Positions 1 through 64,000 of a DNA stretch of 64,000 nucleotides are shown piece after piece; position 1 is the stretch's first letter; each line of letters begins with the position of its first letter. The position numbers and the translations under genes were made by a program. Under the pieces are notes generated by a model. The model was not told the DNA's origin and ran no database searches. It saw nothing but the letters and a program-made list of their open reading frames with translations. Source of the stretch: Methanobrevibacter smithii ATCC 35061 (lineage in GTDB: Archaea > Methanobacteriota > Methanobacteria > Methanobacteriales > Methanobacteriaceae); NCBI RefSeq assembly GCF_000016525.1, contig NC_009515.1, forward strand, positions 522,501-586,500, read 5' to 3'.

Positions 1-2
1 AA

Positions 3-623
3 GCTGCTATTGCTGACATTAACACTTTACTCGCTGGTGAAAAAACTGAAACCGGTGCAGCATTAGGTGGAGTAAAAGCTGTTCAAGAACACCTTCCAAT
101 TTATATGGGTGCTCAAGGACCTAAAATGTTAGAAACCGCTGGAGAAATTGCAGACGGTGTTTTAATTAATGCATCCAACCCTAAAGATTACGAAGCAGCA
201 TTACCTCTTATTAAAAAAGGAATTGAAAATGCTGGTAAAAATGTAGCTGACTTTGATGTAGGTGCATACACTGCAACCTCTATCGGAACTGATTCTGAAA
301 AAGCTAAAGCTGCAGCAAAAATTGTTGTTGCTTTCATTGCAGCTGGTTCCCCTCCTATGGTTATCGAAAGACACGGATTACCTGAAGGTATCAACGAAAA
401 AATCGGTGCTTGCTTAGGTAAAGGTGACTTCGGTGGAGCTATCGGATTAATCGATGATGACTTACTCCATGCATTCTCCGTAGCAGGTACTCCTGATGAA
501 TTCATCCCTAAAGTAGAAGGATTAGCTGAAATGGGTGTAACCCAATATGTAGCTGGTTCTCCAATCGGAAAAGATGTAGAAGAATCCATCAAATTATTAG
601 GAGAAGTAATCGCAAGTTTCTAA
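3..623 (+). CDS. mer: 5,10-methylenetetrahydromethanopterin reductase, C-terminal part (Mer)
   Basis: Cytoplasmic F420-dependent enzyme that reduces methylene-H4MPT to methyl-H4MPT in the CO2-to-methane pathway. The window begins inside the gene: the frame is open from base 3 and codes for about 206 residues, against roughly 320 for the whole family member. Visible landmarks are the [20 protein letters not shown] stretch and the C-terminal part with [20 protein letters not shown], both typical of Mer within the bacterial-luciferase-like fold. The codons are highly biased, as expected for an abundant methanogenesis enzyme. The N-terminal half is outside the window. The identity is recognised from the family and is not in doubt. 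Confidence 0.95.
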
Positions 624-628
624 ACTCC

Positions 629-655
629 TAATTTTTTCTTTTTTTTATTTTTTTA
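629..655 (+). terminator. T-rich terminator of mer
   Basis: Immediately after the mer stop is a run of about 20 T broken by single bases, the usual form of an archaeal oligo-T terminator. It lies between two convergent genes and could serve only mer; the T-run is on the plus strand. Confidence 0.55.
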
Positions 656-1585
656 AATCATTGCTGTTTTGATGCCCTGTTTTTTACAAATTCTTACTAC
701 TTTTCTATATAAATTATTCTGATACTTATTTGAAGGATATTCCCTATTATAAAATAAGCTTTTTACATCATCCAGTATTTCCGGAAAATTACTTTTAACA
801 AAATTATAATACTTTATTCTAGATGAAATTTCACTGCTTCCAAAAAGTGAAAGTGCACCTGGAATTAAATAGGCAGCATTGCTTTTCCTAAATACTTTAA
901 CAAAATTTTCAAGACTTTCCAAATCATCATTAATATAAGGCAATATTGGCATCAATGCAACTCCTACATGAAAACCTTTCTTAGCTAATGTATTCATTGC
1001 TTTTAGTCTTTGTGAAGGCAAAGGTGCATTTGGCTCAACCAAACTAGCTAAATCATCATCAACTGTTGAAAATGAAAATGTTACACAAACTTTTGATTTT
1101 AAACCTTTCAAATCATCAGGCAGTATCGCTGCATCATTTATCTTTTTTAGAATGTCAGTGTCCCTTAAAATTAAGTCAGATTTTGTTATAATGTGTACGG
1201 GATATTTGAATCTTAGAAATATTTTTAAAATCTCACGTGTTAATTCCAATTCCTTTTCTATTTCCATATATGGATCAGATGCCGAACCGAAATTTAAAAA
1301 TACTCTTTCGTGATTTCTGGCTAATTTTTTTAATTTGTTATAAACCAGATCACATGCATTAGATTTTACATAATAGCTGTTGGTTTTCTTTGCATATTTA
1401 CTTCCGTTTATATAACAGTATACACAGTCAAATGAACATCCCATATATGGATTAATTGTATAATCCTCTAAAAAGAGATTAAAATTTCTTTCCCCTTTTC
1501 TTTTATTGAAAATTGAATTTACTTTTTTGTTTTTAAATCCATATTTTTTTAAGATTAAATCATTACTATTAGCAAAGTTTTTAAT
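653..1585 (-). CDS. Radical SAM protein of the SPL (spore photoproduct lyase-like) type, unusual start
   Basis: Radical SAM enzyme of unknown substrate. The cluster motif CX3CX2C appears as GCSFDCVYC inside the conserved context TINPYMGCSFDCVYCY, typical of the SPL-like group that includes many uncharacterised archaeal members. The only in-frame ATG (1444) falls inside this conserved motif, so the protein must start further upstream. The frame stays open to a stop at 1598-1600 and contains no ATG, GTG or TTG. The best candidate is ATT at 1583-1585, eight bases after an AAGGTG ribosome binding site (ATA at 1586-1588 is the alternative), giving about 310 aa. It could also be a gene whose start was lost, or a sequencing error. 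Divergent from the RaSEA gene. Confidence 0.75.
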   Translation of the reverse strand: MKNFANSNDLILKKYGFKNKKVNSIFNKRKGERNFNLFLEDYTINPYMGCSFDCVYCYINGSKYAKKTNSYYVKSNACDLVYNKLKKLARNHERVFLNFGSASDPYMEIEKELELTREILKIFLRFKYPVHIITKSDLILRDTDILKKINDAAILPDDLKGLKSKVCVTFSFSTVDDDLASLVEPNAPLPSQRLKAMNTLAKKGFHVGVALMPILPYINDDLESLENFVKVFRKSNAAYLIPGALSLFGSSEISSRIKYYNFVKSNFPEILDDVKSLFYNREYPSNKYQNNLYRKVVRICKKQGIKTAMI

Positions 1586-1635
1586 TATATCAACACCTTA
1601 AATATTAATATTAATTTTATTATAAGGTATATATA

Positions 1636-2718
1636 ATGGAGATTGAAAATTTAACTAAAGAAATTAGAGCCCTGGCTTTTGAGAGAAAAGATCCAAAAAC
1701 CCCCAGCCAGGTAGCAGCCAGCTGGTATAATGATGATTTGACTTATGACGGAGTTGCAAAAACTTTATTTATTATATTGCCTACACCCGGATGTTCCTGG
1801 GCAATTGGAGACAGCGGCGGATGTACAATGTGCAGTTATGTTTCAGACTGTACATTAGAGCCAATCGACAGCAAAACCATAGTGGACATATTCAAACAGC
1901 ACCTAAACCGTTTTCCGGTTAATGAAGAAGATAAAATAACTGTAAAACTATTTGCTTCAGGAAGTTTTTTAAATCCTCGTGAACTTCCAAAAGATGCCCG
2001 TGATGAAATTTTAAATATTTTAATGGACCTGGGCAATGTTCATGAAATTGTAGTTGAATCCAGAGCAGAATATGTTAAGGAAGAATACATCGATGAAGTG
2101 GTAGATATTATTGGAGATACTTTATTTGAAATCAGTATGGGTTTGGAGACTTCCAATGATTATACCCGGCTTAAAAAAATAAACAAAGGATTCAGTTTAG
2201 ATGATTTCAACAATGCAGTATCATTAATTCAAAAATTAAATAGCAAAAAAGGATATAATCTTAAATCCAAAGCATACATTTTTGTAAAACCTATTCTTTT
2301 AAATGAAAAAGACGCTATTGACGAAGCTATTGAAACTGCAAGATACTGTGCAGACCATAATGTTGACAGACTCTCTTTCTGTCCTGCTACAATACATGGA
2401 GGAACTTTAATTGAAAGAATGTGGAGAAAAGGAGCATATCAGCCTCCTTGGATTTGGAGCTGTATTGAAATTATAAATACAGTACGTAAAGAGTTGGATA
2501 TTCCTACATTACTTGACACTTCAGGTTTCGGTTCAAGACGCGGACCTTACAATTGTAAAAAATGCAATAAAGACTTAAAACATATGATAATAGCCAATAA
2601 CTTAACACAAACTCCAATTGAGTATGAGTGTGACTGTAAAAACAAATGGTTAGCTGAAGTTAATAATGCAGATATGAATAAGTCAACTGTACCTGCAAAA
2701 CATCTCCCATTATATTAA
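1636..2718 (+). CDS. raSEA: Archaeosine biosynthesis radical SAM protein RaSEA
   Basis: Elp3-like radical SAM protein of the archaeal family that works with ArcS to convert the lysine-modified preQ0 base at tRNA position 15 to archaeosine. It has 360 aa, the usual length. The [4Fe-4S] cysteines are C53, C63 and C66 (CX9CX2C, in PGCSWAIGDSGGCTMC). The family blocks FASGSFLNPRELP and VVESRAEYV are present, and a Cys-rich C-terminal zinc-binding part contains CKKC and CDC. The start follows an AAGGT site. Assignment rests on family recognition; the Cys spacing and length agree. Confidence 0.85.
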   Translation: MEIENLTKEIRALAFERKDPKTPSQVAASWYNDDLTYDGVAKTLFIILPTPGCSWAIGDSGGCTMCSYVSDCTLEPIDSKTIVDIFKQHLNRFPVNEEDKITVKLFASGSFLNPRELPKDARDEILNILMDLGNVHEIVVESRAEYVKEEYIDEVVDIIGDTLFEISMGLETSNDYTRLKKINKGFSLDDFNNAVSLIQKLNSKKGYNLKSKAYIFVKPILLNEKDAIDEAIETARYCADHNVDRLSFCPATIHGGTLIERMWRKGAYQPPWIWSCIEIINTVRKELDIPTLLDTSGFGSRRGPYNCKKCNKDLKHMIIANNLTQTPIEYECDCKNKWLAEVNNADMNKSTVPAKHLPLY

Positions 2719-2754
2719 AAAAAATATTTTTTCTAATATAAAGAGATATAAAAT

Positions 2755-4047
2755 TTAATTTTTATTTTTAAATTCCAATATTTTATCAACCAGCAAATAA
2801 TCTAAAATTATCATTACAAATAAATAATTTAAATATATTCTGCCATCACTAGTTAATGAAGGAGTAAAACCTGAAATAATCACAGATCCGAAACCCAATA
2901 TTAATAATACAAATATAAAATAACCTAACTTTTTATTGTCTTTATAAATCAGATAAATTGAATATAAAGGTATTAATGTAATTATAAGATACATCACACC
3001 ACAGCTCAGCATTCTTATAAATCCTAAACTTAATAAACCATGTTTCAAGTTAGTTAAATCAAAATAACTATAAACAGTGGTGAAATTTGCGAATCTTAGT
3101 GATGCAAAAAATAATACTGCCAAACAGGGAATTAAAGTAATTATAGTTATTTTCTTCTTATTAGATATTAAATAAGTATAAAAACCAAGCAAAGCTAGGA
3201 AAATTACTGAAAATAAGTCTTTTGCCATTAAAATCCAACTTAAGAAATAATTAATCCCTACATCTAATTTATTTATGATGTTGAAATTAGCATAATCCGG
3301 AAATCCCAGTTTAGTAACTACTTTTACTCTATTTATATTTCCCGGACAGCAGAAATCATAAATGAAATTAAAAAGAATTATGATTATAAATAAATAAATT
3401 AATTTAGGAATTTCAATCTTTTTATATAAACAATAAACTATAGCAAATAAATATGCGCCACCAACCATAACCAGTAACTGTTCAGAGCTAATAGCTTCCA
3501 ATAATGTGATAATTAAAATTAAATATATTATTGTCCTTTTAAATTTAGATATGTCCTTATTTTTAAATATAAATTCTTTAAGTAGATAAAAATGTATTAA
3601 TATAAAACAAATCGGCCATATATAATTTGTTGTAGTTGCTAACCAACCCGCAGATTCCAATATTTTAGAAAAAGTTAATATAAATAAACCTACAAATAAA
3701 CAAGCCAAACAATTATAAAAGAAAGGACTTTCATTATTATTAGCCAGCAATTTACTTAATAACACAGCAATAGCTGTAAAAATAACTGAATCCAATATTC
3801 TCCAAATTTCTGTAGGAACAGATACCAATACCCCTACATTAAATTCTATAAGAGATCTGGAACTCCAGGTTGCATACCTATAACTTAAAAATCCATTTTT
3901 AGTTAATGATAATAAAGGATGTTTTGAAACTATTGTCTGGAAAGTAGGATAATCTGCAGTAACTACTGCTAATTTCCAATGATAACACAATAAAATGATT
4001 AAAAATATCAAAAAAGGAATATATTTAACATATTTTTTAAAATTCAT
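2755..4047 (-). CDS. Polytopic membrane protein, DUF6056-like
   Basis: A 430-aa integral membrane protein with about ten to twelve hydrophobic segments, one at the N-terminus (residues 10-30) and several isoleucine-rich helices in the C-terminal half. The first loop holds TADYPTFQ and YRYATWSSRSLIEF, which resemble the substrate-side loop of the DUF6056/GT-C-like membrane proteins common in gut bacteria and Methanobrevibacter. A role in transferring sugars to envelope polymers is plausible by analogy only. It stands alone between convergent and divergent neighbours and shows no partner. Family placement is moderate; function unknown. Confidence 0.55.
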   Translation of the reverse strand: MNFKKYVKYIPFLIFLIILLCYHWKLAVVTADYPTFQTIVSKHPLLSLTKNGFLSYRYATWSSRSLIEFNVGVLVSVPTEIWRILDSVIFTAIAVLLSKLLANNNESPFFYNCLACLFVGLFILTFSKILESAGWLATTTNYIWPICFILIHFYLLKEFIFKNKDISKFKRTIIYLILIITLLEAISSEQLLVMVGGAYLFAIVYCLYKKIEIPKLIYLFIIIILFNFIYDFCCPGNINRVKVVTKLGFPDYANFNIINKLDVGINYFLSWILMAKDLFSVIFLALLGFYTYLISNKKKITIITLIPCLAVLFFASLRFANFTTVYSYFDLTNLKHGLLSLGFIRMLSCGVMYLIITLIPLYSIYLIYKDNKKLGYFIFVLLILGFGSVIISGFTPSLTSDGRIYLNYLFVMIILDYLLVDKILEFKNKN

Positions 4048-4185
4048 ATCACTATTTCCAGCTAAATCAATAATAATTAATATTATTTAAACAACATGAT
4101 AAAATTTTTGCATGAATAATTTTAACTACTTTAAAGAAAAAATATATGAATATATAAAATATTAAAATTAATACGGAGGAAAAAG

Positions 4186-4668
4186 ATGAAAAATAAATTT
4201 GTTAGTTTACTGGGTATCATTTTAGGAATAATAATCATCGCATTTCCAATGATTGGTGTTATTGGGACCAGTTCCTTAATAGGATTATCTGTTCTTTTAA
4301 TTTCTATTTATCTGCTTGTTGCAGGAGTAGCTATTATAGACTATAATAAATCCGGAGCAATTATTGATTTAATTTTGGGAATTATACTGTTATTCTTAAG
4401 TCTTGGTTTAATATTTAATCCTAATTTATTTGCATTTCTTGCAGAAATTTCACTTTATCTTGCAGGAATTGTACTGATTATTGTTGGAGTTGTTGCTTTA
4501 GTTAACAACCGCCACGCAAGATTTGGATTTTATATAGGCGTAAGCGGAATAATATTAGGTTTACTCTACATTATTGTTGGTACTTACGTTGCAGACCCTA
4601 TTATTCTAGGTACTTTAATAGGATTATGGTTAGTAATAACCGGTGTTTTAAAAATTATAGATGGTTAA
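4186..4668 (+). CDS. Small membrane protein of the DUF308 (HdeD-like) family
   Basis: This 160-aa protein is almost wholly hydrophobic, with six predicted membrane helices arranged as three helical hairpins. Each begins with a glycine/isoleucine-rich segment of the GIILGIIIIAFP type, the pattern of the DUF308 family (bacterial HdeD is a member linked to acid stress). The start follows a strong GGAGG site at 4176-4180. It stands alone and ends in a T-rich terminator-like stretch at about 4678-4691. Its role in this archaeon is unknown. Confidence 0.7.
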   Translation: MKNKFVSLLGIILGIIIIAFPMIGVIGTSSLIGLSVLLISIYLLVAGVAIIDYNKSGAIIDLILGIILLFLSLGLIFNPNLFAFLAEISLYLAGIVLIIVGVVALVNNRHARFGFYIGVSGIILGLLYIIVGTYVADPIILGTLIGLWLVITGVLKIIDG

Positions 4669-4701
4669 CCCCATCAACTTTTTCTTTTTTTGGTGTTGAA
4701 A

Positions 4702-5973
4702 TTGATAGCTATTAGTGCAGACTTTGACCCAGTACACAAAGGTCATGAAAAATTAATTAAAGAAGGAAGAAAACTAGCTGATGAAAAACAAAAAAAGCTA
4801 GTTGTATATTTAAATAAAGGATACAGTGCTAATCACGGTCCATTTTTTGTAAATTTTGAAGCCAGACGTGATATGGCTTTAGCTCTTGGAGCAGATGAAG
4901 TAAAATCATTCGAAGGTCTTCACCATAGACTTGTTTTATCTTATAGTGTTCCAATCAGATTAAATAAAATGTACGAAGATGGTGCTACTGATTATATTAC
5001 CTCAGCACATATTTCACTTGACGAAATTAAAAATAAAGCTCAAAAATTTGTTAAACAGGGAAATTTTGTCGGTATGCCTAAAAATTATCCCAACCGAAAT
5101 GAAATACGCTGGTATGCCCTAAATGAATTTTTAGGATCGCCTTTGGAATATCATGTAATTCCCGAATTTAACAAAGAGAAATATTCCGGAAGAAAAATCA
5201 GAAAGTCCATCTTAGATAATGACATGACAATTCCTAAAGAAACCAGAAAGCTACTTCCAAAAACAACTATTGAGATTCTTGAAGATGAAATAGCTGCCGG
5301 CAGAATTCCAGGTGAGCGCAATTGGGCTGAAATTTATAAAAGAATGAATACCTATTCAAGAGGAAATCTTGAAAAGATAGCTTACCTAAACGGAAATACT
5401 ATAAATGAAATAATTAAAAGAAGAGTTTATAGAGATCCTGAGTCAATTTGGGCAGTATTCAGAAGGGCAAATTACGGACCAGTTATGACCAGGCTGGCTG
5501 TAAGTGCTATTGAAGAGGAAGTTACTAAAAAAGAAGTAATGGACCTTATGAAAAGTTATGAAGCTAAAGGAGTTATTCCTGAAGGTCAGAAAGTTCAAAG
5601 AGTAATTGATAGAGCATGGTACGTTGCAAATGAAGGTGAAAAAGGAGTAAGCGCCAAAGAAGCCAATGAAACCTTTAGAAACAAAAACATTAAAGTTGAT
5701 ACTCCTCCATTGAACATTCATGCAGGTTTAAATTTAACCAAATTCGAAACCAAAATTGTTTCAGAAGGACTGAATGCTGATTTATATATTGATAAAGATA
5801 ATAAAATTTCAGTTCAGCTAAAAGCAGACGGTAAAAAGATTAAAACCAATTTAAGATTACCTGCAAAAGAAGTTACTTATCTTAGATACATTATGGATTC
5901 AAACTTTATCCCAACAACTGCACATATAAAAAAGGATAAAAAAGGATATAAAGTTGATATAACTATCGGTTGA
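4702..5973 (+). CDS. HIGH-type nucleotidyltransferase (TmcAL/citrate lyase ligase-like)
   Basis: Predicted adenylyl- or cytidylyl-transferase. The N-terminal 150 residues carry the nucleotidyltransferase signature ISADFDPVHKGHEKLI with its TxGHxxLI-like motif, then FEARRDMALALGADEV, as in the TmcAL (tRNA-Met cytidine acetate ligase) and citrate-lyase-ligase groups. YSGRKIRKSI resembles the second ATP-binding motif. The C-terminal 200 residues are less recognisable and may bind substrate or RNA. TTG codons occur at 4690, 4696 and 4702; the last is preferred because a GGTG site precedes it by six bases (423 aa). The substrate is not known. The 3' end overlaps the converging oxidoreductase gene by 11 bp. 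Confidence 0.65.
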   Translation: MIAISADFDPVHKGHEKLIKEGRKLADEKQKKLVVYLNKGYSANHGPFFVNFEARRDMALALGADEVKSFEGLHHRLVLSYSVPIRLNKMYEDGATDYITSAHISLDEIKNKAQKFVKQGNFVGMPKNYPNRNEIRWYALNEFLGSPLEYHVIPEFNKEKYSGRKIRKSILDNDMTIPKETRKLLPKTTIEILEDEIAAGRIPGERNWAEIYKRMNTYSRGNLEKIAYLNGNTINEIIKRRVYRDPESIWAVFRRANYGPVMTRLAVSAIEEEVTKKEVMDLMKSYEAKGVIPEGQKVQRVIDRAWYVANEGEKGVSAKEANETFRNKNIKVDTPPLNIHAGLNLTKFETKIVSEGLNADLYIDKDNKISVQLKADGKKIKTNLRLPAKEVTYLRYIMDSNFIPTTAHIKKDKKGYKVDITIG

Positions 5974-6697
5974 GCTTTTTAAAAGAAGCTTTAACCATTG
6001 TCAAATCCTGGTTTTCAAAATAGTCAATTATCTGTTCTAATTCTTCAGCCTTTCTTTTTTTGGAATTTTTTGTATTGTTAATTCTTGACAAAGCGCTTTT
6101 TTTAAAATCTTCTCCTTCGGTTAAAGATAAAATATCAAAAAATTCCTCTTCCAAATTCAAATTTTTAGCTACTTCAGAGCTTTCTATTAAAACAGCTGAA
6201 AGAGACTTGGTATACATGCTTCTAAGTAATTTTAATTTAGATGCATCACCAGGATTTTCACTGATTTTTCGAATTTCCAAAAAATCATTTAAAAAATCAA
6301 GACTTTCCAGATTTTTCCCGGACAGATATAATATCGGATTTGCAGAATCTATTTTTCCAATAATCGCCCCGTCTACAAAATTATTTACATGTTTGTTAAT
6401 TTCTAAAGTTTCTTTAGGAGAAATGTTATTTAAATCCATATAGATTCCTTTAGAATACTTCCCATATTTGACAGCTACATCCAATGCCTGATTTGGACTG
6501 TTTGCTGAAATTAAAATATCTGAAAGAGTAGCCACCTCTTTAAAAGTATCTAAAATTTCCACATCCGATTCTTCCATATTTTTAATCGTGTTTTCTGATC
6601 TGTTTTGGGCGGAAGTTAAAAAAGTAATATTTTCAGAGTTAATTAACCGTACTAAGTTTCTAGCTACCTTTCCGAATCCAATAAATCCTATTTTCAC
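5963..6697 (-). CDS. NAD(P)-binding oxidoreductase, DUF1932 / 6-phosphogluconate-dehydrogenase-like
   Basis: A 244-aa protein with an N-terminal Rossmann fold (IGFIGFGKVARNLV at residues 3-16), an ISANSPNQA segment where related beta-hydroxyacid dehydrogenases have their substrate loop, and a helical C-terminal part matching the DUF1932 arrangement (KLLRSMYTKSLSAVLIES). Such proteins use NAD(P) to oxidise or reduce small hydroxyacids; the substrate is unknown. Its start overlaps the end of the ccdA-like gene by 4 bp (ATGA), so it is the last gene of a minus-strand operon with the CcdA and thioredoxin genes. Confidence 0.7.
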   Translation of the reverse strand: MKIGFIGFGKVARNLVRLINSENITFLTSAQNRSENTIKNMEESDVEILDTFKEVATLSDILISANSPNQALDVAVKYGKYSKGIYMDLNNISPKETLEINKHVNNFVDGAIIGKIDSANPILYLSGKNLESLDFLNDFLEIRKISENPGDASKLKLLRSMYTKSLSAVLIESSEVAKNLNLEEEFFDILSLTEGEDFKKSALSRINNTKNSKKRKAEELEQIIDYFENQDLTMVKASFKKLNR

Positions 6698-7305
6698 AAA
6701 ATTCCCCCAAGAGCTGTTATTAACATATAAATAGCTCCAAATATAATTAATATTGCAAATATTTTCTGAATATGTTCTGTTTTCTTGGCAAATCTGGAGA
6801 TATCCATACTAGAAATTATATATCCCAGAACTAATAATGTTAATCCGAATCCAAGGCAATACAAAAGAATGTTGACTGCTACAAAAGCAGGATTTCCCGA
6901 ACTTACAAGCAATGTCAAAAGTGAAATTAAATATCCGCTGTAACATGGTGCCCATGATAATGAAGTTAAAAATCCTAAAATAAACGCATTGTCTCTATTT
7001 TTATAAGTTAATGCTGGAAACCTACATGAACATGAAGTTAATAAAAATCCGCCAATTAAAAGTAAAACTAATGCAGATATAACTCGAATATAATTTAAGT
7101 ATCTGTAAATAGCTGCTGTAAAATATACTGTTGCAAACAGTATAATTATAAAAATAGCAAATAAACCTAAAACAAATGAAATGATTTCAGTATTTTTTCT
7201 CTTTTTTAAATTAAATCCTATAAAAATAGGTAAAACAGGTAAAATACAAGGAGATAAAATTGAAATTACTCCTGTAATAAAAGAAACAAACAGAAAAATT
7301 TCCAT
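6694..7305 (-). CDS. ccdA: CcdA/DsbD-type membrane thiol-disulfide transporter
   Basis: Integral membrane protein of 203 aa with six hydrophobic helices that would pass reducing equivalents across the membrane. The two conserved Pro-Cys sites are visible: ILSPCILPVLPIFIG (C20) in helix 1 and SWAPCYSGYL in helix 4, the pair that forms the redox-active disulfide in CcdA. The next gene upstream encodes a membrane-anchored thioredoxin, its likely partner. Length is usual for archaeal CcdA. The start follows a GGAG site at 7311-7314. Confidence 0.85.
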   Translation of the reverse strand: MEIFLFVSFITGVISILSPCILPVLPIFIGFNLKKRKNTEIISFVLGLFAIFIIILFATVYFTAAIYRYLNYIRVISALVLLLIGGFLLTSCSCRFPALTYKNRDNAFILGFLTSLSWAPCYSGYLISLLTLLVSSGNPAFVAVNILLYCLGFGLTLLVLGYIISSMDISRFAKKTEHIQKIFAILIIFGAIYMLITALGGIL

Positions 7306-7314
7306 AATCTCTCC

Positions 7315-7776
7315 TCATATCATTTTTATTAAATCCTCTGGCCCATAATATCCTTCAATAGATTTTAATTCATTACCTTCACTGTCTAAAATAAGCATAG
7401 TAGGAGTTGAATAAACATTGTACTTACTGGCTATTTCAGGACTGTCATTAACATTAATTATGACAACTACATAACTTTCATTAAGTTTCTCCATGACTTG
7501 AGCATCATTTAGAGTATTTTGCCTTAACTGATGGCAATAAGTACATGTATCTGATTCAAAAACAGCAAAAACCTGTTTATCACTTGTTTTGGCTTTTTGA
7601 AGTGCTTCAGACAAACTTCCTGCAGTATCAATAATGTTGAATTCTGATTCGGAAGCTTCTTCTTTTTCAAAATCACCATTGATTGAAAACCATCCGCTTA
7701 ATGCAATAATTACAATTATTATGAAAATAATGAAATATAAACTACATTTTTTCATGAATGTATTATAATAAATCAT
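7315..7776 (-). CDS. Membrane-anchored thioredoxin-like protein
   Basis: A 153-aa protein with an N-terminal membrane anchor (about residues 12-30) followed by a thioredoxin fold outside the membrane. The active site is C78-T-Y-C81 and the cis-proline loop reads VYSTPTML. With CcdA directly downstream (9-bp gap), it probably receives electrons from CcdA and reduces or repairs disulfides of exported proteins. A second possible start, ATG at 7755, would remove seven residues and put the MKK just before the anchor; neither start has a clear ribosome binding site. Confidence 0.8.
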   Translation of the reverse strand: MIYYNTFMKKCSLYFIIFIIIVIIALSGWFSINGDFEKEEASESEFNIIDTAGSLSEALQKAKTSDKQVFAVFESDTCTYCHQLRQNTLNDAQVMEKLNESYVVVIINVNDSPEIASKYNVYSTPTMLILDSEGNELKSIEGYYGPEDLIKMI

Positions 7777-7784
7777 CAGATATA

Positions 7785-8651
7785 TTAGTTTCTATTTTTT
7801 AAAAGTAACATATCATGTAAATTTACACCAATATTTTTTGAAATTGTTGTACACTTGGAACATAATAAAAAGAAAACTTCCTTAGAAGACAAATCTATTT
7901 CAGTTAACCCCTCATAATTTCCCATTCCTTTAGAAATTATAAAATCATGAGCTGAAAAAATTTCTCTGAATTCATCTGAAATTTCACTGTCTACATATCC
8001 AACTGTTCCTGCACCAATATCTACAATTTCCCCAAATTCATCCAGCCCCACATTGATTGCGTCCTGTCTGCATGCATCATTTATAATTGGCCTGGATTTG
8101 ACCGCTATTGTAATATCCAAATCATACTGTTTTATTTTAGAAAGCAAAAGTTTGTCAAATACAATTTCACCTGTATTGTCAACCAAATACAGTACTTTAT
8201 TATATTTTTTTAAGGCATTTTCAAACTCATCAATGTCTTTAACAGCCAGATTTCTTTCTAAAGCAGAGCTTATTAAACTTCCAACATCAGTATCTATAGT
8301 AAATGCTCCAAAATCCAGAATATTTCCTATAATAGCTATTTTAACATAGTTTTCCAAACTATTATTCTTTTTGAGAACTTCCTTAACTGCCGGCAGATAT
8401 TTTAAAGCTATTTTGTTGCCTGCAATTTTTTCATTGATATATGGATCTTCACAGCCGGTTTTTTCCTGAATCATATTATGGATGGTTGAACCTGTTTTGT
8501 TTGAATTGGTTGTTTTATAGAAATTGGAACTTAAAAATGTAAATATATCATTCATAAGTTCTATTTTAAGGTCCTCATCATCACTAGCTAAATCCATAGC
8601 CTCTTTTGCCTGTCTTAAAAAACATGCCCCACATTCATAATTGATTTTCAC
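7785..8651 (-). CDS. DUF89 / ARMT1-like metal-dependent phosphatase
   Basis: A 288-aa member of the DUF89 family, whose studied members are metal-dependent phosphatases that remove damaged phosphometabolites. The N-terminus has CGACFLRQA (Cys 7 and 10), usual in archaeal members. The catalytic block appears as LYLVDNTGEIVFD followed by AVKSRPIINDA, with Asp and Asn placed as metal ligands. A C-terminal KGMGNYEGL block is also conserved. It abuts the small ThiS-like gene upstream with no gap, so they are co-transcribed. Exact substrate unknown. Confidence 0.8.
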   Translation of the reverse strand: MKINYECGACFLRQAKEAMDLASDDEDLKIELMNDIFTFLSSNFYKTTNSNKTGSTIHNMIQEKTGCEDPYINEKIAGNKIALKYLPAVKEVLKKNNSLENYVKIAIIGNILDFGAFTIDTDVGSLISSALERNLAVKDIDEFENALKKYNKVLYLVDNTGEIVFDKLLLSKIKQYDLDITIAVKSRPIINDACRQDAINVGLDEFGEIVDIGAGTVGYVDSEISDEFREIFSAHDFIISKGMGNYEGLTEIDLSSKEVFFLLCSKCTTISKNIGVNLHDMLLLKNRN

Positions 8652-8855
8652 TTAACCACCATAAATAATCTGAATTAATCGTATTTCATCATCATCGTGG
8701 ATTTCACTTTCTTCAATAACTAATTCACCATTTTGTTTTGGAACAATAGTTTGTGAAGACAATTCCAAATCATTTAATAAATCTTTAATTGTGTAACTTT
8801 CTTTTGGTATGTCTCTTTCTTCACTGATATCTTTGAATATTAATGTAAATGTCAT
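8652..8855 (-). CDS. ThiS/MoaD-like small sulfur carrier protein
   Basis: A 67-aa beta-grasp protein ending in Gly-Gly (IIYGG), the C-terminus that is adenylated and thiocarboxylated in ThiS, MoaD and archaeal SAMP/Urm1-like carriers. The gene lies 4 bp downstream of a TtuA/NcsA-type tRNA thiolase gene, which makes it the likely sulfur donor for 2-thiolation of tRNA uridine 34 or 54. Molybdopterin or thiamine synthesis is less likely because no moa or thi genes are near. The family call is strong; the partner is inferred from position. Confidence 0.8.
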   Translation of the reverse strand: MTFTLIFKDISEERDIPKESYTIKDLLNDLELSSQTIVPKQNGELVIEESEIHDDDEIRLIQIIYGG

Positions 8856-8859
8856 ATCA

Positions 8860-9777
8860 TCACTTTCCTAATTCTTCTAAAAATGTACATGCTTTGCATA
8901 ATCTGTTGGCTGACGGTTCACCGCACCTTTCACATCTTGATTGAGGATAAGTTTTTTTAAATCCGTCTCCAATAGCTTCCTTAATTTTGTCATATCCCCT
9001 AAGTGCTGAATATTTTATTGTAGGATGTTTTTCTGAAAGTTTGTTTATCAAATCTGAAACTTCCCCTCTGAAGGACTGCTGCGCATAAGGACAGCTGTCA
9101 AAGTGAACTTCCAGTTCTTTTGCAACTACATACAAACCTATTTCCCTTTCAGGAATTTCGCGTAAAGGTTTGATTTTAACTGTGAATTCTTTAGCTTTTG
9201 AAGATGATTTGGCCCCTAATTTAGTTAGATTATCAGTGTTTCCTTCAAGATAATTCATCATAATAGCCTGAACTTCATCATCCAGATTATGGCCGGTAGC
9301 TATTTTAGTAGCACCCATTTCACGGGCTGCCTTATTTATTATGGTTCTTCTGAAAACACCGCAGTAACTGCATGACCCGATATGATTATCCTTTTGCATT
9401 ATTTCATCTAAAGTTATTCCATATTCCTCTTTAAGAGAAACTACCTTATGTTCAATACCCAAACGTTTTGCATGACGAATAGCTATATCTACACCTTCCT
9501 GACGGTAGTTATCAATTCCTTCGTCAACAGTTACTGCACAGATATCTATAATGTTCATTTTACGGAAACTGTTTAGGATTTCCAAAGTTGTTACACTGTC
9601 TTTACCTCCTGAAAGTGCAACTAAAACTTTATCTCCTTTATCCAACAATTTTTCCTTTTTAACTGTTTTAATAACTTTTTTTTCAATTGATTCAATAAAA
9701 CAATCCTTACATAAGTATTGGCCGGATTGCTGTTTTTTAATAATAACTTGAGAATTACCACATTTACTACATTGCAT
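8860..9777 (-). CDS. tRNA 2-thiolation enzyme of the TtuA/NcsA (TIGR00269) family
   Basis: Cytoplasmic tRNA thiolase of 305 aa. An N-terminal zinc finger has Cys 3, 6, 23 and 26; the ATP PP-loop SGGKDS is at residues 56-61. A catalytic [10 protein letters not shown] block and [11 protein letters not shown] follow, then a C-terminal zinc finger with CERCGEP and CKAC. This layout matches archaeal NcsA (Ncs6) and TtuA, which adenylate and thiolate tRNA uridine, often with a [4Fe-4S] cluster. The ThiS-like carrier downstream is its expected sulfur source. Whether it acts at U34 or U54 cannot be told here. Confidence 0.88.
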
Positions 9778-9785
9778 AACTACAC

Positions 9786-10943
9786 CTACATTTGCTCTAC
9801 AAATTGAGCTAATTGATTTAGAGTATTTACTTCAAATACATGAACTCCTGCATCTTCATATAATGAAACACAACTATCTACAATATCCCATTTATTTCTG
9901 TCTTCAGGATTTAATATTACAACTTTTTTAGAGTTTTTAACCATTTCACCGACCAAATCCACACTTGCCGGAATGCCTTTTACTTTAGGTCCTGCCCAAT
10001 CCCTACAATCAGACAGTATAATAACATAAGACTTATTGTTTAACTTAGCCACATCCATAAACTTCTCAAATGCAGTATACATATTGGAGGTTCCGTGAAC
10101 CATTGCATTTTTAAGTCTCATGTCTTTAACTTTTGTAAATGCATCAATTAAATATTCCTCCTTTAAAGCACCCGTTGTTTCAATAACCTTATTATCAAAT
10201 TCAAAAGTTCTTGAATTTTTAAATGCACTTTGAGCTGAAAACATCAACATGAAAAACCAGCTACTGATCCATTCACAGGATCCACTGATATCATTTAGGA
10301 ACAGGTGTTCATTTTTATGAGGACGTGGTTTAGCTTTAATCAGTTCAAAAGGAACGCCACCATATTTCATATTTGCCCTTATGGTTCTTCTGATGTCTAT
10401 TCTATTTGAACTGGTTTGAATTTTCCTTCTTGAACGTTTGTTAGCTATTTTTCTGCCTAATCTTTGACAGATTTCAAGCATTCTTGGGTCAAATTTGTTA
10501 AGTTTTGTCAAATCCTTATTTAACAATTCTCCGTCTCTTTCAAGTTTTTGAACTTCATCAAGTAACGGCTGGCCAGATAACTGTTTCAGTTTTTCATTAT
10601 CAATTTTTTCTTTCTTAATTTTGGTGGAAATATTGCCCTGTTTTTTAATAATATACTTATTAGATTTAGGTCCTGTTCCCTTGTAGGCTTTGCCTCTCTG
10701 TTCAGCATCAAGAACTTCCTTTTTCTTGGCTTCCTTTTTGAAAACATTTTCAAATATCTTGTTGAACTTAGGAATATCATATTTGTCTTTAACATAAATT
10801 GCTCTTAAGGCTGTTTTTAAAAGATTTCTGTCATCTTCGCCTAATTCACGATAAATTTGAGCAGCTGACTGTGTACTTCTAACACTAACAGGCAAACCTA
10901 CTTCCCTTAATTGATGAGACAAATCTGCAACTTTATCAATCAT
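9786..10943 (-). CDS. VWA-domain protein, partner of MoxR-type ATPase (CoxE-like)
   Basis: A 385-aa protein. Residues 1-200 are charged and helical, with many lysines, and the C-terminal half is a von Willebrand A domain. The metal-binding MIDAS motif DISGS is present, followed by [11 protein letters not shown]. It lies 13 bp downstream of a MoxR AAA+ ATPase; such pairs act as chaperones that insert metals or remodel protein complexes, as in CoxD/CoxE and GvpN/VWA systems. The client protein is not evident here, since neighbours are tRNA thiolation and DHPS-like genes. Confidence 0.8.
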
Positions 10944-10956
10944 AATATCATTATAA

Positions 10957-11814
10957 TTAATATTTCTTATGAATTACGTCTTTTAAAACTCTTTTTTTAT
11001 CACTTTCAGTTTTAATAGCTACACCAATACTGTCCTCTAAAGATTTATTGAAATTTTTAGTACCTAAACTGGAAACTGATCTAACCCAATCTACAGTCCC
11101 TCTTACAGATGGTTTTTTCATTAAATTAAGATTACGTATCTCATGCACTATTTTAACTATTTTTGAAACTGTTTCATCTTCAGCACCAGGAAGTCTTGAT
11201 TTTACAATTTCAATTTCACGTTCAACTGAAGGATATGGGATATATAAAAACAAACATCTGTCTTTAGTTTCATCAAGTAAAGACCTTTGAGAGTTAGATG
11301 TTAAAATAACAATCAAATCATTTGCTAACTGGAATGTTCCTAAATCATTTATAGTTATTTCTTTTTCACCTAATGCCTGAAGTAAAAAACTTTCAACTTC
11401 CTCATCTGCCTTATCAATTTCATCAATAAGTAAAACAGAATCCTTTTCATTTAAAAAAGCATTTAATAAAGGACGCCTAATAAAGAATTCTTCATGAAAT
11501 ATTTTTTCTTCATTGTCAGATTCGTTTTTGGCTGCTTCAAGGTGTAATAATTGTTTTTGATAATTCCATTCTCCAACAATCTGTTCAAAAGTGATACCTT
11601 CATAACATTGAATCCTGAAGAAATCCCTATCAAAAGCACTGGCTATTACTTTAGCCAGCTGTGTTTTTCCAACACCTGGAGGTCCTTCAATAAGCATCGG
11701 TTTTCCAAGTAAAAAAGATAAATATAATGTTGTTGAAATCTCGTTATCCGGGACATAATTTTCATTTAAAAGAATTTTGTCAATTTTTTTAACAGATAAA
11801 TCGTCAATTTGCAC
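10957..11814 (-). CDS. MoxR-family AAA+ ATPase
   Basis: ATPase of about 285 aa. The Walker A motif GPPGVGKTQ and Walker [12 protein letters not shown] are clear, with sensor-1 region VILTSNSQR, as in MoxR/CoxD proteins. It is co-directional with the VWA gene immediately downstream, and the two probably form one chaperone unit. The TTG at 11820 sits only two bases from the GAAGG site, so GTG at 11814 is the better start. Confidence 0.85.
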
Positions 11815-11887
11815 AATCAAACCTTCTTTATTATTATATAATTACAAGTATTAATGATGCATTTATTTAAAAGTTTTGAAAATAGAA

Positions 11888-13492
11888 TTAAATTTTAAAT
11901 TCATCCGGATTTTTAAATAAATCAAAGTCCTGAACATATTCTTTTCCAGTAATCATAGCTATTTGTGCTTTTTGAAGCTCACTGCCCAAATATGCTGCAT
12001 GTTCCATTCTTGTTACAAGTTTTTTATTTATTATTTCTTCATAAATTTCTTTTGCAGTATTTCCAACAATTACCAGATCAGCTTTGTTCTTTTTAAAATG
12101 TGTAGCTATAATCCTGCTGGATTTAACAGTAGTTCCATAATCAACACTGATTTTGAAACTCCCTGCTTTATCTCTTACAAATTTCATAGGTTTTGCCTGT
12201 TTAACTTCAGGAACCCCATCAGTTTCATTTTCAATTATATCCAATCTTTTATGCTTATCTTTAAATTCAACAAGGTTAATTCCCAGGTCTTTTGGAATAG
12301 ATTGTCTATGTTTAGCCAAAAACATCATTTTAGATGCTGTTGATAATTCATAAACACTGCCCCTTGTTTTTCCACTTTCTTCTGGAGTGAATAATATGCT
12401 TACGCCCAATTCCATACCTATTCCTGCAAGAAGAACATTAACTCCTCCCGAATCGGCATCCATCAGTTCAGTAACATTTCCAACTCCAAAAAACATTGGT
12501 GCCTTATTTGTTTTATGAAATTCAAAGCAGGCCATAATTGATTCAACAATACTGCTGCTGTTTACAGGATCCAAAATTAAATCTGCAACATAATCAATAC
12601 CTTTTGTATCTTCAATTAGCTGGTTCATTGCATTTACTCTCTCTTCAGGAGTTTTTGGAGTGAAACCTTCTGAAAAATTAGTTGGAAGCAAAACAGCAGG
12701 AGTATTGGTTTCCTTTAAAACATCAAGTACTTTGGAATTATTTCCCAAATCCAAACTTAATACTAAATCAATACCATGTTTTGCGGCTACTTCTATTTCC
12801 TTTGCATTTAATGTGTCAATACTTAACGGCCTATCTCCAACAATTGGCCTTAAGGTATCAATTAATTCAGGAACCTTATCTGAAAAATCTTCACCTGCAG
12901 CCATACCTATATCAATCATATCAGCTCCAGAATCCACAAAATATTGGCATTTATGAATTAAAGCTTCTTTTGACAAAAATGGAGCATTAGCTATTTCAGA
13001 CAGCACCCGCATTGGAAAATCTTCACCTACCGGAAGATTCCCAATCATGATGTTATTAGGTTTTTTTAATAAGTTTTTGATTGTTTCTTCATCATTTTCA
13101 AAATCATTAATGAATTTTAAAGCTTCTTTTCTTTTCTCTTCTTCAATCAGTTTATCTGCAGGTTTGTCCTCAGACAATTCAATCTGATCAATTAAATTTA
13201 AGACCATGGCCAAATCAGCCCCATCAGTTGAACCTTTAAAAGTAGGAATTCCCAATTCTTTTGTTATTTCTCTGGTTCCTTTTTTTATTAAACCAGGAAC
13301 TAAAATCATGTCAATTTCCCCTAATTGATTAGCAAAATGAGTTTTTATTTCATCAATAATAATTCTAGGAGTTAAAAATGCAGCCACCTGCGTATTATCA
13401 GCTATATGAATGATAACCTCAACATTAGCATTAGCTACAACATTTTTAATTAAAGGATATGCCAAATTTCCAGTAATAATTAAAACTTTCAT
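11888..13492 (-). CDS. Dihydropteroate-synthase-related protein (TIGR00284 type)
   Basis: A 534-aa methanogen protein with a dihydropteroate-synthase-like TIM barrel in its middle part (about residues 150-400). Landmarks are [24 protein letters not shown] and [11 protein letters not shown]. The N-terminal 130 residues form a Rossmann-like domain ([17 protein letters not shown]). Methanogens make methanopterin through a DHPS-like condensation, so a role there is attractive but unproven. The start is ATG 13492, with GGGGGAG ending four bases before it; a GTG at 13504 overlaps that site and is not used. Confidence 0.8.
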
Positions 13493-13628
13493 AAACTCCC
13501 CCACTTATTCATAATATTAATAGTTATATGACTATTTAATTATTATAAGTAACTACAAAACAAAGAAATATACTCCACTTAACAATATTAATAATATAAA
13601 ATATTCACTAAAAAAGGATTATAAAATC

Positions 13629-13693
13629 TATAATGATTATCCATGATAAACTTTATATATTTTGTAATTTATAATGATTATACATGATAAACT
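13629..13693 (+). promoter_or_regulatory. por operon promoter with two 24-bp direct repeats flanking the TATA box
   Basis: Two 24-bp copies (13629-13652 and 13670-13693) begin TATAATGATTAT and end CATGATAAACT; they differ at one base. They are 41 bp apart start to start and lie on both sides of a TATA box, TTTATATA (13652-13659). The second copy covers the expected transcription start, about 25 bp after the TATA box, and is followed by GGAGG (13696-13700) and the porC ATG. A repressor or activator binding both copies is a reasonable inference; no regulator gene is adjacent. Confidence 0.65.
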
Positions 13694-13707
13694 ATGGAGG
13701 AGACTAA

Positions 13708-14232
13708 ATGATTGAAATTCGTTTTCACGGACGTGGTGGACAAGGGTCCGTAACTGCTGCTGAAATTTTAGCGAAGGCTGCTTTTAAAGATGGTAAATAC
13801 GTTCAATCCTTCCCTTTCTTTGGAGTTGAACGTAGGGGAGCACCAGTAATGGCTTTTACTAGAATTGATGACAAACCAATTGACATAAGATACCAAGTAT
13901 ACAATCCAGACTATGTATTAGTTCTTGATGATGGATTAATGAATGTGGTGGATGTATTTTCTGGAATAAAAGAAAATACTGAAGTAATTATCAATATTGC
14001 TGAAGAATTTAAAGGTTCAGGTGAACACCCAGTTCATAGCATTGATGCAACCGGAATAGCATTAGATTTATTAGGACGTAATATTGTCAACACAATTATC
14101 TTAGGATACTTTGCTAAAAAAACCAATGTCGTAAGTATTGAATCACTTATTGAAGTAATTAAAGAAACATTCCCTGGAAAAGTTGGGGAATTAAATGCAG
14201 AAGCTACAAAAAAGGCTTATGACATGGGATAA
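13708..14232 (+). CDS. porC: Pyruvate:ferredoxin oxidoreductase, gamma subunit
   Basis: Gamma subunit (174 aa) of the cytoplasmic thiamine-pyrophosphate enzyme that interconverts pyruvate with acetyl-CoA, CO2 and reduced ferredoxin. In methanogens it mainly makes pyruvate for biosynthesis. The family start [19 protein letters not shown] is exact. First gene of a six-gene operon with the GGAGG-led start at 13708. The order gamma-delta-alpha-beta followed by two polyferredoxin-like genes is the one found in Methanobacteriales, which separates this from 2-oxoglutarate or isovalerate enzymes. Confidence 0.93.
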
Positions 14233-14257
14233 AACATAAGGAGAAGGTGAATTAAAA

Positions 14258-14500
14258 ATGGTAGCTATCGGATGTGTAATAAAAACACCTGGAAGTAGTA
14301 AAAATAACAAAACTGGAAGTTGGAGGACTTTTAAACCTATTTTAGATAAAGAAAAATGTATCGATTGTGACAATTGTATTATTTTCTGTCCTGACTCCAG
14401 TGTAAATAAACAACATGACATTAATTACGATTACTGTAAAGGATGCGGAATTTGCGCACATGAATGTCCTTCAGATGCAATCGAAATGATTAAAGAATAG
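14258..14500 (+). CDS. porD: Pyruvate:ferredoxin oxidoreductase, delta (ferredoxin) subunit
   Basis: An 80-aa protein with two [4Fe-4S] motifs: [12 protein letters not shown] and [12 protein letters not shown]. It carries electrons from the TPP/CoA site of the enzyme to external ferredoxin. It sits 25 bp after porC and 11 bp before porA, each start having a GGAG-type site. The length and N-terminal extension with TGSWRTFKP are typical of PorD. Confidence 0.93.
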
Positions 14501-14511
14501 GGAGTGAAGAA

Positions 14512-15657
14512 ATGACAAAAGAAGTTATGACAGCAAATAAAGCAGTTGCAGAAGCTGTAAGATTAGCTAAACCACAAGTTATTCCTGTTTATCCAATTAC
14601 ACCTCAAACAACAATTTCAGAATACCTTGCACAATATGTTGCAGATGAAAAAATTGATGCAAAATATGTGAAAGTAGAATCTGAACACAGTGCAATCAGT
14701 GCATCTGTTGGAGCAAGTAGTGCAGGAGTAAGAGTATTTACCGCAACATCTTCACAAGGATTAATGTTAATGCACGAAATATTATTTGCAGCCGCAGGTA
14801 TGAGAACTCCAATCGTATTGGCTGATGCAAATAGGGCAATATCTGCACCATTAAATATCTGGAATGACCAACAAGATTCAATTGCACAAAGAGACGCAGG
14901 TTGGTTACAAATATATGTTGAAAGTGCGCAAGAAGCTTTAGATACCACATTAATGGCATATAAAATTTCTGAAAACTATGATGTTTTACTTCCATCAATG
15001 GTATGTTTAGATGGATTTATTCTAACTCATACTGTAGAACCTGTAGAAATCCCAACTCAGGAAGATGTAGATAAATTCTTACCTCCATATGTTCCAAAAC
15101 ATGCTTTCTTAGATCCTAATGAACCAATGTCCATAGGTACATTAGCTGATCCTGATTACTATCTTGAAGCAAGACATGACATGCAAGTAGCTATGGAAAA
15201 ATCAATTCCAGTTATTGAAGAAACCTGCAAAGAGTTTGCTGAAATATTCGGCAGAGAATACGGTCTTATTGATACCTATAAAACAGATGATGCAGACATC
15301 ATTTTCGTAGCTATGGGTTCAATGTGCAGTACTTTAAGAGTTATGGTTGATGAATTAAGAAACAAAGGAGAAAAAGTAGGTTTACTTAAAGTTAGAGCTT
15401 ACAGACCTTTCCCTGTTGAAGCTATTGAAGAAGCTGTGAAAAATGCTTCAAAATTAGCAGTTCTTGATAAAAATGTTACATTCGGAATTGGTGGTGCTCT
15501 CTACACCGACATTAAAGCAAAAATCCATAAAGAAGCATACGGATTTATTATCGGTTTAGGTGGAAGAGACATTACTCCAGAATCAATCTTAGACGTTTAT
15601 GAAAAAACAAAAAATCCGGAAAAAGAAGTTAGCTGGATAGGACTTAAGGAGGAATAA
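14512..15657 (+). CDS. porA: Pyruvate:ferredoxin oxidoreductase, alpha subunit
   Basis: Alpha subunit (381 aa) of the por complex. The family motif [12 protein letters not shown] near the N-terminus contacts the cofactor and substrate region. [19 protein letters not shown] and the C-terminal transketolase-like domain ([12 protein letters not shown]) follow. Length is standard. It is separated from porB by only 2 bp. Confidence 0.94.
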
Positions 15658-15659
15658 AA

Positions 15660-16526
15660 ATGGAAATATCTGATAAAGAATACTTAGCACCAGGACACAG
15701 AGGATGTGCAGGTTGTGGAGCTTCCATTGGAGTTAGATTAGCTCTTAATGCATTAGGAAAAAATACCGTAGCTATTTCAGCTACCGGTTGTCTTGAAGTA
15801 ATGACCTCCCCTTACCCAGAAACCGCTTGGGAAATTCCATGGATGCATGTAGCTTTTGAAAATGCAGGAGCAGTTGCATCAGGAGTAGAAAGTGCTTTAA
15901 GAATTCAAGGAAAAGATGATGTTAATGTTGTTGCTTTCGGAGGAGACGGAGGAACTGTAGATATCGGTTTACAATCATTATCCGGAGCAATGGAAAGAGG
16001 ACACAACTTAACCTACATCTGTTACGATAACGAAGCATACATGAACACAGGTATCCAAAGAAGTGGTGCAACACCTTACGGTGCAAGCACTACAACTTCA
16101 CCAAACGGAAGCGGCAGTTTTGGAGAAGACAAACCTAAAAAAGATATGCCTATGATTATGGCGGCACATGGAATTCCATATGTAGCTACTGCATCTATTG
16201 CATATCCTGAAGACTTTGTCAACAAAGTTAAAAAAGCAGCCGAAATCAAAGGTCCTGCATACATACATTTACACCAACCATGTACTACAGGATGGGGATT
16301 TGCTTCAGAAAAAACTATTGAAATGGGAAGATTAGCAGTTGAAACCGGATCATGGATTTTATATGAAGTTGAAAACGGTGAATTCAACATCACTTACAGA
16401 CCAGATGAAAGAAAACCAGTTAAAGAATACTTAGCTCCTCAAAAAAGATTCAAACATCTTGATGATGAACACATAGAAAAAATACAAAAATACGTTGATA
16501 AATCCTGCGAAGAATTAGGCTTATAA
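15660..16526 (+). CDS. porB: Pyruvate:ferredoxin oxidoreductase, beta subunit
   Basis: Beta subunit of 288 aa that binds thiamine pyrophosphate and one [4Fe-4S] cluster. The cluster cysteines begin in CAGCGAS; the TPP/magnesium motif runs from [10 protein letters not shown] to [10 protein letters not shown]; a later conserved Cys is in HQPCTTGW. Two further iron-sulfur genes follow at once, so the operon is porCDABEF. Confidence 0.94.
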
Positions 16527-16539
16527 AGGAGGAATAATA

Positions 16540-17043
16540 GTGGAAAAAATATTTGTAAATAGAGATGCATGTGATGGATGTAACAATTGTGTAAACATGT
16601 GTGCATCTATTCACTCTGCTCCTAGAATTAAAATTATAGAGCATGATTCCGCATATTATTCATTAGTTTGTCAACATTGTGAAAATGCACCCTGTGTTAA
16701 AATTTGTCCTACAAATGCAATGACTACAGACGGTGTTAAAACTGAAGATTGTATCGGATGTGGATTATGTAGTATTATTTGTCCATTTGGTGCAATTACA
16801 ATTGCAGAAAGTGTAGCTGAAAAATGTGACCTCTGTGCAGACAGAGAAGAAGGTCCTGCTTGTATAAAAGCATGTACCAAAAGAGCTATTTCAGTTATTG
16901 ATCCTGCAAAAATCAAAATTAAAAATCAGGAAAAATATCTTGCAAAACTTGCTGGAGAATATGATGTTGGAAGTACCTCTGGCCGCGGTTTCGTACACTT
17001 TGTCACCAGTGCTGCAAGAGCAAGATTAGCTCTTGATGAATAA
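16540..17043 (+). CDS. porE: por-associated polyferredoxin-like protein PorE
   Basis: A 167-aa protein with four Cys-rich groups: CDGCNNCVNMC, CQHCENAPCVKIC, CIGCGLCSIICP and CDLCADREEGPACIKAC. This HycB-like layout suggests up to four [4Fe-4S] clusters. In methanogens, PorE and PorF are linked to anabolic electron flow to pyruvate synthesis. Starts with GTG at 16540 after a GGAGG site. It overlaps the next gene by 8 bp. Confidence 0.85.
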   Translation: MEKIFVNRDACDGCNNCVNMCASIHSAPRIKIIEHDSAYYSLVCQHCENAPCVKICPTNAMTTDGVKTEDCIGCGLCSIICPFGAITIAESVAEKCDLCADREEGPACIKACTKRAISVIDPAKIKIKNQEKYLAKLAGEYDVGSTSGRGFVHFVTSAARARLALDE

Positions 17044-17302
17044 ATCGGAAAAAAACATGACTGAAAAACTTCACATAAATTGTGTAAGTTGCGGAAATTG
17101 TCAGCATCCCAGAGATGCTGATAATCTTTCATTATTTTGTATGGAATGTCCTCCCAATGAAGCTCCCTGTTTGAAGGTTTGTCCTAAAAAAGCAATAGAA
17201 ATTTTAGGAGGAGCAATTACTTTAAATAAAAGCAAATGTGATAAATGTGGAGAATGTGTGAAAGTATGTCCACTTGGCATTTTAGACACCATCATAAAAT
17301 AG
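17036..17302 (+). CDS. porF: por-associated ferredoxin-like protein PorF
   Basis: About 88 aa with cysteine groups CVSCGNC, CMECPPNEAPCLKVCP and CDKCGECVKVCP, enough for two or three [4Fe-4S] clusters. It is the last gene of the por operon and probably works with PorE as an electron carrier between a ferredoxin and the enzyme core. The ATG at 17036 overlaps porE; the ATG at 17057 is a possible alternative start. Confidence 0.8.
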   Translation: MNKSEKNMTEKLHINCVSCGNCQHPRDADNLSLFCMECPPNEAPCLKVCPKKAIEILGGAITLNKSKCDKCGECVKVCPLGILDTIIK

Positions 17303-17394
17303 CTATTTTTAAAAAAATTTATTAAAGCTTAAAATATAAAATTATAATTAATTTTTCTTTTTAAAAAAAAAAAATATTAAATAAGGTTTTTATT

Positions 17395-18240
17395 TTGATT
17401 ACTCAAGACATGATAAAAGATGCTGTTTATGAACTTTACAAAAAAGCAGCAATCGTTTTAGGAAATGATGTAAAAAAAGCACTAGAAGATGCTCTTAAAG
17501 TAGAAGATAATGAACTTGCAAGGTTAAATATTGAAGCTATCTTAAAGAATATTAAACTTGCTGAAGAAAAACAAATTCCAATGTGCCAAGATACAGGTTT
17601 GCCAGTAATTTTTGTTAAATTGGGAAATGTTGAAGTTGAAAATTTAAGAGAAGGAATTGAAGAAGGAATTGAAAAAGCTACAAAAGAAATACCAATTAGG
17701 CCAAATATTGTAGATCCTATAACAAGAGAAAATACAAACATCAATGTCGGAGACTACATTCCTCCAATAGATATTGAATTAATAGATGAAGATTATCTCG
17801 AAATAACTATTTTACCAAAAGGATTTGGTTCAGAAAACAATAATGCTATGAAAATGGCTCTTCCTGCTGAAGGAATTGAAGGCATAAAAGACTTTGTAGT
17901 TGAATCTGTCCTGAAAGCAAAAGGAAAACCTTGCCCGCCAACAGTAATTGGAGTTGGAATCGGTGGAACCTCTGATTTATGTTTAAAATTAGGTAAAAAA
18001 GCACTTCTTGGAGAAGTTGGTAAAAGAAACCCTGATCCGGAAATAGCTAAACTGGAATTAGAAATTCTTGAAGAAATTAACAAATCAGGAATCGGACCAA
18101 TGGGATTAGGCGGTAAAACAACAACATTAGATGTTAAAATTCTAAAAGCTCACACACATACTGCAGGACTGCCTGTTGGTGTTTGCGTACAGTGCTGGGC
18201 AGACAGACATGCAACAACTAAAATTTATGACAAAAAATAA
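17395..18240 (+). CDS. fumA: Fumarate hydratase class I, alpha subunit
   Basis: A 281-aa subunit of the two-subunit [4Fe-4S] fumarase, which interconverts fumarate and malate in the incomplete reductive citric acid pathway of methanogens. Landmarks are MCQDTGLPV, the [18 protein letters not shown] block and [20 protein letters not shown]; the Cys residues in these are the cluster ligands. The beta subunit is not in this window. The start is TTG after an AAGG site. It follows por by about 90 bp and is separated from phoU by a palindromic terminator. Confidence 0.9.
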
Positions 18241-18248
18241 AAAATAGG

Positions 18249-18271
18249 ATTGATTATTTAAAATAATCAAT
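18249..18271. terminator. Bidirectional palindromic terminator between fumA and phoU
   Basis: A 23-bp palindrome with 11-bp arms (ATTGATTATTT and its complement around one central base) occupies the whole gap between the convergent fumA and phoU genes, with a T-rich flank. It would form a hairpin in either transcript. Confidence 0.6.
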
Positions 18272-18964
18272 TTATTGTTCTTCTTTTTTTAATTCCTCAA
18301 TATGAGGTCTTTTATGAGTATTGATGAAAATAACTCTTTCTCCAATATTAACTACCCTATCGGCTATTCTTTCCAAATATCTTGCAATGAAAATAATATT
18401 GACGATTTCCAATGCATTCTGGATTTTTTCAGTTAATAATTCAGTAGTATGGGACAATATAATATCAAATAAATCATCTACTTTATCATCATCACTAGCT
18501 AACTCTCTTGCAACGCTTATATCCTGATTACAAAAAGATCCGAATCCTCTAGTCAACATGATTTGAACATAATCAGCCATGTACTCCAAGTCTCCCATTA
18601 TTTTATTTGAAACTTTAATTCCTTCAATAGTAGCTGCTGATTCTGCAATATTTCTACATAAATAAGCTATTCTTTTTACATGAGAAATAACTCTAATTGA
18701 TGATTCAATATACATTAAATCTGTAGCTAACGGCTGTTCCATTGCTATAAATCTAATACAACTCCTTTCAATTTCATAACCGCAAACATCTAATTCTTTA
18801 GCTTTTTCAACGACGCCTGCTGCAATTTCTTCATCGAAATTGAATAATAAAGAGGTTGATTTTCTATGTAAATCTAATGTGTCATTACAGTAATTTCTAA
18901 GATTTTTCTTAATTGATTCCATCCTTTCTTCAAATACATAAGTAGGATATTCCTTATTCTTCAT
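18272..18964 (-). CDS. phoU: PhoU-family phosphate uptake regulator
   Basis: A 230-aa all-helical protein with two PhoU repeats. Each repeat carries an acidic metal-binding patch, for example ASDDKVDDLFD and YLERIADRVVNIGE. PhoU proteins bind the PstB/PstSCA transporter and damp uptake when phosphate is plentiful. Last gene of the minus-strand order pstS-pstC-pstA-pstB-phoU. The start is ATG 18964 after GGTGATT. Confidence 0.9.
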   Translation of the reverse strand: MKNKEYPTYVFEERMESIKKNLRNYCNDTLDLHRKSTSLLFNFDEEIAAGVVEKAKELDVCGYEIERSCIRFIAMEQPLATDLMYIESSIRVISHVKRIAYLCRNIAESAATIEGIKVSNKIMGDLEYMADYVQIMLTRGFGSFCNQDISVARELASDDDKVDDLFDIILSHTTELLTEKIQNALEIVNIIFIARYLERIADRVVNIGERVIFINTHKRPHIEELKKEEQ

Positions 18965-18973
18965 CAAATCACC

Positions 18974-19723
18974 TTAACCAAATCTTCCAGTAATATATTC
19001 TTCTGTTTTTTGTTCTTTCGGATTTACAAATATTTGATCTGTTAAACCGCTTTCAATTATTTCTCCGTTTAAGAAGAAAGAAGTGTATTTAGATACCCTT
19101 GTAGCCTGTTGCATATTATGTGTAACCATAACAATAGTATACTTTTCTTTAAGTTTATGAATTAAATTCTCAATTTTCAATGTGGAAATTGGATCCAGCG
19201 CAGAACAAGGCTCATCCATTAAAATTACTTCCGGACTAACAGCTATTGTACGTGCTATACATAATCTTTGTTGCTGACCACCAGACAAACCCATTGCAGA
19301 TTTATCTAATTTATCTTTAACTTCATCCCAGATAGCTGCTGATTTTAGACTTTCTTCAACTACCTGAGCAATATAATCTTCATCTTCTTCTCCATGAATT
19401 CTTAATCCGTATGCAACATTGTCAAATATAGATTTTGGGAATGGATTTGGCTTTTGGAAAACCATACCTACTTTTTTTCTTAAATCAACAACATCTACAG
19501 CATCATCATAAACATCCACACCATCCAAACTAATATTACCGTCATGACTGAATGTTGGAATTAAATCATTCATACGATTAACTGTTCTGATGAATGTAGA
19601 TTTACCGCAGCCTGAAGGCCCAATAAGTGCAGTAACAGAATTCTCCGGAACATCCATATTTACATTTTTTAAAATCTGAGTATCCTCAAAAAATGTATTT
19701 AAATTTCTAACTTCAAGTTTCAT
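18974..19723 (-). CDS. pstB: Phosphate ABC transporter ATP-binding protein
   Basis: ATPase of the high-affinity phosphate importer (249 aa, standard). Walker A is GPSGCGKST, the signature is LSGGQQQR, and Walker B is [13 protein letters not shown]; the PstB-specific [13 protein letters not shown] segment is present. It lies 9 bp upstream of phoU and 3 bp downstream of pstA. Confidence 0.96.
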
Positions 19724-19726
19724 TAT

Positions 19727-20575
19727 TTATTTCCCCATAATTTTCTTTTGATACCTGTCAACAACCAAATTAGTTGCTATAGTTAATACTAATACAATAA
19801 TTACCAATACTGCTGCTGTTCCATATGCATTTTGAAGTGAAACACCTTCAGTAGCTAATACATATAAATGAAGCGGCAAAGGTCTACCCGGATCAAATAT
19901 TGATACTGGAACTGTTATAGCAGATCCTACAGCATACATAACAGCTGCTGCTTCAGAAATAGCTCTTGTCATAGCTAAAATAACACCAGTAATTATTCCA
20001 GGTAATGCTGCAGGCAAAATAACTGAGTAAATAACCTGCCATTTTGTAGCACCTAATCCGTAACCTCCTTCTTTGTAGGAATTTGGAATAGAAGATAAAG
20101 TAACTTCAGCAACTTGGAAAATTGTTGGAATAGCCATTAATGCTAAAACTAATCCTCCGGACAATATACACCATCCTAATTTCAAGAATACAACAAAAAA
20201 TGCCAAACCAAACAAACCAAATACAATAGATGGAATTGAAGCCAATGTTTCTGATCCGAATCTGATGAATTTGATAACTTTTTGATTTGATGCATATTCA
20301 GACATGTAAATAGCTGCACCAACCCCCAATGGAGTAGCTATTATTGCAGCAATGAAAACTACATATATACTTGAAATAATCATAGGGAATATTCCACCTT
20401 CCCTTCCGGCATCAATAGGACTTGAGAATAAAAACTCAAAATTAATAACCGGAAGTCCTTTAACAAGAATATAACCTAATATAGTAACCAATATAAGTAA
20501 TGTAATAACACCAGACAATATGAATACACCATTCATTATTTTCTGGGAAGTCTTAGGAGAGCAAAAACTCTTCAT
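19727..20575 (-). CDS. pstA: Phosphate ABC transporter permease
   Basis: Permease of 282 aa with six membrane helices. The EAA-type coupling loop is recognisable in [20 protein letters not shown]. The start overlaps the end of pstC by 4 bp, showing translational coupling. Its N-terminus faces the cytoplasm, with a positively charged KTSQK stretch. Confidence 0.94.
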
Positions 20576-21447
20576 TCAATCCCCTCCGCACCAATACCAT
20601 ATTTATTTTGAACATGATTTGCCACTAACAATAAAGCAGCAATTATAATGAATAATACAACAGCAGTACCAAATAATGCATTATAATGTAAATTTGTAGC
20701 ATAACCCATTTCTAAAGCAATGTTTGTTGTAAGTGTCCTGACCGGAGCAAATATTGACCCTGGAATTTGAGCAACATTACCTGCAACCATAATTACAGCT
20801 AAAGTTTCACCAATTGCCCTGCCTATACCAAGAATAACTGCAGTAATAATTCCCGGCAGTGCAGACGGGAAAATAATATGGCGAATTGTTTGCCAATGAG
20901 TAGATCCTAGACCTAATGCTGCTTCCCTATATTCACCTGGAACTGCTTTAATTGCATCTTGAGAAACTGATATAATAGTAGGCAATATCATAACTGATAA
21001 AATTAAAGCAGCTGTAAATACACTAAATCCAGTACCTCCAAAATGTTGACGTACAACAGGTACCAATACTGTTAAACCAAAAAATCCGTAAACTACTGAA
21101 GGAATTCCAGATAATGTTTGGATAACCGGTTTTAAAAGTAATTTTATTTTATCAGGAGCTATTTCTTCCATGAATATGGCACATAATAAAGATAATGGGA
21201 CTGCTATCACCAATGAAAGTAAAGTTACAAATATTGAACCTATAATCATTGGGAAAACACCAAATTGACCTTCGTTAGGAGCCCAGGTACTTCCTGTTAA
21301 AAAATGGAAAAATCCATATGACTGAAATGCAGGAATTGCTTCACTAACAATAAATGCCAATATTGTAAAAATAACAAGAATGGAAAAGATTGCTGTTATA
21401 AACAATCCTTTCTCAATAAAAAATTCATTAATGTTTTTAGTTTCCAT
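20572..21447 (-). CDS. pstC: Phosphate ABC transporter permease
   Basis: The second permease (291 aa), six helices, with the coupling loop [20 protein letters not shown] paralogous to that of PstA. ATG 21447 is the likely start; a TTG one codon earlier is less likely. It sits 15 bp downstream of pstS. Confidence 0.94.
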
Positions 21448-21462
21448 CAAACCACTATGAAT

Positions 21463-22272
21463 CTATTTTGAAGTTTTAATAATTTTTTCATCAGCCAATA
21501 CTTTACCACCGTCATCACTTAAAACCCAATCAATGAAGTTTTTAGTTTCGCCAGTAGGTTCACCATTAGTTAAGAATAAAAATGGTCTTTGAAGTTCGTA
21601 TGTACCATCAGCAATAGTAGCATCAGATGGTGCAACTCCATTAACATTAACTGCTTTAATATCATCACTCATATGAGCATAAGATACAAAACCAATTGCA
21701 TTAGGATCTTGGGAAACTGATTGTTTTACTGCTTCAGTAGAACTTTGAACAACAGCATCATCTTTGATTTTACTGTCTCCCATAACAATACTTTCAAATG
21801 CATCTAAAGTACCTGAACCTTCTTCACGTGTGATGACGTTTATTTCTCCATCACTTCCACCTACTTGATTCCAGTTGGTAATTTTACCAGAGAAAATTCC
21901 TTGAATCTGTTCATCAGATAAATCTGAAACTTGGTTTTGAGTATTGATTGCAATTACAATTCCGTCTTTTCCCAATTCATATTGCTGTAAGGAACTGTTA
22001 TTGTCTAAAGCTTTTGAACACATACCAATATCAGCAGATCCGTCTTCAGCACTTTTGATACCTACACTAGATCCTCCACCTTGCACATTGATTTGAGCAT
22101 CAGGATGAGATTCTTTATAAACTTCGACTAACTTTTCAGCAACAGGCTGAACTGAGGTTGAACCTGCCACTTGAACCTTTGATGATCCTGCATCTGCAGA
22201 AATAATCAAAGCACCTGCAATTATAACAATAATTGCTATAATACCAATTAAATATTTATTTTTCTTTTTCAT
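21463..22272 (-). CDS. pstS: Phosphate-binding lipoprotein-like/anchored protein PstS
   Basis: Extracytoplasmic phosphate-binding protein of 269 aa. It has a basic N-terminus and one membrane segment (residues 7-25, no lipobox Cys), then the PstS phosphate site VAGSTSVQPV and QGGGSSVGIK, and TREEGSGTLDAF later. ATG 22272 follows the GAGGAG site; an upstream GTG at 22284 overlaps that site. First gene of the pst operon. Confidence 0.93.
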   Translation of the reverse strand: MKKKNKYLIGIIAIIVIIAGALIISADAGSSKVQVAGSTSVQPVAEKLVEVYKESHPDAQINVQGGGSSVGIKSAEDGSADIGMCSKALDNNSSLQQYELGKDGIVIAINTQNQVSDLSDEQIQGIFSGKITNWNQVGGSDGEINVITREEGSGTLDAFESIVMGDSKIKDDAVVQSSTEAVKQSVSQDPNAIGFVSYAHMSDDIKAVNVNGVAPSDATIADGTYELQRPFLFLTNGEPTGETKNFIDWVLSDDGGKVLADEKIIKTSK

Positions 22273-22304
22273 TTTTCTCCTCACATAACTATCTTAACAA
22301 AGCA

Positions 22305-22404
22305 GTATATAAATGTTACTTTTTGTGAATTATTGTTCCTATTTAGTGAAAATAAGGCATTAAGCGAAAGGATATTTTATGAATTAAAATTCCTAAAAAG
22401 TGAA
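22305..22404 (-). promoter_or_regulatory. pst operon promoter with two direct repeats
   Basis: A TATA box (TTTATATAC on the minus strand, 22305-22313) lies about 33 bp before pstS. Upstream of it are two similar elements written on the plus strand as TTCCTATTTAGTGAA (22336-22350) and TTCCTAAAAAGTGAA (22390-22404), 54 bp apart. Their position just upstream of the TATA box suits an activator or phosphate-response factor; the HTH-PhoU protein encoded next is a candidate. Confidence 0.5.
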
Positions 22405-22435
22405 TAAAAATAGAAAAATAAAAAAAATAATAAAA

Positions 22436-23317
22436 TTATCTGAATGTACGAGGAGTGGTGGACCTAGGTATATTATTATGGAATTCAATAGCTACATCAA
22501 TAATCTCTATAGAAATATCTCCTATCCTTTCAAAGGCTTTAACAACCCTAAATAGATACATGAAATAATTAGAACGTTCTTTTTCATCAAATGAATTTTC
22601 AGCCATTTGAGTGGCTATTATGTTAATAGATTTATTTTGAAGCATATGCATAGATTCTTCAAAATCCATGATATCATCCTTAAGATTAGTTTTTCCTTCT
22701 AAAAATGCAAGCATCGCAGACCTAATCATTTTTTGAGCAGTTTTATGCATTTTCTTTAAATTTTTAAGAATAACTTCATCAACCTCATAAACATCCTCAA
22801 TTACGAACTTTGCAATATGTCCACAATAATCTCCAATACGTTCCAAATCATAAGCTACTTCATTATAAAGCATGGATTTAGATAATTCCGAATGCTGATT
22901 AATACTAACAATAGTTTCAACAGAAGTTCTCACTTTTTCAACCATATTATTAGTTGTATAATCCATTTCTAAAGCAAGATTAGCTTTATTTTCATCATAA
23001 TCCTGAACAGCATCAAATGACTCCTGTAACTGAGACTGAACATGCTTAGCCATGTTTGACAGCATATCATTAACTAAAATATATCCAGAATCACTAACTG
23101 GAGCATAATCTCCAAAGGATTCTGCTAATTTTTCATATACATTTAAATCAATCATATATGCTCTTTTAACAGTTCCTTCCTTTACAAGAGGCTGAAGCAG
23201 CTGAGTAACATAACGTCGTGTTATCCCCAGTTTTTCAGCTATTTCATCTTGAGTAGATGGGTTTTCATATAAGATACAATCTAAAATATCTTTCAATGTT
23301 TTATTTTTTTTACTCAT
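22436..23317 (-). CDS. HTH-PhoU fusion, probable phosphate-responsive transcription regulator
   Basis: A 293-aa protein. Residues 1-65 form a winged helix-turn-helix (TQDEIAEKLGITRRYVTQLL), and residues 75-285 hold two PhoU repeats with their acidic patches (YDLERIGDYCGHIAKF and KAFERIGDISIEII). This joins a DNA-binding head to a metal/phosphate-sensor body, so it probably links phosphate status directly to transcription of the adjacent pst operon. It lies upstream of pstS on the same strand, with the pst promoter between them. Binding has not been shown; the domain reading is clear. Confidence 0.85.
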   Translation of the reverse strand: MSKKNKTLKDILDCILYENPSTQDEIAEKLGITRRYVTQLLQPLVKEGTVKRAYMIDLNVYEKLAESFGDYAPVSDSGYILVNDMLSNMAKHVQSQLQESFDAVQDYDENKANLALEMDYTTNNMVEKVRTSVETIVSINQHSELSKSMLYNEVAYDLERIGDYCGHIAKFVIEDVYEVDEVILKNLKKMHKTAQKMIRSAMLAFLEGKTNLKDDIMDFEESMHMLQNKSINIIATQMAENSFDEKERSNYFMYLFRVVKAFERIGDISIEIIDVAIEFHNNIPRSTTPRTFR

Positions 23318-23322
23318 AATAT

Positions 23323-24126
23323 CTACTTTTTATAGTCATCTAAAAACTCATTAGTTTCAAATTGAATGTTTTCAGAAGATTTGTTTATTTGGTTTCGTCT
23401 GACTCTATGTTTTATTGGTTTTTCCCTATAACCATGCTCCCTATAACTATTATCTTTTGAAGATGCATCCATTCTTTTTTGACGAATTTGTATTAGCTCA
23501 AGATCATCCAAATTATGATTAACCGGACGTTTTTTAATTTCACCTTTAGCTTCCTTAGCAGAAATCAAAATCTTATAAATTACTGTAGACAATAATACAA
23601 ATGCAATTAAAGCTATTGGGAAATCAAAATAATGGAATATGTAATACAACACTAAAAATCCACTATCACAGAAACCTTTAGCTAAAAATATCAGCCCAAT
23701 AAATGCAATTAAACCTCCATGAGATTTTTTAACAAAATCAGGTTTTAATACAAATGGATAAACACTCATAATCAGCAATGAGAATCCTAAAACTCTATAT
23801 AAATTATTATCTGCAACATTTTGAAGAGATAAATAAACATTTAAAAATGTTGATGGTAAAAATCCCATTTCAGACAACATAGCAAAAATTAACAATAGCT
23901 GAATTAATGCCATAACAATTAATGGAAAGGAATATGCTATTTCCCACTCAAAATTAGCTTTAAGCTTTGCATTATCAACTGGTTTTTGTAATGCTTCTGA
24001 AAGTACATTATAAAGTACAGAAGATAATACAGAACCAATAATAGTTCCTGCAACTCCAAGTACCGCAGTAGTAATAGCTACAAACGCTGAAATGAAAGCC
24101 ACCAAAATAATTTTTGAATGATTCAA
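23323..24126 (-). CDS. Membrane protein of unknown function next to pst genes
   Basis: I do not recognise a family. The 267-aa protein has an N-terminal glycine-rich hydrophobic segment (residues 5-40) and about four more membrane helices up to residue 195, then a charged soluble C-terminal tail rich in Lys, Arg and Asp. It lies five bases upstream of the HTH-PhoU gene on the same strand, so the two are probably co-transcribed; a link to phosphate sensing is guilt by association only. Confidence 0.6.
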   Translation of the reverse strand: MNHSKIILVAFISAFVAITTAVLGVAGTIIGSVLSSVLYNVLSEALQKPVDNAKLKANFEWEIAYSFPLIVMALIQLLLIFAMLSEMGFLPSTFLNVYLSLQNVADNNLYRVLGFSLLIMSVYPFVLKPDFVKKSHGGLIAFIGLIFLAKGFCDSGFLVLYYIFHYFDFPIALIAFVLLSTVIYKILISAKEAKGEIKKRPVNHNLDDLELIQIRQKRMDASSKDNSYREHGYREKPIKHRVRRNQINKSSENIQFETNEFLDDYKK

Positions 24127-24223
24127 ATTTTCACCTTTATTATAGTTAATTAATTAAAAAAAATGTAATAAACATTTTATCAATTATTACATTTTATTAT
24201 TTAATTAATTTATAATTTTAGGT

Positions 24224-25726
24224 TTATACAATATTAAATGCATTAGGAACTTTATTTAAAATTTTATTACTGATACCTGGAACTGTTGAAGAGATAATAG
24301 AACTATCTGCCTGCTTAGCACTATTTACATCACCATCTCCAGGAATAATAGTTGCATCTAATGCATCCTGCAAGTTCTCAACAGTCATACGTTGAACCCA
24401 TGGGTCTGCATCAGATATAATAATTTCATCAACTTGTTTATCCAATTCATTAGCTATTACCCAGGAAAGGAACCTCCCACCAAGTAATGCCACACTATTT
24501 CCGTTAACAGAATTTACAATATCATTTAAATCATTTTTTAAAGTAAGATTTTTATACATTTTTGAATTAATTAAAGTAGCCCAGTGTGCATCACCTACAG
24601 TATATGCACCAATCTTTTTCGGATAGATATAATCTCTTCCAGCTATTTTAATTGCTGTTGTAAGTGGGATTAAGTCTTCTTTTAAAACAGGAACCTGAAC
24701 ATTAGGATTATGAACTTCCTCTTTCATTATTTGCATTATTCTTGGAAGACCAAATTTGCCTCTTCTGGCAGTTCCAGGTTCATACCCGCACATATATCCG
24801 TGATGGTTTTTTGGAAAACCAGTTATAATAACATTCAGACCAGATCTGAGACCTATTCTACATTCTCTTTCATAAGCACCATTAGTACCTACCACTTTAC
24901 CCGGACATAATATTCTGGAAGCTGCAACTGCTTTTGCAAATGCTTCAACAGGATTTTTAGCACCATTATAAGGTCCTCCTTCAAGTACAAATACATCAGC
25001 ACCTATTCCAATAGCTTTTTCAAATCCTGTAATAAGATCATCATAACCGTCACCAATAAACATGATAGCTTCAAGACCTCTCTGGTATTTCTTAGCCAGA
25101 TTAGCTATATCCTCTGCTTCCCTGTAAGGTGCCGCATGACCCTCACCAGTCTGTTCACTGGTTAAATTAATAGCTACTGAAGATGATAATTTTACCCATT
25201 CTTCCTTATCTGAAGATTCTGCTTTTTCTTTATCAATTAATCTTTCATGAATTCTATCTCTCGGACATTCAGTATAAACCGGTCCTTTATTATAACATTC
25301 ACCGCCACAGCCTACAATATTCTGCGGAAGTCTCATAGGTCCGTTTTCACCAAAATGATCTAAATCAAGAGGAACATCAACACTGTCATACACCTTTCTC
25401 ATTACTTCGATACCGCGCATGCCATGTTTTTCAGCAATATCTGCAAATGCATATGCGCAAATATGAATAGGCAATCCCAACATATCTGATAAACGGCAGT
25501 TTCCAAGTAATTCCATTAATTCCAAATCAGATGCACATGTTCCAACAACCGCTTCGGTCAAGTCACAGCCTAATGGAAATCTTTTAAATTTCATTCCCAA
25601 TTTCATTGTGTCTTCTAAAGACAATTCAGAAATTGCATCAACAACTTCAACTACATTTTTATCCATTTTGGACAATTCAATAGCTGCATCGTCATCAACA
25701 ATAGCTTCTTTAATTAAATCATACAT
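24224..25726 (-). CDS. hcgG: FeGP cofactor biosynthesis protein HcgG (HmdC)
   Basis: A 500-aa protein of the HmdC/HcgG family, required to assemble the iron-guanylylpyridinol (FeGP) cofactor of [Fe]-hydrogenase, probably in iron/CO chemistry; its detailed reaction is not settled. Landmarks are a GCGGECYNKGP Cys motif, LEGGPYNGAKNP, HHGYMCGYEPGTARRG and a Rossmann-like C-terminal third (SVALLGGRFLSWVIANEL). It is transcribed away from hmd across a 509-bp gap. Recognition is by family and by position beside hmd and hcgA-F. Confidence 0.82.
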   Translation of the reverse strand: MYDLIKEAIVDDDAAIELSKMDKNVVEVVDAISELSLEDTMKLGMKFKRFPLGCDLTEAVVGTCASDLELMELLGNCRLSDMLGLPIHICAYAFADIAEKHGMRGIEVMRKVYDSVDVPLDLDHFGENGPMRLPQNIVGCGGECYNKGPVYTECPRDRIHERLIDKEKAESSDKEEWVKLSSSVAINLTSEQTGEGHAAPYREAEDIANLAKKYQRGLEAIMFIGDGYDDLITGFEKAIGIGADVFVLEGGPYNGAKNPVEAFAKAVAASRILCPGKVVGTNGAYERECRIGLRSGLNVIITGFPKNHHGYMCGYEPGTARRGKFGLPRIMQIMKEEVHNPNVQVPVLKEDLIPLTTAIKIAGRDYIYPKKIGAYTVGDAHWATLINSKMYKNLTLKNDLNDIVNSVNGNSVALLGGRFLSWVIANELDKQVDEIIISDADPWVQRMTVENLQDALDATIIPGDGDVNSAKQADSSIISSTVPGISNKILNKVPNAFNIV

Positions 25727-26235
25727 TTGATTACAACCTTTAAATTTAATTAAATATATTATATGAACATATCAAATAAATAAATTTTGTTTTATAAGTT
25801 AAGAACAATATAAGCATTATAGCCAAAAATATCTTAACTCAAGTACGGCAATAAGTTTTTAAAAATCGTATATAAAAAACTAGTTATTACGAACAGAATT
25901 ACAATAGTAATACTTAAAAAAAGCTCAAAATAACTTAAAAAAATCAAAAGTAATACAAAAATAAAAAAACGAAAATATAAGTTAATACTACTAAAAAACA
26001 GATGTAAAAACTTATATATTGTAAAGATATAATAATTTAATTGTTACTACAACTGCTGAATTCAGCGAAAATTATTTAAAAATTAGAATGAATGTTTACT
26101 AACAAACATGAAATTCTTTTATATAATTAATAGGGAGATTATTAAGGCACATTTTAAATAATTATTAATGTAGTAAATGTTTTTTAAGAAACTTAAAAAA
26201 TAAAATATATATATGTTTTAAAGGAGACAAAAATA
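25727..26235. promoter_or_regulatory. Divergent hcgG/hmd intergenic region
   Basis: 509 bp with no ORF of note, about 80% AT. On the hmd side there is a TATA-like TTTTATATAAT (about 26117-26127) and a later one near 26206; the hmd ATG is preceded by AAAGGAGA. The centre holds GTAATAC-type half-sites: AGTAATACT at 25906-25914, AGTAATAC at 25949-25956 and AGTTATTAC at 25882-25890, similar to those before the nickel transporter. A single copy of this 9-mer could arise by chance. Confidence 0.45.
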
Positions 26236-27249
26236 ATGAAAGTAGCAATTTTAGGTGCAGGATGTTACAGAACTCATGCTGCAAGTGGTATTACAAACTT
26301 TACAAGAGCTTGTGAAGTTGCAGAAGAAACCGGAAAAGAAAAAATCGCAATGACTCACTCCACTATTGAAATGGGTGCAGAATTATTACACCTTGCTGGA
26401 GTAGACGAAGTAGTTGTATCCGACCCTGTATTCGACAACGACTTTACCGTAGTAGACGATTTCGATTTCCAAGAAGTAATTGCAGCACACAAAGCTGGTA
26501 AAGCAGAAGATGTAATGCCTGACATCAGAGCAAAAGTAAATGAGTTAGCTGAATCCCTCCCTACACCACCTAAAGCAGCTATACACTTCGTAGATCCTGA
26601 AGATTTAGGAATGAAAACCATGAACGATGATGCAGCAGCAGTAGCTGACGCTGACTGGGTAATGACCTGGTTACCAGAAGGTGGAATGCAAAAACCTATC
26701 ATCGAAAAATTCGCAGGAGAACTCAAAGAAGGAGCTATCCTCACTCATGCATGTACCATTCCTACCACCGAATTCAAAAAAATATTCGACGAATGTGGAG
26801 CAAACGTAAATGTAGCTTCATACCACCCAGGTGCTGTACCTGAAATGAAAGGTCAAGCATACATCGGTGAAGGATATGCTGATGAAGCATCCATCAAAAC
26901 TTTATTAGAATTAGGTGAAAAAGCAAGAGGATCTGCATTCACATTACCTGCAAACTTATTAGGTCCTGTATGTGATATGTGTTCCGCTGTAACTGCAATT
27001 ACTTACGCAGGTATCTTAGCTTACAGAGACACTGTAACTCAAATTTTAGGTGCACCTGCTGGATTTGCACAAATGATGGCTAACGAAGCTTTAACCCAAG
27101 TTACTGCTTTAATGCAAGATGAAGGTATCGACAAAATGGATGAAGCTTTAAACCCTGGTGCATTACTCGGTACTGCTGACTCCATGAACTTCGGTCCATT
27201 AGCAGAAATCGTACCTACTGTTTTAGAAAACTTAGAAAAAAGAAGCTAA
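26236..27249 (+). CDS. hmd: [Fe]-hydrogenase, H2-forming methylene-H4MPT dehydrogenase (Hmd)
   Basis: Catalyses reversible reduction of methenyl-H4MPT with H2, using the mono-iron FeGP cofactor; it needs no nickel and no F420. The 337-aa sequence begins with the Rossmann motif KVAILGAGC. His14 (CYRTH) corresponds to the catalytic base, and Cys173 in THACTIPTTEF is the iron ligand (Cys176 in M. jannaschii). YHPGAVPEMKG, with the second conserved His, follows. Strongly biased codons suggest high expression. In relatives, Hmd with Mtd replaces the F420-reducing nickel hydrogenase when nickel is scarce. Confidence 0.97.
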   Translation: MKVAILGAGCYRTHAASGITNFTRACEVAEETGKEKIAMTHSTIEMGAELLHLAGVDEVVVSDPVFDNDFTVVDDFDFQEVIAAHKAGKAEDVMPDIRAKVNELAESLPTPPKAAIHFVDPEDLGMKTMNDDAAAVADADWVMTWLPEGGMQKPIIEKFAGELKEGAILTHACTIPTTEFKKIFDECGANVNVASYHPGAVPEMKGQAYIGEGYADEASIKTLLELGEKARGSAFTLPANLLGPVCDMCSAVTAITYAGILAYRDTVTQILGAPAGFAQMMANEALTQVTALMQDEGIDKMDEALNPGALLGTADSMNFGPLAEIVPTVLENLEKRS

Positions 27250-27262
27250 GTGAAACACTTAA

Positions 27263-27310
27263 AATAAGTTCATGTTGATTTCATATCAACATGCAAAACT
27301 TATTTTTTAA
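27263..27310 (+). terminator. Hairpin terminator after hmd
   Basis: The stem CATGTTGAT (27271-27279) pairs with ATCAACATG (27285-27293) around a 5-base loop; an outer stem AATAAGTT/AACTTATT extends it, and a T-run follows at 27305-27308. This would separate the abundant hmd message from hcgA downstream. Confidence 0.7.
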
Positions 27311-27399
27311 TAATTGAGTCATATTAGCTATTAAAAAATAAGTTTACTATTTTTATACGGATTTTTATTATATTAATATTCTCAACCGAGGGTTCGAAA

Positions 27400-28398
27400 T
27401 TGATTGATGAAATTTTAAAAAAGGCTGTAAATAATAAAAAAATAAGTGATGATGAATTTCTTCAATTATTAAAAATAAATAAAGAAGAAGACTTGAAAAA
27501 ATTATGTGAAACTGCTGTATCCATTAGAAACAAACATTCCAAACTAATTAAATTGACATCAACAGTCCACATTACAAATAAATGTACAATCCAACCAAGA
27601 TGTAAATATTGCGGATTTGCACCCAAAACCTCAACTGAAGGATATTATGAATCTTTTTATAAAACAGATGAAGAAATACTTAAAGCTGCAATATCCATTG
27701 AAGAAGCGGGGATCCCTAGAGTAAGCTGCTCTGGAGGTTATGGCTACAAAGGCAAACAGGCAGTTAATGCAACAGAAATTGTTAAAAGCAATACTTCCTT
27801 AGAAATTTTGGTAAATGTTGGAGGAGATTTAACAGAAAAATCAATCAACAAACTGGCTGATTTAAATGCAGATACTGTATGCTGTAATTTGGAAACCATC
27901 AATGAAGATGTTTTTAACTTTGTAAAACCTGGAGAAACCTTAAATGATAGGATTGAAACATGTCAAGGAGTTAGTGATGCCGGAATTGAACTTTCATCAG
28001 GATTATTGGTCGGACTTGGAGAATCTCTGGAAGACAAAATAGCTCACCTACGTTATTTAAATAATTTTGAAACACTTGGTGAAATTCCAATAATGGGATT
28101 TAATCCATATAAAGACACCCCCATGGCAAATCATCCACCTTCCCCACTGGAAGAACAGCTGAAAATTATGGCAGTAACCCGTATAATGTATCCTGAAATA
28201 AGGATTACAGTACCTACCCCAACTATAGGTCCTAAAAATGTGGAATATTCTTTAAATGCTGGAGCTAATAATTTAGCTACTGTAATAGCTGACAATTACC
28301 CATTAGAAGTAAAAGGTGTAGGATCACCTGTTTGTGGAAACTATGATGATGTAGTTTCCGTTATAAATAAATTAGGTTTAACACCACAAACAATCTGA
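27400..28398 (+). CDS. hcgA: FeGP cofactor biosynthesis radical SAM protein HcgA (HmdB)
   Basis: Radical SAM enzyme of 332 aa, thought to act early in building the pyridinol ring of the FeGP cofactor. It has the unusual cluster motif CX5CX2C (Cys 62, 68, 71 in CTIQPRCKYC), which distinguishes HcgA from the related BioB and HydE (CX3CX2C). The barrel continues through VSCSGGYGYKG and SSGLLVGLGE. The start is TTG 27400 with GAGGG seven bases before it. First gene of hcgABCDEF. Confidence 0.93.
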   Translation: MIDEILKKAVNNKKISDDEFLQLLKINKEEDLKKLCETAVSIRNKHSKLIKLTSTVHITNKCTIQPRCKYCGFAPKTSTEGYYESFYKTDEEILKAAISIEEAGIPRVSCSGGYGYKGKQAVNATEIVKSNTSLEILVNVGGDLTEKSINKLADLNADTVCCNLETINEDVFNFVKPGETLNDRIETCQGVSDAGIELSSGLLVGLGESLEDKIAHLRYLNNFETLGEIPIMGFNPYKDTPMANHPPSPLEEQLKIMAVTRIMYPEIRITVPTPTIGPKNVEYSLNAGANNLATVIADNYPLEVKGVGSPVCGNYDDVVSVINKLGLTPQTI

Positions 28399-28407
28399 GG
28401 CTAAAAT

Positions 28408-28887
28408 ATGGCTTTTGAAGAAATGATTAAAAAGGCATTAGACGAATCAAGAAATAACTGTCGTTTGGGAGATACTTTAGAAGAAGTACGGGAAATTCAA
28501 AACTATATTAAAAATGCTGAAAAGATTTATATCCCAAATAAAAATGGGATTAAAGTTGATGTTTTAAATAAAGTTTTAAGAGAATATAATTTGCCTTCTG
28601 CTAAAATACTTCAAATAAACACTAATGAAGCAGACAGTAATCGCAGTCCTGCTTTTGCAAAGGCAATTATGGCATTGGATGTATGTGATGCTGATTTAAT
28701 AATAGCCAGGGGTCGTTTAGGATTACCCGGTTCAGGATCACTTTTACTTTTTGTAGACAACAAAGGAAGAATACTGACCTGCGGAACATCACCTTCACAT
28801 GCAATCAGTCAAAAAACCCTTGAAGATGCAGTATATGAGGAAGCAAATGAAGCTTTGCAAAAAATAGGATTTAGAAAAGAAGGCTAA
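28408..28887 (+). CDS. hcgB: FeGP guanylyltransferase HcgB
   Basis: A 159-aa enzyme that joins GMP (from GTP) to the pyridinol hydroxyl, forming guanylylpyridinol. Recognised from position and family; IIARGRLGLPGSGSLLLFVD is a typical conserved stretch and probably holds the nucleotide. It follows hcgA by 9 bp and hcgC follows by 4 bp, each with its own weak site. Confidence 0.9.
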   Translation: MAFEEMIKKALDESRNNCRLGDTLEEVREIQNYIKNAEKIYIPNKNGIKVDVLNKVLREYNLPSAKILQINTNEADSNRSPAFAKAIMALDVCDADLIIARGRLGLPGSGSLLLFVDNKGRILTCGTSPSHAISQKTLEDAVYEEANEALQKIGFRKEG

Positions 28888-28891
28888 AAAT

Positions 28892-29677
28892 ATGGATGTT
28901 GACACCGGAATAACTTCTGAAGTTTTTACTATAAAATCTGAAACTAAACTAATAGACATTTTTAATAATATCATTAACAAAAAATCTGAAGCATGCCTAA
29001 ATTACATTGACAGTTTAAATTTAGATAAAAACACTAAAATCGTTGTTGTTGGAACCTACTTTACAGGAGTAGGAATTGTCAAAAAATTAAGGAAAAAATA
29101 CAACAATATTCTGCTAATAGATATTTATCCCCACTTGAAAGAATTACTGGATACGGATATTGGTGGAGATTATAAAAAAAGTATAGAATTTTCAACCAGT
29201 TTGGAGCTGATTAATTCAGGAGATGTAGTTATTGACACTACAGGTTTTGGAGGATTAACTGTTGAACAGTCATCTGAAATTAATGCTGAAGTATTTTTAA
29301 TAGAAGATCCAGTGGCTGAAGATAATGATAGATTACTTAAAGATAAAAATAATATTCATAAAAGAATAAATGCTGTTAATGCACCTAATAAAGCTATCCT
29401 GAAAACTAAAGGAATAGATACTAAAACATCAGGGACTATGACTTTAACTATTGGTGTTTTGACAAATGCATTACATGAATCCCAAAAAATGGAAGGTGTT
29501 CTTTATAGTGCCTGCGAAATGGGATTTTTTGAAGAAGTTATTTTCAAAAAAAAAGATATTCCAAAATTTATTAACTTAATTAATGCAAAAGCTATGAAAA
29601 TATCAACTATCAACCCGTTTAGCTGTGATGATTTAATAAAAACACAATTAGATAAAATTGAATCAAAAATGATTTAA
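28892..29677 (+). CDS. hcgC: SAM-dependent pyridinol C3-methyltransferase HcgC
   Basis: A 261-aa protein with a Rossmann-like SAM-binding half (KIVVVGTYFTGVGIVKKL, then ILLIDIYPHL). HcgC methylates the pyridinol precursor of the FeGP cofactor. TTGFGGLTVEQ and VNAPNKAILKTKGIDTKTSG are further conserved blocks. It is immediately followed by hcgD with no gap. Confidence 0.9.
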   Translation: MDVDTGITSEVFTIKSETKLIDIFNNIINKKSEACLNYIDSLNLDKNTKIVVVGTYFTGVGIVKKLRKKYNNILLIDIYPHLKELLDTDIGGDYKKSIEFSTSLELINSGDVVIDTTGFGGLTVEQSSEINAEVFLIEDPVAEDNDRLLKDKNNIHKRINAVNAPNKAILKTKGIDTKTSGTMTLTIGVLTNALHESQKMEGVLYSACEMGFFEEVIFKKKDIPKFINLINAKAMKISTINPFSCDDLIKTQLDKIESKMI

Positions 29678-30373
29678 ATGAAACTTAAAGAAATTATTGA
29701 GTTTATAGACAAAAACATACCTAAAAATCTGGCTTTAGAAAATGATGAAATAGGTTTTAAAAAAGAATATAATTTAAATCAGGATATCAGCTCCATTAAA
29801 ATATTTATGGATTTATATCCTGAATTTGACACTCAAAAAACAAATACTTTAATTTTAACTCATCATCCCCCATTATTTAATCCAAAAACACCAACTTATA
29901 CCATTCACTCAAATTGGGATATTATTAATGGAGGAGCTAATGAAGCACTAGCTGAAACATTAAAATTAAATGTCATATCACCATTTGATAAGACTACAAA
30001 TATTGGAAGAATCTGCAAAACAGACAAGTCATTTGGTGATTTTGAAAAAGATATTTTAGATAGCTTTAACGAAATTAGAATTGTAAATAAACCTTCCAGC
30101 AGCAAAAAGCTTAATAAAATTGGAATTGTTTCAGGATTTGGTCTTAAAAATTCCGAATATATTAAATTAGCCAGGAAATTAAATTTGGATTTGCTGATAT
30201 CTGGAGATTTGACTCAGGAAAGTGCAGTTTTAGCCAAAAACTTAAATATTACTTTAATTGATTTAGGCCATCACAGCAGCGAAGTTCCAGGATTATACAA
30301 ATTAAAGGAATTATTAAAACCGCTTAATATTAAATGTGAAGTTGTTAATATAAAACCCTGGGAAAATATATAA
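29678..30373 (+). CDS. hcgD: NIF3-like protein HcgD, probable iron donor
   Basis: A 231-aa NIF3-family protein. Structural work on HcgD shows a dinuclear iron site, and it is thought to supply iron to the FeGP cofactor. Metal-binding features are LILTHHPPLF and, near the end, LIDLGHHSSEVPG. The usual NIF3 length is about 250 aa. Confidence 0.9.
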   Translation: MKLKEIIEFIDKNIPKNLALENDEIGFKKEYNLNQDISSIKIFMDLYPEFDTQKTNTLILTHHPPLFNPKTPTYTIHSNWDIINGGANEALAETLKLNVISPFDKTTNIGRICKTDKSFGDFEKDILDSFNEIRIVNKPSSSKKLNKIGIVSGFGLKNSEYIKLARKLNLDLLISGDLTQESAVLAKNLNITLIDLGHHSSEVPGLYKLKELLKPLNIKCEVVNIKPWENI

Positions 30374-30421
30374 CCCATAATCATAATAACAATAGTTATA
30401 CAACATCTGGAGAATATTGAA

Positions 30422-31060
30422 ATGATACAGGAAATAGAAGATTCAAGAATTCCAAAAGGCAGAATAGACTTAATTGGATTTGGAAGATTAGGATTAAGAA
30501 TTGGAATTCATTTAATACAGGTACACAGAGGCGGACCTAAAGAAATAGGAGTTTTCGATGGGCAAAAAATAGATGGTGGAGATGTTATTTTTACAATGAA
30601 AGGTGCTAACATCGGAGAATATAAAGCTGATTTTCTAAATAAGTTATGCACCCATGATGAAAATTTCAGAAAAATTATCAGCGTTTGTGAAGACATTACT
30701 CCAGACAATTTGGACTTGATAAAAGGAGATGTAGTTGCAATACAGATAGCTGGCGGAAATACAATACCAATTGCAGCTAAAATCATTAAACATGCACATG
30801 AAAGAGGTGCTAAAACAATAAGCACTGCAGGAATATTTGGATTTGGAGATGAAACTATAGAAGTAAAAGATATTTCTGAATTTGAAGACAACCCTGCAGT
30901 AGATGAACTTAGAAAAGAAGGAATAACCGAAAACCATCTAATTGTTACTACCAACAAATTATTAAGGGACCATGAGCCTATTACCCCATATACATTAGAT
31001 GAAGTTGCAAAGCAAATAACAAAAACTTCTTTAAAATTATTGAAGGATTCATATGATTAA
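30422..31060 (+). CDS. hcgE: Adenylyltransferase HcgE (ThiF/E1-like)
   Basis: A 212-aa ThiF/E1-like enzyme that uses ATP to activate the carboxylate of guanylylpyridinol as an adenylate before its transfer to HcgF. The nucleotide-binding motif is DLIGFGRLGLRIGIHL, with an acidic loop GVFDGQKIDGGD. It overlaps hcgF by 8 bp, which fits the known HcgE-HcgF hand-over. Confidence 0.9.
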   Translation: MIQEIEDSRIPKGRIDLIGFGRLGLRIGIHLIQVHRGGPKEIGVFDGQKIDGGDVIFTMKGANIGEYKADFLNKLCTHDENFRKIISVCEDITPDNLDLIKGDVVAIQIAGGNTIPIAAKIIKHAHERGAKTISTAGIFGFGDETIEVKDISEFEDNPAVDELRKEGITENHLIVTTNKLLRDHEPITPYTLDEVAKQITKTSLKLLKDSYD

Positions 31061-31613
31061 AATAGCTACAGCAGAATGTTTTACACATGGAAAAATAGGA
31101 AGAGAACTTCATGCAATAGCTCAAGGATATACAGGCAATTTCGGAAGAGATTACATTGAAAATCCTGAAAGCTATGGAAACTTTAACTACAATGAACTTA
31201 GTGTAACATGCAGTCTGTTTATACCAACTATTGAAGCTGTAAAAAGTGTTCTGCAAATTGAAAATCCTCCCGAACCTACAACACTAATTAAAGGAATTAA
31301 ATGTTACAATGAAACAGAAGATAAAGAAGTTAGTAAAATTATGGCTGAAGCTGTAAAAAAAATAACCTGCTGCGATATAGCTATCGGAACTACAGCAGGA
31401 ATAGGCAGAGGGGGAATATCTGTTGTAACCAATGACTGCACAATCATAACAACCAGTGATGTTACGAGCGATTTAAGAGAAAATAACAGTGAAGAACTGT
31501 TCCAAAGACAGGAAAACGGAATTGAAAAATGTATAAAAATCGTTTTATTCCTTTTAAATGATGATTTTGATTCTATTAAATCTATGAATAATGTAGAGAT
31601 TATAGAAAATTAA
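31053..31613 (+). CDS. hcgF: HcgF, thioester-forming FeGP biosynthesis protein
   Basis: A 186-aa protein. In characterised HcgF, Cys9 forms a thioester with the activated guanylylpyridinol; here residue 9 is Cys in IATAEC, so the key residue is kept. Other conserved segments are IGTTAGIGRGGISVV and ITTSDVTSDLR. Last gene of the hcg operon. Confidence 0.9.
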   Translation: MIKIATAECFTHGKIGRELHAIAQGYTGNFGRDYIENPESYGNFNYNELSVTCSLFIPTIEAVKSVLQIENPPEPTTLIKGIKCYNETEDKEVSKIMAEAVKKITCCDIAIGTTAGIGRGGISVVTNDCTIITTSDVTSDLRENNSEELFQRQENGIEKCIKIVLFLLNDDFDSIKSMNNVEIIEN

Positions 31614-31664
31614 ATTATCAAAACTTTTTTTTATAAAATAATTAAGAAAAATAGTTTTTAAAGA

Positions 31665-31737
31665 AGCCTTAGGGGGGATTCGAACCCCCGACTTCCACCT
31701 TACCAAGGTGGCGCTCTACCGGCTGAGCCACTAAGGC
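31665..31737 (-). tRNA. tRNA-Thr (GGU anticodon)
   Basis: 73-nt cloverleaf. Acceptor arms GCCTTAG/CTAAGGC pair fully; the anticodon stem CCACC/GGTGG encloses TTGGTAA, with anticodon GGT; the T-arm is GGGGGTTCGAATCCCCC. No CCA is encoded, and there is no intron. It lies 35 bp from the next tRNA on the same strand. Confidence 0.95.
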
Positions 31738-31772
31738 AAAATCGAGAAAAAAATACAGTTTTTAAAGAATAG

Positions 31773-31855
<83 letters not shown>

Positions 31856-32030
31856 ATATGATTTACATACAATATAAGATTGTATCTAATACTATATAAA
31901 TGTTATGTTTCAATCATTAAATTAAACAAACATAAACTAAAAGTACATAGAAAAGATATATTAATATTGAGTTAACTAAATATATAAATATTACGGTTTA
32001 TACTAATAAATTAAAAAATTGGTGCTTATC

Positions 32031-32198
32031 TTGAAAATCGATAATGAAGAATGCGGAGTTTGTGAAGACTGCATAGACGTATGTCCTGAAGAAGCTATCA
32101 TAAAAAAAGCATTTAAAGTTGAAATTAATGAAAACAAATGTGATGACTGTGGAGAATGTGTAGACATCTGCCCCGTGGGTGCTATTTATGATGAATAA
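32031..32198 (+). CDS. Small 2[4Fe-4S] ferredoxin (55 aa)
   Basis: Short ferredoxin with two complete CX2CX2CX3CP motifs: CGVCEDCIDVCP and CDDCGECVDICP. It would carry electrons at low potential in the cytoplasm. The start is TTG 32031, six bases after GGTG (32021-32024). It stands alone after the tRNA genes and just before two envelope genes, without an evident partner enzyme. Confidence 0.88.
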   Translation: MKIDNEECGVCEDCIDVCPEEAIIKKAFKVEINENKCDDCGECVDICPVGAIYDE

Positions 32199-32216
32199 CT
32201 AAAGGATTTTGAGATT

Positions 32217-33005
32217 ATGAAAAAAGGAATATTAAAAAAACTTACAATTGTTGACTATATTATAATCATTGCAGTAATATGTGCTGTTGTTTTTGCATTT
32301 ATCCATATTACAACTGATGATTCAAATGACACAAAAACATCATCATATGACTCATCTACAATGAATAAAATAGTTGAAAATTATTTGAAATTATACTTAG
32401 AAGGAAATGTAGTGGAAACAACTGTCAGCGGATATAATGCAAGTACTGGGAAAGCTGTTGAATTACATGGAAACATATCATGGATTGATGATGACAAAGG
32501 ATCAAATGTCAAAGTACTGATTAATTCAAATGGAAAAGAATATCTGGCAGGATTATACAAAGACATTCCTAATGCAGACATTTATATAGACTCCATTTCT
32601 CTTGAAACAAATGGAAAGAAATTTAACAATTTAACAGAAGTGACAGTCAAACCGGAAAATATTACTTCATTAAATGAATTAATTTCAGGAATCGGCAACA
32701 CTACAAATTATGAAATTACAACAGCAATTGCAGTTGATGAATTAACTACAATTAATTATCAGGATTTGACAAACAGTCTTTATTCCCATGATAAAAGAAT
32801 ATCAATAAAAGGATCAAATGCAGGTATATACAACCAATTAATTATAACCCGAGCAACAGGTGATGAAATAAATCTTGCAGACGGTATTTTAGGAAACTTT
32901 AATGGTGCAACAAGCCCAATAACCATTAGAATTTATGACTGCAGTGAACAGGACTTAAAAACTATTGAAAATAACTATAATGTTACCAATATCAAAACAT
33001 TTTAA
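32217..33005 (+). CDS. Membrane-anchored extracytoplasmic protein, DUF4330-like
   Basis: A 262-aa protein with a cytoplasmic start, one membrane segment (about residues 14-30) and a long soluble outer part rich in Thr, Ser and Asn. The GILKKLTIVDYIIIIAVI start resembles DUF4330 proteins, which are found beside polysaccharide export genes. It is 12 bp upstream of a polymerase-like membrane gene, so the pair may act together on a surface polymer. Function not known. Confidence 0.55.
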   Translation: MKKGILKKLTIVDYIIIIAVICAVVFAFIHITTDDSNDTKTSSYDSSTMNKIVENYLKLYLEGNVVETTVSGYNASTGKAVELHGNISWIDDDKGSNVKVLINSNGKEYLAGLYKDIPNADIYIDSISLETNGKKFNNLTEVTVKPENITSLNELISGIGNTTNYEITTAIAVDELTTINYQDLTNSLYSHDKRISIKGSNAGIYNQLIITRATGDEINLADGILGNFNGATSPITIRIYDCSEQDLKTIENNYNVTNIKTF

Positions 33006-33017
33006 GATGTGTAGCTT

Positions 33018-34304
33018 ATGAGCTTAATATATACAAAATTAACCTCAATTGTAAATAAAATATCACAACTATTTCATGAATCCCTTTTATTTACAATTAT
33101 TTTTTCAATTTTAAATTATTTTGAAAATGCATGGGTCAATAGCTATTTAAAAGGACTTTATCCTGGTGAAAACTTTTTAGGATTTATTAAAAAAAATAAA
33201 ATATTGAATTCTGAAGCATTCAATCCGCTGATTGTACTTGTTGTATTCGGAGCATTTCTAATACTGTCAATCAATGCTGTTTCAGCCAGTTTAGCTATCA
33301 CATTAGCTATTGCATTTATTGCATTTTTTATAGGATCTGCAATACTGCCAAGATACTTTTTAAATAAAGAATTTAAAAAACCGGCAATTGAATTTAAAAG
33401 CAAGGATTTCTATTCAATCGGATTTTGTTTAGTTTTAATAAGCATATTATTCTTCTTTGTAAGTGTAGCATCAGTCGGCGGAATTCCAATTCTTAAAACC
33501 TCTTTAAGATATCAATTAAAACCATTATTTACAATGCCTGTGTTTTTAATAATTCCAGGAGTTTGTATACTTGCCAGTGCCTATTTAAAAAAATTCCAAG
33601 AAAACAAAATCACACGTTCTCAGGCAAGATTCCGTTTCTTAATTTTGATAGGTATCAGCTGTGTATTTTTATTGGCTTTAGGTTATAGGACACCACTACT
33701 TGCAGTCTTACTTATCATGATAATCATAGGTTACTATGGAAATATCTTAGCTGTATGGGAAGTTGTGGTAGGTGCATTAATTGGTGTATGTGCAATTATC
33801 GGAATCGGCTATTTCAGATCAGTTGAAGAATACACAGTCACTTCAGCCACCAATCCATTTTACACATTGGAAAGCAGGGCAGATTTTACATTAAATGTAT
33901 TGAACCTGCTTGATTTTATTGGAGGAAACTTTGGAGTAACCCATGGAAAGTTATTAGCCAGTTCCATACCTGGAAGTGACCTCGGACCAAGAATGATGAT
34001 TGGAAAATTAATAGCATGGAGAACAGAAGTTACTGTAACACCAACATTAATCGGCCAAATGGTTATTGACTTCGGTAAAGTTGGAGTAGCTGTTGAAATG
34101 TGCGGACTCGGATTCATTTTAGGTATCGGATATAAAATAATGAAAAAAACCAATGACTTTGCATACATCGGACTCTACAGCCTGCTTCTGACATACTCAA
34201 TTTTAGGAGTTGAAACAGGAATACTGGATATCCAGGTTTTGGCATACTTTGCAGTAGCTATTTTCATTTATTTGGCATTTATTATCAAATCAAATAAATG
34301 CTAA
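33018..34304 (+). CDS. Polytopic membrane protein, putative oligosaccharide repeat-unit polymerase
   Basis: A 428-aa protein with about ten to twelve membrane helices and a large outer loop between residues about 270 and 340 (YFRSVEEYTV to LIAWRTEVTVTP). This layout, with LALGYRTPLLAVL preceding the loop, resembles Wzy-like O-unit polymerases annotated in Methanobrevibacter. Such enzymes join sugar repeat units outside the membrane, here perhaps for pseudomurein-associated or capsular polysaccharide. Sequence similarity within the family is always low, so the call is tentative. Confidence 0.5.
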   Translation: MSLIYTKLTSIVNKISQLFHESLLFTIIFSILNYFENAWVNSYLKGLYPGENFLGFIKKNKILNSEAFNPLIVLVVFGAFLILSINAVSASLAITLAIAFIAFFIGSAILPRYFLNKEFKKPAIEFKSKDFYSIGFCLVLISILFFFVSVASVGGIPILKTSLRYQLKPLFTMPVFLIIPGVCILASAYLKKFQENKITRSQARFRFLILIGISCVFLLALGYRTPLLAVLLIMIIIGYYGNILAVWEVVVGALIGVCAIIGIGYFRSVEEYTVTSATNPFYTLESRADFTLNVLNLLDFIGGNFGVTHGKLLASSIPGSDLGPRMMIGKLIAWRTEVTVTPTLIGQMVIDFGKVGVAVEMCGLGFILGIGYKIMKKTNDFAYIGLYSLLLTYSILGVETGILDIQVLAYFAVAIFIYLAFIIKSNKC

Positions 34305-34400
34305 TCTTACTATTTTTTAATAAAAATCTTTATATACTAAATGTTTTTTAATATCATATACTATTTTATGAAAAAATCCCCAGTTATTGGAGGTTTTGGT

Positions 34401-35384
34401 ATGTCTTTAGAAAACATAAACAATAAAATACAATTTAACAAAGAAAACCTGAAAACAATATACCTTGCAGGAGGCTGTTTTTGGGGCGTTGAAACCTACA
34501 TATCCCGAATATTGGGAGTGTATGAAACAGAAGTCGGATATGCAAACGGAAACACCAAAAATCCAACTTATGAAGAAGTATGTAACTTTGATACAAAACA
34601 TGCAGAATGCGTAAAAGTGACATATTCACCAGATTTTATATCTCTAAAAGAGCTATTGGAAGAATTTTTTAAAATAATAGATCCAATCGCAATCAACAGA
34701 CAAGGACCAGATATAGGAACACAGTACAGAACAGGAATTTATTACACAGACATTAGAGATAAGCAAATAGCTGAAATGTTTATTAAAGAAAAACAGTTAA
34801 ACTATTCCAAAAAAATAGCTGTTGAAGTAATGCCCCTAACTTATTTTTATCCTGCAGAAACCTACCATCAGAAATATTTGGAAAAAAATCCTAATGGCTA
34901 CTGCCATGTTGATTTAAGCAAACTTCCGGAAATAGATGAATCCTTAGAAAAATTAAAAATAAAGGAAAATATCAGAAAATTGGATCCTACTGAATATGAA
35001 GTTACACAAAACAGTGCTACTGAAATTCCATTTAGCGGAAAATACAATGATTTCAATGAAAAAGGATTGTATGTCGATGTTGTAAGTGGAGAGCCATTAT
35101 TTACCTCTCATGATAAATTCAACTCAGGATGCGGATGGCCTTCCTTTTCAAAACCAATATCAGAAGACAACATTAAAAAGATAAAAGATACAAGCCATAA
35201 TATGATTAGAACAGAAGTGAAAAGTAAAAAAGCAGATTCCCATTTAGGCCATGTTTTTGATGACGGACCCTCAGAATTAGGCGGGATGAGATATTGCATC
35301 AATTCTGCAGCTTTAAAATTTATAGCTTTTGAAGATTTGGAAAAAGAAGGTTATGGAGAATATATCAAATATTTTGAAAAGTAA
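34401..35384 (+). CDS. msrAB: Fused methionine sulfoxide reductase MsrA-MsrB
   Basis: About 327 aa. MsrA (residues about 15-175) has the catalytic GGCFWGVE and the [10 protein letters not shown] and [10 protein letters not shown] blocks; MsrB (about 195-325) has CGWPSF, the [10 protein letters not shown] block and the catalytic RYCINSAAL. It reduces both epimers of methionine sulfoxide, protecting against oxygen. The start is ATG 34401 with GGAGG seven bases before it; an upstream ATG at 34341 lacks a site. The MsrB half lacks the first CXXC zinc pair in many forms, so zinc may be absent. Confidence 0.92.
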
Positions 35385-35388
35385 ATTG

Positions 35389-35595
35389 AGTATTACTTTT
35401 ATAAAAAAATAATATAAAATAGTAATACTTTAATAACATTTATATAATACAATTTTTCATAATTATATAGTGTATCATGATAACAATAGCTATAAAAAGG
35501 TTATTTCTTGAATAAATCGAGAATACATGATATTTTAATAAATAACCAATGAAAGTAATACTTTTCTATAATTTTTTTTAAAAAAAAGTATTACT
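35389..35595 (+). promoter_or_regulatory. cbiM promoter region with four AGTAWTACT palindromes
   Basis: The 236-bp gap before cbiM carries four copies of a 9-bp palindrome: AGTATTACT (35389-35397), AGTAATACT (35421-35429), AGTAATACT (35554-35562) and AGTATTACT (35587-35595). They form two pairs with start distances of 32 and 33 bp; the second pair extends to 12-bp arms. A TATA-like ATTTATATAAT lies between the pairs (about 35439-35449). Position and symmetry suggest a dimeric or tetrameric metal regulator such as NikR; this identity is inferred. Confidence 0.65.
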
Positions 35596-35620
35596 CAAAT
35601 AGGAAAATGGAGGAAAAAAT

Positions 35621-36259
35621 ATGCATATACCTGATGGATTTATACCATGGACACAATGTGTAATATACTATATTATTTTAATTGTAGCTCTTTATTTTGC
35701 AACAAAATGGGCTAAAAAGAATCTTGATGACAAACATGTCCCACTTATGGCAATACTTGCTGCGGGAATCTTTGCAATCATGTCTATGAATATGCCAATA
35801 CCATTCGGAACCAGTGGACACATGGTTGGTGGATGCTTAGTGGCATTAGTATTCTGTGCTCCTGAAGCTGCAGTTTTAGTATTTACTATAGTATTGCTTA
35901 TACAAGCATTAATTTTCGGTGACGGAGGAATCACCGCACTCGGAACCAATGTATTAAATATGGGAATAATTGGAGGATGTGTTGGATTATACACATTTAA
36001 AGGATTAAAAAATACAATCGGAAAATACCCTGCAATTGGAGTTGCTGCATGGTTAGCAACTGTAATAGCTGCAGCAGCAGCTGTTGAACTTGCAATAGCC
36101 GGAACATTCCCACTTACTTTAGGAATCTACTCAATGGTATTATACCATATGTTTATAGGAATTATCGAAGCTGTTTTAACTGTAATTGTAATAATGGCTT
36201 TAGAAAAATATAGGCCAGATTTACTTATGTGGAACAAACAAACACAAGGAGGAAAATAA
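35621..36259 (+). CDS. cbiM: Nickel/cobalt ECF transporter, substrate-binding membrane component CbiM/NikM
   Basis: A 212-aa membrane protein starting MHIPDGFIP; in this family the processed or intact N-terminus with Met1-His2 binds the metal, and the third ligand His lies in the GTSGHMVGG loop. About seven helices. It forms an energy-coupling-factor importer with the next three genes. Nickel is the more likely substrate in a methanogen (F430, NiFe hydrogenases), but cobalt (for corrinoid) cannot be excluded. Confidence 0.9.
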
Positions 36260-36565
36260 ATGAATCTTAGTAAAAAAGACGGATACCTAATAATTGTAGC
36301 AGTTATTATCTGTATTATAATTAGCTGTTTATCACCATTTATTGCCTCTGGAAACCCTGATGGTCTTGAAAAATCTGCAGAAGATGCAGGATTAGCTGAA
36401 GACTATGGTGTTGACGGATTAAATGAAATTTACTCATCCCCATTCCCAGACTACACTTTTGAACCATTAGGATCACTTGGTGAAATTGGAGTCCTCATAT
36501 TAGGTGCTGTAATATGCCTTGCAGGAGGATTCGTTATTGGAAAAATTATAGAAAAAAGAGGTTAA
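36260..36565 (+). CDS. nikN: Small subunit CbiN/NikN (PDGLE domain)
   Basis: A 101-aa protein with two membrane helices and an outer loop bearing the GNPDGLEKSAED motif and SPFPDYTF, the PDGLE domain seen in NikN/CbiN partners of NikM/CbiM. It starts directly after cbiM with no gap. Confidence 0.88.
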   Translation: MNLSKKDGYLIIVAVIICIIISCLSPFIASGNPDGLEKSAEDAGLAEDYGVDGLNEIYSSPFPDYTFEPLGSLGEIGVLILGAVICLAGGFVIGKIIEKRG

Positions 36566-36628
36566 ATTTATAACTTCTTTTTTTCATATTTTTATACTAG
36601 ATTTTAGAAATTTTTTGGAGATTAATAA

Positions 36629-37459
36629 TTGGCAGACATTACTCAAACACTTAAGTTAGATGATATTGCATCAGGAGATAGCATAATTCATAACTTAAAT
36701 GGTCCTGTAAAACTAATTTCAGCAATTATAATCATTGTTTTTACTGTTTTTTCACAGCAGATTATTGTTCCAATAATAATGGAAATATTTTTACTGCTTA
36801 TCTTATATTTATCAAAAGTATCTATAAAAGATGCATTTAAAAGAATAGCATTATTACTGCCTTTTGGTGGAGCCATCATAATATTTCAACCATTTATCCA
36901 TCCTGGAAATGTACTTTGGGCATATTCATGGATACAAATAACTGATACCGGGTTAAACTGGGCGATTTTATTATTCGGAAGAGTGATTACATCACTTACA
37001 GCCATCGTACTTTTATCTTCTACAAGTCCGATGCAGGAAATTGTGGCATCATTTAGAAAATTAAAAATGCCAAAAGAGTTAGCTATGATTTTAAGTATTA
37101 CAGTGCGATTTTTATTTGTATTTATTGATGAATTAACAACTATCAGAAATGCTCAAAAATCCAGAAACTTTAATATACATTCAAAGTTAGTTCCTTACAG
37201 ATGGATAGTAAAACAAGTTGGCTATACAATAGCTATGATGTTTTTAAAATCTTATGAACAGGGAGAAAGAGTTCATAAAAGTATGGTTAGCCGTGGCTTT
37301 TCAGATACTTCCCAGTTATTTAATGAAAAAACACAGCTTGAAAAATCAGATTACATTTATTTAATTTCCATAATAACCCTTATGATTGTTATTGAAGTTA
37401 TATTATACAAGTACACAAATCAGTTAGGTTATTTAGGAATGAAACTTACAATTAATTAA
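36629..37459 (+). CDS. cbiQ: ECF transporter transmembrane component CbiQ/NikQ
   Basis: A 276-aa T-component with about six helices and the coupling motifs RNAQKSRNF and QGERVHKSMVSRGF, which contact the ATPase. The start is TTG 36629, eight bases after a TTGGAG site. It belongs to the same operon as cbiM, nikN and cbiO. Confidence 0.9.
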   Translation: MADITQTLKLDDIASGDSIIHNLNGPVKLISAIIIIVFTVFSQQIIVPIIMEIFLLLILYLSKVSIKDAFKRIALLLPFGGAIIIFQPFIHPGNVLWAYSWIQITDTGLNWAILLFGRVITSLTAIVLLSSTSPMQEIVASFRKLKMPKELAMILSITVRFLFVFIDELTTIRNAQKSRNFNIHSKLVPYRWIVKQVGYTIAMMFLKSYEQGERVHKSMVSRGFSDTSQLFNEKTQLEKSDYIYLISIITLMIVIEVILYKYTNQLGYLGMKLTIN

Positions 37460-37474
37460 AATTAGGAAAATAAC

Positions 37475-38320
37475 ATGACAAATATACAATTATCAACTGA
37501 AAACTTAAGTTTTACATACCCTGACGGTACACGGGCTTTAAAAAATATCAATATCGAAATTGAAAAAGGAGAAAAAGTAGCTATTATCGGACCTAACGGT
37601 GCAGGCAAATCAACACTTTTCTCACATTTCAACGGTTTAACAGAACCTACCTCAGGATGTGTTAAAATAGAAGGCAAACCTATCTCTTTTGAGAAAGATG
37701 AACTACTTAAAGTCAGACAAAAAGTTGGAATTGTATTTCAAGATCCGAATGACCAGTTATTTGCACCAACCGTAAAAGAAGATATAGCTTTCGGACCTAT
37801 GAATTTGGGTTTAAGCTACGATGAAGTGGAAAAACGTGTTGAAGATGCACTGAAAATGGTTGGTATGGAAAATTATGAAGATAAAACCCCACACCATTTA
37901 AGTGGAGGGCAGCAAAAAAGAATAGCTATTGCCGGAATAATAGCTATGAAACCTGAACTGATGATTCTGGACGAACCGACAGCCGGACTTGACCCTGACG
38001 GTGTTGAAAAAGTGCTGAATATTATGAATCAGCTTAATGAAGAAGGGATGACATTAATAATTTCATCACACGACATAGACATGATCAGCAAGTATGCAGA
38101 CAAAATATTCGTTCTTTATAATGGTGAGATAATAGAATCAGGAAATAAAAACAAGATATTTTCAGATATGGAATTATTAAAAAAAGCTCATTTAAGAACA
38201 CCGATAACAACAGAAATACTGTATAATTTAAAAGAATCAGGTTTGAATGTCAATACAGAAAAAATAAGTGTTAAAGACACATGTGCAGAAATTATAAAAG
38301 CTAAACAAATTAATGAGTAG
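37475..38320 (+). CDS. cbiO: ECF transporter ATP-binding component CbiO/NikO
   Basis: ATPase of 281 aa. Walker A GPNGAGKST, Q-loop FQDPNDQLF, signature LSGGQQKR, Walker B LMILDEPTAGLDP and switch His in SSHDIDMI are all present. It powers the CbiM/NikN/CbiQ importer. Its 3' end overlaps the converging zinc-ribbon gene by 11 bp. Confidence 0.94.
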   Translation: MTNIQLSTENLSFTYPDGTRALKNINIEIEKGEKVAIIGPNGAGKSTLFSHFNGLTEPTSGCVKIEGKPISFEKDELLKVRQKVGIVFQDPNDQLFAPTVKEDIAFGPMNLGLSYDEVEKRVEDALKMVGMENYEDKTPHHLSGGQQKRIAIAGIIAMKPELMILDEPTAGLDPDGVEKVLNIMNQLNEEGMTLIISSHDIDMISKYADKIFVLYNGEIIESGNKNKIFSDMELLKKAHLRTPITTEILYNLKESGLNVNTEKISVKDTCAEIIKAKQINE

Positions 38321-38510
38321 CTTTTTTTCTATTTTTAATTTTATCTTTAAGTTTTATAATAAAATCAAATTCTTGATCAAGTTCTGGTGAGTTACCAAAT
38401 CCACAATTAGGGCAATGAACAGAATGACATCCATGTTTTCCGCAGCCGGAGCAACCTCTGTTTGGAATCTCATTTTCGTCAAATTCATATCCACACATTC
38501 TACATTTCAT
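38310..38510 (-). CDS. Zinc-ribbon protein near feo genes (66 aa)
   Basis: A small Cys-rich protein: CRMCGYEF, CSGCGKHGCHSVHCPNCGFG, then a basic helical tail. Eight Cys and two His can hold two metal ions. The start is ATG 38510 after GGATGATT. It lies 35 bp downstream of feoA on the same strand, so it may be part of the feo transcript, perhaps as an iron- or zinc-handling accessory. No known name; function inferred only from position. Confidence 0.65.
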   Translation of the reverse strand: MKCRMCGYEFDENEIPNRGCSGCGKHGCHSVHCPNCGFGNSPELDQEFDFIIKLKDKIKNRKKATH

Positions 38511-38545
38511 AAAAATCATCCAGAAAAAATAAATAATTAAAGGAT

Positions 38546-38776
38546 TTATTCTACAATAATGTTTTTAGCTTCTTCTTTACGAAGACAAACATCATACCCT
38601 TTAATTTTGAATTCAATAGGATCGCCTAAAGGTGCAACTTTTTGAATTTTGATTTTTGAACCTCTAACGAATCCCATACCTAATAAATGTCTTTTTAAAT
38701 CAGTGTTTCCACCATCATTATATTTTACAATAGTTACTTCGTCACCAGCGTTCACATCCAATAAAGATTTTACCAT
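38546..38776 (-). CDS. feoA: Ferrous iron transport protein A
   Basis: A 76-aa SH3-like protein that assists the FeoB channel. The motifs RHLLGMGFVRGSKIKI and GDPIEFKIKGYDVCLRKEEA are those of FeoA. It is downstream of feoB on the same strand but has its own promoter region with iron-box-like palindromes. Confidence 0.92.
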   Translation of the reverse strand: MVKSLLDVNAGDEVTIVKYNDGGNTDLKRHLLGMGFVRGSKIKIQKVAPLGDPIEFKIKGYDVCLRKEEAKNIIVE

Positions 38777-38806
38777 TTTATCAACTCCACAATATATCTA
38801 TAAAAA

Positions 38807-38903
38807 TTTAGGCTTACCTAAAATAAAGTTTTTAGTTATACCTAATTAAAATCTAATTTAATATTTAGAAGAAATAGTATATAAATATTTAGGTAATCCA
38901 AAA
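38807..38903 (-). promoter_or_regulatory. feoA promoter with iron-box-like palindromes
   Basis: A perfect TTTAGG-CTTA-CCTAAA palindrome (38807-38822) sits 31 bp before feoA. Two weaker copies lie at 38831-38845 (TTAGTTATACCTAA core) and 38888-38903 (TTTAGGTAATCC). A TATA box, TTTATATAC on the minus strand (38877-38885), lies between the two weaker copies. The shape matches DtxR/IdeR-type metal-responsive operators; the regulator gene is not in the window. Confidence 0.7.
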
Positions 38904-38904
38904 A

Positions 38905-38946
38905 ATAATAATATAAAAAAATTATTTGGAAGGAGATTTTCCTTCC
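38905..38946 (-). terminator. Hairpin terminator after feoB
   Basis: On the minus strand GGAAGG pairs with CCTTCC around a 7-base loop (arms 38928-38933 and 38941-38946), followed by AAATAATTTTTTT. It separates the feoB message from feoA. Confidence 0.65.
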
Positions 38947-39005
38947 ACTTTTTTATTTTTAGGGATCTTAATGCCCCTAATACCACTTTTACTACGCAAA
39001 ATCAT
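38922..39005 (-). CDS. Possible 27-aa basic peptide coupled to feoB
   Basis: An ORF begins with ATG at 39005, four bases after the feoB stop; the AGGTG formed across the stop codon can act as its ribosome binding site. The peptide starts MILRSKSGIRG, has 11 Lys or Arg residues and no Cys. Its last codons overlap the terminator hairpin. It might be a FeoC-like accessory in position only, or a chance frame. Confidence 0.3.
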   Translation of the reverse strand: MILRSKSGIRGIKIPKNKKVEGKSPSK

Positions 39006-39008
39006 CAC

Positions 39009-41024
39009 CTAAGCAAAACCCAGTAACGAACCGCCTTGATATATTATAAGAGCTACAATATAACCGGTTGCTAATGTGATAACAGACATAGTTAACGGCC
39101 ATTTCCAACTGTTGGTTTCCTGTTTGATTGTACCGATAGCTGCGAAACAAGGAACATACAGCAGCACAAATGCCATAAATGCATATGCTGAAAGTGGAGT
39201 GAATAAATCATGAACAGCAGCTTCAATACCCGAACCCTCTTCTTCTACACCGAACAGTGAACTGAATGTAGATACAACAACCTCCTTAGCAACTAAACCA
39301 AATAATATTGCTACTGCAGGTTGCCATTCTCCGAAACCGAGAGGAGCGAAAATTGGTGCTATTGCAGTACCTATTTGACCAATTGCACTTTCCTGAGATC
39401 CGTATTCAACACCAAATGGCACACTACTTAAAACCCATACAATGATAGATGCTACAAGAATAATAGTTCCTGCTTTTCTAAGGAATCCTTTAGTTTTATC
39501 CCAAGTATGTAATAATACACCTTTTAATGATGGAACTTTATATGTCGGAAGCTCCATAACAAATGGGGAAGACATTCCTTTAAACATAGTTCTTTTAAGA
39601 ATAGCTGCAACAACAAGTGCAACAACAATTCCTAACAAATAAATTGAAAATAATACTTCGCCCTGATTTGCAGCGAAAAATGCTGAAATCAACAATGCAT
39701 ATACAGGCAATCTTGCAGTACATGACATAAACGGAACAAGCATCATTGAAAGCAAACGGTCAGATTCGTTTTCCATTGTTCTGGTAGCCATAATAGCAGG
39801 CACACCACAACCGAATCCCAAAATCATTGGAATAAATGATTTACCATGAAGACCAACTAACTTATGCATAACTTTATCCATAACAAAAGCAGCTCTAGCC
39901 AAGTAACCGCTGTCTTCCAGGATACTTATGAATAAAAACATGATTATAATAATCGGTAAAAAGGTCAATACTCCACCTACTCCTCCAATAATACCGTCAA
40001 CAATAAAAGATGAAAGTACTGAATCACCTAACAGACCACCAATAGCTTCACCTAACAAACCAAAACCTTCATCAATCAGATCCTGGAAAGGTGCTCCAAT
40101 TGTAAAGGTAAGCTGGAACATAATATACATGATAACTAAAAATATAGGAATTCCTAAAATTCTGTTAGTCAAATATTTATCAATTTTATCAGATACTGTT
40201 GGTTTTTCCACAGCAGGTTTACTTACTGCTTCATTCATAAGTCCATCAATAAATGCATACCTTGCATTAGCTATTACTTCTTCTGCACCTTCATTATAAA
40301 TATCTGCTAAATGTGCAGCTACTTTATCAGTTTCCCTTAATATTTGAGAAGAATATTTGGATTTTTGAACTTTTTCTATTACAATAGCATCCTTTTCCAA
40401 TAATTTTATTGCTGTCCACATTGCTGGAACATCAGTTAAATTAACGTCCTTTTCAATTAATGCCTGAAGATCCCCCAAATGTTCTCTTAATTCAGGACCG
40501 TAAACCAATTTTTGAGTAGTATCAATATGTTTATTAGCTACTTTTTTAACTGTAGATAATAATTCATCAAACCCGTCCTTATTTTTAGCATTAATTTCAA
40601 CAACCGGAAAACCTAATAATTCAGCCATTAATTTAATATCAATAATATGTTCTTTTTTCTTTGCAAAATCATTCATATTAAGAGCCATTACTAAGTTTGC
40701 ACCTAATTCCATCATTTGAACAGTCAGATACAAATTACGTTCTAAATTAGCAGCATCTACTACATTAACAATCACATCAGAATCATCATCTACAATGAAA
40801 TCTCTTGAAACGATTTCTTCAATAGAATGAGCACTTAATGCATAATTACCAGGCAAATCAACAACATCAAAGCGAGTATCATCATGATCAAAATGGCCTT
40901 CTGCTCTTTCAACAGTTTTACCTGGCCAATTACCTACATGCTGATGCATACCTGTTAATTGATTGAATACTGTAGTTTTACCCACATTAGGGTTTCCTGC
41001 TAATCCTACAATACATTCTTTCAT
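39009..41024 (-). CDS. feoB: Ferrous iron transport protein B
   Basis: A 671-aa Fe(II) transporter. The N-terminal G domain has G1 [10 protein letters not shown]3 DLPGNY and G4 NMND; a helical insert follows, then about nine membrane helices with the Gate motifs [13 protein letters not shown] and the [11 protein letters not shown] block. FeoB takes up iron under anaerobic conditions. Start ATG 41024 after a GGAG-type site. Separate iron boxes precede it. Confidence 0.96.
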
Positions 41025-41087
41025 TAACCATTCTCCTATTTTCTTTAGAAAGAATTTTTATTTATATTAATTAAATAAAAATTTGAA

Positions 41088-41218
41088 TTTAGGCGTGCCT
41101 AAATTAAAGTTTAAAAATTTATGATAATTTTCAAATATCTTCTGCTTAAAAATAAGGCTTGCCTAAACCTACACTTAACTTTGTTTTAATGCTATTTAAA
41201 TGTTTAGGTAAACCAAAA
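41088..41218 (-). promoter_or_regulatory. feoB promoter with three iron-box-like palindromes
   Basis: The copies are TTTAGG-CGTG-CCTAAA (41088-41103, perfect), TAAGG-CTTG-CCTAA (41153-41166) and TTTAGG-TAAA-CCAAAA (41203-41218). An AT-rich TATA-like CATTTAAATAG (minus strand, 41192-41202) adjoins the last one, the same order as at feoA. Probably represses feoB when iron is plentiful. Confidence 0.65.
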
Positions 41219-41285
41219 ATATCGAATAATTTATATAGCCCATTATAACAATAGTAATATTAATTATTAAAAGTGACTAAAAAAT

Positions 41286-41369
41286 TTAGGTATGCCTAAA
41301 AAAATAGAAAGCTTTATATACTACAACAACTAACTTAATACATAGTGGTGTAAAGTTAGGCTCACCTAA
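41286..41369 (+). promoter_or_regulatory. Promoter of tandem unit 1: two iron boxes around a TATA box
   Basis: TTTAGG-TATG-CCTAAA (41286-41301), TATA box TTTATATA (41314-41321), and TTAGG-CTCA-CCTAA (41356-41369). The transcription start is expected near 41343, so the second box lies just downstream of it. The same layout recurs in units 2 (41606, 41634, 41677) and 3 (41903, 41931, 41973), with box-to-TATA start distance 28 bp in all three. Confidence 0.7.
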
Positions 41370-41601
41370 ATTTATAGGATCCTAAAATTACAACTACTCA
41401 AAACACATTATTAGTCAAATAATAAACTCCAAAATTTATTATATTAAATTGGTTTTCACAATTTTCTGATTTAATATAAAGATCAAAAACATGGAAAAAC
41501 TCTGCCAAGTTTCCATGTAAAAACACGAGGTGTTTAAAATCAATGGACATCAATTTAAACACCGAATTATCTCTTTTTAAAAAAAATTATTTTTTATATA
41601 A
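41343..41601 (+). ncRNA. Putative metal-regulated small RNA 1
   Basis: Predicted transcript of about 250 nt without a credible ORF. Hairpins: stem A TTATATTAAAT/ATTTAATATAA (41439-41449 with 41469-41479), stem B CATGGAAA/TTTCCATG (41490-41497 with 41510-41517), and terminator stem C GGTGTTTAAA/TTTAAACACC (41529-41538 with 41554-41563) followed by TCTCTTTTT. Stems A and C recur in unit 2. Two short frames, of 9 and 25 codons, exist, but neither recurs in unit 2. A RyhB-like role in sparing iron is only an analogy. Ends are estimated. Confidence 0.5.
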
Positions 41602-41605
41602 TAAA

Positions 41606-41690
41606 TTTAGGCATACCTAAAAAAATGAAAACATTTATATACTATCATGAACTACAGTATAACTGGTGATGAAAAATTAGGCTCACCTAA
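41606..41690 (+). promoter_or_regulatory. Promoter of tandem unit 2
   Basis: TTTAGG-CATA-CCTAAA (41606-41621), TATA TTTATATA (41634-41641), TTAGG-CTCA-CCTAA (41677-41690). Spacing repeats that of unit 1 to within one base. Sequence between TATA and second box (ACTACAGTATAACTGGTGAT) is shared with unit 3. Confidence 0.7.
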
Positions 41691-41890
41691 ATTTATTGGA
41701 AGTCTAATTTAAAATTACCTATATCAGTCAAATAATAAATATGGTCTCCAAATAGATATTAAATTAAATATAAACTACTCCCTAATTTAATATTCTACCT
41801 CCATATTATTTTCCTCAAAAATAGGTGTTTAAAACGGACCAAACATCAATTTAAACACCAATTATCTCTTTTTAAAAAAATAATTTATTG
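41663..41890 (+). ncRNA. Putative metal-regulated small RNA 2
   Basis: Predicted transcript of about 220 nt, paralogous to RNA 1. Stem A is a perfect 11-bp ATATTAAATTA/TAATTTAATAT (41756-41766 with 41783-41793); terminator stem C is GGTGTTTAAA/TTTAAACACC (41824-41833 with 41850-41859), followed by ATTATCTCTTTTT. A shared AGTCAAATAATAAA segment occurs before stem A in both RNAs. Only a three-codon frame follows the GGTG near the start. Ends are estimated from the TATA box and the T-run. Confidence 0.5.
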
Positions 41891-41902
41891 TTGTATATAA
41901 AT

Positions 41903-42208
41903 TTTAGGTTGACCTAAAAAAATAAAAACAGTTATATACTACTTCGAACTACAGTATAACTGGTGATGAAAATTAGGTATACCTAAAAAATATCTAATTT
42001 GAAATTACTAATGTGTTGTTGGTTTAAAACCATATTACTACACTCCGATTGTTATTAAATTAGTTTATACTCTCTTTCTCTAATTTAATAAAAAGCATAT
42101 AACTACTCTCACGAAATTAAATATGTATTATCATATTTAATTTCACCTATCAAATAAAATATTTATTTTTAAGATTAAATCGAATAATCAAAACTAGGAG
42201 ATGATCTC
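41903..42208 (+). promoter_or_regulatory. Promoter and structured leader of unit 3
   Basis: TTTAGG-TTGA-CCTAAA (41903-41918), TATA GTTATATA (41931-41938), TTAGG-TATA-CCTAA (41973-41986). The leader keeps stem A (TATTAAATTAG/CTAATTTAATA, 42053-42063 with 42080-42090), but in place of terminator C it has a 13-bp hairpin GAAATTAAATATG/CATATTTAATTTC (42113-42125 with 42132-42144) without a T-run. The transcript would therefore continue into the 37-aa gene. Confidence 0.55.
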
Positions 42209-42322
42209 ATGGGTGTAAGACCAAGCTGTTGTGAAACACCAAAAGAGGAAACAAGCAAAGTAAAAAAGAATATTAAAAAAGTATTTAATTTCTTCTTCGG
42301 ATGCTGCAAAAATAAAAAATAA
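42209..42322 (+). CDS. 37-aa protein with two Cys-Cys pairs under an iron-box promoter
   Basis: ATG at 42209 follows AGGAGATGATCTC, a good site with suitable spacing. The product begins MGVRPSCCETPKEE, has a lysine-rich middle, and ends in VFNFFFGCCKNKK: Cys at 7, 8, 32 and 33. The hydrophobic FNFFFG next to the second pair could touch a membrane. Four Cys could bind one iron or zinc ion or an Fe-S cluster. I know no family for it. Its control region resembles the two small-RNA units upstream. Confidence 0.6.
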   Translation: MGVRPSCCETPKEETSKVKKNIKKVFNFFFGCCKNKK

Positions 42323-42465
42323 ACAATTATAAAAATTATTTAACCTGTTATAAACCTTTTTTTAAAATATTTTAAAAACTAAACAAAATTAATATTTAGC
42401 TTAATTATTCTGAAAAAATCAATAAAATAAAACCTTTTTTTTGAAAAAAATATAAACAAATGACC

Positions 42466-42495
42466 ATACTTAAATTAGAATAAACATTTAAGTAT
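42466..42495 (+). promoter_or_regulatory. Inverted repeat before the DUF4012 gene
   Basis: ATACTTAAAT (42466-42475) and ATTTAAGTAT (42486-42495) form a 10-bp perfect inverted repeat with a 10-bp spacer, 53 bp before the next ATG. It could be an operator or a hairpin. Confidence 0.4.
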
Positions 42496-42548
42496 AATGA
42501 AAAGAATAAATAAATTACAATATTAATAAACATCAAGGTAGGCGCAAT

Positions 42549-43265
42549 ATGAGAAGAAGAAAAAAACTGATTATCGCCATTTTACTTGTTATTTTAATTG
42601 GATTAATCGCAGTAATTGCAGGTGAATTATTCTTACCTCACGATAATGAATTAGCTCAAGGCTCAAAGAACATACTTGTATGTGCAATTGATGAAAGTGA
42701 ACCTAGACCTGGAATGGGTGCCTGTGATATGGCATTTATCGTGTCATTACAAGATGGTGAACTTGTCAATTATACTGAAATATATCCTCACGGAATGACT
42801 CACCCTAATGCTTCGGAGCCCCAAGAAGCTCAAGAACAAGGAGCAGGCGAAAAATTGTTACTTCACGATTCATTCTGGGACAATGATACTAAAAAATCCA
42901 TGCAGCTAGCAAAAGAAATTGTAGAATACAATACTAGTGAAAATATTGATGCTGTTGTAGCTGTTAACAGTGAAGCATTAGATGCAATATTGAAAAGTGC
43001 TGGAACATTAGATGTCAACGGTACTCAAATGAATGCAAGCGGTATTGACATAATAAGAGAAGAACAATATACTGGTGGCCAAACTAGAGGAGCTGCAGTA
43101 ATGGACATTGTAAAAGCTGCAGGTCATGCTGCAAGCGACCCTCTTAAAAAAGCAGAAATGGTTAATGCTGCTTTAGACCAATATTCCAAAGGAAATATCG
43201 TAATGGATCCCCCAGGAGCATTTGTAGGTTTACTTGCTTCCAAAGGAATCAATAATTTAATATAA
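42549..43265 (+). CDS. DUF4012 / LytR-like extracytoplasmic protein
   Basis: A 238-aa protein with a basic start (MRRRKK), one membrane helix (residues 7-27) and an outer domain. NILVCAIDESEPRPGMGACD is the typical entry strand of DUF4012 and LytR-CpsA-Psr-like folds, and AVVAVNSEALDAILKSAGTLDVNG is a second family block. LCP enzymes attach polymers to cell walls; here a link with pseudomurein or surface polymers is a guess. Single gene with its own terminator. Confidence 0.65.
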   Translation: MRRRKKLIIAILLVILIGLIAVIAGELFLPHDNELAQGSKNILVCAIDESEPRPGMGACDMAFIVSLQDGELVNYTEIYPHGMTHPNASEPQEAQEQGAGEKLLLHDSFWDNDTKKSMQLAKEIVEYNTSENIDAVVAVNSEALDAILKSAGTLDVNGTQMNASGIDIIREEQYTGGQTRGAAVMDIVKAAGHAASDPLKKAEMVNAALDQYSKGNIVMDPPGAFVGLLASKGINNLI

Positions 43266-43294
43266 TGGGAATTACATTCCCAACATCTTATTTT
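43266..43294 (+). terminator. Terminator of the DUF4012 gene
   Basis: TGGGAAT (43266-43272) and ATTCCCA (43276-43282) form a 7-bp stem with a 3-base loop, followed by TTATTTTTT. Confidence 0.7.
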
Positions 43295-43345
43295 TTAAAA
43301 TTTAAACTGCATTTAAGTACAAAATATTAATTTTTATAAGAAAAA

Positions 43346-43485
43346 TTTATATATAATGTAAACTAATTTTTACATATGTAATGTATATATTACATATTTT
43401 ATTTTTTAAAATCCAAAAAATTTTAAATCATAATTACAGCAGACACCACTTCTTACTTGCTACATGTGTAAAATATATATTACAT
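43346..43485 (+). promoter_or_regulatory. ABC exporter control region with three TGTAA-N8-TTACA operators
   Basis: A TATA box TTTATATATA (43346-43355) is followed directly by two abutting operators, TGTAA-N8-TTACA at 43357-43374 and 43377-43394, 20 bp apart (two helical turns). A third copy, same arms and spacer length, is at 43467-43484, before the ATPase gene (43546). A repressor at the first two sites would block the start of transcription. Confidence 0.7.
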
Positions 43486-43545
43486 TTACAAGTTATAAAA
43501 TATCCAATAACAATGAGCCATTTGCTATTATAACGAGGTAACACT

Positions 43546-44490
43546 ATGACAGAATACATTATAGAAACAAAAGACTTAACAAAACGCTTTGGAAAAGATG
43601 TTGCTGTTAATTCAGTTAATATGAAAATTGAAAGAGGACAAATCTATGGACTGCTGGGCAGAAATGGTGCTGGAAAAACTACCACAATGTGCATGCTTCT
43701 AAATTTATCAAAACCAAGCTCCGGCGAAATTAACCTTTTTGGAGAAGATTACCGAAAACATCCAAAAGAAAACTACTCCAAGATAGGATCAATAATCGAA
43801 ACCCCCGGATTTTATGAAAACCTCAATGCTGTTGAAAATTTAAAAATAATAGCTAAATTAAGAGGCAATTACAATAGAAAAACAATTGATGAAGTATTAA
43901 ATCTTGTCTGTTTATATGATGCAAAGTATAAAAAATTTAAAGATTTTTCTTTAGGTATGAAACAGAGATTAGGAATAGCTGCAGCTATAATGCACAGCCC
44001 AGAATTGTTGATTTTAGATGAACCTATAAACGGATTGGATCCAGTTGGAATTAAAGAAATAAGAGCACTTCTAAAAACATTGGCCCACGACTACGGAACA
44101 ACAATCCTTATTTCCAGCCATATTCTAAGTGAAATCGAACATATTGCTGATGTCATTGGTGTTATGGATCATGGAAATCTCATCGAAGAACTCTCCAAAG
44201 AGGAACTGGAAAACAGATTAAATAAACATGCTGATTTTAAAGTCTCAGATATTCAACTAGCTTCAAAAATTCTTAAACAGTCAGGATTTAGGGAAAATAT
44301 TGATTTTATAGTTAAAAAAACTCCTGAAAATAACACATCAATCCGATTATTTAACCATTTGGATTTAAGAGATGAAATTAATGAAAAATTTGTCAAATCT
44401 GGAATCAAAGTATCAGAATTAATGTTATGTGAAGAAAACTTAGAAGAATTCTTTACAAGACTTATAGGTAATGATGTACGTTTTTCATAG
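43546..44490 (+). CDS. ABC transporter ATP-binding protein, lantibiotic/bacitracin-export type
   Basis: A 314-aa ATPase. Walker A GRNGAGKTT, signature FSLGMKQRLGIA, Walker B LLILDEPINGLDP, switch ISSHILSEIEHI. The LGMKQR signature and the C-terminal 90-residue extension are usual for BcrA/lantibiotic-immunity exporters. It is followed by two paralogous permeases, likely a heterodimer. Substrate unknown; self-protection from antimicrobial peptides in the gut would fit. Confidence 0.85.
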   Translation: MTEYIIETKDLTKRFGKDVAVNSVNMKIERGQIYGLLGRNGAGKTTTMCMLLNLSKPSSGEINLFGEDYRKHPKENYSKIGSIIETPGFYENLNAVENLKIIAKLRGNYNRKTIDEVLNLVCLYDAKYKKFKDFSLGMKQRLGIAAAIMHSPELLILDEPINGLDPVGIKEIRALLKTLAHDYGTTILISSHILSEIEHIADVIGVMDHGNLIEELSKEELENRLNKHADFKVSDIQLASKILKQSGFRENIDFIVKKTPENNTSIRLFNHLDLRDEINEKFVKSGIKVSELMLCEENLEEFFTRLIGNDVRFS

Positions 44491-44499
44491 GTGATTATT

Positions 44500-45222
44500 A
44501 TGATTGCATTTATTCAAAGTGAATTTATAAAACTTAAACATTCAAAAATATTTTTATTAACTGTACTTGGAGCACTTACACTTCCATTCCTACTTTATTT
44601 AAGTTTAATTAGTGGAAATGCTGACGGATTTGAAAGTATGCTTTTGGCATGCAATCAGTTTACCGGCTCCATGTTCAATATTGTTCTTTTTGCAATTGTA
44701 GTTTCGTACATATTTGGAAGAGAATACACAGAACATAGCTTAAAAACAATGATGACAATTCCATTATCTCGTGGAAAATTCATTTTAGGAAAATATTTGA
44801 TGTTTTTCATATGGACAATGATTTTAGTGGCCATTACATTTTTATCAACCTGTTTCTTCGGATATCTGGGCGGAGCCAGCAATATAACATTGGCAGGAGC
44901 TATTGAATGCTGTAAAGAAATGTTTATTACAAATATATTGTTATTTTTAAGTTTTTCACCATTTGTATTTTTATCACTGCTTGTGCCGAATATGGTAGCT
45001 GCAATGGTTACCGGAGCTGCATTCAGTATTGGAAATCTCATGATTTCTTCAACCAAGTATGCTCCATATTTTCCGTGGAGCAGTTCATATCTAATCGGAG
45101 CAAATGAAATAGCCAACTATTCCTGCAATACAGCAACTTCACTAGCTATAATACTAGCTACATTTGCAATCGGACTTACAATTTCATACATCTACTTTAC
45201 AAAAAAGGATGTTTGCCTATAA
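44500..45222 (+). CDS. ABC-2 family permease, copy 1
   Basis: A 240-aa membrane protein with six helices. Family segments are FGREYTEHSLKTMMTIPLSRGKFILGKY and the final helix; the former is the coupling region. The start is ATG 44500 after an AGGTGATT site; an upstream GTG overlaps it. The last 36 residues are almost identical to those of copy 2. Confidence 0.85.
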   Translation: MIAFIQSEFIKLKHSKIFLLTVLGALTLPFLLYLSLISGNADGFESMLLACNQFTGSMFNIVLFAIVVSYIFGREYTEHSLKTMMTIPLSRGKFILGKYLMFFIWTMILVAITFLSTCFFGYLGGASNITLAGAIECCKEMFITNILLFLSFSPFVFLSLLVPNMVAAMVTGAAFSIGNLMISSTKYAPYFPWSSSYLIGANEIANYSCNTATSLAIILATFAIGLTISYIYFTKKDVCL

Positions 45223-45232
45223 ACATCCTTTT
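45207..45232 (+). terminator. Hairpin at the end of permease copy 1
   Basis: GGATGTTT (45207-45214) and AAACATCC (45221-45228) form an 8-bp stem around GCCTAT, with the stop codon of the gene in the stem/loop boundary; TTTT follows. It may partly stop transcription before copy 2. Confidence 0.5.
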
Positions 45233-45246
45233 GGAGGATTTTTACA

Positions 45247-45969
45247 ATGTTAACCTTTATTAAAACGGAATTTCTAAAACTGAAACATTCAAAAATATTT
45301 TTATTAACCGTTCTTGGAGCACTTAGCATACCTTCTTTATTGTATATTGGCCTGCTTACAGGAGAACATGCAACATTTCAAGGAATACTTGATTACTGTG
45401 CCACTTATGCCTGCTCATTGTTTTACATAATCATATTTACAATTATTATAGCTTATCTTTTTGGCAGAGAATACACAGAACATACTTTAAAAACCATATT
45501 AACTACCCCATTATCTAAAACAAAACTATTAATTGGAAAATATCTGATGTTTTTCATATGGGCATTCATAATTACTACAATTACATTTACAGGTACGGTA
45601 ATTGCCGCATATCTTGGAGGTATTTCAGACATTACATTAAGTGTTGGATTAAATAGCTATAAAGAAATGTTAATTTCAGAGATTTTACTTTGTTTAAGCT
45701 TTTCTCCATTTGTAGTTCTTTCATTAGTTATGCCGAATATGGTTTTTTCAATGGTTGCAGGTGCAATATTTAGTATTATAAATTTGTTTGTTTATACAAG
45801 TAAATATGCTCCCTACATTCCATGGTGCAGCCCGTATCTAATAAGTTCAAATGAAATAACCAACTATTCCTGCAATACAGCAACTTCACTAGCTATACTA
45901 CTGGCCACATTTGCAATTGGACTGACAATTTCATACATCTACTTTACAAAAAAGGATGTTTGCCTATAA
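45247..45969 (+). CDS. ABC-2 family permease, copy 2
   Basis: A 240-aa paralogue of the preceding permease, same six-helix plan. Segments such as LKHSKIFLLTVLGAL and FGREYTEHTLKTIL match copy 1, and the C-terminal NYSCNTATSLAI stretch is nearly identical at DNA level, while the middle parts differ. This points to a tandem duplication with later divergence or local gene conversion. Start after TTTGGAGG. Confidence 0.85.
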   Translation: MLTFIKTEFLKLKHSKIFLLTVLGALSIPSLLYIGLLTGEHATFQGILDYCATYACSLFYIIIFTIIIAYLFGREYTEHTLKTILTTPLSKTKLLIGKYLMFFIWAFIITTITFTGTVIAAYLGGISDITLSVGLNSYKEMLISEILLCLSFSPFVVLSLVMPNMVFSMVAGAIFSIINLFVYTSKYAPYIPWCSPYLISSNEITNYSCNTATSLAILLATFAIGLTISYIYFTKKDVCL

Positions 45970-45979
45970 ACATCCCTTT
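45954..45979 (+). terminator. Hairpin at the end of permease copy 2
   Basis: The same stem as after copy 1: GGATGTTT (45954-45961) with AAACATCC (45968-45975), followed by a short T-run. It ends the operon facing the converging secretion genes. Confidence 0.55.
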
Positions 45980-46895
45980 AAATTTTTGGCTCCATTCTTT
46001 TAATGAACAAAGCCATGAAAACCACAATCAATGGAAAAAAGAACATATACATTATAAATACCATTTCCTCAGATACAATATCTCCCACAACTGTTGATGC
46101 TGCCATTAACATGATTAAAATTATAACAGGAGCTAAAATAGCTATAAATGTATAAATTAAGATAAATCCATTTAATTTTTGAGAATATTCTTTTAGTTTA
46201 ATCTGCATATCAAATGAAATATCTTCAGCAATAACATTTAAGCTATTGGCCAGGTTTCCACCAACCCTTAAAGTTCCTACAATCTGATGAACTGCCCTTG
46301 ACAAACCTTCTGACGATACTCTTAGTGACATTTCCATCAGTGCATCTTCACTTGATTTACCGTATTTAATCTCTTTTAAAACTCTTTTAAACTCACCGGA
46401 AAGAGACCCATAATTTGCAATAGATACTGTAAGCAGCGTGTCATGCAACCCTTTTCCTGCTTTCAGTTCAGTTGCCATATGCCTCAAAGCATAAGGCAAC
46501 TCAAAATTTAAGTCATCATACTGATGTTTCTGGCTGATTTTTGGAAAATACAGCATAAAAATATAAATCATAACTATTGAAGTTAAATAAATTCCAGCGA
46601 TTTCAAAACCTGCAATTGCAAACAGAACCAAAAACATTAAAATCTCAGTAGCTATTGTTTTTTTACCTAAAAAATATTTTAAAAAGATTTTCCGCAGCTT
46701 ATTGAATAATTTATTTTGAATGTCCTTCTGTTTTTTAACTTCACTGAAATTCAATTTGGTAAATAATTTTGGATTAATCTCTTTTTTTGTTTTATTCCTT
46801 TTGGGAAGTTTAAGATTTTTAAAATTGAAATTCTTAAAAAAATCAAAAATATTTAAAAACACATCCGCTACCTTTATAAAGAAATTACCAAACAT
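45978..46895 (-). CDS. Type II/IV pilus assembly membrane protein (TadC/GspF-like)
   Basis: A 305-aa protein with a basic N-terminal 70 residues, two helices near residues 90-125, a GspF cytoplasmic domain (LPYALRHMATELKAGKGLHDTL and VGGNLANSLNVIAEDI), and two C-terminal helices. It is the membrane platform for a secretion ATPase. The gene lies 7 bp downstream of the ATPase. No pilin or prepilin peptidase gene is adjacent. Confidence 0.82.
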   Translation of the reverse strand: MFGNFFIKVADVFLNIFDFFKNFNFKNLKLPKRNKTKKEINPKLFTKLNFSEVKKQKDIQNKLFNKLRKIFLKYFLGKKTIATEILMFLVLFAIAGFEIAGIYLTSIVMIYIFMLYFPKISQKHQYDDLNFELPYALRHMATELKAGKGLHDTLLTVSIANYGSLSGEFKRVLKEIKYGKSSEDALMEMSLRVSSEGLSRAVHQIVGTLRVGGNLANSLNVIAEDISFDMQIKLKEYSQKLNGFILIYTFIAILAPVIILIMLMAASTVVGDIVSEEMVFIMYMFFFPLIVVFMALFIKRMEPKI

Positions 46896-46902
46896 ACTAC
46901 CA

Positions 46903-48369
46903 CTATCCAGCCAATAAAATTCTGTTTAACACCTTTTGAGAATCCAAATAATACATCTCCAAAACAGTGCTGACATCCTTGATTGATCTGATATTCCAAT
47001 CAACCATATGCTGCAGAACAATTTCACGGTTCTTGATTTCATCATAAAGACTGTTTAAAGAATTTCCACTAACATTAGCTATTTCAGTTAATGTTTTACT
47101 GGTAATTCCCACATTTTTAATAGTGTCACTTTGGGGGTCCCATTCAAATATCTTATTTAATTGAATTACTCCCTCTTCGATTCCGGATACTTCCGCCACT
47201 TCACTTATTCTTCTGAATGACACTCCATCAGACCTATAAATTCTGTTTTGCATTATTATAAAATCAATAGCTGAAATCATAATATTCGGAACAGACATCG
47301 GAGCATTAGTTAATCGAGTGATCGTTTCTCTTGCATCATTTGAATGAAGTGTCCCAAATCCAGAATGTCCAGTATTTAGTGCTGTAAACAGTGTAATGGC
47401 TTCACTTCCCCTAACTTCACCGACAATTATCCTGTCCGGCCTTTGTCTTAATGAGTTTTTAACCAAGTCATTCATTGTTAATTCACCTCTGTTTTCAACA
47501 TTTGGCGGTCTTGTTTCCATTCTAATAACATGTTCATGAGGTATTTGAAGTTCTAAGGTATCTTCAATTGTAATTATCCTTTCTTTTGGATTTATAAATG
47601 AAGATAATGCATTTAATGTTGTGGTTTTTCCGGAACTGGTTCCTCCAGATATTATTGCATTAGCTGATTTTACTCCCAAACCGTCAAAACACAGCCAGAA
47701 AAATGCTGCAAGTTCAACTGAAATTGTTTTTGAGTTTATCAAATCAATTATGGTTAATGGATCTCTTTTAAATTTACGTATAGTCATTGACGGACCGTCT
47801 GCTGAAATTGGAGGAATTGTTGCATTAACTCTTGAACCGTCCGGCAGCCTACCATCCAAAATTGGTGATTCCTGATCAATTCTGCGATTTATCTGTCTGG
47901 CTATTGAATCAATCAGATTCATCACTTCACCAGCATCTTTAAACAGAATATTCGTTTTCATCATACCGTATTCCCTATGATAAACAAAAACCGGTTTATC
48001 TATACCAATTACCATGATTTCTTCCAAATTATCATCACGAATTAATGGGTCAATTTCCCCATAACCTACAAGATCCTGAAACAGTTTTCTTGCTAAGTTG
48101 TCCAAATATTCATTTGAAATGGTATTATTTTGAGAGTTGTTTGCTAACTTTGCAAATAAAAAGTTCTTAATATCATTTAATAACTTATCTTCATTTACCT
48201 GAAGAGATTCATCAGATGATATAGCTAAATCCACTAAATTTTCACGAAGTTCACTTAAAAGAAGTTTTTCCTCAGAAGAGTATTTTTGTTTAAAAACATT
48301 ATATTGAGGTACAACATCAAAATTGCTTCCAATACTGTCAAATTGTTTTTTAATTACATTATTGTTCAT
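46903..48369 (-). CDS. Secretion/pilus ATPase of the TadA/CpaF (VirB11-GspE) family
   Basis: A 488-aa hexameric ATPase. Walker A is SGGTSSGKTTTL, Asp box ITIEDTLELQI, Walker B and His box LRQRPDRIIVGEVRGSEAI and NTGHSGFGTLHS. It would drive assembly or secretion through the membrane protein encoded downstream. The likely product is an adhesion pilus; substrates must be encoded elsewhere. Confidence 0.88.
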   Translation of the reverse strand: MNNNVIKKQFDSIGSNFDVVPQYNVFKQKYSSEEKLLLSELRENLVDLAISSDESLQVNEDKLLNDIKNFLFAKLANNSQNNTISNEYLDNLARKLFQDLVGYGEIDPLIRDDNLEEIMVIGIDKPVFVYHREYGMMKTNILFKDAGEVMNLIDSIARQINRRIDQESPILDGRLPDGSRVNATIPPISADGPSMTIRKFKRDPLTIIDLINSKTISVELAAFFWLCFDGLGVKSANAIISGGTSSGKTTTLNALSSFINPKERIITIEDTLELQIPHEHVIRMETRPPNVENRGELTMNDLVKNSLRQRPDRIIVGEVRGSEAITLFTALNTGHSGFGTLHSNDARETITRLTNAPMSVPNIMISAIDFIIMQNRIYRSDGVSFRRISEVAEVSGIEEGVIQLNKIFEWDPQSDTIKNVGITSKTLTEIANVSGNSLNSLYDEIKNREIVLQHMVDWNIRSIKDVSTVLEMYYLDSQKVLNRILLAG

Positions 48370-48481
48370 ATTTACAACCTAAAACTATTTTAAATCTATT
48401 TTAGACATTAGTAATACTAATTAATAAAGTTTTTATTACTTTCCAAATAATAATTACATATTAAAATCAATATACAGAAAT

Positions 48482-49435
48482 ATGACACAAAACTGCTCCT
48501 GTGGAAAAAATTGTATTACAACAAAAGAAAATATGGCCGGCAAAATAGCTGAACTGAACCCCTGTGAAAACTGTGAAGATGTTGCAATAAAAAAATTCAG
48601 TCCGTTAAATGAATTGATTGACTTTAATGAGCTTGACTCAGATTATAAAAAATGCAAATGTGGGAAACGACCTATCGACATTGTAATGAGCCATGTCTTA
48701 AAGATAATGATTGAAGAGGAAATAATTCCTCAAAATGCAACATTAAGAAGACACAGCCCTGTTCCCCTTCCATGTTTTTATTATTCTACACAAATGGCAC
48801 AGTTTATTGGTAAAGATTCATTAGTGTTAATCCATCCTGATTTCAACAAAAAGGTTGCCAAAAGACTGACTGATGAAGTAGATGAAGTCAAAGGAGTTTT
48901 AAAAGGAAATCCTCAGGAAGTCAATGGTATGATTGACAAAGATTCCCATATAAAAAACTTTGAATTGCTGTCAGGCTGCTGCAACCGTTCAGACGTTATG
49001 AGAACACTTATCAAAAATAATGATGAAATGGAAAAAATAATCATAAACAAAGACCAGCACAAATACCATATTGAAGTAGCTCCAACAACAGAAGAAAAAC
49101 TTATTAAACTTCACAATTACTTGGAAAACAGCAATATCAAAAAAGGAACAGCTATTGATGGAATGTGCGGTAACGGATCAATTGGAATCTATTTGCTCAA
49201 ATACGGATTTGAAAAAGTAATATTCAATGATGTTTACAGCGAAGCTATTGAAAATCTGAAATTTAACCTTGAAGTTAATGAAATACTCGGAAATTATGAG
49301 ATTTACAACAAAGCATTTGAAGATTTGGAAATTGAAAAATGTGATTTGTGTGTAATTGACAGTTATCCTCAGGCAGATATTGAAAAAATTATCAAAAAAG
49401 CCGAAAAAATAGCTGACAATGTGCTGATAATCTAA
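48482..49435 (+). CDS. SAM-dependent methyltransferase with Cys-rich N-terminus
   Basis: A 317-aa methanogen protein. The first 65 residues contain several Cys groups (CSCGKNC, CENC, CKCGK) that could bind zinc or Fe-S. The C-terminal 120 residues form a class I methyltransferase fold with the SAM motif GTAIDGMCGNGSIGIYLLK and VIFNDVYSEAI. A middle block includes RRHSPVPLPCFYYSTQM. Target unknown. Its last 4 bases overlap the converging TctA-like gene. Confidence 0.7.
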   Translation: MTQNCSCGKNCITTKENMAGKIAELNPCENCEDVAIKKFSPLNELIDFNELDSDYKKCKCGKRPIDIVMSHVLKIMIEEEIIPQNATLRRHSPVPLPCFYYSTQMAQFIGKDSLVLIHPDFNKKVAKRLTDEVDEVKGVLKGNPQEVNGMIDKDSHIKNFELLSGCCNRSDVMRTLIKNNDEMEKIIINKDQHKYHIEVAPTTEEKLIKLHNYLENSNIKKGTAIDGMCGNGSIGIYLLKYGFEKVIFNDVYSEAIENLKFNLEVNEILGNYEIYNKAFEDLEIEKCDLCVIDSYPQADIEKIIKKAEKIADNVLII

Positions 49436-50685
49436 ATAAACATTTGCATATAAATTACAATAGCCGGAACAATCAGAACTCCCATTAAATGAGACTTTCC
49501 AACTCCAATATAATGCGGCAGCATTCCAAGGGCAGTAGATGTAATCAAAGCCAGAGTCATGTAAAAAATTGGAGCTTTATAATATAATGTAAAAATGTAT
49601 AAAATCCCAATTTGCAGGATAATCACAGCTATTGATAATTTACGGTAATCAACTCCACCCATTAATTTTGAAAAAGAGTCCCCTAATTTTAAACATAAAA
49701 TCAGAGATATTGAAACTGCTATTAAAGATGCAAAAATAAAAATCATCAAATGGCTGATTGACATATCTGAGATTAAATAAGACATATAAACTGCTATGCC
49801 GCTTCTGGGATTTCCAATTATATAAATTGCCATTAAAGAAAAAAGACAATCTGAAATATTCAAACCGGAAGTAGCCAGTAAAAAATTAACTGTATCATCT
49901 TCTGAATTATCATTTGTACCGCTAGCTGCCTGAACTATTACAGTTCCCTGAGCAGGACCAAATCCCGGCAGAAATCCCAAAATAGCTCCTGTAATTCCAC
50001 CAGCAAAAATGCTTTTAAATTTATTGAAATCTATGTTTAATTCATAAAAACTGTTCTGATGAGGAATAGTCGAATTATCATTTAAACTAAATAAAATTGT
50101 ACTTATCCCAAATAACCCTGAAAAAATACACATCAAAGAAACTCCTGATGAAATTGGAGTTTGGAAAATTGCCCATCCCAAAATTCCTGAAAGCAAAAAC
50201 AGCAATAATGACCATGCAAAATCTCTTTTTGAATTTGTAAGGGCATAAGTTAAATAAACTGAAGCTGAAAGCAAAATAATCCAAGTGTATGGCTTTGTAA
50301 GCTCATGTAAAAAAGGCAATGTCACTGCAAAAACAGGCATCATCAAAATCGTAATTACAATTGCCCCAAATCCTCCAACGGCAACAATTCTTATAACTTC
50401 TTTTGACCTTCCCTGTAGAACCATTCTGTGGCCTGGAAGAATAGATGTTGCAGTTCCCTCCTGAGGAACTCCCAAAAGCATTGAAGGTACAAATTCTGTC
50501 AATGCATGGGCTATAGACATGGATACCATTAAAACGCATAAAAATTCAGGAGACAAGAAACCTAAAATGAATGCAGACGATGCAAAAAGTATTGCACCGG
50601 CAGTATTGACGTGAATCCCCGGAATCATCCCAGTTAAAGTTCCGATTAAAATTCCTATAAAACAAGCAAATACTAATTCTAACAT
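49432..50685 (-). CDS. TctA-family (DUF112) tripartite tricarboxylate transporter-like permease
   Basis: A 417-aa membrane protein with about eleven helices. The family motifs GTLTGMIPGIHVNTAGA near the N-terminus and LGFLPGFGPAQGT in the second half form the twin repeat of TctA. In bacteria TctA needs TctB and a binding protein, neither of which is here, so the archaeal form may work alone. A MarR gene lies upstream on the same strand, possibly its regulator. Confidence 0.8.
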   Translation of the reverse strand: MLELVFACFIGILIGTLTGMIPGIHVNTAGAILFASSAFILGFLSPEFLCVLMVSMSIAHALTEFVPSMLLGVPQEGTATSILPGHRMVLQGRSKEVIRIVAVGGFGAIVITILMMPVFAVTLPFLHELTKPYTWIILLSASVYLTYALTNSKRDFAWSLLLFLLSGILGWAIFQTPISSGVSLMCIFSGLFGISTILFSLNDNSTIPHQNSFYELNIDFNKFKSIFAGGITGAILGFLPGFGPAQGTVIVQAASGTNDNSEDDTVNFLLATSGLNISDCLFSLMAIYIIGNPRSGIAVYMSYLISDMSISHLMIFIFASLIAVSISLILCLKLGDSFSKLMGGVDYRKLSIAVIILQIGILYIFTLYYKAPIFYMTLALITSTALGMLPHYIGVGKSHLMGVLIVPAIVIYMQMFI

Positions 50686-50802
50686 AGCTATTAATTAAAT
50701 TAACTGCAATTTATACTTTGTTTAATTTAAATAAGAATATTTAGCTAGTATTGAAAAAATGTATCCAAAAAAATTAAAAAAAAATAGTGGTGCAGAAAAT
50801 AA

Positions 50803-51276
50803 TCAATATTTAAAATTATCAATTCTTTGCCTGTCAAACTCCAATGCCTTTAAAGCTAATCTTTCCAATGTTGTAAGTAACTCTCCTCTAGACATTTCCA
50901 GTTCATGTGCAATTTCCTCTTCCCATTCCAGTTCCTTATCATGTAAAAATTTACCTAATTCTTTTCCTTTTTCAGTAATGTCTATTTTATAAGCTCTTTT
51001 ATTTTCCTCAGTATATTCCCTGGTCAGAATCCCTTTTTCTTCAAGCTCACCAAATGCTCTTGAAACTCCAGACCTGTCCATCAAACAGGCTGTTGCAATA
51101 TCTGACTGAGTTGAACTTTCATTATAAAAAACATGCATCAGCATATAGTACTGATTTTTATTAATCCCAAAATCTTTAAGATAATGATTAATAAAAATGT
51201 CATGAAAAGAATGCAGGCTTATTATATGGCAAATCATATGGGGGCTTATTTTAATAAGATCATCTGTTGTATACAT
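50803..51276 (-). CDS. MarR-family transcription regulator
   Basis: A 157-aa winged-helix protein. TQSDIATACLMDRSGVSRAF is the recognition region and LEEKGILTREYTEENKRAYKIDIT is the wing. Such proteins bind phenolic or other small ligands and repress transporter genes. A near-palindrome GTTAATTGAAATCAAC (51315-51330) and a TATA-like TTATAAAT (minus strand, about 51297-51304) precede it; a TctA-like gene follows. An insertion sequence ends only 83 bp from its start. Confidence 0.85.
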   Translation of the reverse strand: MYTTDDLIKISPHMICHIISLHSFHDIFINHYLKDFGINKNQYYMLMHVFYNESSTQSDIATACLMDRSGVSRAFGELEEKGILTREYTEENKRAYKIDITEKGKELGKFLHDKELEWEEEIAHELEMSRGELLTTLERLALKALEFDRQRIDNFKY

Positions 51277-51351
51277 TAAAAAACACCATTGAAATTTATA
51301 ATAAACATAAACAAGTTAATTGAAATCAACCCATTAGTTATCAACAGATTT

Positions 51352-51359
51352 AATTTTTT
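51352..51359. repeat. Target-site duplication, left copy
   Basis: AATTTTTT directly precedes the left inverted repeat and is found again at 52741-52748 after the right inverted repeat. An exact 8-bp duplication marks transposition into an AT-rich site. Confidence 0.85.
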
Positions 51360-51388
51360 GAGTCTGTAAAATTTTATAGGCTTATTTG
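51360..51388. repeat. Left terminal inverted repeat of the IS
   Basis: 29 bp identical to the reverse complement of 52712-52740. The core CTGTAAAATTTTATAGG is itself partly self-complementary (AAAATTTT), which may help transposase dimers bind. Confidence 0.88.
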
Positions 51389-51512
51389 TTTTTTAATTTT
51401 TTACAGTTGAACTTTCATTTTGATGAAATTTCATTCTAATTTTTCTTTAATTTTAATATAAATGATTTAAAAATAGTAAAATACTTTAATAAGTGAGGAC
51501 AAATAATATTTT

Positions 51513-52718
51513 ATGACCAAACAAAACAAATCTGCCCTCAATAGTAATATAGACTTCATACAACTTAAACTTTATGATTTTTTTGATGAAAAAATTGATC
51601 AAGAAAAAATTATTTCAAAAAGATTGAATAAAACACCTAATTTTGAAAATACTAATCATAAACTATTTTTAGATGAAAATAATACTTTTAAATATGATAA
51701 TCCCATTTGTCCAGTTTGTGGAAGCCACAAAATAATCAAAAAAGGCACAATAAAGAAAAACAAACAAAATACTAATGGAAAAACAACAGAATTCAAAGAA
51801 CAGCAATATCAATGCAAAAAATGTGGAAAAAAATTCGGAATATACAATAATCCATTAATTGGTGAAAATAAACAATTTTTACAAGAAATAATGGATAAAA
51901 TTCCAGGAATAATGAAAATAGGGTACCAATCACTTCGTAAAATAAGTAAATACTTTGAAATATTCCTTGGAATCAGAATATCTCATCAAACAATCAAGAA
52001 CTGGTCTGACAAAAATCACGAAGAAAGCATCAGCAATGAAAAATTTGAATATTCTGGCTATTATTTATATGATGAGCAATTTTTAAGACTTAATGGAACT
52101 AGACACTACAGATTAACTTTATTTGATGCAATACTCAATATTCCAGTCACAGAACGAATAGTACGTCGCAGAATACCAAAAAACACGAAAAAATTTATCT
52201 TAGAATCAACAGAAAATAAACCATTCATTTGCCTAACAACCGATTTATTCCCAATGTATCGTAATGTAGCAGATGAAATAGAAGTAAAACATCAATTGTG
52301 CATATTTCATCTGTTTCAAACAATAAACCATAAATTAAAAGTATATTGTAGAAGAAACAAGATTAATGGAAAACAAAGAGACCATATTTACGAAAATGCA
52401 CAAGAATTAAAAAACTGTTTCAGACAAAACTCAAAAAAAGAAGCAATAGAACAATTTAAACAATATTTACAAAAATATACGGCCATACCAGTTGTTTTAA
52501 AAGATTTCATAAGAAAACATATCATAAATCACTTCCACAGATACGTAGAATATCTTGATGATGAAAATATAGAAAAAACATCAAATAAAGTCGAAAATTA
52601 CTACAGACAAACCAATCCTGAAAAAATAAAGAAAATATACAAAACCAAAAATGGAATCCTGACATTTTTAGACTATCAAATGCAAAATTGGACTGAAAAA
52701 CACATTAAAATCAAATAA
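51513..52718 (+). CDS. IS transposase (zinc-ribbon plus DDE type)
   Basis: A 401-aa transposase. Residues 60-115 hold a zinc ribbon (CPVCGSHKIIKKG, CKKCGKKFG), and a helical region with RISHQTIKNWSD follows, probably for DNA binding. Candidate catalytic acids are Asp in YLYDEQFLRLNG, Asp in CLTTDLFPMYRN and Glu in NKVENYYRQTNP. The last codon and stop lie inside the right inverted repeat. No frameshift or stop is present, so it looks functional. Confidence 0.88.
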   Translation: MTKQNKSALNSNIDFIQLKLYDFFDEKIDQEKIISKRLNKTPNFENTNHKLFLDENNTFKYDNPICPVCGSHKIIKKGTIKKNKQNTNGKTTEFKEQQYQCKKCGKKFGIYNNPLIGENKQFLQEIMDKIPGIMKIGYQSLRKISKYFEIFLGIRISHQTIKNWSDKNHEESISNEKFEYSGYYLYDEQFLRLNGTRHYRLTLFDAILNIPVTERIVRRRIPKNTKKFILESTENKPFICLTTDLFPMYRNVADEIEVKHQLCIFHLFQTINHKLKVYCRRNKINGKQRDHIYENAQELKNCFRQNSKKEAIEQFKQYLQKYTAIPVVLKDFIRKHIINHFHRYVEYLDDENIEKTSNKVENYYRQTNPEKIKKIYKTKNGILTFLDYQMQNWTEKHIKIK

Positions 52719-52740
52719 GCCTATAAAATTTTACAGACTC
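52712..52740. repeat. Right terminal inverted repeat of the IS
   Basis: 29 bp, ending ACAGACTC at 52740; complements the left end exactly and contains the transposase stop codon at 52716-52718. Confidence 0.88.
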
Positions 52741-52748
52741 AATTTTTT
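52741..52748. repeat. Target-site duplication, right copy
   Basis: AATTTTTT, identical to 51352-51359 on the other side of the element. Confidence 0.85.
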
Positions 52749-52822
52749 GAAAAATAATATATAAATGTTGTTATGCACAACAATAATTTTATGAATATAA
52801 AAAAAGTAATTAAAAAGAAGAT

Positions 52823-53092
52823 TTACATTAATCTTCTAGTATCAGTAATTTCCACACTAGCTACATCAGCTAATTTTGCCATAGCTTCTTCAGTAGATTC
52901 TGTTCCACCTTCACCATCTTCAATAATGAAAATAAGGTTTAATGCAACTAAACCAAATGCAATTGGTTCTTCTTCAATTTTGTGGAATTCTGCTTCAGCA
53001 GGCATAGCTGCTTGAATAGCTGCTTTTAAAGCTTCCAAATCTACATCAGGACTTTCTGGCATGATTTTTAAAGTTGCTACAACTTCACCCAT
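52823..53092 (-). CDS. ef1b: Translation elongation factor aEF-1 beta
   Basis: An 89-aa nucleotide exchange factor for aEF-1 alpha. MGEVVATLKIMPESPDVDLE and the C-terminal VEITDTRRLM are usual for the archaeal protein. The start is ATG 53092, seven bases after GGAGGA; an ATG two codons upstream is too close to that site. It is followed upstream by a zinc-finger gene and mfnE in the same order seen in other methanogens. Confidence 0.93.
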   Translation of the reverse strand: MGEVVATLKIMPESPDVDLEALKAAIQAAMPAEAEFHKIEEEPIAFGLVALNLIFIIEDGEGGTESTEEAMAKLADVASVEITDTRRLM

Positions 53093-53116
53093 CAACATTC
53101 CTCCATTACTAAGTAT

Positions 53117-53278
53117 TTATGGTCCTTCAAAACCACATTCACATTTATAAGCATGACCGAAAGTACGGCATTTTTCACATCTTGCTATTTTTGCTCCACA
53201 AACAGGACATTCAAATTCAACGAAAGGCCCGGTTAATGGAATTTCTTGTTTACATGAAATACATTCTACTTCTTTCAT
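53117..53278 (-). CDS. Small zinc-finger protein, HVO_2753-like (53 aa)
   Basis: A short protein with four CXXC-type pairs: CISC, CPVC, CEKC and CEC with a nearby Cys. It contains GPFVEFECPVCGAKIARCEK and ends in YKCECGFEGP, matching the archaeal HVO_2753-type family, which often sits beside the aEF-1beta gene. Two zinc ions are expected. Start ATG 53278 after AGGTGATT; it follows mfnE at once. Cellular role not known. Confidence 0.85.
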   Translation of the reverse strand: MKEVECISCKQEIPLTGPFVEFECPVCGAKIARCEKCRTFGHAYKCECGFEGP

Positions 53279-53938
53279 CTAATCACCTATTATTTGTGTG
53301 TAATCGAAATTATAATTATCTATATTATCATCAATAAGAGATAACACCCTTTCAGGGTACTTTCCATTTACAACAAAACAATCAGACCCGAATTTAAGTA
53401 AAAGAGAAGGCAACATTAAGTCTATTGATGTTTCATCAAAAGTCAGTAGTTTTTTTGCATCAATGACATTAATAAATTCCGAACCTTCTTCATTAGGTTC
53501 TCGGGTATATATACCATTTACATTTGTTACTATTAAAAGCTTTGCATTTAAGGAGTGTGCAACATATGCTGCAATTGAATCTGAAGTTACATCCCATGAG
53601 CATTCAAAGGGATCTTCATTTTTCAAAAATTCAGAAACAATAAAAATAGGAGTAAAACCATTATCTGAAATTTTTTCAGCTTCGTCAATTGTATATGCCA
53701 ATTTTGTAGAGTTTACTTTATCATTAACCAATTTAGATAAAATATCCATACATTCAATTGCAGTATTGTGACTGGCTTCATCAGAAAAATGATAATATGA
53801 ATCATATTCCCTTATCAAATTAGCAAACTCCCCACCACCTAAAATAATCAAAGAATTTGTATTTTCCAGTTTTTTAGCTAATGTTATTGCATCTTTTGGA
53901 AATAAACTTCCCCCAATTTTAACAACCTGTTTGATAAT
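53279..53938 (-). CDS. mfnE: Amino-acid-kinase family protein MfnE, probably ATT start
   Basis: Kinase of about 219 aa that phosphorylates the aminomethylfuran-methyl-phosphate intermediate in methanofuran synthesis. Motifs: KIGGSLFPKDA at the N-terminus (phosphate loop), IILGGGEFANLIREY, ECSWDVTSDSIAAYVAHSL and LLIVTNVNGIY. The conserved KIGGS lies upstream of the first TTG (53851), and the open frame (back to a stop at 53951-53953) has no ATG, GTG or TTG there. ATT at 53936-53938 follows GGAG by five bases and gives the usual family length. Its neighbour aEF-1beta is also next to mfnE in Methanocaldococcus, from memory. Confidence 0.8.
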   Translation of the reverse strand: MIKQVVKIGGSLFPKDAITLAKKLENTNSLIILGGGEFANLIREYDSYYHFSDEASHNTAIECMDILSKLVNDKVNSTKLAYTIDEAEKISDNGFTPIFIVSEFLKNEDPFECSWDVTSDSIAAYVAHSLNAKLLIVTNVNGIYTREPNEEGSEFINVIDAKKLLTFDETSIDLMLPSLLLKFGSDCFVVNGKYPERVLSLIDDNIDNYNFDYTQIIGD

Positions 53939-54002
53939 GATATCTCCAACCTAATTTACTATGTGTTTAATTAAAACTAGCTATCATTAAATTAAATAAA
54001 AC

Positions 54003-54341
54003 TCATAAAAGTTTTAAATCCCCAGTTATCTTATCCATTATTTCATCTTCATCAGGCCCAATGCCCAAAACTGTTGTGGTTGATGTAGGTAACTGAGTCC
54101 TTCCAGCATCAACTACCAAATAATTAGAAACATTGTTTTTATCGGCTTCCTTTTTAAGGTCCAATAATTCTTCCAAAGAATCCACTTTACAAACTACCTT
54201 AGCATAACCGTCAGATTCCCATTTTTTAATTAATTTAGAATCTGTTCTTTTATATGAACCTATAGAACCATGACAACATTGAGCAGCAATTTTTCCCTTG
54301 CCCATTTTTAAATCTCTTCTTACAACCATCACTTGTTTCAT
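54003..54341 (-). CDS. pth2: Peptidyl-tRNA hydrolase, archaeal type
   Basis: A 112-aa enzyme that releases peptides from stalled peptidyl-tRNA. Family blocks are MVVRRDLKMGKGKIAAQCCH and VVDAGRTQLPTSTTTVLGIG, which hold the catalytic Lys, Asp and the Gly-rich loop. The likely start is ATG 54341; an earlier ATG at 54347 is possible. Confidence 0.94.
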   Translation of the reverse strand: MKQVMVVRRDLKMGKGKIAAQCCHGSIGSYKRTDSKLIKKWESDGYAKVVCKVDSLEELLDLKKEADKNNVSNYLVVDAGRTQLPTSTTTVLGIGPDEDEIMDKITGDLKLL

Positions 54342-54466
54342 ACACACATTTTTCTATGTGTCCACTTAAATAATTTTAGCTCCAATAAAGTATAATACTT
54401 ATAATGTTTATATAGATTATTACTATTTTAAGTGAAAAAAATTTACTTAAATAAGGAGATGAGCCT

Positions 54467-54829
54467 ATGAATAAAAAAGTTATTGTAATACTAGTTGCCA
54501 TCTGTATAATAGGTGCAATTACAATACCTGCATTTATTTCAGAAAATGACTCTTCAAAATCAAATACAAAAAGTGATTTTAAAATCAAGATTGAAAGTGG
54601 CGGAACATGGAGACTTGATCTTATAGTTGATGGGCATCATTCACTTATAGAAGGAAACGGTTCCAGAACAATCAACCTTGGAAACATAGATTCTGCAAGT
54701 ATAACATTTAACCAATATAAAGGCGGACCTTCTACAATTTCATTATTAGATGGAGACAATACTGTCATAAATAGGGGAAGAGCTCCTAACGAAGGTTTTG
54801 CAACTGTGTACTTTTATCATAAAGCTTAA
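54467..54829 (+). CDS. Hypothetical exported protein (120 aa)
   Basis: I recognise no family. It has a signal-anchor segment (residues 5-24, KKVIVILVAICIIGAITIP), then a soluble domain from about residue 40 with predicted beta strands (TWRLDLIVDGHHSLIEGNG, SASITFNQYKG). It follows a good TATA region and GGAGATGAG site. A palindromic terminator follows. Confidence 0.65.
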   Translation: MNKKVIVILVAICIIGAITIPAFISENDSSKSNTKSDFKIKIESGGTWRLDLIVDGHHSLIEGNGSRTINLGNIDSASITFNQYKGGPSTISLLDGDNTVINRGRAPNEGFATVYFYHKA

Positions 54830-54830
54830 A

Positions 54831-54865
54831 ATGGAAGTTTAAACTTCCATGTCTATTTTTTAAAA
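54831..54865 (+). terminator. Palindromic terminator
   Basis: ATGGAAGTTTAAACTTCCAT (54831-54850) is a perfect 20-bp palindrome followed by GTCTATTTTTT. Confidence 0.7.
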
Positions 54866-54977
54866 ACTCAGTTTAAAACTTAAATACTTCCTAACCAAAT
54901 CCTTTAAAAATGAAAAAAAACTAATATAAAAATACTATTAATTTTTATTTTTATTATTATAATTAAAGGAGATATAA

Positions 54978-56756
54978 ATGAGTCGTATTTCTATATTAGA
55001 CAAAGACAAATGTCAACCTAAGAAATGTAATTTCGTTTGTATTGATTACTGCCCAGGAGTCAGAATGGATGAAGACACAATCATCATTGATGAAGACACT
55101 AACAAACCATTGATTTCTGAAGAATTATGTGAAGGATGCGGTATTTGTACAAACAGATGTCCATTTGATGCTATTTCAATTATTAACTTACCTGAAGCTA
55201 TAGGAGAACCAATTCACAGATTCGGACAAAACCAGTTTGAACTATTTGGACTTCCTAGTTTAACTGAAGGTAGTGTTTTAGGTTTGCTCGGTCCAAATGG
55301 AATCGGTAAATCAACAATAATGAACATACTGTCCGGAACTTTAATTCCAAACTTAGGAGATTATGAAAACCCTCAAGATAATTGGGACAAAGTAATTGAA
55401 CATTATAAAGGTTCAGCTCTTCAAAACTACTTTACAAAATTAGCCGCTGGAGAAATAAAAGCTGTTTTAAAACCTCAAATGGTGGATCAGCTTCCAAAAG
55501 TTGTAAAAGGAAAAGTAAGTGATTTGCTTACAAATGTTGATGAAAGAGGAAAATTGGATTATGTCTGTGATGAATTAGACCTTCATAATGTTTTAGACCG
55601 TGAAATGAAAAACTTAAGTGGTGGGGAACTCCAAAGAGTAGCTATAGCTGCAACTGTCTTAAGAGAAGGAGACTTCTATTACTTTGACGAACCTACATCC
55701 TGGCTGGATGTTTCACAAAGGTTAAATGCAGTAAAAGTAATCCGTTCACTTGCTCAAGACGGCAAAAGTGTTTTAGTTATTGAACACGATTTGGCTACTT
55801 TAGATGCATTGTCCGACAATATCCATGTTTTATTTGGTGAACCTGGAGGATATGGTGTTGTATCAGGTAGAAAAGGTGTTAGAATTGGAATCAATGCATA
55901 CATCAACGGATTTTTAGCTGAAGAAAATGTAAGGATAAGAAGAAATCCTATTGAATTTACAATCAGACCACCGACTCCTGAAGATGAAGGAGAATCACTG
56001 TCCAGCTATTCTGATTTAAGTAAGGATTATGACGGATTCAAATTAACTGCAGATGCTGGAGAAATATTCCACGACGAAATCGTAACTGCATTTGGTTCAA
56101 ATGGTATAGGAAAAACCACTTTCGCCAAAATGCTGGCAGGAGTAGAAGAACCGACAAGCGGAGAAGTAGACACAGAAGTTACAATAGCTTACAAACCACA
56201 ATATATAGTTTCTGATTTTGAAGGAACTGTTAGTGACTTCCTGTACATGAATGCTCCAAGTTTCGGAAGCAACATCTTTAAAAGCGAGATTATGGAACCT
56301 TTTAAATTAGAAGATATGCTTGAAAAAGAAGTTAAAAAGTTAAGTGGTGGGGAACTCCAAAGACTTGCAATAGCTGCAACACTTTCAAAAGATGCTGAAA
56401 TTTATCTTTTCGATGAACCTACTGCATTTTTAGATGTGGAACAAAGATTAATAGCTGCAAGAGTTATTAGAAAAATGGTTGAAAGCAGAAATGCAGCATC
56501 ACTTATTGTAGACCACGATATTGTATTTATCGATTATATCTCAGACAGGGCAATGGTATTTAACGGTACTCCCGGTTTAGAAGGTCATGCATCCAAACCG
56601 ACAGATTTAAGAACTTCCATGAACGAATTTTTAGGAAATCTAAATATTACTTTCAGAAGAGATAAAGAAACAAAAAGACCAAGAGTTAATAAATTAGACA
56701 GCTATCTTGATCGTGAACAAAAAGAAAAAGGAGAATATTATTACTTATCAGATTAA
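54978..56756 (+). CDS. Ribosome-recycling ATPase RLI/ABCE1
   Basis: A 592-aa protein that splits ribosomes after termination. The N-terminus binds two [4Fe-4S] clusters ([16 protein letters not shown] and [15 protein letters not shown]). Two ABC domains follow: GPNGIGKST with LSGGELQR and DEPTSWLDV; then GSNGIGKTT with LSGGELQR and DEPTAFLDV. The length and the hinge region ([15 protein letters not shown]) are standard. It overlaps the next gene, convergent, by 4 bp. Confidence 0.96.
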
Positions 56757-57130
56757 ATATTCTCTAATTCTTTTAAAATATAATCTTTTAAAGCCTTAAC
56801 GGCCTTTTCACCATCATCATCTAACCTAACTGAATCATTAGGATTCAAATCATTTTCTTTGACAATTGATTCGGCATCTATGTTTTTTACTATATCAACA
56901 TCTTTTTCTTTTAGAATAGTTGAAACACAATCGTCTGTACAGCCAGTTATAGACACTACTTTTGCATCTTCCAAAATAGGACTGCATTGATTTGGCTGTG
57001 CAGAATATTCAGTTATACATGCTGCAACAATATTTTCATTATCTAGAGCTAATTCCACAGTAGCAGCCCTTACTACTAAACCAAGGGGACTTAATCCGCT
57101 ACATGACACTAATGCTATTTTATCATTCAT
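56753..57130 (-). CDS. Putative zinc-binding protein of DGC type (125 aa)
   Basis: A small protein with Cys in [24 protein letters not shown] and [10 protein letters not shown]. The GCTDDC motif resembles the DGC/zinc-binding family of unknown function found in methanogens and sulfate reducers. It lies 4 bp downstream of an Fe-S protein gene, suggesting a joint role in metal or redox handling. Moderate family confidence. Confidence 0.55.
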
Positions 57131-57134
57131 ATAA

Positions 57135-57890
57135 TCAACCTCTCTTTTTAGCTACTCTTTTATCATATTTTTGCTTTATTTTAATATAACCTTTTTTATA
57201 AAATGGACAAACCAGCATACACTGGCTGCATCCTTCCCTATGGGCAGTGCAAACTTTTCTTAAAACCAGCTCATTTTCATCAAATGCATTTTCAGGACAT
57301 TTCCTGATACATTTTCCACAGGTTTTACAAAATTCCCCAACCCAGCACATGTCATTTTCCTGTTTAAAAGGCAAGTTTTCAATTGATGTGTGAATCATGA
57401 AAAATCCTATATTTAAACCCTCTTTAAAAAGACACATATTGCTTCTTGTAATGACCGCATCATTTGACTGCATAGCTATTGCCCTTAAACTAATTTTATC
57501 ATCTAATGGATTAAGCAGTTCTGCACTAAATTCGTTTTTTCTTAAAAAATCAGCAAAACCATACATTTTACGGCCAATTTCCTGAAATTCATCATCTATA
57601 AGCTTGCATTTTAGTTTTGATTGATCCATTTCCAAAATTTCAGGAGACATCAAATATTTAAAAATAATAACATTGTCAAAATCAATATTCCATTCTTTCC
57701 TAAAATCATCACTTAATTTAGAATAGCTAATGCCTGCACAATTATTTTCAGCAGCCAATTTTTCCAAATCTTTTAAAACAGAATTATCAATTTGAGTTTT
57801 GGGATTTGCAGGATTTGAAACTTTATAAAAATTAGGTAGCGGATGATGATATCTGAATCTGAAATCCTCATCCATAATTTCGAAACACAT
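57135..57890 (-). CDS. Iron-sulfur protein, QueG/dehalogenase-like fold
   Basis: A 251-aa protein whose C-terminal 60 residues carry two [4Fe-4S] motifs (CKTCGKCIRKCP, then C-X6-CSQCMLVCP) as in epoxyqueuosine reductase-like and reductive-dehalogenase-like proteins. NDAVITRSNMCLFKEGLN and the GFADFLRKNEFSAELL block support that group. A cobalamin site is not obvious. Followed by the DGC-type gene in the same operon. Confidence 0.65.
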   Translation of the reverse strand: MCFEIMDEDFRFRYHHPLPNFYKVSNPANPKTQIDNSVLKDLEKLAAENNCAGISYSKLSDDFRKEWNIDFDNVIIFKYLMSPEILEMDQSKLKCKLIDDEFQEIGRKMYGFADFLRKNEFSAELLNPLDDKISLRAIAMQSNDAVITRSNMCLFKEGLNIGFFMIHTSIENLPFKQENDMCWVGEFCKTCGKCIRKCPENAFDENELVLRKVCTAHREGCSQCMLVCPFYKKGYIKIKQKYDKRVAKKRG

Positions 57891-57892
57891 GA

Positions 57893-59080
57893 TTATTTCC
57901 TTAATGCTTCAACAGCTTTAGGGAATTCTTCACAGAATACTTTTATTTGCTCCTCAGGAATAGAATAACTTATACGCAAATAATTATCCCCAAATAAATT
58001 ACTGGTATATTCTCCTTCCCTTGTGAATATTTTTCTCTTAAGCAAGTAATTTGACATATCTTTAGGACTGATACCTGCACCAGATAAATCAATTGCCATC
58101 ATATTAGCTTCAGACGGATAAACCGGTAAAAACACACCATCAATTTCATCAACAACCTCTTTAATTAATTTTTGATTATTGAATGTGATTGATTTTATTT
58201 TATCTTCCCATTCGCTTTTGGATTTTAAACCTGCAATTGCACCATACTGAGCAATTATATTAACTCCCAAATCATTGACAACTGCATTTTTTAAAACATC
58301 AATGATATCGGAAGTTGAAACCACTGCCCCAATCCTAACACCAGCCATTCCGAATATTTTTGAAAAACTGTAAATAGTCAGGGTTTGTTCAGGCGCATAA
58401 TCTGCAGCCAGATAATGATTCCTTGCAAAATCTTTGTATGTTACATCATCTAAAAGATAAATGTCATTTTCAATAGCAATCTCAGCAAACTCTTTTATTT
58501 CTTCTTCAGTATAACCTGAACCTAATGGATTTAACGGATCGATTAAAACTACCATTTTAGTGTTTTCATCCATATTCTCACGAAGAAGTTCAGGAGTTAA
58601 TTTATAGCCACATTCCTCATTATAAACCGGAACATACCTTACTTCACCTGCAAATCTGTTTGCAAAGTTTCCGATAATTAAATAACCCGGATCAGACATG
58701 ACCACATTATCCTGAGGTCCCAATAATGCCTGCATACAAAGGTATAATGATTCAGTAGCTCCAGCAGTTAATAAAACATCTGAATTTTTAAAACCTAAAT
58801 CGTCTAAAATTAATTGCTTAAGTTCTGAAAATCCTTCTGGAGGTGGATATTTACAGTATTCTTTAGCTTTAGCACAGCTAGCCATAGCATCAGCTATAAT
58901 ATCACCATGTAAATGATTTGTGTTTTGACCCATCCAAATCATATCTTTATCCATGAATACATCTTCAAAAAAATCGTTTGAAGATTCATATCCTTCAGGA
59001 GGAACTCTTACAACCTTTTCAAATTTCTTTTTAGGATGTTTTATGTTACCTTCCTCATAACTGCTTAAATTATTTTTCAT
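57893..59080 (-). CDS. PLP-dependent class I/II aminotransferase
   Basis: About 395 aa. The Schiff-base lysine lies in IYSFSKIFGMAGVRIG; other fold-type I markers are TAGATESLYLCMQALL, DPLNPLGSGYT and YLRISYSIPEEQ (substrate Arg). It resembles histidinol-phosphate and aromatic aminotransferases, but the substrate is not clear from sequence. The ATG at 59080 (MKNN) is likely; ATG 59089 is possible. Confidence 0.8.
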   Translation of the reverse strand: MKNNLSSYEEGNIKHPKKKFEKVVRVPPEGYESSNDFFEDVFMDKDMIWMGQNTNHLHGDIIADAMASCAKAKEYCKYPPPEGFSELKQLILDDLGFKNSDVLLTAGATESLYLCMQALLGPQDNVVMSDPGYLIIGNFANRFAGEVRYVPVYNEECGYKLTPELLRENMDENTKMVVLIDPLNPLGSGYTEEEIKEFAEIAIENDIYLLDDVTYKDFARNHYLAADYAPEQTLTIYSFSKIFGMAGVRIGAVVSTSDIIDVLKNAVVNDLGVNIIAQYGAIAGLKSKSEWEDKIKSITFNNQKLIKEVVDEIDGVFLPVYPSEANMMAIDLSGAGISPKDMSNYLLKRKIFTREGEYTSNLFGDNYLRISYSIPEEQIKVFCEEFPKAVEALRK

Positions 59081-59148
59081 AAAAATCACATAATACTAAT
59101 AAAATTCCAAAGTAATTATTTATTTTAAGTTATTTATAAAATTAATGT

Positions 59149-59853
59149 TTAAATAATTCCCCTTTCCACTATTTTAAAAGTAGCCTGTTTACCTTCACCG
59201 ATACTTCTATGTCTTTTTAGTGTAGCTACTCTTTTATTAAACTCATCATTTCGCTCTAACTGAATAATAGTTTTACTCCAGTACTGCAAAATAGTTCCTC
59301 CGACTGCTTTAACAACGTCCTTGTTATCATCATCAAAAGAACTGTAAATTTGATTGGTAAGTACAACTGCAACATCATAATTACGAGCTATTTTAGCTAA
59401 AATCCCCATCTGTTTACCTAATTCCTTATTAAGTCTTGAAGATTTCATATCATCAACACGATAAAGAGCAACAGCTGAATCCAAAACACATAAATCCACA
59501 TCATCATGATGCTTTCTAATCCAGAGCTCAATAGTTTTAAGATTTTCATTTTGCTCTAAAAATGAAGTCGGTTCAAAAACTATAATATTATTAACTATTT
59601 TAGGAAAATCTTCCCCTGCTATTTGTTTAATTCTGTTGATTGAAATTCCCCCTTCAGTATCAACATAAACAACTTTTTTACCCTGTTTAGCTACATTAAC
59701 TGCCAATACCAAAGAGATATTACTTTTACCAGAACCGGGCGGACCGAATATCTGAGTAACAGTTCCTTTTTCCACTCCCCCGTCCAATAAATTATCAATA
59801 CCTGAATTAGTTGGGATTTTATGATTATCCTCAAAATTAGCCAAGACTTTCAT
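59149..59853 (-). CDS. radB: DNA repair and recombination protein RadB
   Basis: A 234-aa RecA-like paralogue that assists RadA in archaeal recombination. It has Walker A FGPPGSGKSN, Walker B LCVLDSAVALYRV and VVLTNQIYSSFDDD. It lacks the N-terminal HhH domain of RadA, as expected for RadB. Isolated gene with a TATA-rich upstream. Confidence 0.92.
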   Translation of the reverse strand: MKVLANFEDNHKIPTNSGIDNLLDGGVEKGTVTQIFGPPGSGKSNISLVLAVNVAKQGKKVVYVDTEGGISINRIKQIAGEDFPKIVNNIIVFEPTSFLEQNENLKTIELWIRKHHDDVDLCVLDSAVALYRVDDMKSSRLNKELGKQMGILAKIARNYDVAVVLTNQIYSSFDDDNKDVVKAVGGTILQYWSKTIIQLERNDEFNKRVATLKRHRSIGEGKQATFKIVERGII

Positions 59854-59892
59854 AATATATTATTTAGTTATACAAAGTATATATTTTTAAGC

Positions 59893-60474
59893 TTACCTTT
59901 TAACAAAAATAGGTTCTTCAGCAGTCAAATCAATAATTGTTGATGGATTTTTAGATTTTAAAGGACCTACATCAATAACCAAATCAACTTCACATCCTAA
60001 TTGTTTCAATATTTCTTCAGGAGTGTCCAATGTATTTTCACTTGATATATTGGCGCTGGTGGTAGTTATTGGAAAAAGTTTAGCTAAATTACATGCAATC
60101 TCACTTTCAGGAACACGGATACCCACATTAGCAGACCCGCTTGTCAGATGTCTCGGAACAATTTTTGACTTTTTTAAAATAAATGTATAAGGTCCAGGCA
60201 AATATTTGTCCATAAAATTAAGCTGGTTTACAGAAGCCCTTGAAACCAAAGGAATTGCATCTTTAGAAGAAACTAAAAGAGAAATCGGTTTTAAATAGCT
60301 TCTTTTCTTAATATTATAAACTCTTTTAACAGCTTTTCTATTGAAAATATTAGCTCCCAAACCGTAAACAGTATCGGTAGGATATAAAATAACTCCGCCA
60401 TCAGCTAAAACTTTAACAGCCTCATCAATGACCTTTTTATCTACTTTATTTTGATTAGTTTTTAATATTTTCAT
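59893..60474 (-). CDS. Threonylcarbamoyl-AMP synthase (Sua5/YrdC)
   Basis: About 193 aa. It makes the TC-AMP used for t6A37 in tRNA. Conserved: VILYPTDTVYGLGANIF, KKRSYLKPISLLV, GIRVPES and TTSANISSE. It ends at the YrdC domain, without the extra Sua5 C-terminal domain. ATG 60474 is preferred over a TTG at 60501. Confidence 0.92.
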   Translation of the reverse strand: MKILKTNQNKVDKKVIDEAVKVLADGGVILYPTDTVYGLGANIFNRKAVKRVYNIKKRSYLKPISLLVSSKDAIPLVSRASVNQLNFMDKYLPGPYTFILKKSKIVPRHLTSGSANVGIRVPESEIACNLAKLFPITTTSANISSENTLDTPEEILKQLGCEVDLVIDVGPLKSKNPSTIIDLTAEEPIFVKR

Positions 60475-60533
60475 TAAATTACCCGAATATTTTGTGAACA
60501 ATTATATATGAGTAAAATCTTTATATATAAATT

Positions 60534-61100
60534 ATGCTTGAAAGTCTACGTCCTTTTTTAACAAAAATATTAAATCCGCTGGCCAAACATTTAAATATAA
60601 ATCCGAATATCGTAACAGTGATTTCTCCGTTTATTGCAGTTCTTGCTGCTTACGGATTTGCCAATCATTTACTGATTATTGGAACATTAGCTATTTTACT
60701 AAGCGGATTTTTAGATGTTGTAGATGGTGCAGTAGCCAGATATCACAACAAAACTTCAAAATTTGGAGCATTTCTGGACTCAACAATGGACAGATTTGCA
60801 GACGCCATAATCTACATAGGAATAATATTTGGAGGATACTGTGACTGGTTTATCGGTGTTCTGGCCATACATTCAGCAATTACAGTCAGTTATGTTAGAG
60901 CTAGAGCAGAGTCCCAGGGAGTTGAATGTAAAGTTGGAATAGCTGAAAGAGCTGTCCGTATGATAATATTAATGATCGGAGCAGTTATCGGATATTTAAC
61001 AAGCCCAATTTACTTTACATACACCATAATAATTTTAGTAATATTATCCTACATTACAGTAGGGCAAAGAATATATCACGTATGGAGACAACTTAAATGA
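60534..61100 (+). CDS. CDP-alcohol phosphatidyltransferase, probable archaetidylinositol-phosphate synthase
   Basis: A 188-aa membrane enzyme with about six helices. The active-site motif DGX2ARX8GX3DX3D is seen in VVDGAVARYHNKTSKFGAFL followed by DSTMD. It condenses CDP-archaeol with inositol-1-phosphate in ether-lipid synthesis; the Methanothermobacter homologue is known to do this. The start lies only a few bases from the TATA-like region, suggesting a short leader. Overlaps the DUF357 gene by 4 bp. Confidence 0.85.
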   Translation: MLESLRPFLTKILNPLAKHLNINPNIVTVISPFIAVLAAYGFANHLLIIGTLAILLSGFLDVVDGAVARYHNKTSKFGAFLDSTMDRFADAIIYIGIIFGGYCDWFIGVLAIHSAITVSYVRARAESQGVECKVGIAERAVRMIILMIGAVIGYLTSPIYFTYTIIILVILSYITVGQRIYHVWRQLK

Positions 61101-61342
61101 ATGATTTAGAAAGTGCAGAAAAAATAAGTATTGACATTAAGAAATTGGAACGCAATCTGAAACAGGTTGAAGACATAAACTTTGAAGGTAAAGAAAAAGA
61201 AGTTTATGACAGAGCTGTTGATTATATGAACGATTCAAAATATTATCTTGAAAAGAAAAAAGATATGCGTACAGCATTTGGATGTATCGAATATAGTCAT
61301 GGATTATTAGATGCTCTTAGAATGATTCATGGTTTAATTTAA
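61097..61342 (+). CDS. DUF357 protein (81 aa)
   Basis: A helical archaeal protein with a charged coiled-coil-like start (EKISIDIKKLERNLKQVE) and a C-terminal helix (AFGCIEYSHGLLDALRMIHG), the DUF357 pattern. It overlaps the lipid synthase gene by 4 bp (ATGA), so it is translated with it. Function unknown. Confidence 0.8.
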   Translation: MNDLESAEKISIDIKKLERNLKQVEDINFEGKEKEVYDRAVDYMNDSKYYLEKKKDMRTAFGCIEYSHGLLDALRMIHGLI

Positions 61343-61480
61343 ACAAAAAATCAATTAAATTCCACCATTTAATAAAAAAACCGTCCCCATTTACCATCTG
61401 CAGCTTAAAAATAAAGTATTTGATTTACAATAATATAAAAAAAGTAAAAAAAAGCAGAGATTAATTAAAATCCCTTAAAT

Positions 61481-62575
<1,095 letters not shown>

Positions 62576-62726
62576 TTAAACACCTCAAAATTGTATATTC
62601 TAAAGTTTAGTAGAAAATAAAAAGTTAAGCAACTAGCTTAAAAAATTATTTAATATACATTCATATTTTTGGATTGTATACTATTTAATAATTATGTTTT
62701 AAAATAAGTTAAAAAAAGAAAAAGAT

Positions 62727-62749
62727 AAGAAGTTAAATTTTAACTTCTT
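62727..62749 (-). terminator. Terminator hairpin of the adhesin gene
   Basis: AAGAAGTTAAA and TTTAACTTCTT form 11-bp arms around one base. The stop codon of the adhesin lies in the arm; a T-rich stretch follows on the minus strand. Confidence 0.6.
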
Positions 62750-64000
62750 AAGCTGAAATTGTTATTTTATTTGATGCCCAGCATTTGTCATATGTTGATG
62801 TTATGATGTAATCGCCAGGCATTAATCTGATGTTTAATCTAGCTACACCGTTTGCGTCGGTTGTTTTATGATAGAATACACCGTTTACATTAAATGTTAT
62901 GTTTACACCTGTTACTGCTTTACCTTGACCGTCAACAAGTGTTGCGTTAAATGAACTGCCGTCAAGATACTTCATGGAGATATCCTCAGCAATGATTCTT
63001 GGTAAAACAGTTACCTCATTAGCTCTTTGTTCACCAGTTTCTGGATTGTAAGCAGTAATAATATATGAATTAGGATCTAGTCTAATATTTAAACTAGCCA
63101 TACCGTTTTCATCAGTTACACGAGTGTAGAACACACCATTAATATTAAATTTAACAGTAGTATTTGCCAATGCATTTCCATCACTGTCTAAGAATTTAGC
63201 CACATATGATGTTCCATTAAGGAAGTATAATGTAGTGTCATTTCCTAAAATTGTGCTTTTAACTAATACAGTAGCATCAGCAGTTGCCATATCATAATCA
63301 TCAGTTCCGTTAAATACTGCACTTACTTTGTATTCATTAGGAACTAATCCAATACCCATTGAAGCCATACCGTTTTCATCAGTGATTTTAGCATAAACCC
63401 TGCCATTTATTGTGAAGTAAACAGTTGCATTAACTATTGGATTTCCAAATCCGTCAACAAGTTTAGCAATAAGTTTTTGAGAACCTCCGAAGTATTTAAC
63501 AACATCATCCATTATTAAAGTGGTTCTGGTGTTTTTATTAACTGTTATAGTTCCGTTAACAACCATGGAATCATATTTGTTATCTCCAGTGTAGAATGTT
63601 ACAACTTTGTAGCTTCCTTCATCCAAACCAGGAATGATAACTTTAGCAGTACCGTTAACAACTGTTCCGTTATAATCTGTTCCGTTTATTGTTACAATTA
63701 CACTTCCGGTTCCGTCTTCAGGAACACTAACAGTTATTGTAGCATTTTCACCTTTAACAATATCTGCAATATCAACAGTCATATTATAATCAGACACTTT
63801 GGAAACAGTAAAAGCAGTAGAGTTTTTAATAGGTGCATAAATGTCATCACCATTATAGAACACATCTACACTGTAAGTACCATTAGCCAAATCAGAAATA
63901 GTTACACTAGCCATTCCATATTTAGTCATAACAGTGTAATTTTTACCATTAACACTTATAATTACCTCACCAGTTGCATCTTCAGGCAATGCAACACTAA
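62748..64000 (-). CDS. Adhesin-like surface protein with Ig-like repeats, C-terminal part
   Basis: At least 416 residues; the gene continues beyond the window. It has four or more tandem Ig-like beta-sandwich repeats of about 90-100 residues. Early repeats have GSVIVTINGTDYNGTVVNGT and NGTYSVDVFYNGDDIYAP; the last three share the pattern VNATVYFTINGRVYAKITDE, NGMASMGIGLVPNEY. Many Asn-X-Thr sites suit glycosylation. It ends without a sortase or membrane motif, stopping soon after the last strand. Such proteins are the major expanded family on Methanobrevibacter surfaces. Confidence 0.85.
   Translation of the reverse strand, partial: SVALPEDATGEVIISVNGKNYTVMTKYGMASVTISDLANGTYSVDVFYNGDDIYAPIKNSTAFTVSKVSDYNMTVDIADIVKGENATITVSVPEDGTGSVIVTINGTDYNGTVVNGTAKVIIPGLDEGSYKVVTFYTGDNKYDSMVVNGTITVNKNTRTTLIMDDVVKYFGGSQKLIAKLVDGFGNPIVNATVYFTINGRVYAKITDENGMASMGIGLVPNEYKVSAVFNGTDDYDMATADATVLVKSTILGNDTTLYFLNGTSYVAKFLDSDGNALANTTVKFNINGVFYTRVTDENGMASLNIRLDPNSYIITAYNPETGEQRANEVTVLPRIIAEDISMKYLDGSSFNATLVDGQGKAVTGVNITFNVNGVFYHKTTDANGVARLNIRLMPGDYIITSTYDKCWASNKITISA

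Follow-up and report, generated by a model that had tools for sequence, protein, structure and literature searches.

Two conserved, covarying families of predicted RNAs with twin DtxR-type boxes in an array beside feoB of Methanobrevibacter smithii

Iron-responsive regulatory RNAs are a classic theme in bacteria. RyhB, PrrF and MrsI (PMC9410917) work by an iron-sparing logic, and MrsI is predicted to be under the control of IdeR, the same kind of repressor that we infer for the three putative RNAs described here, U1, U2 and U3. These share the logic in our proposal, but they have no match in Rfam. The logic of IsrR, a Fur-controlled iron-sparing sRNA of Staphylococcus (PMC9410917), is also similar to the one proposed for U1-U3, although IsrR is bacterial, responds to Fur and not to DtxR and has proven targets, whereas those of U1-U3 are unproven. 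In Bacillus subtilis, the iron-repressed sRNA FsrA binds Shine-Dalgarno (SD) sites through a C-rich motif (PMC9410917), and U1-U3 are proposed to act alike. The small chaperones of FsrA, FbpABC, invite comparison with a small basic ORF found after one of our two families; this protein, however, is Cys-rich, its function is unknown and it was not compared with the Fbp proteins. The working of LhrC1-5 of Listeria (PMC4132741) can also be likened to that of U1-U3, but these bacterial RNAs are controlled by LisRK and not through an iron box.

Few sRNA functions have been established in Archaea. Among methanogens, sRNA162 and sRNA154 of Methanosarcina mazei have been described (PMC3510493, PMC3600222), and sRNA162 masks a ribosome-binding site; the two are described there in connection with methylamine use and nitrogen, not with iron. 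We found no iron-responsive regulatory RNA of a methanogen in the open-licence PubMed Central literature searched, and a mention of the boxes in the study of the archaeal DtxR regulon by Leyn and Rodionov (2015) is not excluded.

The window, that is the whole stretch of M. smithii DNA analysed, is 64,000 nt long. Between feoB and a DUF4012 gene it contains three small-RNA-like units in tandem, U1 (~41285-41578), U2 (~41606-41873) and U3 (~41903-42152), the last with a different 3' half from the other two. Every unit has two boxes of the form TTAGGNNNNCCTAA, spaced 69-70 nt apart, and a TATA box that starts 27-28 nt past the start of the upstream one. In U1 these are the upstream iron box TTAGGTATGCCTAA at 41286-41299, the TATA box TTTATATA at 41313-41320 (+) and the downstream iron box TTAGGCTCACCTAA at 41356-41369, 70 nt from the first. 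The boxes of U2 lie at 41607-41620 and 41677-41690 with a TATA box from 41634, and those of U3 at 41904-41917 and 41973-41986 with a TATA box from 41932. A TATA-like element at a spacing comparable to that of U1 was present in most of the units compared. The original prediction, which was made without database searches, had described a palindrome, a TATA box and a second palindrome in each of two tandem units. The layout held when the coordinates were re-read by a script; the number of units held only in part, as there are three units of two families, and U3 and the small ORF at 42209-42322 had been missed.

The 14-bp box exactly matches the half-site TTAGGNNNNCCTAA proposed for IdeR/DtxR (PMC8464063). 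It is also found upstream of feoB (41089-41102, taken as the same regulon), where there is in addition a one-mismatch box at 41153, and upstream of feoA (38808-38821); the identities of FeoB and FeoA were verified by Pfam. The earlier claim that the palindromes match those at feoA and feoB was thus correct. In the genome (1,853,160 bp), TTAGGNNNNCCTAA occurs at 12 sites, compared with 2 for a reversed control pattern, which exceeds chance. Eight of the 12 lie between feoA and the end of the array, including the six within U1-U3; of the other four, two are at a P-type ATPase operon and fdhD, one is by ABC-transporter genes, and one falls where an ORF ends (3'), without any obvious link. A single match to PF02742 in the genome means that one DtxR-type repressor is encoded; it is a protein of 236 aa (genome 204431) that matches PF01325 and PF02742 and carries a FeoA domain.

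Paired boxes 66-74 nt apart were found upstream of 57 of 67 family A copies and 31 of 41 family B copies (the families are defined below), compared with 80 of 2000 random stretches from the same loci, a control that includes true promoters. Of the ten family A copies without such a pair, five had one box and five had none in the stretch read; of the ten family B copies, seven were the 3' modules of fusions and three had boxes about 60 nt apart. The sequence evidence gives good support to the view that the box pairs of U1-U3 are operators of the DtxR/IdeR type; binding and iron-dependent repression are inferred. Three family A copies (L011:1309-1470, L026:1198-1365 and L099:3402-3559) had no box within 130 nt upstream, and those at L011 and L026 have similar upstream sequence, possibly an insert.

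A DNA search matched 37 of 61 genomes. Of these, 36 belong to the genus, the genome of the window among them, and the other one to the order, with an E-value of 7e-4. Forty units were extracted from the 30 loci returned, and two families emerged, A (with U1 and, as a variant, U2) and B (with U3). Using covariance models, family A was found in 57 and family B in 49 of 60 Methanobrevibacter genomes; when only good-quality genomes of the genus were counted, the numbers were 31/31 and 27/31. Many genomes contain several copies of the RNAs. Family A was present in 30 of 31 members of the genus and in none of 49 genomes from other genera of the order, the latter with filters set more strictly, as in large searches. 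Family B was sought outside the genus by its stem pattern only, without a covariance model; 38 stretches were found among 84,980 species genomes, all of them in Methanobrevibacter. They contain 40 occurrences of the pattern, of which 29 are family B, 10 are fusions of A with the 3' module of B and one remained unclassified.

Both families show covariation. In 62 distinct rows of family A, 98.8% of the cells were paired and nine pairs were doubly changed, and double changes were seen in 61 cells, compared with 16.3 in shuffles; in 44 distinct rows of family B, 99.2% of the cells were paired, nine pairs were again doubly changed, and the double changes numbered 24 cells compared with 4.9. None of 500 shuffles reached the observed value in either family, and when partners were slid as a control, pairing fell to 25-50% in both. 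These large alignments were fitted to the model and so lean towards structure; in plain 20-row alignments the covariation was weaker, with two doubly changed pairs in each family. Compared with dinucleotide shuffles, the folds had z-scores of -4.35 (U1), -3.99 (U2) and -6.12 (U3), and none of 200 shuffles was as good in each case. No match in the region reached the gathering score of any of the 4227 Rfam models; the best scores, with E-values of 0.4 and 1.4, were to miRNA and snoRNA models. Sequence alone thus shows that the two RNA families are conserved, covary and carry twin boxes of the DtxR type; their transcription and iron response are inferred, and it is very likely that these are conserved, iron-box-controlled RNA genes. 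It had been predicted that the stems keep pairing while the loops differ, and the compensatory changes in relatives bear this out; lack of stem conservation in related genomes, set beforehand as a refuting result, was not what was seen, as the two families covary across the genus. The proposal of iron-controlled small RNAs with a RyhB-like logic is supported at the level of sequence, with expression, iron response and targeting all inferred.

The units could also be seen as clusters of decoy sites that titrate DtxR, any transcripts being incidental. Six boxes do lie within about 700 bp beside feoB, which is itself preceded by a box. Against this, covarying RNA stems and conserved loops follow the boxes, and in six of the nine stretches read at other loci (L099-L107) there was a single unit. 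We consider the decoy reading very unlikely.

The U1 RNA (41343-41578, +; 5' end inferred from the TATA box) matches the family A covariance model and consists of a P1 stem, a P2 hairpin with CUCUGCCA in its loop and a 3' terminator hairpin, GGTGTTTAAA/TTTAAACACC then TCTCTTTTT, at 41529-41578 (+). The U2 RNA (41663-41873, +; 5' end likewise inferred) ends in the same terminator elements, GGTGTTTAAA/TTTAAACACC then TCTCTTTTT, at 41824-41873. Across the family, the order is AAUCUCCAAAA, the P1 stem UAUUAAAUUAG/CUAAUUUAAUA, the P2 hairpin with UCUGCCA in its loop, and a terminator hairpin GGUGUUUA.../UAAACACC, which in many members has the loop CUCUCCUC and is often followed by UAUCUCUUUUU. The P2 motif CUGCC was found in 56 of the 62 distinct rows, in five of which the stem is just 2-4 bp long, and six rows were without it; the CUGCC loop is absent from U2 itself. 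U2 has the module CCATATTATTTTCCTC (41801-41816, +), which is antisense to an SD-spacer-AUGG initiation region, for example that of mvhA. The CCAUAU half of this module is partly paired in the predicted fold, and the segment is present in six loci.

Family A was also considered as protein-coding, and this was rejected for want of a long frame. The longest sense ATG frame in 65 units had a median length of 19 aa and a maximum of 47, and no ORF of at least 80 aa overlapped a family A copy (one overlapped a family B copy). On the sequence evidence, the non-coding nature of family A is well supported. A T-run was found near the end of 58 of 65 family A copies, compared with 17 of 33 family B copies (near the model end), and the next ORF was convergent to family A in 37 of 65. 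In 26 copies the next ORF was on the same strand and DUF4012-like, 103 to 1300 nt away, in some cases with a B unit between. With a promoter and a terminator of its own, family A fits an independent transcript at the sequence level, its transcription being inferred. The original claims that units 1 and 2 hold no credible ORF and that both have an AT-rich hairpin and nearly identical terminators were confirmed. In other species, the arrays at L102, L104 and L106, each made up of two or three family A units, are convergent with a rubrerythrin gene (Pfam).

The picture is less simple for family B. The U3 RNA (41961-42152, +; both ends inferred) follows the family order ACACUCCG, a P1-type stem as in family A with ACUCUC in its loop, CAUAUAACUACUCUC, and a 13-bp stem. 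Its highly conserved module CATATAACTACTCTC (42096-42110, +) is antisense to GAGAG-UAGUUAU-AUG. Downstream there is a small ORF of 37 codons (42209-42322, +) with a good SD sequence, AGGAGATGATCTC, whose product (MGVRPSCC...FFFGCCKNKK) is Cys-rich, basic and Lys-rich, and after this the DUF4012 gene (42549-43265). In 21 of 40 occurrences, the B module is followed at 17-89 nt by a small ORF for a Cys-rich basic protein of 34-40 aa; in three of the 40 (one B and two fusions) less than 80 nt of downstream sequence was available for examination. The homologues end in FFFGCNC plus one residue, and in M. smithii the ORF begins 64 nt after the module and ends in FFFGCCKNKK. Differences at the three codon positions were 0.28, 0.21 and 0.48 (378 pairs from 28 sequences), which fits coding. 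A Pfam and NCBIfam search with three of the small-ORF proteins gave no family. Short DNA matches in two genomes hinted at a second, unlinked copy, which was absent from the stretches fetched.

It is therefore possible that family B is a structured 5' cis-acting leader of the small ORF, the DUF4012-type gene or both, and that only family A is a true sRNA. The proximity of the small ORF and the excess of changes at its third codon positions speak for this, as does the T-run near the model end in no more than 17 of 33 copies. In 27 of 33 B copies, the ORF of at least 80 aa that comes next is DUF4012-like and shares the strand of B, at a distance of 84 to 401 nt, and 20 of the 27 have the small ORF between; a TATA-like element was seen in the interval in only seven of the 27. 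On the other hand, the module is kept without the small ORF in eight of the 28 B occurrences for which sufficient downstream sequence was available, as well as in all ten A-B fusions (two with less than 80 nt downstream), the next ORF is convergent in six of 33 B copies, and in 27 of 27 cases the interval from B to the DUF4012-like gene includes a T-run of at least five, but this run does not precede the small ORF in every case. The presence of the DUF4012-like gene after most B copies raised our estimate of the leader reading and lowered that of the iron-sparing reading and its bolder form, both given below. The DUF4012 gene may also belong to the same iron-controlled unit as family B. The small-RNA interpretation is thus qualified for family B, which may be a leader too.

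The 3' stem of U3, an A/U-rich inverted repeat, GAAATTAAATATG/CATATTTAATTTC, with a variable loop (42113-42144, +), is near-invariant. Twelve of its 13 pairs never vary in 44 rows, while the loop does, and the stem is also found in the A-B fusions. The constraint acts on its sequence rather than on its structure, for a reason that is unexplained; an RNA duplex, a DNA site or a pairing arm can only be offered as candidates. The RNAs might alternatively serve mainly to bind a protein, as a sponge with CsrB-like logic, the C/U-rich loops and the B stem being the protein sites. Several conserved C/U-rich loops in each RNA, several copies in many genomes and the invariant stem pairs beside a variable loop, which suggest sequence-specific recognition, are in favour of this. 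Some of the loops, however, are complementary to ribosome-binding regions beyond shuffles, as shown below, and we think the sponge unlikely.

The reading we prefer, and hold to be somewhat more likely than not, is that U1-U3 are iron-repressed trans-acting RNAs that mask ribosome-binding sites and thereby spare iron; expression, iron response and targets are inferred. When iron is plentiful, metal-loaded DtxR would shut the promoter by binding the boxes on either side of it, the first lying before the TATA box and the second just past the expected start site. In iron shortage the RNAs would be produced alongside FeoAB. According to the alignment and folding, they combine covarying A/U-rich hairpins with C/U-rich segments that are conserved and, by prediction, mostly unpaired. 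In family A these are AAUCUCCAAAA, UCUGCCA and, in many members, CUCUCCUC; in family B they are ACUCCG, ACUCUC and CAUAUAACUACUCUC. CAUAUAACUACUCUC reads as the antisense of a whole initiation region, with the SD sequence, a 7-nt spacer and AUG. These segments would pair with the initiation regions of mRNAs for iron-rich enzymes, block their translation and spare iron, and the small Cys-rich basic protein, whose gene is downstream of B in many species, would be co-induced.

Pairing was examined in samples of initiation regions from M. smithii (591 genes, with mvhA and hdrB left out) and two other genomes, G029 (361) and G014 (340). The samples came partly from evenly spaced stretches and partly from stretches picked for their Fe-S genes; Cys motifs alone served to label Fe-S proteins, a simple script assigned the starts, and the tests in the three genomes are not independent because the genes are orthologous. 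The A_L1 loop paired with initiation regions more strongly than 97, 96 and 96 of 100 shuffles in the three genomes. This computation shows that some of the unpaired C/U-rich loops are complementary to ribosome-binding sites beyond shuffles.

Evidence that the targets are iron proteins is weaker. A_L1 favoured Fe-S genes, with 8, 3 and 1 of 100 shuffles as strong, compared with 19, 7 and 72 for an anti-SD control. For B_P1, 5, 7 and 2 of 100 shuffles showed as strong a bias, for A_T 1, 5 and 21, and for B_S 13, 41 and 5; neither B_P1 nor B_S had general affinity for initiation regions. No consistent Fe-S bias was seen with A_P1 (20, 15 and 5 of 24 shuffles as strong), A_P2 (11, 19 and 24) or B_L1 (20, 1 and 12). 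A first Fe-S test yielded only one significant loop out of 11, U3_P1 (uncorrected p 0.001), and the best single matches of U3_P1 were weaker than those of most shuffles. A plain CU repeat used as a control was biased towards Fe-S genes as well (p 0.003), and no simple SD motif was clearly enriched in them. Iron-protein targeting thus rests on a modest bias in some loops, which the CU-repeat control shares.

The U2 segment had its four best matches at the genes for dihydroneopterin aldolase, mvhA, DUF6110 and hdrB; the fourth-best score was above 60 of 60 shuffles and the best score above 52 of 60. The best NCBIfam model for mvhA was VhuA, below the cut-off. Nine near-matches to the segment were counted where 0.72 were expected (3 of 1500 shuffles had as many), three of them at mvhA, two of these in genomes where the segment itself was not seen. 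The nine are partly driven by layout, because the complement of the segment resembles the common SD-spacer-AUG arrangement.

When the CAU of the B module was aligned with the start AUG, full pairing over 12 further nucleotides was found in two of 1112 ATG genes: a CMD-family gene of M. smithii (with two G-U pairs) and a flavoprotein gene (PF03358) of G014 (with none). Among 3000 shuffles, 16 gave at least one full match and none gave two, in a test framed after the matches had been seen. In a second G014 sample (400 kb) there was no match to the module with up to one mismatch, and with up to two there were three, compared with 1.1 (40/300). Each full match concerns a different gene in a different species, and the CMD start of the other species matches incompletely. 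Inspection by eye of 29 start regions of hdrB and 26 of mvhA (30 loci each) revealed no covariation between sRNA and target; the SD sequence AGGAGAG of hdrB was kept in 26 of 29 without tracking the B loop. The UUCUGCCA loop has its complement at the start of hdrA, AUGGCAGAA, where UGGCAGA or UGGCGGA was found in 23 of 29 cases; five of the six misses came from a start misplaced by the script and were not rechecked. Since Met-Ala-Glu starts may be common, this possible pairing is a lead only. The candidate targets in M. smithii are hdrB, mvhA, and genes for an FwdF-type and another polyferredoxin, for which the evidence is suggestive and the pairing inferred.

A bolder version of the iron-sparing reading, possible but less likely than not, would be a genus-wide archaeal system of modular RNAs switched by DtxR. 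The RNA cassettes would have been duplicated, fused and shuffled, with segments antisense to complete start regions; in gut and rumen methanogens short of iron, these segments would throttle hydrogenotrophic methanogenesis (Hdr, Mvh, Fwd), and the co-induced Cys-rich micro-protein would be an RNA chaperone or an iron handler. If the iron-sparing reading is right, the iron supply in the gut and rumen would control methane enzymes through RNA, which would offer a handle on methane output, and Archaea would have a multicopy RNA family whose promoters, structures and candidate targets are clear.

Some further observations concern the surroundings of iron boxes in M. smithii. Downstream of feoA, at 38310-38519 (-), a Cys-rich protein of 69 aa is encoded, whose matches to rubredoxin-like zinc ribbons were weak and below the cut-off. 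At L092:3001-3014 (genome 735700), one iron box lies immediately upstream of a pair of ABC-transporter genes, with an AraC-type regulator nearby. Two iron boxes 42 bp apart were found at L091:2912-2967 (genome 286411-286466), with a heavy-metal P-type ATPase/DUF6110 operon on one side and fdhD on the other; this is likely to be a further DtxR-controlled locus, with a possible role in iron efflux.
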